Source: an uncultured Planctomyces sp. (lineage in GTDB: Bacteria; Planctomycetota; Planctomycetia; Planctomycetales; Planctomycetaceae). Taken from it: a DNA stretch of 35,118 nucleotides. Positions 1-35,118 of the stretch are shown here, piece after piece. Every line of letters begins with the position of its first letter. Position 1 is the first letter of the stretch. The notes under the pieces are model-generated. The model saw only the letters and a program-made list of their open reading frames with translations, did no database searches and was not told the DNA's origin. Location: contig CALGTK010000209.1 in assembly GCA_937904325.1 (NCBI GenBank), forward strand, positions 1 through 35,118, in the 5' to 3' direction. The position numbers and the translations under genes were made by a program.

Positions 1-2412
1 AACATCACTGATGACGAAGCCGCTGCAACAGCCTCGATCGTCAATCTGAACGACGGCGTCAATGACGACGTTGAACTGATCATCGATGCGGGTTCATATG
101 TCGTGCGAAGTACTTCGGGATCACCGGTGGAGTTCTTCCGTCGGTCCATCGGTTCCGTAACGGCGATCACAATCAATGGCGGAGACAACGACAGCGACAC
201 TATCTCGATTAACTTTGCTGGTGGAAATCCGGTCCCACCAGTCAATCCGCTGATTACCCCTTCCGGCGGAATCACGATCAACGGTGGCGCGGCAGGCAAC
301 GACACAGTCACGCTCGACAACGTTGGTGCTACTTTCGCAACACACACTTACGACTACGCGAATGCCAACGACGGAACCATTACTCTGAATGATGGTGCTG
401 ATGACACGACCATCAACTTCACGGGTCTGGAGCCAATCACGAACGACGGAACTGCGACAGACATTGTTTTCAATCTGCCAGCTACAAACGATGACGCATC
501 CCTGGCAGATACAGGAACGTCCTCTGATGGCATGATGAGCCTTATCAGCAATAGTACCACGTTCGAGGCCACGACATTCGTCGTCCCAACGACATCGCTG
601 ACTATCAACGCTGGTGATGGAGATGACACCGTTGCGTTCACTTCGGCGGATGATTCCCTGATGCCGAACGATTCGTCGAATATGAATTCTCAGACAGTTA
701 TCGTTAACGGCGACGCCGGCAACGACATTCTCGTTGGTTCGTCATTCAACGATGTCATGAACGGTGGAGCGGGTAACGATGTCGTCAATGGACGTGCCGG
801 AAACGACACGCTGGGCGGCGACGCCGACAACGACACACTGTTGGGCGGTGGCGGTGCCGACAATCTCTTCGGTGGCGACGGCGCTGACCGAATCAAAGGG
901 CAAGGTGGTACTGACTCTGTGGGCGGTGGAGCAGGCGACGACACGATCGAAGGTGGTGCCGGAACCTCTTCACTGCGTGAAGAAGGCAACGTCGATCTCA
1001 CCATCCGATCCAGTGGGGCTGCGATCATTCTCGAAGGATTGGGCACCGACCTGATCACCGGAACTTACACGACAGTCGAACTTATTGGTGGCTCGGCAGG
1101 TAACCGGCTTGATGCTTCAGAGTACACCGGCAATGTAACGCTTGACGGTGCAGGCGGTGATGACACCCTGATTGGGACATCGAATGTCGACAGCATTATT
1201 GGTGGTACTGGCACTGACCGAGCTATCATAAGAGTCAGAGGCAATGTTGCAGTTACTGACGGCGGGGTGTTTGGTCCAGGCGGTGACTTCCTGGACAGTG
1301 TCGATTCACTTCAAATTGAAATTGATGATGAAACCGGTGCGAGAGTTGACGCTTCGACCTATACGCTTGGTCGAGTGACAATCATCGGTAGCGGTGGACG
1401 GGACACGATTATCGGCTCGTCTCAGAACGATTTCCTGAACGGTCGAGGTGGTCGCGACCAGGTCTTCGGTGGCGATGGCAATGACCGACTCCTCGGTGGC
1501 GGAAGCGGCGACCTGCTTGTTGGTGGCGATGGTCGGGACACGATTCTTGGTAATTCAGGAATTGACACGATCAGCGGTGGCGAAGGCAACGACCGTATCG
1601 TCGGCGGCAACCAACGCACCGTTCTGCGTGAAGAAGGCTTCTCTGGAGATGTTACAGTTGCCAGCAACGGGCAAGCCGCGACCATCACCGGTCTGGGCAA
1701 CGACAATCTGAAAGGTACCTTCACCGAAATTGAGCTGATCGGCGGCGACGGACCAAACAGGATTGACGCCTCAGGCTTCAACTTTGCCATCACGCTTCAA
1801 GGTGGCGGCGGTGACGACACTTTGATTGGTGGCAGCCAGGGCGATTCTCTGGATGGTGGAGACGGCACAGACCAGATTCAGCAGACAGTTGACCTTGAGC
1901 AAATCCTGGCCGACACACTGGTTACTGGCCGAGGAGCAGACACGCTCACCAGCATCGAAGAAGCTGTGCTTATCGGTGGCGATTTCGGAACGAACATTGA
2001 CGCCAGTGCATTCACCGGTAAGACAACGCTCATCGGCAACGGTGGCGGTGACACGCTGATCGGTGGCTCAAATGACGACGTGCTCTCTGGTGGTGACGGT
2101 GAAGACAAACTGTTCGGACTGGGGGGCAATGACACGGCCGACGGAGGCGACGGTAACGACAGTGTTGTTGGTGGCGACGCTGATGACATCCTGCTTGGCG
2201 GTTCAGGTAACGATACGCTGCTGGGCGAAGCCGGTAGTGACACACTGCTCGGTGAAGACGGAGACGACAATGTCGACGCCGGTAGCGAAACGGACACCGC
2301 CACAGGTATTGGTAATGGCGAAGCCGACGATGACGCAGATACGGTCAGTGGGGCGGAATCGATCGACGACGCTTTTGTGTTTGACTTCGATTCAATCGTC
2401 GCCGGTTTCTGA
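1..2412 (+). CDS. RTX-type calcium-binding repeat protein, 3' part (5' end outside window)
   Basis: The frame is open from base 1 to the TGA at 2410-2412, so this is the last 803 codons of a longer gene. A GTG at 103 lies inside the open frame and is not a convincing start. The first residues (NITDDEAAATA) look like the end of a Calx-beta-type domain. Most of the rest is glycine/aspartate-rich nonapeptide repeats of the GGxGxDxLx type, which in RTX proteins bind calcium and fold as a beta-roll outside the cell. Between the RTX blocks a second unit with the core IDAS...TL.G.GGDDTLIGG occurs four times (about 1080-1180, 1310-1415, 1730-1835, 1970-2070). The protein ends soon after the last repeats with an acidic tail. 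It is probably secreted and structural or adhesive; the substrate or partner is unknown. The family call is secure, the function is not. Confidence 0.85.
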   Translation, partial: NITDDEAAATASIVNLNDGVNDDVELIIDAGSYVVRSTSGSPVEFFRRSIGSVTAITINGGDNDSDTISINFAGGNPVPPVNPLITPSGGITINGGAAGNDTVTLDNVGATFATHTYDYANANDGTITLNDGADDTTINFTGLEPITNDGTATDIVFNLPATNDDASLADTGTSSDGMMSLISNSTTFEATTFVVPTTSLTINAGDGDDTVAFTSADDSLMPNDSSNMNSQTVIVNGDAGNDILVGSSFNDVMNGGAGNDVVNGRAGNDTLGGDADNDTLLGGGGADNLFGGDGADRIKGQGGTDSVGGGAGDDTIEGGAGTSSLREEGNVDLTIRSSGAAIILEGLGTDLITGTYTTVELIGGSAGNRLDASEYTGNVTLDGAGGDDTLIGTSNVDSIIGGTGTDRAIIRVRGNVAVTDGGVFGPGGDFLDSVDSLQIEIDDETGARVDASTYTLGRVTIIGSGGRDTIIGSSQNDFLNGRGGRDQVFGGDGNDRLLGGGSGDLLVGGDGRDTILGNSGIDTISGGEGNDRIVGGNQRTVLREEGFSGDVTVASNGQAATITGLGNDNLKGTFTEIELIGGDGPNRIDASGFNFAITLQGGGGDDTLIGGSQGDSLDGGDGTDQIQQTVDLEQILADTLVTGRGADTLTSIEEAVLIGGDFGTNIDASAFTGKTTLIGNGGGDTLIGGSNDDVLSGGDGEDKLFGLGGNDTADGGDGNDSVVGGDADDILLGGSGNDTLLGEAGSDTLLGEDGDDNVDAGSETDTATGIGNGEADDDADTVSGAESIDDAFVFDFDSIVAGF

Positions 2413-2624
2413 TCAGACAGTACTTCGTCTAAAGCGAAAAATGCAGTAGACAAGGCCCGGCCGATGGTTACGATCACGGACCTTACTTCTTAGGCGATCT
2501 TGTTTTCGGATGTCCGCATCAAAATGGATAGCCGTCAGTCTCCAGATGATTGTTCAACAGGCAAGTGAATTCACGGTCTGACGATCACAACCCGCTGCTG
2601 GCCCGCACGGGACGGGCTCTATGA

Positions 2625-3728
2625 ATGGCCAATGAAAAACTGCGACGAATGATTATCGTCGAAGCTGCTCGAATGATGTACGAACGGCGTGAGACCGAGT
2701 ATTTCCGAGCCAAGATGAAGGCTGGAAAGCGACTCTGCCACGGTTGGGTGAAACCGTCAGACATCCCAAGCAATGCCGAAGTCCGCGATGAAATTCAGCG
2801 GATGACGTGGCTCTTCGAAGGCAATTCACGCTTCGACAAGCTTCGAGACATGCGTATCCAGGCCTTGCGCATGATGCACCTGCTCAAGCACTGCAAGCCG
2901 AAAATTATCGGCAGCACACTCACGGGACATATACGCCAAGGCTCCGATATCGACATCCACTGCTTTGTCTCCAGCACCGACGCCGTAACGGCAACACTCG
3001 ATCTCGAGTGCATGGAATATGACCTGGAGTTCAAACAGGTTCGCAAGAACGGTGAGGAACGAGTCTTCACACACATCCACATCCGGGATGAATACCCAAT
3101 TGAATTGACGCTCTACCCATCAGGCAAAGCGAGTTACGTTTTCAAGAGTTCAATCACCGGTAAGGCGATGGAACGCGCGACATTGGCCGAATACGAACAG
3201 TTTCTGCGCGATGAGTATGCTGGGATCGACCTCGCCGAGGAACTGGAATCAGCAGAAGACTCGATCGATCGGTTTCAGGTCTACCGATCATTGCTACTTC
3301 CGATGGATGGTTACGAACAGTCGAAAAAGTATCACCCCGAAGGTGACGTACTGTACCACAGTCTGCAGGTCTTTGAGCTTGCTCGCGACGAACTTCCATA
3401 CGACGAAGAGTTCCTGCTCGCAGCGTTGCTGCATGACGTCGGCAAAGGTGTCGACCCGAGTGATCACGTCGCCGGCGGACTCGATGCTCTGGATGGTCAC
3501 ATTTCCGAACGGACCGCCTGGTTTATTAAGCATCACATGCAAGCGCATCTCGTACGAGACCGGACGATCGGGCACCGAGCGCACAGGCGTCTTAAGGAGT
3601 CGCCAGACTACGAGGACTTGATGATCCTCGAAGACTGCGATCATAACGGCAGACAGCCCGGCACCATCGTGTGTGATCTTGACGACGCTTTGGATTACAT
3701 TCGTGACCTTGCACGGCAATACGGATAG
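2625..3728 (+). CDS. nucleotidyltransferase-fold plus HD-domain protein
   Basis: A 367-residue soluble protein with two recognisable parts. Residues about 94-115 carry a nucleotidyltransferase signature, GS-x3-G...GSDIDI, with the metal-binding aspartates at 108 and 110. Residues about 240-330 carry an HD phosphohydrolase signature: H245, then H270-D271 in LLHDVGKG, with further His/Asp near 302-340. The NTase motif is closer to the minimal-nucleotidyltransferase type than to the GG-x-RD motif of CCA-adding enzymes and poly(A) polymerases, so a tRNA role should not be assumed. The N-terminal 90 residues are basic and helical. The start is the ATG at 2625, overlapping an out-of-frame ATGA; only a weak purine-rich stretch precedes it. 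The next gene lies 86 bp downstream and could be co-transcribed. The nucleotide substrate is unknown. Confidence 0.75.
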   Translation: MANEKLRRMIIVEAARMMYERRETEYFRAKMKAGKRLCHGWVKPSDIPSNAEVRDEIQRMTWLFEGNSRFDKLRDMRIQALRMMHLLKHCKPKIIGSTLTGHIRQGSDIDIHCFVSSTDAVTATLDLECMEYDLEFKQVRKNGEERVFTHIHIRDEYPIELTLYPSGKASYVFKSSITGKAMERATLAEYEQFLRDEYAGIDLAEELESAEDSIDRFQVYRSLLLPMDGYEQSKKYHPEGDVLYHSLQVFELARDELPYDEEFLLAALLHDVGKGVDPSDHVAGGLDALDGHISERTAWFIKHHMQAHLVRDRTIGHRAHRRLKESPDYEDLMILEDCDHNGRQPGTIVCDLDDALDYIRDLARQYG

Positions 3729-3814
3729 CTGTTTCAGAGCGTCATCAAAAAGAGTTTGCTCCTTGAAGTTCATTCCCCCGACGCCTATCAACTGCATCAC
3801 TCGCAGGTTCTGAA

Positions 3815-5614
3815 ATGACTGACCAATACCCCGTGAACTGGGAACTTGATTCACTCTATCCGCATCCCGAGACGGCTGAGTTTCGGGTGGCGATCGATCA
3901 GATTAAGTCTGAGTTGTCACAACTAGCCGATCTATCTGAGACCCTTCCGCCGGTAAGTACAACTGCAGAAACAGTTGACATGTGGGCGGCGTTCCTGAAC
4001 AGACATGCTGCGGCTCATGCCGAGTTTTCAGCGATCAATGCGTTCGTTGGCTGCCACGCTGCGGCCGACGCTGCAAACAAGACTTTTCAACAGTACGAAG
4101 GTGAGTTGTCGGCGCTAAGTCCGTTGCGATCTCAGGTTACGACAAACATAGAGTTTTCATTTCAAGCTGCTGATGACAAAACGTTTGCGACGTTTGTTTC
4201 CTCTGCTGGGTCGCTTGAAGAAAATGTCTACTTCCTTCAGCTTTGCCGACGGAACGCGTCTCTGCGGTTGCCAAAAGACCAGGAACTGCTCGCTGCCGCG
4301 CTGGACGTCGACGGTCTGCATGCCTGGGGACGAGTCTACGATCGGCTATCGGGCGAGCTGCGAATTCAGATTCAGCACCGGGGCGAAATTATCGACCGCT
4401 CGCCGGGGCAAGTGCAATTCGACATGCCGGAACGCGCTCTTCGCGAAAACAACTTCTACGCCGCTGATCGTGCGTGGTCGAGCATCGCTGAACCCTGTGC
4501 TGAAGCCATCAACCACATCGCAGGCAACAGGCTCTCTAAGTATCGTCGGTTGGGGATCGACCATCTGGCCGCACCGCTCAACCAGAATCACATGACGCGC
4601 GAAACGCTCGACACAATGTGGAGTGCCATCACGCAGCGAAAATCCTGCGTCGTTGATTATCTCAAGAAAAAAGCTGAACTGCTCGGCGTGGAGCGGTTGT
4701 CGTGGTTCGACCAACAGGCTCCACTACCCTCAAGAGGAAACACTGCATCCTCGGCACTGTCTTACGAAGAGGCGTGCGACCTGACCATCAATGCGTTCTC
4801 GGAGTTCAACCCAGAACTGGGTGAGTTCGCCAGAATGGCGGTTGCTGAAAAGTGGATCGAAGTTGAAGATCGGCCTGGCAAGCGGCAAGGAGGATTCTGC
4901 ACGGATATCCCAACTCGGAAACAGTCGCGGATCTTCATGACGTTTACACACAGCAACGACAGCATGTCGACGCTCGCACATGAACTTGGCCATGCATATC
5001 ACACCTGGGTCTTGCGAGATCAACCAGCCTTTCTACGTGATTATCCGATGAACCTGGCGGAAACAGCTTCCACGTTTGCCGAGTCTGTCCTCTGTGAATG
5101 CCGACTTGCTGCGGCGTTGACGAAGCAGGAAAAGCTGGAAATCCTCGACGGAATGCTCGGTGACTCCGTCGCGTTCCTGATGAACATCCACGCGAGATTT
5201 ATTTTCGAAAACAACTTCCACAACGAACGAGCGACCGGCGAAGTTGGTGTCGACAGACTCTGCGAACTTATGAAGTCCGCTCAGCAGGAAGCGTACTGTG
5301 ACGCGCTGACTGAAGACGGCTGGAATCCGAACTTCTGGATCTCGAAGCTGCACTTCTACATCACCGACTGGCCGTTCTACAACTTCCCCTATACCTTTGG
5401 ATACCTTCTGTCTCTTGGTACCCATTCTCTGGCCAAAGGATCGACTGATTTCCCGAAGCAGTTCAGTGACTTTCTGATCGCGACAGGCTGCCAGGACGCA
5501 GAAGCTGCTGTCGAATCTTCGTTTGGTTACGATCTCCGCCAGCCTGAATTCTGGAACCGCAGTCTCGACATTATCGAACAACGCGTTACTCAGTTTCTCG
5601 ACATCGCCAATTGA
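3815..5614 (+). CDS. pepF: oligoendopeptidase F, M3 family metallopeptidase
   Basis: A 599-residue cytosolic zinc peptidase of family M3 (thimet/oligoendopeptidase F group) that degrades short peptides. The zinc-binding HExxH is present as HELGHAYHTW, with H389, E390 and H393. The third ligand is expected in the ENLAET-like helix, seen here as MNLAETASTFAES about 25 residues on. The C-terminal FPYTFGYLLSLG segment is typical of the family. Length and the absence of a signal peptide fit PepF. The start ATG at 3815 has an AGG about eight bases upstream. It follows the nucleotidyltransferase/HD gene on the same strand, and no functional link is evident. Confidence 0.92.
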   Translation: MTDQYPVNWELDSLYPHPETAEFRVAIDQIKSELSQLADLSETLPPVSTTAETVDMWAAFLNRHAAAHAEFSAINAFVGCHAAADAANKTFQQYEGELSALSPLRSQVTTNIEFSFQAADDKTFATFVSSAGSLEENVYFLQLCRRNASLRLPKDQELLAAALDVDGLHAWGRVYDRLSGELRIQIQHRGEIIDRSPGQVQFDMPERALRENNFYAADRAWSSIAEPCAEAINHIAGNRLSKYRRLGIDHLAAPLNQNHMTRETLDTMWSAITQRKSCVVDYLKKKAELLGVERLSWFDQQAPLPSRGNTASSALSYEEACDLTINAFSEFNPELGEFARMAVAEKWIEVEDRPGKRQGGFCTDIPTRKQSRIFMTFTHSNDSMSTLAHELGHAYHTWVLRDQPAFLRDYPMNLAETASTFAESVLCECRLAAALTKQEKLEILDGMLGDSVAFLMNIHARFIFENNFHNERATGEVGVDRLCELMKSAQQEAYCDALTEDGWNPNFWISKLHFYITDWPFYNFPYTFGYLLSLGTHSLAKGSTDFPKQFSDFLIATGCQDAEAAVESSFGYDLRQPEFWNRSLDIIEQRVTQFLDIAN

Positions 5615-5930
5615 ATGCCAACAGGCAGGTCTCAAACAGGCCGCGTTTCAGGCAGATACTCTTCTCGCCAGGTGGACGGCGGGGGATTGGGTTCCCTTAT
5701 TATGGAATCAGTCGACCGGTTTCGCGATGTTCCTGAGGCGAGGTCTGGAAACGGGACTCGTCGAGGCCTGGCAATTTAAATTTCTCAAATTCACCATTGC
5801 GGATTTGTGCCGGAATTTCTGCCTCGGAACCCGCGTTCAGCCACACCGCAAACAGGAAATGTTCCCGCGGCACGTGACCGGCGGCCCACAGGGCGACGGT
5901 CCAGCGAAATCATGCCAGTACCAGTGATGG
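5615..5930. other. 316-bp convergent intergenic region with a coding-like minus-strand stretch
   Basis: This lies between the converging ends of pepF and the cytochrome c gene. On the minus strand one frame is free of stops from about 5913 down to about 5710 and reads like real protein, including REHFLFAVWLNAGSEAEIPA. It has no convincing start or Shine-Dalgarno sequence and begins just after a stop, so it may be a gene relic or part of a dispersed element. No clear terminator hairpin was seen. Confidence 0.3.
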
Positions 5931-8408
5931 TTATTCGCCGCCCTTCAGAAGGTACGCGGTGAGGTCGCGAATTTCGTCGATGGACATCTTATCAAGCAAC
6001 CCGGCAGGCATGATGGACGTGGTGAGTTCTCGGCGTTCTTCGACGTCGCTTTTCCTGATATAGAAGACTTTTCCATCGGTGCCTACGTAACCTTGCGAAC
6101 CGCCTTCTCTGCCGACAATGAAGCCGGTGTGGACTTTGCCGTCCGTGGTGATGATCAATTGCGGCCGGTAATACGGTGCGAGATCGGCGTTGGGATTCAC
6201 GATATGCTGCAACAGTCGCTTGCGATCGATTTTGCTCTGCCGATGGATTGCTGTCAGGTCTGGACCAATATCGTTACCGCGGCCGTTCATCGAGTGACAC
6301 TTGTGGCAGCTGCCGAGTTTCGACCGAAAAAACAATCGACGACCGGCGGCTGTGTTAACCTTTGCTGAGACGTCGGTAAGAAGTCGTTCCCATGCATGGA
6401 TGTCGGTAGCCGGTGGCTTGGCCTTGAGTTTCCGCTTAAGCAACCCGGATTCAATGAGAGTTCGTTCGGCCTCTGTGGAAATGCTCGAGTTCTTATCTTT
6501 GACGAGCTGTTCCAGCATCGCTGCATGATCTGAAGAAAAATCCGCGAGGCCGGCAATTGCGTCCGCTCGCAGATTCGGATCGATCGACGCGTCCGTGGCC
6601 AGCCTGGCAAGGATAGATCCACGTTTTGCATCCGAATGAAGCGTCAGTGAGCGAATGGCTTCACGCTGAATCGCCACGTCTTTAGAGCCAGCGATCATGG
6701 CGAGTATTTCAACCGTCAGTGACTTGTGATCAATGTTCACACTTTGCAGGGCCAGTGCTCGCAGTGCAGCAGGCCGGCTGTCGTCAGTTGCCAGCTTGAG
6801 CAGAGTTTCGCTCGGCGAGAACTCACCTTTCGACGATCCACTGATTTTGTCGAGTGCCGCGATTACGGCTGGTAAACTGCGGCGACTTGTGTCGGCTCGG
6901 TTCAATAACTGTTCAAGATTCGGCCGGTACTGCGACAGGCCTTCGTCGGCGATCCATTTGATGCCAGTGAATCGAACGTCTTCGGAAGCATCATTCAGCA
7001 GCAACGGGATGATGTCTGCCTGTCCTTGTGGGGACAGGCGTTTAAGGGCTACTGCATGGTGCGCGCGGGCGACGGCGCTGGTGTTGGATTCCCAGTCATA
7101 GGACGTGAGGGCCTCAGGATTTCGAGTCAGGATGTGAATGGCTTCCGTGCGGACGTATGGATCGGCGTCGCCGAGCAACGCGATTGCCGCCTGTGGAGAG
7201 AGCACTGCTTTCAGCTCACGAGGTACGGGAATAAGACGAATCGGCTTTTTGAATTCAACTCGCCAAACTCGTCCGTGACCATGCACCGGGTAGGATAGTT
7301 TTACCCAGTCGGTGAAGTAGAGATATTTGCCATCCGCGGAGTAAGAAAAATGAACCGGCCGGAAATTGTCGGGACCACTGATGAACTGCTCCCGCTCTGC
7401 GACGAACGAAGCCCCGTTCTTCTTTAAAGGATGAATGTCGATGCGATTGTCGGTCCACGATGCGGACAGCAAATGCGCCCGGCCGTAAGTTGTCACGCCA
7501 CAGGCCGCTTCACCAAGTGGTCCAATCATGCTCAGCGTACCGGGGATCTCGCCGTACCAACTCACCAGAGGGTGGCGTCCCGATCGGCCGTAGCGATATT
7601 CATAGCCAAAATCGGCACCCGGAATGACGTGCAGCAGTCGATTCGGAGGTGTACTGTTGGGGTCGTTGTCTGTCGAAAAAAGATTGCCAGCCAGATCGTA
7701 CGTCATGCCGAATGCATTCCAGTGGCCAGTACTTAGTCGCTCCAACTTGCTTCCGTCAGTGCGACATCGGTAGGTAGAACCGCCCTCGCCACCGCCGCTC
7801 AACCTGGTACCGTCGGTGCCGACAAAGGCGTAGTCCGCACCCAGGTTTTCACCAAATCCAAAAGCCAACCAATTCGGGTTTGCGGGGTCAATTGCCAGCC
7901 CGCCGACACCGTTATGCGGATAGTCACCGTCGGTCTCGCAGCTCACCAGCTTTTCTGGCTCGCCTTCGGCTTTTTGCAGAGACGCTGCATCACGGAAGCG
8001 ACCGACAAACCATCGCGTGCTGAAATACAGATGGCCGTCCGGACCAAACATCAAATCCGTGCTGAAGACATGGCCCTCGTAAAAGACAGACCGTTTGTCG
8101 GCAGTACCATCGCCATCGGTATCTTCAAAGAGGAGTATCCGATCTGTCTTTGGACCGTCGTAGTTCGAGTTGCGTTTGTGCGTATGATTTTCCTGAACGA
8201 AGACTCGGCCGTCGGGCGCGACGGCAACTCCAACTGGCGTCATGATGTCAGGGTTTTCCGCAAACAGCGTGATGCCGGCGATGTTGGGGTGATGTGCCTT
8301 CGGAATGAAGTCGGTTTGGGCGACCGCACGACTGCCCGCGGTGAGCAAAACCACCACAACCAGTGCACTGGTTCCTGCATTTCTTAAGTCGTTATTGATT
8401 CCTGGCAT
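5931..8408 (-). CDS. secreted PVC-type cytochrome c: beta-propeller dehydrogenase-like, HEAT repeats, CxxCH heme domain
   Basis: An 825-residue exported protein typical of planctomycetes. A signal peptide occupies residues 1-30 (hydrophobic ALVVVVLLTAG, cleavage near AVAQ). Residues about 40-390 resemble a soluble sugar-dehydrogenase beta-propeller (the 'membrane-bound dehydrogenase' N-terminal domain), with blades such as VAVAPDGRVFV and LMFGPDGHLYF. Residues about 395-640 are helical HEAT-like repeats. The C-terminal domain is a PVC-type cytochrome c with the heme site CHKCH (C701, C704, H705) and GPDLTAIHR; the distal ligand is probably the Met of SIMPAGLLDKM. The likely role is periplasmic oxidation of a sugar or similar compound with electron transfer to the heme; the substrate is unknown. 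The start ATG at 8408 gives a good signal peptide but has no strong ribosome site. Confidence 0.88.
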   Translation of the reverse strand: MPGINNDLRNAGTSALVVVVLLTAGSRAVAQTDFIPKAHHPNIAGITLFAENPDIMTPVGVAVAPDGRVFVQENHTHKRNSNYDGPKTDRILLFEDTDGDGTADKRSVFYEGHVFSTDLMFGPDGHLYFSTRWFVGRFRDAASLQKAEGEPEKLVSCETDGDYPHNGVGGLAIDPANPNWLAFGFGENLGADYAFVGTDGTRLSGGGEGGSTYRCRTDGSKLERLSTGHWNAFGMTYDLAGNLFSTDNDPNSTPPNRLLHVIPGADFGYEYRYGRSGRHPLVSWYGEIPGTLSMIGPLGEAACGVTTYGRAHLLSASWTDNRIDIHPLKKNGASFVAEREQFISGPDNFRPVHFSYSADGKYLYFTDWVKLSYPVHGHGRVWRVEFKKPIRLIPVPRELKAVLSPQAAIALLGDADPYVRTEAIHILTRNPEALTSYDWESNTSAVARAHHAVALKRLSPQGQADIIPLLLNDASEDVRFTGIKWIADEGLSQYRPNLEQLLNRADTSRRSLPAVIAALDKISGSSKGEFSPSETLLKLATDDSRPAALRALALQSVNIDHKSLTVEILAMIAGSKDVAIQREAIRSLTLHSDAKRGSILARLATDASIDPNLRADAIAGLADFSSDHAAMLEQLVKDKNSSISTEAERTLIESGLLKRKLKAKPPATDIHAWERLLTDVSAKVNTAAGRRLFFRSKLGSCHKCHSMNGRGNDIGPDLTAIHRQSKIDRKRLLQHIVNPNADLAPYYRPQLIITTDGKVHTGFIVGREGGSQGYVGTDGKVFYIRKSDVEERRELTTSIMPAGLLDKMSIDEIRDLTAYLLKGGE

Positions 8409-8620
8409 GCTGTTGATTCTATATTTGCTGGTGGCAGATCAACGGTGTTCTGAGCTTCTCTCGCCCGTGCGGAATTCGACCAGGCAATCGGCAGTGTCCT
8501 ACTCAATTCAGCGACTGGCCACTGCTTCCGTGCGATCGTACTTTAATGTCGCAACACTGTCTTCCGAGAGCCTGTTCGACATGTGAATGTCTGATTTGGG
8601 GAACGGATGCAGTTCGCGAT

Positions 8621-8959
8621 TCATCCCTGGCATTGAATGCAGAACGGAGCTTCGGGTATGAATTCCAGTCGTTCAGGCGGGATATCAATGCCACATCGAA
8701 CGCACTTGCCGTACGTACCGGCTTCCGCGCGGACCAGCGCTGCTCGTACGCGAGCCAATTGAGACGCTGCGTTCCGACGGCCATGTTCCGCCATCTGGTG
8801 TTGCTGATACTCGTCCATAAAAGTGAGGCGACCGACAGCGCTGTCCATTTTCGGTCGATTATCCGAACGATCTACTTCTTCAAGACGTTTCGATAGTTCC
8901 AGCTCGAGTTCGTGAAGTTGAACTTTCGCGGCGGCCAGCGAACTGTTGTCAGTCGTCAT
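8621..8959 (-). CDS. TraR/DksA-type C4 zinc-finger protein
   Basis: A 112-residue protein with an N-terminal helical, charged region (likely coiled coil, residues about 5-80) and a C-terminal C4 zinc finger, CVRCG...FCIQC. This matches TraR/DksA-family proteins, which bind the RNA polymerase secondary channel; several short relatives have unknown targets. The start is the ATG at 8959, not an upstream in-frame codon, because GGAG lies seven bases before it and the ATG overlaps the stop of the upstream kinase gene as ATGA. That overlap suggests translational coupling. The acidic DxxDxA tip that defines true DksA is not clearly present, so a full DksA function is not claimed. Confidence 0.85.
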   Translation of the reverse strand: MTTDNSSLAAAKVQLHELELELSKRLEEVDRSDNRPKMDSAVGRLTFMDEYQQHQMAEHGRRNAASQLARVRAALVRAEAGTYGKCVRCGIDIPPERLEFIPEAPFCIQCQG

Positions 8960-9840
8960 TGTGATTCTCCGATAGAACCTCGATCCGGCACGGCCCCAGC
9001 GTGAGCACAAACACCGGCCGCGACAGTACACGCGTTTCGCAGATTATCCGCATGAGAGTCCCCACGCAGCAGTCCGAGCAGAAACGCAGCTGTAAAGGAA
9101 TCACCTGCGCCGACGGTGTCGACTACGTTGGTTGGAATTCCGGGATGCTCAACCGTTCCATCTGACGTTGCCAGCGTGACTCCGTCGGCTCCACGAGTCA
9201 TGATGACCAGGTCCAGACGCTGCTGCTCCAGAAGTTGTCCGAGTTGAACTGCCGGGCACTCCCCGGATTTGAGTCCACATGCATGGCAAACAGTAGCTAA
9301 TTCCTCGTCGCTGAATTTCAGAATGCTTGCAAGTTTGATCGATTCGCGAATCAATGTCGCATCGAAAAACGGCGGCCGTAAATTGATGTCGAGCACGCGC
9401 GGGACGTTTGACGCAGCCTTCAGTGCCAGCGTGATGGTGGTACGAGAAACTTTTGCACGTTGACCGAGTGTGCCAAAGTAGACGGCGTCAGCATTCGATA
9501 TTTGCGTCTCCAACTCATCGTTCCACGCAAGCTGGTCCCACGCCGATTCCGCATGGATCGTAAATGTTGGCTTACCGCCAGCGTCAACTTCAACGCCAAC
9601 CGTGCCGGTGGTTGCATCAGAGGCGACCTGTACTAACCCGGTGTTAATCCCGTACCCCTCAAGAATCCTGATCGCCGAGCGGCCGTGAGAATCGTCACCG
9701 ACGGCGCTGACCATTGACACGTCACCGCCAAGGATCGCGGCGTGACAGGCAAAGTTAGCCGGTGCACCCCCGAATTGCTCTCCATCAGGAAACAGGTCCC
9801 AAAGGACTTCGCCGAGTGAAATGATTTTAGGGATGATCAA
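8956..9840 (-). CDS. PfkB-family carbohydrate kinase (fructokinase-like)
   Basis: A ribokinase/PfkB-fold sugar kinase. The N-terminus has LGEVLWDLFP followed by the substrate-binding GGAPANFACHAAILGG; the C-terminus has the second PfkB signature DTVGAGDSFTAAFL, whose GAGD provides the anion hole and the catalytic aspartate. Overall similarity is to fructokinases that phosphorylate fructose with ATP, but the sugar is inferred. The frame is open up to a TTG at 9954. I prefer the TTG at 9840 because GAGG lies nine bases before it, and because the resulting 294 residues match the family's usual length and begin directly at the first beta strand. The stop overlaps the TraR/DksA start by four bases (ATGA), so the two are probably one transcript. 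Confidence 0.85.
   Translation of the reverse strand: MIIPKIISLGEVLWDLFPDGEQFGGAPANFACHAAILGGDVSMVSAVGDDSHGRSAIRILEGYGINTGLVQVASDATTGTVGVEVDAGGKPTFTIHAESAWDQLAWNDELETQISNADAVYFGTLGQRAKVSRTTITLALKAASNVPRVLDINLRPPFFDATLIRESIKLASILKFSDEELATVCHACGLKSGECPAVQLGQLLEQQRLDLVIMTRGADGVTLATSDGTVEHPGIPTNVVDTVGAGDSFTAAFLLGLLRGDSHADNLRNACTVAAGVCAHAGAVPDRGSIGESQ
8967..8970 (-). promoter_or_regulatory. ribosome binding site of the TraR/DksA gene
   Basis: GGAG on the minus strand, seven bases before the ATG at 8959. It lies inside the end of the kinase gene and decides the start of the zinc-finger gene. Confidence 0.7.
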
Positions 9841-10015
9841 CGAAACGAGCCTCGTGCAAAGCGGCGATATGGCCGTGCTGTTCCAGATTATTTCAGCGTG
9901 ATCAGCTGTTAGAAACAGCCAGGACAGATGATGATTCGGATCTGCAGAGTGCAAACTATGATTCGAGACAGGCTGGGATGATACTGAGTCAGGACATAGT
10001 GGCAGTGCGAGACTT

Positions 10016-10021
10016 GAGGAG
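10016..10021 (+). promoter_or_regulatory. strong ribosome binding site selecting a TTG start
   Basis: GAGGAG, six bases before the TTG at 10028. This is the best Shine-Dalgarno match near the hydrolase gene, and it supports the unusual long leader, which would otherwise look non-coding. Confidence 0.65.
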
Positions 10022-10027
10022 CAAGAA

Positions 10028-11629
10028 TTGAAACGTCAGATAATGAACCCCCCATCAGCACGATTCCCGAAATTGTTACTTCTCTACCGTGGGGGAGAGG
10101 TCGCGGTCTCAGCCGCGGGTGAGAAGTCCACAAGTTTTCGCCAAACTCGCAACGCATCCCTGATCGCCGCCATGGTTGTGCTGGCCTGTGCGTCTCAACA
10201 GATCGGTGCCGAAGAAGGCGTCGTCAGAGATCTGACCGTACCGGCAGTTACTGATGCAGTTCCTTCGCCTGGTACACGAGTCCGACAGTTCAACAAGCAT
10301 TACGAAGGCAGCAGAGTCTACCACACGCTGTACCTGCCAACTGACTGGATGCCAGGCAAAAAATACCCAGTCATCGTGGAATACGCCGGCAACAAATGGC
10401 GAACGAGCCCTGGTACGGTTGAGGGCAGCAGTCTGGGATACGGCATCTCGGGCGGGAAAGGTGTCATCTGGATCTGCATGCCCTACGTGAATCAGCAGGA
10501 GATGCGAAATCAGGAAACCTGGTGGGGCGACGTCGACGCAACAGTAGCCTACTGCAGGCATACAGTGAAACGAATCTGCAACAAGTACGGAGGAGACGCG
10601 GACAACGTCTTCATCGCCGGCTTCTCACGAGGCGCCATCGCCTGCAACTTCATTGGCCTGCACGACGAAGAGATTGCCTCCCTCTGGCGAGGCTTCATCT
10701 GCCACAGCCACTACGACGGCGTCAAAAAATGGGGCTACGCCAACAGCGACCGCTCTTCCGCTGCCGAGCGACTGGCACGTCTCGGAAACCGACCGCAATT
10801 CATCAGTCAGGAGCACAGCACTGAGTCAACACAACTCTACCTCAAGGAAGTATTGCCGACTGGTAACTTCACCTTCCTCCCACTCAAAGGAGTCCCACAT
10901 ACGGACACCTGGGTCCTCGACCCCCGCCCCGAGCGAGCAACACTTCGCAATTGGTTCAATCATTCGTTGGCCATTAAAAAGAATGCCGCATCCAGCAGCG
11001 TCATTAACGCAGGTGTCGGTGGGAATCGAAGTTCGCAATTACTCAGCCGCTTAGAGCAGGACGTGCTGTTGCACCGGCCGACTGTCGTTGTGCTGATGGT
11101 TGGGACGAATGATCGGCTGAATTCTGGCAGTTTTGTGGACGCAAAACTTTACCAGAAGAATGTCGAAACGCTTGTCGATCGTATTCACCAAGGGGGATCG
11201 AAAGTGCTGCTGGTGACTCCACCCCCTTGTATCCCGGAGCTGCTGTTTACTCGGCATGACCCTCGCGAATTCGATGATCAGTCTCCGGTTGAGCGGATGG
11301 AGGAAGTGCGATCGATCCTGCTCGACATTTCAAAAGAGCGGAGCGTTTCGATCGTCGATTTTCATGAACACTTGCTGCGGGAGAACATCGCCGATAACCA
11401 GAAAGAAAGCGTTATCCGGAATGTTGCGAACAGTAAGGTCAAGGACGGCGTGCATCTGACGCCACGCGGCTACGAACTGCTCGCTCAGTTGATTGCAAGG
11501 AAGATCAAAGCTGCGGACCTGCCAGCTTCGAAAGTTGCGTGCTTCGGTGATAGCCTCACTAAAGGATCGGCCAAAGCCAACTACCCGGCGTATCTGGATG
11601 CGATTCTCGACGGTAAAAACGCACCCTGA
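10028..11629 (+). CDS. exported alpha/beta hydrolase fused to a circularly permuted SGNH hydrolase domain
   Basis: A 533-residue protein with a TTG start supported by GAGGAG six bases upstream. Residues 1-62 form a long basic leader with a hydrophobic segment (SLIAAMVVLACASQQIGA) consistent with export. Residues about 75-320 form an alpha/beta-hydrolase esterase domain with the nucleophile elbow GFSRGA (S200) and a late His in GVPHTDTW. Residues about 325-533 carry SGNH esterase blocks in an altered order: block II GVGGN (N333), block III GTND (N361), block V DGVH (D473, H476), and then block I FGDSLTKG (S509) at the extreme C-terminus. Block I is normally at the N-terminus of this fold. The likely role is deacetylation or ester cleavage of a polysaccharide or ester; the substrate is unknown. 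A 32-bp dispersed repeat is translated as residues about 22-32. Confidence 0.85.
   Translation: MKRQIMNPPSARFPKLLLLYRGGEVAVSAAGEKSTSFRQTRNASLIAAMVVLACASQQIGAEEGVVRDLTVPAVTDAVPSPGTRVRQFNKHYEGSRVYHTLYLPTDWMPGKKYPVIVEYAGNKWRTSPGTVEGSSLGYGISGGKGVIWICMPYVNQQEMRNQETWWGDVDATVAYCRHTVKRICNKYGGDADNVFIAGFSRGAIACNFIGLHDEEIASLWRGFICHSHYDGVKKWGYANSDRSSAAERLARLGNRPQFISQEHSTESTQLYLKEVLPTGNFTFLPLKGVPHTDTWVLDPRPERATLRNWFNHSLAIKKNAASSSVINAGVGGNRSSQLLSRLEQDVLLHRPTVVVLMVGTNDRLNSGSFVDAKLYQKNVETLVDRIHQGGSKVLLVTPPPCIPELLFTRHDPREFDDQSPVERMEEVRSILLDISKERSVSIVDFHEHLLRENIADNQKESVIRNVANSKVKDGVHLTPRGYELLAQLIARKIKAADLPASKVACFGDSLTKGSAKANYPAYLDAILDGKNAP
10092..10123 (+). repeat. 32-bp dispersed repeat, copy 1 (inside the hydrolase leader)
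   Basis: Identical over 32 bases to the reverse complement of 29378-29409. It contains a small hairpin: CGCGG, loop TCTCAG, CCGCG. This copy is translated in the leader of the two-domain hydrolase. Confidence 0.9.
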
Positions 11630-11667
11630 ATCGCGACGTTTCTCTGCTGATTCAGGCGGGCAACGGA

Positions 11668-13329
11668 TCAATTTTCTGATTCGATCTCGACGTGGCAGTG
11701 ACTGGCGAATTCATCGGATGTCTCGGGGAAGTCACTGCGGGCGTGGACCCCTCGGCTTTCGCGACGTTCCAAAGCGGCGGCGGCCATCAGTCTTGCAACG
11801 AGGAGCTGATTCTGAAGTTCCCAGCCTTCGATTGAAGCGAACTCTCGTTGTGAAACGTACCGTTCCCAGAACTCAAGCTGAGTGATCGCCTGCTGAAGTC
11901 CGTCTGCGTGCCTGCTGATGCCAACGTTTCGCCACATCAGCGAATTCAATGAGTTCTCGATGTCGGAGATGTTGAGTTCTTCCTCGTCGGATTCCGGTTG
12001 TGCCCAGTCTGAATCCAGGGGCAAGGCTCGGAATGAATCTTCGATTTCCGATGCGTGTTGCGATGCAAGTAGCCCGGCCTGACGGCCGACAACCAGACCT
12101 TCCAGCAGGCTGTTCGAACCAAGCCGGTTCGCGCCATGCAGTCCTGATGCGGAAACCTCACCGGCAGCAAGCAACCCAGGCAGCGTCGAGACTCCATCCA
12201 GGTCGACGGTCAGTCCTCCAATCATGTAGTGAGCACCGGGTCGGACCGGGATGCGATCTCGAGAAAGTTCCAGGCCAAACCTGGCGCAGACTTTCGTAAT
12301 GTGTGGAAATCTCGTCGCGACCAGTTGCTCGTCCAGGTGCGAAAGATCCAGGTACACACAGGGGTGCTGCGTGACGGCCATCTGTTTGGTGATTGCCTGA
12401 CTGACGACGTCGCGCGGTGCGAGTTCGGCGGCGGAGTCGTAGTCCGGCATGAATCGATGCCCGCGACAATCGAGCAGTTGCGCACCCTCGCCGCGAACCG
12501 CCTCTGAAATTAAATGCCGCGCGCTGCCGGCGATGTAGAGTACCGTTGGGTGAAACTGCATGAACTCCATGTCGCGAAGTTCGGCCCCCGCGCGAGCAGC
12601 AATGGCGTGTCCATCCGCAGTGGCAATGGGCGGGTTGGTCGTCTCACGAAAAAGTCGTCCTGCACCGCCGGTCGCCAGCACGATCTGCTTGGCCCAAATG
12701 ATGGTCTTGCCATGTTTCGCGTTCCAGACGATGGCTCCGACGCAACGGCCTTCATGAGTCAGCAGGTCGATGGTGAAGGTGCTTTCCCAGATGCTGCAGC
12801 TTTTGCGCAAGCGGATTGTTTCGATCATCGCTCGCATGATCTCTTTGCCGGTGGCATCACCAAGAGCATGTGCGACTCGAGGGTGACTGTGACCGCCCTC
12901 ACGAGTCAGAGCGATCTCGCCGTCTTCTTTGTCGAACTGAGTCCCCAACGCGACGAGCTCGCGAATACGGTCGGCCGCTTCGCGCACGACAGTATTGACA
13001 ACATCTTCGTCACAGAGCCCCTTGCCCGCTGCAATGGTATCAGCCGCGTGGCTGGCGACGTCGTCGAGCGGGTCCAGCACTCCAGCGATGCCACCCTGGG
13101 CCCACGCGCTGTTAGAGAGTTTCACTTCGTCCTTGGTCACGACGATCGTCTGGAGCGAAGGATCAACTTCCATCGCGGCACGAAGACCGGCAATGCCGCC
13201 GCCGATCACAAGCACATCGGCAAAAACATGGGGTACTCGCTTTGGAGAAAATCGGACGAGGTAGCGTCTGCCGGCCTCAAGAGAAAGTTTTCGCACGGGA
13301 ATTTCCGTCGGATCAAAGCTACCAGGCAA
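11668..13329 (-). CDS. nadB: L-aspartate oxidase
   Basis: A 553-residue flavoprotein that oxidises L-aspartate to iminoaspartate, the first step of de novo NAD synthesis. The FAD dinucleotide fold VIGGGIAGLRAAME starts near residue 40. Other family signatures are SNSAWAQGGIAG, FMQFHPTVLY, and the C-terminal GANRLGSNSLLEGLVVG flavin segment, followed by the helical fumarate-reductase-type C-terminal domain. The start codon is TTG at 13329 with no clear ribosome site; a GTG eleven codons later is an alternative. It converges on the hydrolase gene with a 38-bp gap and has no nadA or nadC neighbour in the window. Fumarate reductase flavoprotein is the main alternative; length, soluble character and motifs favour NadB. 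Confidence 0.9.
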   Translation of the reverse strand: MPGSFDPTEIPVRKLSLEAGRRYLVRFSPKRVPHVFADVLVIGGGIAGLRAAMEVDPSLQTIVVTKDEVKLSNSAWAQGGIAGVLDPLDDVASHAADTIAAGKGLCDEDVVNTVVREAADRIRELVALGTQFDKEDGEIALTREGGHSHPRVAHALGDATGKEIMRAMIETIRLRKSCSIWESTFTIDLLTHEGRCVGAIVWNAKHGKTIIWAKQIVLATGGAGRLFRETTNPPIATADGHAIAARAGAELRDMEFMQFHPTVLYIAGSARHLISEAVRGEGAQLLDCRGHRFMPDYDSAAELAPRDVVSQAITKQMAVTQHPCVYLDLSHLDEQLVATRFPHITKVCARFGLELSRDRIPVRPGAHYMIGGLTVDLDGVSTLPGLLAAGEVSASGLHGANRLGSNSLLEGLVVGRQAGLLASQHASEIEDSFRALPLDSDWAQPESDEEELNISDIENSLNSLMWRNVGISRHADGLQQAITQLEFWERYVSQREFASIEGWELQNQLLVARLMAAAALERRESRGVHARSDFPETSDEFASHCHVEIESEN

Positions 13330-13422
13330 ACACCGGCTGTTAAGTTGCCGATTACAGACCAGACCTTAACGAGAAACTGGTGCGATAAAAATCACAGCGA
13401 CTTTTCCTTAGTTTTCGACAGT

Positions 13423-14277
13423 TCATCTGCGGCGAGATTTTCGCTGGCACACGCGGCAGAAAAATGTGGAACGTTGCCCCTGCACGATTCGGACGATTGT
13501 TCCACGCTCACAGGTCAGACACGGTTGTCCCTCGCGATCGTAGACTCGATGCGAATTCTGATAGCCGCCGGATTTATTGAGAGCGTTTCGGTAAGTTCCG
13601 TCACTCAAAGTCGAACCCTCGTACTGAATGGCCGTATTGAGGATCTCGGTTGTCGCTTCCGCCATACGTCGAATCTGTGCTGGCTTGAGGTCGCAGGCCC
13701 GAGTCTCCGGCGAGATTCGGGACTGGTGCAGAATCTCGCTCGCGTACAGGTTTCCAATGCCTGACACTTTTTTCTGATCGAGCAGAGCCACCTTGATGAC
13801 ACTCGTCGTGCGGACACACATGGCCCGCCACTCTTCTTCGGTAATTTCCAGAGCGTCTGGGCCGAGCCGCCCCGGACCAAGCACTTGCTCACGCTGCTCT
13901 GGATCAAGCAGGCGAATTGTCCCGAGACCTCGCCGGTCCCAGAACCAGAGTCGCTTTGTCCCACCGGGGGCCTTGAGCCGCCACTCGACGCGTAGATGAG
14001 CTTCGCTGGGTGGCTCATCCAACAGCATCAGACCAGTCATGCGAGGCTCGATGACAAACGTGTCTCCGGTCCCAAGTTCCATCAGAACTCGCTTCGCCCG
14101 TCGACTTACCGAAACAATTTTCTGACCGCGGACTCTTAGATCGATGTCCTCAAGCGACGGGTCAATCATCATCGGCCGACATTCGCACGGGCAGGCACGC
14201 ACAGAGACAATCTTTCGCCCTTCCACGGAAGAACGAATGCCGCGAACCATTGTCTCAACCTCTGGAAGCTCTGGCAT
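13423..14277 (-). CDS. mutM: formamidopyrimidine-DNA glycosylase
   Basis: A 284-residue base-excision repair enzyme (Fpg/MutM) that removes oxidised purines such as 8-oxoguanine and cleaves the abasic site. The start is the ATG at 14277, because the mature protein must begin PELPEVE with the catalytic proline directly after Met; twelve upstream in-frame residues are excluded. The conserved lysine of the N-terminal domain is in RRAKRVLME. The helix-two-turn-helix ligand segment is KVSGIGNLYASEIL, and the C-terminal zinc finger is CLTCERGTIVRIVQGQ followed by FCRVCQ. The gene is 58 bp downstream of uvrA on the same strand, so the two repair genes may be co-expressed. No strong ribosome site precedes it. 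Confidence 0.94.
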   Translation of the reverse strand: MPELPEVETMVRGIRSSVEGRKIVSVRACPCECRPMMIDPSLEDIDLRVRGQKIVSVSRRAKRVLMELGTGDTFVIEPRMTGLMLLDEPPSEAHLRVEWRLKAPGGTKRLWFWDRRGLGTIRLLDPEQREQVLGPGRLGPDALEITEEEWRAMCVRTTSVIKVALLDQKKVSGIGNLYASEILHQSRISPETRACDLKPAQIRRMAEATTEILNTAIQYEGSTLSDGTYRNALNKSGGYQNSHRVYDREGQPCLTCERGTIVRIVQGQRSTFFCRVCQRKSRRR

Positions 14278-14317
14278 TGTTGTGTCTATTCGTGGTTCGA
14301 AAACTGGTGTCAAACTT

Positions 14318-14335
14318 CGTCAGACGAAGCCTGAC
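14318..14335 (-). repeat. short hairpin directly after the uvrA stop
   Basis: On the minus strand GTCAGGCTTCGTCTGAC folds as GTCAGG/TCTGAC (one G-T pair) around CTTCG. It starts right after the uvrA TAG and has no T-run, so it may be an mRNA 3'-end or REP-like element rather than a classic terminator. Confidence 0.35.
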
Positions 14336-17300
14336 CTACAGACACTTCTTAAGAAAGGCTCGAACCTTTGGTGACTTCACCTGAGCCAGCTTGTCGAACC
14401 GTAATCGGATCGCTGATTTCCCCTTCTTCCCTTTGACCGCTTCGTGTTCTGCGACGATGCCAGCGACGCTTCCCGCACCAACTGATTCATCCCGCGGCGT
14501 AATCACAAGGTCGATGCCTGATCGGCGTTTCGTACAGATGACTGCCCAGTCGTCTTTGCTGCCGGACTGACGGTAACGCACGAAGGCTCGCTCGTTCCAG
14601 ACGACGTCTCCGTCGGGGATGATCTTGTCGAAGACTCCCAGCAGCGTATCCAGAACTTCCTTCTTCCACTTGGGACGCTTCTCGGCCGGAAACCCTTTCT
14701 GCATCAAATGCCATTTCCGGCCGAGTACTTTCCACGGGGCGACGTCTTTCACATCAGTCGACGTCGCGGCCACGCGTTCGATGTACGAGGTGCGGGCAGC
14801 GGTCAGGAAGTCCCGAAACTCCAGAGTATCGATTTCGCTCAGCCAGTGAACCGTGATCAGAACTTCCTGGTAACCGGCAGGCTTATTCTTGACTCGGACG
14901 CGGTCAGACCGACCGTAGATTGGCAGTTCGTTGATATCGTCGACGTTTCGCAGATTGAGGCTTGAAGCCAGTTCCTTCTGGTCGAAGCAGTCACGCTGCA
15001 CTCGGAAGTAAAGTTTCAACAACCATTCGTCGCGAGTCAGCGCGTGCACGAACCAGCCAAGCCGCTTGTCGTCACCGGTGATCTCGACCGTCGAGGAATC
15101 ATTCCAGACGGTCTTGAGGCTGAGGGGCGAAGGTTGAGAGCCATCACCGTCGCCACTTGCTGCTGCCTGCGCTTTTAGAAGATCGCTTCCAGTCATCAGT
15201 GCTGCCGTGGCTACCGGTTTCTTCTTGCGGGTCACCCTTTTCTTTTGGGCTGGAGCGGAATTCGTATCAGACTCCGACGTGTCGGAAGTCAGTTGCTCAA
15301 CGAGCATCTCCAAGGCGATGCCTTCCCACTGGCAAGGTTTCCCCGAGTGAGCGATGCGGTCACGAGTATGCCATTTTCGGCCATCGACTTCCCAGGGCAT
15401 TCTTGCGTCTTTGCCGACCTGAGCCATCGTCAGGTCTCCTTCGCGTTTCTTCCCTTCCGCGGCTGCGTCAAATATTTCGCGAGTTCCTCGCCGCCCAGTC
15501 GCAAGGACATTCACAAGTTGTTCTGCCGTGTGCGACCTTCGCTGTTCGCCACCGTCGGGCGTTTCCTGGTTCTCGCTCTTAAGTCCTTCGACTAAATTCT
15601 CGGGAGTGCCTTCCGCAACGATCCAGCCTCCGCCGTTGCCGGCTTCAGGACCGAGATCGATTACCCAGTCGGCTGTCTTGATAACGTCGAGGTTGTGCTC
15701 GATCACGATCACCGTGTTGCCTGCTTCGACCAGACTGTTCAGCACTTTGAGCAGCTTGTCGATATCATGGAAGTGGAGACCGGTCGTTGGCTCGTCAAGA
15801 ATGTAAACGGTCTTGCCGGTGTTTGGTCGCGCGAGTTCGGCCGCAAGTTTTACTCGCTGAGCTTCGCCGCCAGACAGCGTTGTCGCAGACTGTCCAAGCG
15901 TCAGATAGTCCAGCCCGATCGCGCACAGTGTTGACATCGTCTTGCGGATTTTCGGGATATTTTCAAAGAGTTCCAGACACTGCCCTATCGACAAATTCAG
16001 CACGTCGGCGATTGAGTGGCCGCGATACTTCACGGAAAGCGTTTCACGGTTGTAACGCTCACCGCGACACTCATCACATTCCACCCAGACGTCGGGCAGG
16101 AAGTGCATCTCGATCTTCTTCTGACCGTCACCTTCGCATGAGTCGCAGCGTCCACCTGGCCGGTTAAAACTAAACCGCCCCGGACGATATCCACGCACCT
16201 TCGAATCCGGCAGCCGACAGAATAATTCACGAATATGGTCGAACACGCCGGTGTAAGTGCCGGGATTGGATTTAGGCGTACTGCCAAGCGGAGCCTGATC
16301 GACGACGATGGCCTTATTCACAAGCCCGAGCCCATTGAGCGTCTCGTACGGACCGGGTTGTTCGTTAGCTCGGTGAAAATGCTTCACCAGGGCCTTCGCC
16401 AGCGTATCCTCGATCAGTGAACTTTTTCCCGAGCCCGACACACCCGTCACGACGGTAAACATTCCAAGTGGAATACGTAGATCGACATCCCGCAGGTTGT
16501 TCAGCCGAGCTCCGAGTAGTTCCATCCAGCCGCCAACGGTTGCACTCGTGGTTAAATGCTTTGCCTTTTTCTTCGAGACCTTCTTGCGTGTCTTTGATTT
16601 TTTCCCGGCCACAGTTACGTCGGTCGTTGAAACTTCCTCAGGCGGCCCCTGACCTGAGAACGGCATCCGTCGCGTTTCCGGAATCAGAATCTGACGTTTT
16701 TCGCCGAGGTACTCTCCGGTGAGCGATTTCATTCGCGAGGCGAGTTGTTTCGGGGTTCCCTGTTCGGTGATCGTTCCACCGAAGCGGCCGGCTCCTGGCC
16801 CGAAGTCGAAGACTCGGTCAGCGGAAGCGATGACTTCCCGGTCATGCTCGACCAGAATCATGGTGTTTCCAAGATCCCGCAGTCGGTGCAGAGCTGTCAG
16901 CAATCGCGCGTTGTCACGAGGGTGCAGGCCGATGGTTGGCTCGTCGAGAACGTACAGAACTCCAGTTAACGCTCGACCGATTTGACCAGCCAGTCGGATG
17001 CGCTGAGTTTCACCGCCGGACAAAGTTGGCAACGATCGCTGCAGTGTCAGATAGTCCAGCCCGACTTCGACGAGAAATGACATCCGACCGCGGGCTTCTT
17101 CCAGCAGGTCACCCGCAACTCGCTTATCGTCGCCGGTAAGTCGGATCTTCTTCAGAACGTCAAGAGCCAGCCCAAGCGGCGTCTCGCAAACCTGCTGTAA
17201 GGTCTTTCCCTGAAACCGAATGTTCGCCGCGTCGTCCCGAATTCTAGCTCCGTCACAAGTCGAGCAGGGGATGTCGCCGACCAGCGATGCGAGATGCCGC

Positions 17301-20300
17301 CGATGCTGGTAAGAAACTCGCGATGCTTCTTCCACCGCGGGAAACAACCCTTTGTATTGAAAACGGAAGCCGGGTGATTGTTTTGTGGATGCGACTTCAA
17401 ACCACCGATCACCGGTGCCGTACAAAACCATGCGACGATGAATTGGGTCAAGTTGAGCGAATGGCACGTCCAGCAAGATGCCAATGTTGTTTGACATGGC
17501 CTGAAGCATCGCAAGGAAAACCGCACTGCTGGATGGATCTGGCCAGACAGCGACGGCAGCGTTCTGGAGTGAGCGGTGTGGATCGTCCAGCAGAACGTTC
17601 AGATCGGTGCCTTGCTGAATGCCCAGCCCTTCGCATTCCTGACACCATCCCAGCGGACTGTTAAACGAAAAATTGTTTGGGATCAGCTCTTCGAAACTCC
17701 TGCCGCATTCTTCGCACGCTCGGAACAGACTGTAGGATTCGACTATCCAATCGGTCTCGTCGCGACCGTCGTCAACAAGGGCAGTCCGCATCACGCCCTG
17801 GCCAATTCCCAGTGCGATCTCGACAGAATCGGCGATGCGAGAACGCTGTCGTTTTTTTACAAGGATTCGATCAACGACGACTTCTACGTTGTGCTTACGT
17901 TTGCGGTCGATCTCCGGAACGTCTTCCAGGCGGTGTGTTGTGCCGTCGACTCGAACCCGCGCGAAACCCTGCTCTCGAAGATTGTCCCACAGCCGTTCGT
18001 AAGCCTGCCCGACTCGAATTTCCTGCGGAGCGAGAAGCAGCAATTTGGTGCCCTCTGCCAGAGAAAGCAGTCGGGCGATGACTTCGTCCGTGGTTTGCGT
18101 GTTGACCGGAATCTGGCAGGCAGGGCAATACTGAATCCCCAGGCGGCACCAGAGAATTCGCAGGTAATCATAAATTTCGGTGACGGTTCCGACGGTCGAT
18201 CGCGGAGTCGCGCCAACACTTTTCTGCTCGATCGCGATCGACGGCTGCAGCCCATGAATGTGCTCGACGCGAGGCTTCGGCATCTGTCCGAGAAACTGTC
18301 GTGCGTAGGCAGAAAGCGATTCCACATACCGCCTCTGCCCTTCCGCGTAGAGCGTGTCCATGGCCAGTGAAGTCTTGCCGCTGCCGCTTGGTCCGCAGAA
18401 GACATTCATCTTATCGCGAGGCAACTCCAGATCGATATTCTGAAGGTTGTTCTGAGCCGCTCCGCGAACGGTAATCTGCTGCCGCGACGTTGATGACGAA
18501 AGCCGAGTCGTGTCTTTCTGCCATCGCAAAGCATCTTCGTCCCGCCCACTGTTGCCTCGTTTCTTTCGACGTTTGATATTAAGCACGGGCGCCAGCGCCG
18601 TTCCGGTATGAGAATCCAGATTGCTCGCCACGGCTTCGGGAGTGCCCGCACAGACAATCGTTCCGCCTCCGGCGCCGCCTTCCGGTCCGACATCAATGAC
18701 CCAGTCGGCGGTCTTGATAACGTCAACGCTGTGCTCGACAACCAGGACGGTGTTGCCTTTCCTGACAAATCCGTGCAGCACTTCGAGCAGTTTTTCGACA
18801 TCGGCGAAATGCAGCCCGGTTGTCGGCTCGTCGAGCAAGTAGATCGTCTGACCGGTTGATCGCTTGCCGAGTTCCCGGGCGAGTTTGATTCGCTGTGCTT
18901 CACCGCCGGACAGTGTTGGCGACGGCTGACCGAGCTTCAGATAATCAAGTCCGACGTCGTGCAGAGTCTGCAGCAGCCGGTAAATCTTCGGGACATTTTC
19001 AAAATGTTCCAATGCCTCCTGGACGTCCATGTTGAGCACTTCGGCGATATTCTTACCTTTGAAGCGGACTTCAAGCGTTTCGTGATGAAAGCGCTCGCCA
19101 TCGCACATCGGACAGGTCACCCAAATGTCGGCCAGAAAATCCATTTCCAGCTTGTTGGCACCGTGACCTTCGCAGGCTTCGCACCGTCCGCCGCTCACGT
19201 TGAAGCTGAACCGCCCAGGTTTGTATCCGCGAATCTTTGCTTCAGGCAGCTTTGCGTAGAGGTCGCGGATCAGGTCGAAAAGTTTGACGTAAGTTGCCGG
19301 GTTGGAACGCGGTGTTCTTCCAATCGGGGACTGATCAATGTCTATGGCCTTGTCGACATTCTCGATACCAGTGACGGATTCGTGATCACCTGGCTGACCT
19401 TTGCCCTTGTTGATGTCTCGATTGAGGGTCTGCCAGAGAATGTCGTTGACCAGCGAACTCTTCCCTGAACCGCTCGCCCCGGTCACACAGATGAAACAAC
19501 CGAGCGGAAATTCGACATCGACGTTCTGCAGGTTGTGATGCGTCGCTCCCTTGATCTTGATCAGCTCACCGTTGCCTGGGCGTCTTTCTGTTGGGATCTC
19601 TATTTTGCGGCGGCCGGAGAGGAATTGCCCGGTGACGCTCTTCTTCGATTTCTTGACGTCGATGACTGAACCTTCGACGACGATCTCGCCGCCACGCACG
19701 CCGGGGCCTGGTCCAAAATCGACGATGTAATCAGCAGCTTTCATTGTCTCTTCGTCATGCTCGACGACGATCACCGTGTTGCCCTGGTCACGCAGGTCGC
19801 AAAGGCTGTCGAGCAGCATTTTGTTATCACGCGGGTGCAGACCGATTGACGGCTCGTCGAGAATGTAAACGACGTCGACCAGCCCGCAGCCGATTTGGCC
19901 GGCAAGGCGGATACGTTGGCTTTCTCCGCCAGAAAGTGTCGGTGCCGTTCGTTCGAGAGTGAGATAATTCAATCCGCATCTCAACAGGAATCCTGAACGA
20001 CCGCGGATCTCTTTGAGGGCTTCGCCAGCGATGTACTGCTGTGTTTCAGTCAGGTCGAGCGAGTCGAAAAAATGCCATGCAGATTGGATATCCAACGCGC
20101 AGACCTGAGAAATGTTCAATGTCGCCGGGCGTTGATTGACGCGTTTTTTCTTCCCGTTCTTTTTTGCTCCGGTCGTCTTGCCGAACGCTCCCACTCCGTT
20201 GAGGTATTCAGAACTGTTTGTTGTGAGCGTGACAGCGGCCGCCTCGCGATTGAGTCTGCTGCCTCCGCAACTCGTGCACTTCACAAATCTCATGTGCTTT

Positions 20301-21679
20301 TCGAGCTGCCGTCGCCGCATGGGGTTATTCGTTTTACGGTAGCCTTCCAGCAACTCCGAAATAAACCCTTCGAACGTGCCACCGTGCTTCCAGGTACCTC
20401 CGCGATAACCCCATTCGTAAGTGATGTGCCGATCGCCCAGCCCGAACAGAAACAGCTGCTTCTGCTGGTCGGACAAATCCCGCCAGGGTGTTTTCAGGAA
20501 GCTGCCTTCTTTGACGTTGAGGTCTGTTTCGATCGCTCCTCCGACACCCTTATAGATGTGCCGCCGCCAACGGCCGATTCCTTTGATCGCTCCCAGTAAT
20601 GCCAGGCAACCATTCCATAGCGACTTCTTTTCATCCTGCACGAGTGACTCGACGACGAACTCAAATCTTTCGCCCAGCCCGTTGCACTCACGACACATCC
20701 CCTGCGGGCTGTTGAAACTGAAGAGTTGCGGCGACGGCGGCTCGAAGCTGATCCCGCAGTCTGTGCAGGCGTAGTGCGAACTGAAGAGTTGCTCGGACGA
20801 CCCGCCCGGCCCGTCACCACGAGTCTCATTTTTTTGCGGGTTGGCTTCTTCCTTCACAACAAGCAGGCTGCCTTCGCCGAGCTTCAATGCCTGTTCGACG
20901 GACTCAGCCAGTCGCGCACGCAGGGCCTTGCCGGCAACGATACGGTCGATGACAACTTCGATGTAGTGTCGCATCTGGCGGTCGAGCTTCAGGTCATCCG
21001 ACAGTTGCACGATCTCGCCGTCCACGCGTGCCCGGACAAAACCCTGCTTCAATAGATCGTCGAACAGATCGCGGTACTCGCCCTTTTGACCCTGGATGAT
21101 CGGTGCAAGAAGTTGGAATTTCATTCCATCTTCGAAGCGGCCAATCGTGTCGATGATCTGCTCGACCGATTGAGCGGTGACTGGCTTGCCGCATTGATAG
21201 CAGCTTTGCGTACCGACTCGCGCAAACAGAACTCTCAGATAGTCGTAAATTTCCGTGATCGTGCCGACGGTGCTGCGAGGGTTGCGGCCGCTTGTTTTCT
21301 GCTGGATGGAGATCGACGGAGCCAGCCCTGTGATCGCATCTACTTCCGGCTTCGGCATCTGTCCCAGAAACTGTCGCGCGTAGCTGGACAGCGACTCGAC
21401 GTACCGCCGCTGCCCTTCAGCGTAAAGCGTGTCAAACGCCAGCGAACTCTTCCCCGAACCACTGACGCCGGTCATCACGATCAGCTTGTTCTTCGGCAGC
21501 TTCAACGAAACATCGCGCAGGTTATGCTCCCGAGCGCCGCGGATTACAATCTCTTGAGGTTCAGAACTGGCCTTCGCTTTGCGAGGCTTTGTTACCGCAG
21601 TTCTTTTTACAACTGCTTTTTTCTTTTTGTTGTCCGCTGCTTTTGTCGTTGTTGCAGAGCCAGTTCCGCGTCGAGCCAT
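14336..21679 (-). CDS. uvrA: double (tandem-fused) UvrA excinuclease ABC subunit A with duplicated unknown C-terminal module
   Basis: A 2,447-residue protein, about 2.6 times the usual UvrA length of about 940. Two complete UvrA units follow each other (residues about 45-1060 and about 1085-2030). Each has two ATPase halves. The four Walker A motifs are GVSGSGKSS (about 71), GASGSGKSS (about 740), GPSGSGKTS (about 1100) and GVSGSGKSS (about 1750). All four LSGGE signatures and LDEPxxGLH Walker B motifs are intact. Both units keep the zinc modules (CxxC pairs around SFNSP, and GGRCExCEGxG...CxxC). Residues about 2035-2447 are extra and hold two copies of a GRKWH-containing module I do not recognise. 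UvrA finds bulky DNA damage and loads UvrB in nucleotide excision repair, and normally works as a dimer; this chain could be a built-in dimer. The start is the ATG at 21679, with a TTG five codons upstream as the alternative. Stops and frame are intact throughout. Confidence 0.93.
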
Positions 21680-22206
21680 GAGACGGTCTATCAATGTGAG
21701 AAATGCGTGGTGCGATGGTCAATCGATCAGGAGCCTACCAGTAGTAGTATAGAACTCCGACCCGCGCGGCCCAATCGATCGTCCTGAGCAAATGTCTGTT
21801 GCTGGACACCATGTTGACCCACACCGAATCGCCCGAGGATCATTGGCGACCGAATCCTCAGATTGCAGTCGTGCCGTCAGACAAACTCAAAATCACAGAG
21901 GTCAATCGCCAAAAGCCATTCTTACTGCCTGGCCGCTACACAGCCATTCTTGCCGTGCGACCCTGCAAATTTGGAACATACAGGACAGATCTGATAAGAA
22001 TCGCGGCTTTTATTTAGTCAGTCTTTCTGAGAAAACAGAAATCATTCGCCGGTCAATCGTTTCTCAGATTCTGGCAAATTAGTACTAAGACGTCGATTAC
22101 TGGCTCGTCATTGAGGCAGCACGACTCAGCAGCACGGCTGTTTTTCGCGGAGAGTTGCGAGAAACTGAGGTCGCCTGAACTGAGACATGAAAGTCCGGAG
22201 ACGATG
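21680..22206. other. 527-bp divergent intergenic region between uvrA and the sigma factor
   Basis: It must hold the promoters of both diverging genes, but no convincing -35/-10 pair could be assigned by eye. A 72-codon open frame at 21799-22017 has no ribosome site or recognisable product. A GGAAC at 21972 followed thirteen bases later by CTGAT is reminiscent of ECF promoters, but the spacing is too short to call. Confidence 0.3.
22197..22200 (+). promoter_or_regulatory. ribosome binding site of the ECF sigma factor gene
   Basis: GGAG lies three bases before the ATG at 22204 and six before the ATG at 22207. The second spacing is the better one, so 22207 was chosen. Confidence 0.6.
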
Positions 22207-22725
22207 ATGAACAACGGGCAAGTCAGCCAGTCCGAGTGGGTCCGGGAGGCTCTTCTCAAGTTTGAAGGGCCGCTGGTTCGTTATGCGCAGCGAATCACCG
22301 GTGAGCTGGAACTGGCTCGCGACGTCGTGCAGGAAACATTCCTCAAGCTCTGCCGGCAGGATCGAACGGAGGTGGAGGGCCATCTTTCTCAATGGCTGTT
22401 CACCGTCTGCCGAAACAGAGCTCTTGACGTTCAGCGAAAGGAGCGTCGGATGACGACGACCACGACCCTTGATCAGCGAACCTCAACAGCCGGAGACGAC
22501 GCGCCGGGCGCCGCGGCCGAACAGAAGGACTCGATGGCCCGGCTGCTTCAGCAACTCGACCGCCTGCCGGACAGCCAGCAGGACGTCATTCGGCTGAAAT
22601 TTCAAAACGAACTCAGCTATCGCGAAATTTCGGAAATCACGGGCCTGACGGTGTCCAACGTCGGCTTCCTGCTTCACGTCGGCCTGAAACGGCTGCGTGA
22701 GCGAATGCAGGTCGAACTCGCGTAA
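22207..22725 (+). CDS. ECF-type RNA polymerase sigma-70 factor
   Basis: A 172-residue extracytoplasmic-function sigma factor. Region 2 spans residues about 15-75 (FEGPLVRYAQRITG...LARDVVQETFLKL...WLFTVCRNRALDVQRKERR), which binds core polymerase and the -10 element. Region 4 spans residues about 110-170 (LPDSQQDVIRLKF...SYREISEITGLTVSNVGFLLHVGLKRLRE), a helix-turn-helix for the -35 element. There is no region 3 and no extra C-terminal domain. An upstream open stretch from 22111 is excluded because the ribosome site sits at 22197-22200. The next gene, 106 bp downstream on the same strand, encodes a membrane protein with an anti-sigma-like N-terminus, so this sigma is probably held inactive by it. 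Its target promoters are unknown. Confidence 0.9.
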   Translation: MNNGQVSQSEWVREALLKFEGPLVRYAQRITGELELARDVVQETFLKLCRQDRTEVEGHLSQWLFTVCRNRALDVQRKERRMTTTTTLDQRTSTAGDDAPGAAAEQKDSMARLLQQLDRLPDSQQDVIRLKFQNELSYREISEITGLTVSNVGFLLHVGLKRLRERMQVELA

Positions 22726-22831
22726 CTGTGTGACGGAGTGAGCGGGTGACAGTTTCAAGTTTCATCCCGCACTTTGTTACCCCGCCGCCTGCACACTCTC
22801 TTACAACCTTCCTCCCAACGGGAGATTCGAA

Positions 22832-25800
22832 ATGACGAATCCAGCTTTCAACTCCGAAGATCCTCGCCTGACAGCCTTCGTGCTGGACGAAATCGACGAC
22901 AGCGACCGAGCAGAAATTGAACAGCTGCTTGAGACTTCAACAGAAGCTCGTGCAGCCGTGAAGGAAATCGAAGAAACGATCGGCGTGCTCAAAGAAGGAC
23001 TGGCTGGCGAGCCAACTCCAGAATTGACGACCGAGCAGCGAGCAGCCGTCGAAGCGCAACTTTCTGGCCCGTCCGTGTCTTTGGGAGCAGAGTCTGGATC
23101 GCCTGAGCGGTCGAGTTTCGGAACGGTTGTCGGTGGTTTTCTGAGCGTTGTAGCTTTAGGCGTCATGGCCGCGCTGGTTCTTCCAGCGGTCAATAACGCC
23201 AATCAGTCATCGCAATTCGCGAGCGAAGATGTCGCGGCAACGTCGACACCGAAGTTGATGGCAATGAATGACGCCTCTGAGCTGGAAGAAAGTTCCGACT
23301 TTGGCGTCGCGGCGGACACTTCGAGTTCCGAAAAACTTTTTTTGGAGACGAAGGTTCGTGAGCCGAGGGATGAGATTCTGGATAAAATTATCGCCAACGA
23401 CAAACTGAGAGACATGCGATTAACTTCAGAAAAAAGACAATTGCCCAGTGAGTCGTATCAGTTTAAGCAACAAGTTGCACAGTTGAATAACGCCGGTAGC
23501 CACAGATCGCGTACCACGTCTCAACCATTTGCTGAAGGTCGCAGTGGAAATAATCTTGCGAAACGTGACGGTGCGCAGCCGGAGCCGACAATGGCTGATA
23601 AGAACTCGAAAGACCTTGGCCTGACTTCTCGGTCGAAAGGTCCCACCGAATCCCAAACGGCACAGCGATTGATCGCTGACACTGGCTCGCGACCACCGTC
23701 AAACGGCAGTCGGCAGAGGAAGGTTGGTGGTGGCGCCAGACCGGCAGTTACAAATCAGCCGAGATCAGCTCCGTTTGCTGCAGGAGAATCGCTACCAGAA
23801 AACGGATCTGACGTCTCGTCAAAGGGTTCATCTCAAAGTAACAAGGGAGCACTCGTGGGTAACCGGGGCGATGCCGTGGTGGACTCACCAGAACCGGCGA
23901 GTGCTGCTGCTCTGCTGCCAGAGCAAGCCGTAAAGACATTGCCGGCTCCCGGACGGAATTCCGCGGGTCTGCAAAAGTCAGACCGCTCGGTAGCGTTTGT
24001 GCCAGACCATAATGAATCGAAGAAACGGATTTCCTTCAAAGAGAATCGAGACGCTTCTGGAAAAACGAAGGCAATGGACGGGCCAGTTCCGGTCTCAGAA
24101 GCAGTCGTCGTTGAACAAGTCCGCGATCAGGAAGAAGCTCTTATCCCTGGAGCAAAGACTGAACAACTGACTGAGCTGTCAAAGACCATTGCCGAAAAAC
24201 AGAAACAGATTCAACTGGCTGCAATCGACAGTAGAACGACCAGAAAAGGCTATCGACGTGGGTTAGGTCTGGAAGGACGCGATCTTCAGGAGCAGCTTAG
24301 CTGGTACTCCGAGAATCTCAGTCTCGCTCGGAACAGTCAGGAGAAAATGCCGGAAGAGAAAATTAATTCGTCAATTGGTTTCGGCAGTGAGTACTACGCG
24401 ACCATCGTCGAAAACGATTTCATCGTTCCGGTACCCGGAGACAAAGAAAAATCACTTTCGACGATCTCGGTCGACGTCGATACGGCCAGCTATGCCAACA
24501 TGCGGCGGTTCCTGAATCGTGATCAGCTTCCACCTGCGAACTCGGTGCGGATCGAAGAGCTGGTCAATTACTTCAAATACAACTATCCGGAGCCTGAAGG
24601 CGACGAGCCATTCTCGGTGAAGACCGAATTGGCGGCGTGCCCGTGGCAGCCGAGTCATCGTCTGGCAATGGTCGGCCTGAAGGCAAAGACGATCGAAAAG
24701 GCTCAGCGGCCGCCGACGAATCTCGTCTTCCTGCTGGACGTTTCCGGGTCAATGCGAGCTTCTAACAAGCTGCCGCTCGTGCAGCAGTCAATGAGGTTGC
24801 TCGTCGAAGAAATGACTGAAGATGACCGAGTGTCCATTGTGACTTACGCCAGCAACGCCGGCGTACGACTGCAGTCGACTCTGGGATCGAAGAAGCAGGA
24901 CATCCTGAACGCGATCAACGGCCTGCGAGCAGGAGGGTCAACCAACGGCGAAGGCGGCATTCGCATCGCTTATGACGAAGCTAACCGTCACTACTTCCAG
25001 GGGGGAGCAAACCGGGTCATCCTGTGTTCGGACGGCGACTTCAATGTTGGCAAGAGCAGCGATGGCGACCTGGTCGAACTGATTCAGGAAAAAGCCGCCA
25101 GCGGTGTATTCCTGAGCGTATTCGGGTTCGGCATGGGTAACCTGAAAGATGGCAAACTGGAAAAAATCGCCGACAAGGGCAACGGCCACTACGGCTACAT
25201 CGACAACCTGAACGAAGCTCGCAAGGTCTTCCAGGACGAACTGGTCGGCACACTCTATACCGTTGCTAAAGATGTAAAGCTGCAAGTTGAGTTCAACCCG
25301 GCAACTGTTGGAGCGTACCGACTGATTGGTTACGAAAACCGAAAGCTGGATGCTCAGGACTTCACCGACGACAGCAAGGACGCTGGCGAAATCGGGTCGG
25401 GCCACACGGTGACAGCTCTGTACGAAATCATTCCGAAGCAGGTTCTGCTGGCAGAGCCGAATGTCGACGGCCTGAAGTATCAGTCAACGGCGAAGAAGCC
25501 AGCCAGCGAAGGGGCAAAGGAAACTGCAGGAGACGCTCCGACGCCCGAGTCCAGTTCAGACTCAGGCGGCAAACCGGTTGAACTGACAGAGACGTCGACT
25601 GTTCAAGAGGAACTGCTGACAATCAAACTACGATACAAGAAGCCGGATGAAGAAATCAGCCAGCCAGTGTTCCAGAACTTCGTGGTGAAAGACGTTCGGT
25701 TAGCTGGCCAGCAGCTCTCGGCGGCCAGCGATGACCTGATGTTTGCCGCGTCGGTGGCTTCGTTTGGAATGAATCTTCGGGGGTCGAAATACCGAGGCAA

Positions 25801-26275
25801 CTGGGGCTTCGCCGAAGCTCTGGAAACCGCTCAGGGAGCACAGAATGACGGCAGTGATGCTCAGCGAACTGAGTTCATCCAGCTTGTCCAGCGAGCGATG
25901 CGGATCACCGGCCAGCAGACCGGACCGCAGCCTCGGACCAGCCAGGGAACGACGACTCGACCGGGCGAGTTGGCGGCAACCGAAGCTCGTATCAAAGCAT
26001 CGGTCAGCGGCAAGTATCGCCGCCTGGTGAAGAAGATCGAAGTTCGTGACGACTTCCAGCGGTTCGGGGCGTTCAACGACTACGGCCACTGGGACGGCAC
26101 CGAGTATTCCGGTCACAAAGACCTGCCGCCTGGCAATTGGGTTTACGTTTACCCGAACTGGTACATCTGGGCGGAAGCCATTGTTCCACCAGTTGAAGAC
26201 AAGCCCGCAGTCGAAGCGGCTGAACCCCGTGGCGGTGAAGACAAGCCTGCCACGGAAAAGTCTGCGGTCAAGTAG
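22832..26275 (+). CDS. transmembrane anti-sigma-like protein with YfbK-type von Willebrand A domain
   Basis: A 1,147-residue protein; GGAG seven bases before the ATG supports the start. Residues 1-55 (LTAFVLDEIDDSDRAEIEQLLE...) resemble the cytoplasmic anti-sigma-like head found before vWA domains in planctomycetes; no HxxxCxxC zinc motif is seen. One membrane helix lies at about 97-119. A long low-complexity Ser/Gln/Arg-rich linker runs to about 520. Residues about 525-620 match the vWF-A N-terminal domain (STISVDVDTASYANMRRFLN). Residues about 630-800 form a vWA domain with an intact metal site, DVSGSM (D636). Residues about 820-1020 match the YfbK C-terminal domain (DUF3520), followed by an aromatic tail (GNWVYVYPNWYIW). 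The protein probably binds something outside the membrane and controls the neighbouring sigma factor. The ligand is unknown and the anti-sigma role is inferred. Confidence 0.85.
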   Translation: MTNPAFNSEDPRLTAFVLDEIDDSDRAEIEQLLETSTEARAAVKEIEETIGVLKEGLAGEPTPELTTEQRAAVEAQLSGPSVSLGAESGSPERSSFGTVVGGFLSVVALGVMAALVLPAVNNANQSSQFASEDVAATSTPKLMAMNDASELEESSDFGVAADTSSSEKLFLETKVREPRDEILDKIIANDKLRDMRLTSEKRQLPSESYQFKQQVAQLNNAGSHRSRTTSQPFAEGRSGNNLAKRDGAQPEPTMADKNSKDLGLTSRSKGPTESQTAQRLIADTGSRPPSNGSRQRKVGGGARPAVTNQPRSAPFAAGESLPENGSDVSSKGSSQSNKGALVGNRGDAVVDSPEPASAAALLPEQAVKTLPAPGRNSAGLQKSDRSVAFVPDHNESKKRISFKENRDASGKTKAMDGPVPVSEAVVVEQVRDQEEALIPGAKTEQLTELSKTIAEKQKQIQLAAIDSRTTRKGYRRGLGLEGRDLQEQLSWYSENLSLARNSQEKMPEEKINSSIGFGSEYYATIVENDFIVPVPGDKEKSLSTISVDVDTASYANMRRFLNRDQLPPANSVRIEELVNYFKYNYPEPEGDEPFSVKTELAACPWQPSHRLAMVGLKAKTIEKAQRPPTNLVFLLDVSGSMRASNKLPLVQQSMRLLVEEMTEDDRVSIVTYASNAGVRLQSTLGSKKQDILNAINGLRAGGSTNGEGGIRIAYDEANRHYFQGGANRVILCSDGDFNVGKSSDGDLVELIQEKAASGVFLSVFGFGMGNLKDGKLEKIADKGNGHYGYIDNLNEARKVFQDELVGTLYTVAKDVKLQVEFNPATVGAYRLIGYENRKLDAQDFTDDSKDAGEIGSGHTVTALYEIIPKQVLLAEPNVDGLKYQSTAKKPASEGAKETAGDAPTPESSSDSGGKPVELTETSTVQEELLTIKLRYKKPDEEISQPVFQNFVVKDVRLAGQQLSAASDDLMFAASVASFGMNLRGSKYRGNWGFAEALETAQGAQNDGSDAQRTEFIQLVQRAMRITGQQTGPQPRTSQGTTTRPGELAATEARIKASVSGKYRRLVKKIEVRDDFQRFGAFNDYGHWDGTEYSGHKDLPPGNWVYVYPNWYIWAEAIVPPVEDKPAVEAAEPRGGEDKPATEKSAVK

Positions 26276-26301
26276 GTCAGACGCTGACGGACGGAATCTC
26301 G

Positions 26302-26342
26302 AAAACGGTGCGGTGTGTCCCGAACATGCCGCACCGTTTTTT
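26302..26342 (+). terminator. strong intrinsic terminator after the anti-sigma/vWA gene
   Basis: A perfect 12-bp stem, AAAACGGTGCGG with CCGCACCGTTTT, encloses a 15-base loop and ends in six T residues. It starts 26 bases after the stop, so the downstream lipoprotein needs its own promoter or read-through. Confidence 0.88.
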
Positions 26343-26481
26343 ACGCTTCGACATAAAGAGAATTCCTGACGCACCATCGGGAATATTCGGTGACCGTGAC
26401 GCATCTCGTAAGGAATGAGTTCGAAAGGATTTTCCGTTTTCTGTGGCAAGTGAATCCGTCGCGTAAGCCTCGAAGGGGCTG

Positions 26482-26498
26482 ACGACACGGAGTGTCGT
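26482..26498. repeat. short perfect hairpin upstream of the vWA lipoprotein
   Basis: ACGACAC-GGA-GTGTCGT, a 7-bp stem with a three-base loop, lies in the 220-bp leader region before the next gene. It has no T-run. It could be an operator, an mRNA leader element or a dispersed repeat. Confidence 0.35.
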
Positions 26499-26554
26499 GC
26501 CACTGTGGAAAAGATATTTCGGACACGTTTCCAGGCGACGTTCCTCAAAAACTC

Positions 26555-26558
26555 GGAG
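26555..26558 (+). promoter_or_regulatory. ribosome binding site of the vWA lipoprotein gene
   Basis: GGAG seven bases before the ATG at 26566. It selects this start over the in-frame GTG at 26497 and places the signal peptide at the N-terminus. Confidence 0.65.
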
Positions 26559-26565
26559 ACTCGCA

Positions 26566-28149
26566 ATGGCTGCCACATTGAGACTCAACGCTGGATTCGG
26601 ATTGAGTGTTATCGCCCTGCTGTTTCTCTCGGGCTGCGGCAAGCAGGCATCGCAGGAAGCGGCGTCTCAATTGGCTCCGCCTGCTACCGCATTAGATGAC
26701 GCTCCCAGACCCGCCGGCGATGAGAAGGCAGACGGAGTTGAATCGCGGTTTGCAGAGTCAGAACTCGACTACGTTCCGGGTGACACGGTTGCTCGACGTG
26801 AGATTCCACCAGCCAACATTCAGCCCCAACGGATTCTGACTGCGGGATCGCTCAACGATGTGAAGGACGATGACGAATTTCGAAACTACGTTGCCGAAGT
26901 TCGGCGTTCCGGATCGAGTGCGTTATCGCCGTCGCTGTCAGAGTGGGACGGAAGACGCATCGAGATCATGGTTCGCAATTCAGAAGGTAAGCCCGTGCAG
27001 GATGCGATCGTACGAGTCTTGCGAACGACCAACTCTCAAGACGACATCCAGCTCAAGTATCAGCCGAACGTAGTCGCGACTGATGCCGACGAAGTCGTTG
27101 CTTCATTGCGAACTGGCTCTAACGGGAGGACGCATTTTCTGCCGGCGATCGACGGGGATCGGCGCGATGAATCATGGAATGTTGAGATTCTGGATCCCGG
27201 CGGCGAGCTGTGTGTCAGGCAGGAAAACCTTCAGGAGCCCGCTGCGTGGTGGGACTTCGTCATCGGGCACGAACCATCGTCGATGCCTCAGCAACTCGAC
27301 CTCGCGCTGGTCATCGACACAACGGGCAGCATGGGGGACGAGCTGGAATATCTTAAACTAGAAATCTCAAACATCGCCGCGCGAGTAGAACGACTCTTTC
27401 CCGGGATCGATCAACGGTTCGCACTGATCCTTTATCGAGACAACGGTGACCGATATGTTACTCGGATCTTCGACTTCACGGACTCGTTGACTGACTTTCA
27501 ACAGAATCTAAACGACCAGCACGCTGGAGGCGGAGGTGATTATCCGGAAGCCATGCACGCCGCGCTGGAACAGGCTGGCGAGTTGTCATGGCGAAGTCGT
27601 AACACCGCACGGGTCATGTTTCTGGTCGGCGACGCTCCACCTCACAATCGGCACATGGACCGAACTGTCGATGCCATAAAGAAGTTGCGGCAGCACGAGG
27701 TCACGATCTTCCCGGTCGCCGGCAGCGGAACTCGGGACGAAGCCGAGTTCACTCTTCGCACGGCGGCGTTCATGACGATGGGGCAGTACTTGTTTCTGAC
27801 GGATCACTCCGGCATCGGCCTGCCGCACGCGACTCCGCACGCCGAGACTTACAACGTGGAATGGCTCAGCTCTGTGATGCTGAGGATGATCGCGTCGGAA
27901 CTTTCAGGAAGAGAACTTCAACCGTCCGAGATTCTGGCGACGGAAGAATCAGTCGAACCGTTGCTCGCTCAATCGCCGCAGCAAGCTCCGAGTCTTCGAA
28001 ATCCGCGATCGCAAGGTCGAGTGACCGTGTCGTATCTGACTGCTGTGTTGTGGGAAGAGAATCGCCCCTTGATCGCGCTCGCCCTGTTGCTGCTTCTGGC
28101 GATAGCCGAGCGGTTCTTCACGCGTCGACCGGTTGCCAGCAACCGGTGA
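26566..28149 (+). CDS. vWA-domain lipoprotein with C-terminal membrane helix
   Basis: A 527-residue lipoprotein. The signal peptide ends in the lipobox LSGC, with C24 as the lipidated residue. Residues about 125-220 look like a carboxypeptidase-regulatory/CnaB-type beta-sandwich (VRNSEGKPVQDAIVRVL...TGSNGRTHFLP). Residues about 245-420 form a vWA domain with the metal site DTTGSM (D251) and GGGGDYPEAMHAAL, similar to hemicentin-type vWA proteins. A hydrophobic helix at about 502-517 (LIALALLLLLAIAERFF), followed by basic residues, would anchor the C-terminus too. It follows the sigma/anti-sigma-vWA pair on the same strand but behind a strong terminator. It may be a partner of the other vWA protein at the cell surface; this is inferred from adjacency and shared domain only. 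Confidence 0.8.
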   Translation: MAATLRLNAGFGLSVIALLFLSGCGKQASQEAASQLAPPATALDDAPRPAGDEKADGVESRFAESELDYVPGDTVARREIPPANIQPQRILTAGSLNDVKDDDEFRNYVAEVRRSGSSALSPSLSEWDGRRIEIMVRNSEGKPVQDAIVRVLRTTNSQDDIQLKYQPNVVATDADEVVASLRTGSNGRTHFLPAIDGDRRDESWNVEILDPGGELCVRQENLQEPAAWWDFVIGHEPSSMPQQLDLALVIDTTGSMGDELEYLKLEISNIAARVERLFPGIDQRFALILYRDNGDRYVTRIFDFTDSLTDFQQNLNDQHAGGGGDYPEAMHAALEQAGELSWRSRNTARVMFLVGDAPPHNRHMDRTVDAIKKLRQHEVTIFPVAGSGTRDEAEFTLRTAAFMTMGQYLFLTDHSGIGLPHATPHAETYNVEWLSSVMLRMIASELSGRELQPSEILATEESVEPLLAQSPQQAPSLRNPRSQGRVTVSYLTAVLWEENRPLIALALLLLLAIAERFFTRRPVASNR

Positions 28150-28154
28150 CGCGT
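28120..28154. terminator. hairpin between converging vWA lipoprotein and hemW genes
   Basis: A near-perfect inverted repeat: ACGCGTCGACCGGTTG pairs with CAACCGGTGACGCGT, leaving one base bulged and a four-base loop. It overlaps the last codons of the vWA gene and sits 12 bp from the hemW stop, where a two-way terminator is expected. There is no T-run on either side. Confidence 0.5.
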
Positions 28155-28165
28155 CGTGTATGACC

Positions 28166-29323
28166 CTACAAGAGCTCGCCGGCGACGGTGTCGGCAAGGA
28201 AACGACCCTGGCGTGTTAGACGGATGGTCGAGCCGGCTTCTTCGATAAGACCTTGTGTGACGAGTCGGCCGATCGATGCTCCGGCCAGTTGGTCCAGGTC
28301 AAAGTTCGACGTTTCCTGGAACCACGCTCGGTCTACTCCGTCGTTGGTTCGCAGGCCGAGGACGAGCAACTCGCGGGCGAAGGATTCCGGATCGAGTTCT
28401 TCGACGTCGCCGATGGCTGACTCGCCAGCGAGAACTTTCTTCAACCAGGTCGTCACGCTGCGGTGGTTCTGTCGCCGTTCGTTGTTTATCAAACTGGCCG
28501 CGCCGGGGCCGAAGCCAAAATACGTTTTGCCGCTCCAGTAAACCTGGTTGTGGAGACACCGAAAGCCAGGACGAGCGAAGCTGGAAATTTCGTACTGGTG
28601 AAAGTCGTGAGCGGCGAGTTTGTTCATCGCGACTTCGTACATCCGTCGCTCAAGTTCTTCGGCAGCCTGAGGAAGTTCTCCTTTCTCACGCCGCGTCCAG
28701 AAGGCTGTTCCCTTTTCGAACGTCAGGCCGTACGTCGACAGGTGAGTCGGCGAAAGATCGATGGCCGATTGCAATGTCGTTTCCCAGAGCGCCAGCGACT
28801 GGCCGGGCACGGCGAAGATCAAATCGAGCGAGATATTGGCAATGCGAGACCGCACTCGTTCGACGCAGCCGAAGACATCGCTTCGGCGGTGGTCGCGTTC
28901 GAGCATCGTCAACGTCGCGTCGTCGAACGATTGGACTCCCAGGCTGATTCGGTTGACGCCGGCGTCGGCGAGGACCGCAATCTTGTCGGCGGTCATGCGT
29001 GCCGGATTTGCTTCGACGCTGAATTCCGTTTCTGGACTCAGCTCAAACCGGTCATGCACGATCCCGCAAAGCCGTTCGAGTTGTGGAGCGGAAAGCTGCG
29101 TTGGCGTACCGCCTCCAAAGAAGATTGTGTCGAGTTGGGGTTTCTCTTTTGCTGACGGATCGCGGTCGTTCGAAGTCTGGAGCTTGCGGTCGATTTCCAG
29201 CGTCAAGGCGTCGAGATATTTGTCAGCAAGATGGTCTTTTCCAGCGACCAAGGTGAAATCGCAGTATCCACACCGATGAGCACAGAAAGGGACGTGAATG
29301 TAAAGTGATCGTGGGACGTTCAA
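28166..29323 (-). CDS. hemW: HemW-type radical SAM protein (coproporphyrinogen III oxidase-like)
   Basis: A 385-residue radical SAM protein. The 4Fe-4S site CxxxCxxC is C14, C18, C21 in SLYIHVPFCAHRCGYCDF, and the SAM-binding FFGGGTPT lies near residue 70. Size, motif and the absence of the extra N-terminal domain point to HemW, a heme chaperone, rather than the true oxygen-independent oxidase HemN. The start codon is TTG at 29323, immediately before the conserved N-terminus; the ribosome site is weak. The C-terminal winged-helix region (LVTQGLIEEAGSTIRLTRQG) is typical. It converges with the vWA lipoprotein gene with a 16-bp gap. Confidence 0.9.
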   Translation of the reverse strand: MNVPRSLYIHVPFCAHRCGYCDFTLVAGKDHLADKYLDALTLEIDRKLQTSNDRDPSAKEKPQLDTIFFGGGTPTQLSAPQLERLCGIVHDRFELSPETEFSVEANPARMTADKIAVLADAGVNRISLGVQSFDDATLTMLERDHRRSDVFGCVERVRSRIANISLDLIFAVPGQSLALWETTLQSAIDLSPTHLSTYGLTFEKGTAFWTRREKGELPQAAEELERRMYEVAMNKLAAHDFHQYEISSFARPGFRCLHNQVYWSGKTYFGFGPGAASLINNERRQNHRSVTTWLKKVLAGESAIGDVEELDPESFARELLVLGLRTNDGVDRAWFQETSNFDLDQLAGASIGRLVTQGLIEEAGSTIRLTRQGRFLADTVAGELL

Positions 29324-29705
29324 TGGGTCGCTTTCGAAGGTTTGTCAGCGTGGGTGAGAAATTCGGCGGAAACGCCCCTCACCCGCGGCTGAGACCGCGA
29401 CCTCTCCCCTGAAAGGGGGCGAGGTGACCGTAGATTTGCCTGGTGCGATGTCGGAAATCGATCGGCGAGAAGGTCAGGGTAGCGGTCATCTGGAAAGCGA
29501 GGAACTGATTCGGAGCCGCTGGGTGTCTTCAGGCGTGCGGACACCGGCTTCTCAGAATTCGGAACCTGAAAGGTTGTCTGGAAACTCGAAAGCGCCCGGC
29601 GTACCATTCGTCGCTCCGTTGCCGGAAGATTATCTGTTCCGGCTGGTCTACCAACGAATGTCCGGACGTTTCCGACATCAGAACTCGCATCGAAGGCTGC
29701 GGACC
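29324..29705. other. 382-bp divergent intergenic region holding a dispersed repeat
   Basis: It separates hemW (minus) and the ferredoxin gene (plus). It contains the second copy of the 32-bp repeat at 29378-29409. The ferredoxin frame is open upstream to 29424, but this leader shows no protein-like features. Promoters for both genes must lie here; none could be called with confidence. Confidence 0.4.
29378..29409 (-). repeat. 32-bp dispersed repeat, copy 2 (intergenic)
   Basis: The exact reverse complement of 10092-10123, here between genes. It contains the same CGCGG/CCGCG hairpin. Confidence 0.9.
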
Positions 29706-30071
29706 ATGCCGAAGGTCACGTTCGTCAAAGAGAAAAAAACCATCGACGTTCCTGAGGGTGCAAACCTTCGGACAGCCGCCCGCAAGGCAGGCGTGGAGCT
29801 CTACAAGGGCGTCCATAAGTACTTGAATTGTCAGGGTTTCGGTCTGTGTGGCTCATGCCGGGTTTACGTCAAAGAAGGCAAGACCAACGTTTCAAAACCT
29901 GGTCTGGTCGAGAATTTTACGACCAAGCTCGGCGGAAACCCTGAAGCCTTCTTCGCTTACGTCGGCCACGAAGACGAAATGCGACTCGCCTGCCAGTGTA
30001 AGGTTGAGGGCGACATTAAGGTCGAGACTAAAGCACCGTGCAACTTCCACGGCGAGAAGTTCTGGGGTTGA
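29706..30071 (+). CDS. 2Fe-2S ferredoxin
   Basis: A 121-residue small electron carrier with a beta-grasp 2Fe-2S domain. The cluster cysteines are C42, C48, C51 and C96 (C98 is nearby): CQGFGLCGSC...LACQC. The C-x5-C-x2-C spacing differs from the C-x4-C-x2-C of plant-type ferredoxins and resembles that of ferredoxin domains in some larger redox enzymes. The start is the ATG at 29706, since PKVTFVKEKKTIDVPEG is the expected first strand pair; AAGG lies nine bases upstream, and the preceding open leader is ignored. A 25-residue insert (TKLGGNPEAFFAYVGHEDE) precedes the last cysteine. The redox partner is not evident from the neighbours. Confidence 0.85.
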   Translation: MPKVTFVKEKKTIDVPEGANLRTAARKAGVELYKGVHKYLNCQGFGLCGSCRVYVKEGKTNVSKPGLVENFTTKLGGNPEAFFAYVGHEDEMRLACQCKVEGDIKVETKAPCNFHGEKFWG

Positions 30072-30252
30072 GCCGTTTTCGGCAACGGAATGGGTAAGCC
30101 GACGTCGTTAGCAGCAAGCAATCCGGCTGAGTTGATTCAAGGCTCGAGGCTAGCGCTATCATCTCGCAGAATTCAGCTCAGACAGTCTCGCATAACCATT
30201 CCGGTGCCCTAACGCTTCCTCTGAAGCACTGAAACCGCGAGACTTACATCTC

Positions 30253-30670
30253 AGCCGAGTGGGCTGAGTGATCACTGTTTTGAGTTTTCGGTTGTCTTCG
30301 GAATTCCGAACGGCTCGAAAGGGAGGAAAGTCCGGGCTCCGCAGGGCAGGGTGGTCGGTAACGCCGACCGGTCGTGAGATCAGGGAAAGTGCCACAGAAA
30401 AGATACCGCCGATGGCCTGCCTGGCTTCGGTCAGGCGGGATCAGGTAAGGGTGAAATGGTGCGGTAAGAGCGCACCGGCAGTCGGGGTGACTCGGCTGGC
30501 CTGGTAAACCCCACCCGGAGCAAGGCCGAGCAGAAGGATGTCGCACTTGTGCGGCGGGGGCTTGTCCGGTTCCCAAAGACCTTCGGGTAGGCTGCTTGAG
30601 GTGTCGAGCAATCGGCATCCCAGAGAAATGATCGCTCTCGACAAAACCCGGCTTACAGGCCCACTCGGCT
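30253..30670 (+). ncRNA. rnpB: RNase P RNA, bacterial class A
   Basis: The catalytic RNA of ribonuclease P, which trims the 5' leader of tRNA precursors. The universally conserved core elements are visible: GAGGAAAGTCCGGGCTCC near 30323, GGGCAGGGTG, GGTAACGCC, CAGGTAAGGGTGAAA with GGTAAGAGCGCACC, GTAAACCCCACCCGGAGCAA, GGGTAGGCTGCTTGAG, and ACAAAACCCGGCTTA near 30641. The ends were set from helix P1: AGCCGAGTGGGC (30253-30264) pairs perfectly with GCCCACTCGGCT (30659-30670). Five T residues follow (30672-30676), suitable for termination. Total about 418 nt. An upstream TTGATT/TATCAT pair near 30139-30163 could be a promoter but is far from the 5' end and has long spacing. Confidence 0.95.
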
Positions 30671-31011
30671 GTTTTTGAAAGTTGATAGATAATCGCTGAA
30701 TCTCCAGAGGTCGGAAAGTTCTGGTAGACTTCCCACCTTAACTCGGTGTTCGACTGTTGAGCCGCAGAGTCGACGCTGCCTACCTGTTTTTCTCGACCGG
30801 GCGAACCCGGATCATACGTACGATGGGCACGACTCAGGCATCCCGAGCACATCCCGCACGACTGTCGCAAAGTGAATTCCCCCACGCGGTCGATCTGTTT
30901 CTCAGCGTCTATGCGGCGTCAGGTGCGTGTTGTGGCAATGGAATGTCCCGTCACGCGTCGATCGAGCTGCGGCTCGTGGATCAGGGCTCCTGTCAACAAG
31001 GCGGAGAACTC
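30671..31011. other. 341-bp region between rnpB and a lipoprotein gene
   Basis: It starts with the T-run after rnpB. The reading frame of the following lipoprotein is open from 30757, but the upstream residues show no domain and the lipobox would then be internal. No other feature was seen. Confidence 0.4.
31003..31006 (+). promoter_or_regulatory. ribosome binding site of the Pro/Gln-rich lipoprotein gene
   Basis: GGAG five bases before the ATG at 31012. It supports this start over the upstream in-frame starts. Confidence 0.6.
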
Positions 31012-32445
31012 ATGCGTTCGGGAACGGATTCCAATTCGCGGTCGGGCCACGGTCTGTTTGTCACGACTTCGCTGCTTAGTTGTGCCGTACTCTGCGTGAC
31101 AAGCATCGGCTGCACCGCCCACCGGAAAAATCAGACTGTCATGATGCATCAGTCGGCCGACGTGTGCCTTAGCGACGATTGCTCGCCTGGCGAACCGTCT
31201 GTTGGCCTTGGTGCTTCCGAATGCTTGTGCGGATATTTCTCGACCGCCTGGCAACCGTGGGAAACCTGTGACCAGAACTGCGGAGCAGGCTGCTCACGCA
31301 AGACATGCAGAATCTCTACGCCGTCAATCCTGCCGGGTTTCGAGCCCGGCTATAGCAGCGGTCAGCCATCGGGCAATTCGCAAACCTACCCCGACACATG
31401 GCCGCCCCCCAGTTCGACGATTTTGCCGGCTCAGCCAGAGATGATTCACAGCCTGCCAAATTCGAACGGCGCCTCGCCTTCACGGATTCTGATGACGCCA
31501 GTGACTCCAGAGTCGGTGTCAAAAGAGCCTTCGTCGTCTGCACTGCCTCCGTTAATTTCTCACCCGCTGTCTGCACGCCAACCGCCTGCCGCAAATCGGT
31601 TTCCGCGAGCCGTCAGAATGAATCCCGAATTGCCAAACCTTAACGCAAACCCGTACTCCAATCCTGGTTTATCGCCTGTCCCGAGTACGTCTCTGCCGAC
31701 CGCTCCGCTGCCTCAACTAACTCCTGACGTCAGTGTTCCGCTTGATCCACCTCGACCATCGCAAAGTCTTCCGACTGTGACCACGAAGCTTCCGCAGCCA
31801 ATAATTCAATCGACACCAGGTTACAGCTCGCCGGGAACGGGGCTCACGCTTCCACCTCGCCGATCGACAAGGGTCACCATCGATGTACCGCCCGGAACAG
31901 CGGGAACGACTTTGAGCCTTCCGGACGCGGTACGATCAGGTAGCAACTTCGGTGGTGCTACTGAATCGTCGTATCCAGATATCGAAACGCCGGAAGCAAC
32001 GCAGAGTCCTGCAAATGCACCGCTGAGGCCCTCAACGCCAGCGCCGTCCCTGCGAAGGCAGCCCCCAACGCCGGTGCCGGCATTTATTCCGGGGCCCGAT
32101 GCAACCTATCGAATGCCTGGTTTTCAGTCGGTCCCGCAGCAGGTCGCCCCTGGACTAGCTGTCCGTCAGTTTTCAGCGATTCAACCAGCAACCGCCCAGC
32201 CAGTGACCAGGCAATACCCGGCTGTGTCGCAGCAACAACTCCAGCCAGTGCAGCAATTCAAACCGGCAACGCATTGGCAGGCTGTGCCTCAGAGGCAGCC
32301 GCAACAGCAGAGGAACTGGCGAGTCATCCCGAGGGCTTACTATCAGCTGCCCGGAACGCAACAAATGCCCCAGGTCCAACCGCAGCGTCTCCAGCCGACT
32401 CCGTCGGAGCGAGTCATTTTCCTACCGCCACCGCCTCGTCGTTGA
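31012..32445 (+). CDS. hypothetical Pro/Gln-rich lipoprotein
   Basis: A 477-residue protein of unknown function. A signal peptide with a hydrophobic core (LFVTTSLLSCAVLCVTSIGC) ends at a likely lipidated C34. The next 70 residues are cysteine-rich (CLSDDCS, CLCG, CDQNCGAGCSRKTC) and may form disulfides or bind metal. The remainder, about 370 residues, is low-complexity and rich in Pro, Ser, Gln and Thr, with many PxPxL and QPxxQ stretches, and is probably disordered and spread on the cell surface. The start is the ATG at 31012 with GGAG five bases upstream; longer in-frame versions back to 30757 would bury the signal peptide. No conserved domain is recognised. Confidence 0.7.
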   Translation: MRSGTDSNSRSGHGLFVTTSLLSCAVLCVTSIGCTAHRKNQTVMMHQSADVCLSDDCSPGEPSVGLGASECLCGYFSTAWQPWETCDQNCGAGCSRKTCRISTPSILPGFEPGYSSGQPSGNSQTYPDTWPPPSSTILPAQPEMIHSLPNSNGASPSRILMTPVTPESVSKEPSSSALPPLISHPLSARQPPAANRFPRAVRMNPELPNLNANPYSNPGLSPVPSTSLPTAPLPQLTPDVSVPLDPPRPSQSLPTVTTKLPQPIIQSTPGYSSPGTGLTLPPRRSTRVTIDVPPGTAGTTLSLPDAVRSGSNFGGATESSYPDIETPEATQSPANAPLRPSTPAPSLRRQPPTPVPAFIPGPDATYRMPGFQSVPQQVAPGLAVRQFSAIQPATAQPVTRQYPAVSQQQLQPVQQFKPATHWQAVPQRQPQQQRNWRVIPRAYYQLPGTQQMPQVQPQRLQPTPSERVIFLPPPPRR

Positions 32446-32492
32446 ACTTGTACGGTTTCGGCGTCGTCCGGACACCAACATTGATGCGTGTT

Positions 32493-34301
32493 CTAACCGC
32501 GAAATCGAGACAGCTCAAACTGCATTGCTTCTTTGAGGTCGATGCGTTGCTTGATCTCCGAGCCAGCGACCAGCTTTACATCGTCGACAACGAACCGGTC
32601 GCCTTCGCGAATCAGCCTGACTCGTGCACCGTACTGGTCATCGCCCAGCCCAACGATCGCCAGATCGTCGTTCATGTCGAGTGACATCAGCGGTACGGCG
32701 AAGTGTTCGTGCAACCTCAGGCCGATCGACGGAATCTGCTTCGCCTTATGCCAGACTTTACGATTCAGGTCTCGTGACGAGAATTGCTGCAGTGCTTCTA
32801 TGTTCCGTTGCGAAAGCGAGTTCGCAAACTGGATAACCGGAACCATTGTCTCCAGTGTTTTGCACAGAGAATTTGGCCGACCTGACACGGGCAGCAGAAC
32901 ATCTTTCACCAGTAGCTTGCCATCTCTGTCCTGCAAAACGTAGACCAGTGCCCGCGACCCCTGACGGACCGTGACTTCGGTGACCGCTCCCATGAAGACT
33001 GACGTCAGGATTTTTGGCTTCGCGTTTTCGATTTCGGGCATCGGCAACTGCATCATCAGCGGGTCGTCAATATGCTGCCAGACTCGCTGTTTGAAATCGG
33101 CCGTCGACATCATTCGTACGGTTTGCAACTCACGTAGAGACAATGCCTCGGCGTACAGTTCGACCATCGCGTGTGACAGGAACAAAGCCGACAATCGCTT
33201 TTCCTGGTTGCCATCAATCTCGTAAATGGTCACGTCGTCGACCAAATACTTCACGGCTGTGTTTGAGTCTTCGCCTTCGATTCGCAAGAGGCTCAGCTTT
33301 ACAAGTTCATCATCTGTAGCCACCATGAAATCAGCAAATCCGCTTTGCAGTTTCACCTGATAGGTTGATGCCGCCTGGGAATCCGTCGGAAGTTGGACAG
33401 TACTCAGGATTGCCGGCTCAAGACTGTTCTCAAAGAACGATTTCATCGTGACAGTCTTTAACGTCTTCTTGTCGCCGGTTGAGTACGAGTTCAGAAAGAC
33501 TGCCGCCGAACGCAGCACGGTTGCCATTTGCTTGACCGAAGAGATGTGGTCTTTGTCCTTGCGAGATTCGACAGCAAGGTCGCTGATCAGCCAGCGATCT
33601 CGAATCTTCGTAAACGAGATGATCATCTGCCCCGACTTGCCGGGTAGTTTTACCAGCGCGACGTCTTCGTCCATCTGAGCTACCGGACGAACTTTTGATT
33701 CCGCTCGGTCACCAATCGCCTGTTTCGCGAGTCGTATCAGATACGCCTCGGGTAGTGATCCCAGCAGTGTTCCGAATTCCGGATCAGCCATGCGCAGCAT
33801 GTCACTTCGAGAACCGCTGTCCCACGCGTCGATGAACTCGCGCACGGTCGTGACGAGATCCATCAACTCGGTGACAGCGCGGGTCGATGAAATGCCGTTC
33901 TTTTGTTTTTTGATGTAAACGTCATCGACGACCCACTTGCCGGTTTTCTCGTCACGGACGAGGCGATATCGCAGACGGCGTGATTTCGATTTTCCAATCT
34001 GTCCAGTGACGCGTTTTTCATCATCGCTTATGTAGTCAACATCAATGATTTCGACGTCACCTTTGGGAATTTGCAACACAGAAAAGTCTTTGACCGAGTT
34101 CTCGTGCCGGAGTGACTTTTCTTCAAACCTGCTGGACGTAACGTCGCGCAACGAGTCGACATCTTCTTCCTCTAAAGCTTCGCTGAAAGCCGCAATCGTC
34201 CGACTTTCGACGAGATTGGCGCAGCCTGAAAAAGCGATCGGAAGCGCGAGGCAGCCAAGTGCGGCCAGACGATGTCCGGTTTCAGTCAGTCTGAGGTTCA
34301 T
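32493..34301 (-). CDS. lipoprotein with about five tandem repeats, function unknown
   Basis: A 602-residue predicted lipoprotein: the signal peptide ALGCLALPIAFSGC gives C27 as the lipidated residue. The mature part is built from about five units of roughly 105-120 residues. Each opens with a helical stretch (ALEEEDVDSLRDVTSSRF, FIDAWDSGSRSDMLRM, FLNSYSTGDKKTLKTV, YAEALSLRELQTVRMM, FANSLSQRNIEALQQF) and closes with a strand of the form W/YLVDDVxI (KWVVDDVYIKK, WLISDLAVES, YLVDDVTIYE, LLVKDVLLPV, FVVDDVKLVAG). The layout recalls NTF2/SnoaL-like alpha-beta folds, but that is inference. The ATG at 34301 was chosen because the signal peptide begins there; an in-frame ATG at 34325 is possible. It converges with the preceding lipoprotein gene. 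Confidence 0.75.
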   Translation of the reverse strand: MNLRLTETGHRLAALGCLALPIAFSGCANLVESRTIAAFSEALEEEDVDSLRDVTSSRFEEKSLRHENSVKDFSVLQIPKGDVEIIDVDYISDDEKRVTGQIGKSKSRRLRYRLVRDEKTGKWVVDDVYIKKQKNGISSTRAVTELMDLVTTVREFIDAWDSGSRSDMLRMADPEFGTLLGSLPEAYLIRLAKQAIGDRAESKVRPVAQMDEDVALVKLPGKSGQMIISFTKIRDRWLISDLAVESRKDKDHISSVKQMATVLRSAAVFLNSYSTGDKKTLKTVTMKSFFENSLEPAILSTVQLPTDSQAASTYQVKLQSGFADFMVATDDELVKLSLLRIEGEDSNTAVKYLVDDVTIYEIDGNQEKRLSALFLSHAMVELYAEALSLRELQTVRMMSTADFKQRVWQHIDDPLMMQLPMPEIENAKPKILTSVFMGAVTEVTVRQGSRALVYVLQDRDGKLLVKDVLLPVSGRPNSLCKTLETMVPVIQFANSLSQRNIEALQQFSSRDLNRKVWHKAKQIPSIGLRLHEHFAVPLMSLDMNDDLAIVGLGDDQYGARVRLIREGDRFVVDDVKLVAGSEIKQRIDLKEAMQFELSRFRG

Positions 34302-34844
34302 CGGAACACTCGATTTCGGTGGCATTGCAAAGGAATTCGTAGAAAAAAACACTGCATACTTCGTTTCCACACGAGCGATCCGGGGAGAACGCAAGGTAAA
34401 TACGCAACGACTTCGCTGGAACGTTTCCTGTAGTCAAATGATTGTTTGCGTGGGGTAATTCGATTGGCCGAAACCGGCCTGAGGACATGTAACCGCCAAT
34501 GAAACAGGCAGTAAATTTCAGATGGGACTCGCCTTGTCGCAGATCAGCGAAAACGGGTCAAGACGGAGATCCAGCAGAGTGTTCGCTTCTGTCCACGAGC
34601 CGCCCCGTTTTTGTCATTCCTGCGCAATTTCCGCCTGCGCAATTTCTGCCTGCGCGACGGCAGGCACTGCGCGGGAATGACGAGATAATGCAGGTCGCCA
34701 TCCCGATAGTGGCTATTTGTTTATCGCAGGCCGGTTTGTTTCGATAGTCAGCAAATCAATCAGAAACTGACGACTTTCAACACTATTCAAACACATATAA
34801 AATACAACGTAAAATTAGACAACAACACTGAACCCAAGCGGTGA
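34302..34844. other. 543-bp region without a gene
   Basis: It contains the promoter side of the repeat lipoprotein gene, a nested palindromic element at 34613-34681, and an AT-rich stretch at 34740-34830 directly before the transposase remnant. No coding sequence is supported. Confidence 0.45.
34613..34681. repeat. nested palindromic element with internal 15-bp direct repeats
   Basis: The outer arms GTCATTCC (34613-34620) and GGAATGAC (34674-34681) are perfectly complementary, with TGCGCA/TGCGCG just inside. An inner hairpin, TGCCTGC...GCAGGCA, lies near the centre. The left half carries the direct repeat TGCGCAATTTCYGCC twice, at 34621 and 34636. It looks like a REP- or MITE-like element. 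Confidence 0.7.
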
Positions 34845-35118
34845 AGGACTCACGGAGCTGCTTCCAGAGATCAGACAGCCCACTCAGCGTTTGCGGTAGC
34901 CCACGATCCCGAGCACGTCGTTTTCGTCGACGAAACGTGGGCAAAGACCAACATGACTCGGACGTATCGCCATTCCCAGTGCAGGACCCGCGTGATCGAT
35001 GGAGTCTCTTTCGGACGCCGGGAAACGACAACGTTCGTCGGAGCTTTACGTGTCACCGCACCACTGACTGTTGATGGCCTGACTGTTGATGGCCTGACTG
35101 TTGATGGCCTGACTGTTG
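34845..35118 (+). pseudogene. IS630-family transposase remnant (truncated, runs off window)
   Basis: From a stop at 34842 the frame is open to the window end. It reads [19 protein letters not shown] followed by [16 protein letters not shown] and [21 protein letters not shown]. This matches the start of the DDE_3 catalytic domain of IS630-type transposases: the first catalytic aspartate is in FVDETW, and [15 protein letters not shown] and VTAP-x-x-x-DG are family landmarks. The N-terminal helix-turn-helix half is missing, the landmarks RYGR and the three residues after ALR are altered, and the frame then enters a 15-bp tandem repeat. The first ATG is at 34953. It is therefore most likely a decayed fragment. 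What follows outside the window is unknown. Confidence 0.7.
35064..35118 (+). repeat. 15-bp tandem repeat, at least 3.7 copies, at window edge
   Basis: CTGACTGTTGATGGC is repeated without change at 35064, 35079, 35094 and (10 bases) 35109. In the transposase frame each unit reads LTVDG, so the array is in frame. It continues beyond the window. Confidence 0.95.

Follow-up and report, generated by a model that had tools for sequence, protein, structure and literature searches.

Does a planctomycete gene in which the catalytic blocks of an SGNH hydrolase follow one another in the order II, III, V, I encode a genuine circularly permuted enzyme, and what would such an enzyme do when it is joined to a second hydrolase? 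In canonical SGNH enzymes, the beta-1 strand, block I and helix A open the fold. Here, they close it, in an open reading frame (ORF) of 533 amino acids with a TTG start, on the plus strand of the window (the whole stretch of 35,118 nucleotides that was analysed). The preliminary description had reported this block order within one ORF, and a residue check confirmed it. Our analysis suggests that the gene encodes an exported esterase with two active sites, composed of an alpha/beta-hydrolase half and an old permuted SGNH half that were recently fused, a reading to which we assign a probability of about 85%. The features on which the argument draws are the following, with residue counts referring to the 61 permuted sequences read (window included):

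8956-9954, minus strand: PfkB-like kinase gene flanking the ORF, named by eye
10028-11629, plus strand: whole ORF, predicted exported alpha/beta hydrolase plus circularly permuted SGNH hydrolase; start codon uncertain
10151-10213, plus strand: hydrophobic stretch followed by GAE (residues ~42-62), a probable signal segment; from the sequence and the start of homology with other members
10214-10963, plus strand: alpha/beta-hydrolase domain with S200 (codon 10625-10627), H291 (codon 10898-10900) and candidate acid E262; from homologues and the model
10964-10996, plus strand: interdomain linker, in the place of the signal peptide of the stand-alone SGNH gene (compared with L002/L061)
10997-11626, plus strand: circularly permuted SGNH domain, order G-N-H-S; from conservation, predicted fold and rotation tests
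11012-11026, plus strand: block II (GVGGN) with oxyanion glycine G332; G in 61/61
11102-11113, plus strand: block III (GTND) with N361; N in 61/61
11444-11455, plus strand: block V (DGVH) with D473 and H476; D and H in 61/61
11528-11626, plus strand: relocated beta-1 strand, block I (FGDSLTKG, S509) and helix A (NYPAYLDAIL); from the strand and helices of the model, S in 61/61 and the rotation-scan peak
11668-13329, minus strand: nadB, the other flank of the ORF, named by eye

The start codon is uncertain in that the ~45 N-terminal residues show no conservation and homology starts from the hydrophobic, signal-like segment. At the other end, only 38 bases separate the stop codon from the end of nadB.

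A circularly permuted SGNH domain

The C-terminal part of the protein is a real circularly permuted SGNH domain rather than a truncated second domain or an accident of assembly. All four catalytic blocks of the superfamily are present, in an order other than the canonical I-II-III-V, with S509 of block I (FGDSLT) 24 residues ahead of the C-terminus, and the three-layer alpha/beta/alpha fold is predicted by the AlphaFold2 model. Pfam recognises the SGNH half only: Lipase_GDSL_2 (PF13472) matches the ORF protein with an E-value of 4e-22, the score of the permuted domain far exceeds the Pfam gathering score, and the match starts at profile position 19 in the whole protein and at position 35 in the window domain alone. 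Moving block I to the front raised the PF13472 score in 4 of 4 divergent proteins (80 to 94, 88 to 106, 84.6 to 98.5 and 79.5 to 93.7 bits, i.e., a gain of ~14-18 bits), and in each of them the match then reached profile position 1. Likewise, the phmmer score against 1yzf rose from 47 bits in the native order to 59 bits after rotation. In a profile-profile rotation scan against canonical relatives, the native order scored 293 and the maximum was 348.5, with the coverage of canonical columns growing from 160 to 188 of 200; this maximum corresponds to a cut immediately before the block I strand (RVVCFGDS).

The preliminary description had called for a structure prediction, and AlphaFold2 folded the window domain into a single compact unit (pLDDT 92.8, pTM 0.91) in which block I forms a strand (residues 180-184 of the domain model) followed by helices at 186-189 and 196-204. 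In sequential structure alignment, model residues 1-174 superpose on residues 41-190 of canonical 1yzf (Z 17.7, rmsd 1.7, 149 residues), the block I piece being left unaligned by sequential aligners in both the model and 1yzf; the VIA alignment with 3mil extends to model residue 208. In the full-length model, confidence drops at block I (10-residue means ~79-85), and the pTM of this model as a whole is 0.65, too low to place the two domains relative to each other. Thus, rotation scores, the rotation scan, the predicted fold and the order in 61 sequences all back the clean circular permutation that had been proposed from this one protein.

Conservation points the same way. The block I Ser, the block II Gly, the block III Asn and the block V Asp and His are each retained in every permuted sequence. 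Glycine is the catalytic residue of block II in SGNH enzymes, and the earlier choice of N333 for this position has to be corrected to G332, given that residue 333 is N in only 32 of the 61 sequences. Outside the catalytic blocks, strong conservation extends to R409 and H410 of a TRHD motif (R in 53/61, H in 45/61) and to positions preceding DGVH (R464 in 54/61, N465 in 52/61 and N468 in 58/61), and, judging from this conservation, R409-H410, R464-N465 and N468 may contact the substrate. Orthologues from the same genus (~70-85% identity) retain the II-III-V-I order, and dN/dS against L059 and L060 is 0.12-0.18 across the SGNH domain, a range that also covers the block I piece at its C-terminus; for both halves of the protein, the values are ~0.10-0.18 in these unsaturated comparisons and lower or saturated in others. 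Together, the orthologues and the dN/dS values rule out a chance or frameshift origin of the order.

Distribution of the permuted family

The search for planctomycete homologues suggested in the preliminary description showed the permuted order to be conserved in all 61 sequences, which come from two phyla; three of these were relabelled by hand, as a loose motif pattern had matched their signal peptides. Profile A2, which was built from permuted sequences of the window's group and used to search Planctomycetota and Verrucomicrobiota, yields a bimodal set of matches: permuted ones span profile positions 1-4 to 209-215, whereas canonical ones end near 190 or before and are preceded, 19-42 residues upstream, by a GDS-like motif. 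Permuted matches were found in 14 of 392 Planctomycetota genomes, from families f14, f36 and f60 besides f1; one of these matches is divided between the ends of two contigs. In Verrucomicrobiota, near full-length matches came from 29 of 289 genomes. Searches of plasmids, phages and viral contigs recovered no permuted member beyond these two phyla. One search beyond both phyla used a hand-made composite query, taken as a lead only, and was repeated with a natural sequence; the sole match that extended into block I (H21, from Parabacteroides) was judged canonical from the position of its gene start.

The SGNH half also exists as a stand-alone gene; in the window's order, where one family was searched, this half occurs in 21 of 170 genomes, from three genera only. 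In genus g10, the stand-alone protein consists of a signal peptide (last residues AA or similar) and a mature part that begins at or near EVINAGVGGN and terminates soon after GDSLTxG...NYPAYL; a protein from g13 (L077) is 33% identical and has the same block order. The stand-alone permuted proteins are 219-260 amino acids long and contain one block I, at the C-terminus. More broadly, permuted domains occur as short secreted or cytosolic proteins and within multidomain proteins, where they are joined to CBM4_9, CBM9 or DUF6259 and, in one protein assessed by eye (L145), to a GH36-like region. In one stand-alone gene (L063, genome G027), an in-frame TAA directly follows GDSLT, with the loss of helix A, at a site that encodes Gln in the closely related L064; this stop may represent natural truncation, decay or a sequence error.

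The alpha/beta-hydrolase half

The separate alpha/beta-hydrolase domain with its own serine, S200, proposed at the outset, is borne out by its homologues and by the predicted fold. The GFSRG motif that holds S200 and the histidine H291 are invariant among 27 homologues, and in the full-length model, this domain has pLDDT values mostly >90 and a Z-score of ~17 to feruloyl/acetyl esterases. The catalytic acid is probably E262, which sits where a late strand ends and suits the acid position after strand beta-7; it is absent from L045 and L048. The domain shares its fold and GxSxG nucleophile with Est1E (2wtm), AoAXEB (9j08) and the PHB-depolymerase-like 8daj, but its identity to these proteins is only ~10-17%, and no Pfam or NCBIfam family matches it at the family cut-off. 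As a stand-alone protein, this half is widespread in Planctomycetes, Verrucomicrobia and Lentisphaerales.

Proposed function and alternative readings

On indirect evidence, both domains are most likely exported esterases acting on acylated polysaccharides. Each would remove acyl groups (acetyl or similar) from a different ester outside the cytoplasm. In the N-terminal half, the triad would comprise Ser200, His291 and an acid, probably Glu262. In the SGNH half, the chain would start at beta-2, and the beta-1 strand bearing Ser509 and helix A would now follow the original C-terminal helix via a short linker, so that Ser509 is expected to meet Asp473 and His476, with an oxyanion hole formed, as in canonical SGNH enzymes, by Ser509, Gly332 and Asn361. 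Polysaccharide deacylation is suggested by the signal peptides, by solved relatives that include acetylxylan esterases, and by the CBM4_9, CBM9, DUF6259 and GH36-like (L145, by eye) partners. The stand-alone permuted genes have no conserved neighbours in five genomes, so that gene context offers no clue to the substrate, and one permuted member from Planctomycetota (L110) lacks a signal peptide, implying that export is not universal in the permuted family.

Alternatively, the permuted domain could be folded but act as an O-acyltransferase, as in AlgX, AlgJ and PatB1, since O-acetylation of polysaccharides is what the permuted SGNH proteins known so far carry out (PMC9487903, PMC4148444). We consider this unlikely: the closest solved relatives of the permuted domain are canonical enzymes, including acetylxylan esterases and putative lipases/acylhydrolases, the block III Asn and the DxxH motif are intact here but not in AlgX/AlgJ, and no MBOAT-like partner was recognised by eye among the ORFs of the window. 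A domain-swapped dimer, in which block I would serve the active site of the partner chain rather than of its own, is quite improbable; termini located beside the active-site strand might favour swapping, but the monomer model is confident and forms one compact domain, and the linker from the old C-terminal helix to block I is short in all A2 members. Hardly credible is the reading in which the C-terminal GDSL starts a truncated second SGNH domain, leaving the first without a nucleophile as a pseudo-enzyme or an assembly error: tandem canonical SGNH proteins encoded by the same genome (G000:C123, L057) make such a remnant imaginable, but the ORF stops just short of nadB, homologues in many contexts stop or switch domain straight after block I and helix A, purifying selection acts on block I, the model packs it within the same domain, and, which largely refutes this reading, stand-alone relatives consist of a signal peptide, the beta-2 strand onwards and an end after block I, while others run on into unrelated CBM or DUF6259 domains.

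Relationship to known SGNH proteins

Circularly permuted SGNH proteins are already known: AlgX/AlgJ, WssI and PatB1 (a DHHW protein) have the order H-S-G-N or variants thereof (PMC9487903, PMC4148444, PMC10302187, PMC5697884). AlgX/AlgJ/WssI (PF16822) and DHHW/PatB1 resemble the window domain, as we predict it to act, in having a permuted SGNH fold, an extracytoplasmic location and polysaccharides as substrates (PMC9487903, PMC4148444, PMC10302187). The cut, by contrast, lies between blocks III and V in these proteins (H-S-G-N/Y) and between blocks I and II in the window domain (G-N-H-S), and the motifs differ accordingly, with GTSYS or KDS and DxH or DHHW in the former versus a canonical GDSL and DxxH in the latter. 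The ALGX and DHHW Pfam models gave no match in the ORF protein at E-values up to 1; a genome-wide PF16822 search returned zero matches, and its positive controls likewise went without a match.

With canonical Lipase_GDSL_2 proteins (1yzf acylhydrolase, AlAXEase 7ddy and Axe2), the window domain shares the four blocks and the predicted fold (Z 14-18), but its block I is C-terminal and the profile is fully covered only once the sequence is rotated. The top-scoring canonical relatives of the permuted profile, all from Verrucomicrobiota (L147 and L157-L160), have an unusually short spacer between block I and beta-2, like the window's clade, but place block I first, in L147 directly behind the signal peptide. 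The G-N-H-S order appears not to have been described previously and to mark a second cut point for SGNH permutation, itself a known phenomenon; no paper in the open-access literature searched reports this order, and among solved structures, no chain was matched by the permuted profile end to end.

Natural circular permutation of enzyme folds is uncommon, and in this case, the strand that carries the nucleophile has become C-terminal. The 61 permuted sequences, the canonical comparators L147 and L157-L160, and the three gene states of one genus allow unpermuted and permuted forms to be compared in folding, export and catalysis, making this family a natural test case for how an enzyme survives such a change. 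There is also a practical aspect: PF13472 matches to permuted domains begin at profile position 31-36, so that profile tools annotate these proteins as N-truncated GDSL hydrolases devoid of block I, with the risk of a false 'inactive' call.

Gene fusion and origin of the permutation

The fused gene is present in three genomes of the window's genus (the window, L001/L022 and L004/L021), and fusion was seen only in this genus. In a fourth genome of the genus (L002/L024), the two halves are neighbouring ORFs, and a stop codon, a fresh ATG and a signal peptide occupy the site of the interdomain linker (L002/L061); in a fifth (G048), the halves are separate genes on one contig, ~35 kb apart. In the fused state, the halves are in frame, and the linker replaces the second signal peptide. 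The fusion is probably recent, and we infer from this series that its source was probably a pair of secreted genes lying side by side in the window's genus. The tree places the split genes L060 and L061 among the fused ones, so that fusion and fission are indistinguishable, and both a single fusion followed by splitting and repeated fusion are possible.

The permutation itself is probably old. A branch of the tree separates 51 permuted rows from 29 canonical ones, with SH-aLRT support for the permuted group of 98 when block I is included and 85 on blocks II-V only. These were quick trees of sequences collected with the permuted profile, from which long rows and near-copies were removed; before its removal, one long viral canonical row grouped with the permuted rows. 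Because the permuted rows form one group, a single old permutation is the simplest reading, and sequence comparison suggests that it probably took place once, in an ancestor of the PVC group or in a donor, several permutations being a further possibility. Overall, we find it likely that the domain belongs to an old SGNH subfamily that originated in a second, independent permutation (I/II cut), became widespread in Verrucomicrobiota and Planctomycetota as a mobile module combined with carbohydrate-binding and glycoside-hydrolase-like domains, and was fused in the window's genus into an esterase with two active sites.

Duplication followed by trimming is the usual route to circular permutation. 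The same genome encodes a 912-amino-acid protein (L057, positions 1112-3850; G000:C123) in which a sialate-esterase-like N-terminal region is followed by tandem canonical SGNH domains, so that this route is available, and derivation of the permuted domain by truncation of an L057-like tandem protein is plausible as a mechanism. In the tree, tandem domains of this kind do not branch as the sister group of the permuted clade.

Elsewhere in the window, an RTX-like ORF close to the edge (103-2412, plus strand) contains many calcium-binding repeats of the GGxGxD type. A 2452-amino-acid ORF (14336-21694, minus strand), adjoined by an fpg/mutM-like gene (13423-14313), apparently comprises two complete UvrA copies in head-to-tail arrangement plus an additional region at the C-terminus.
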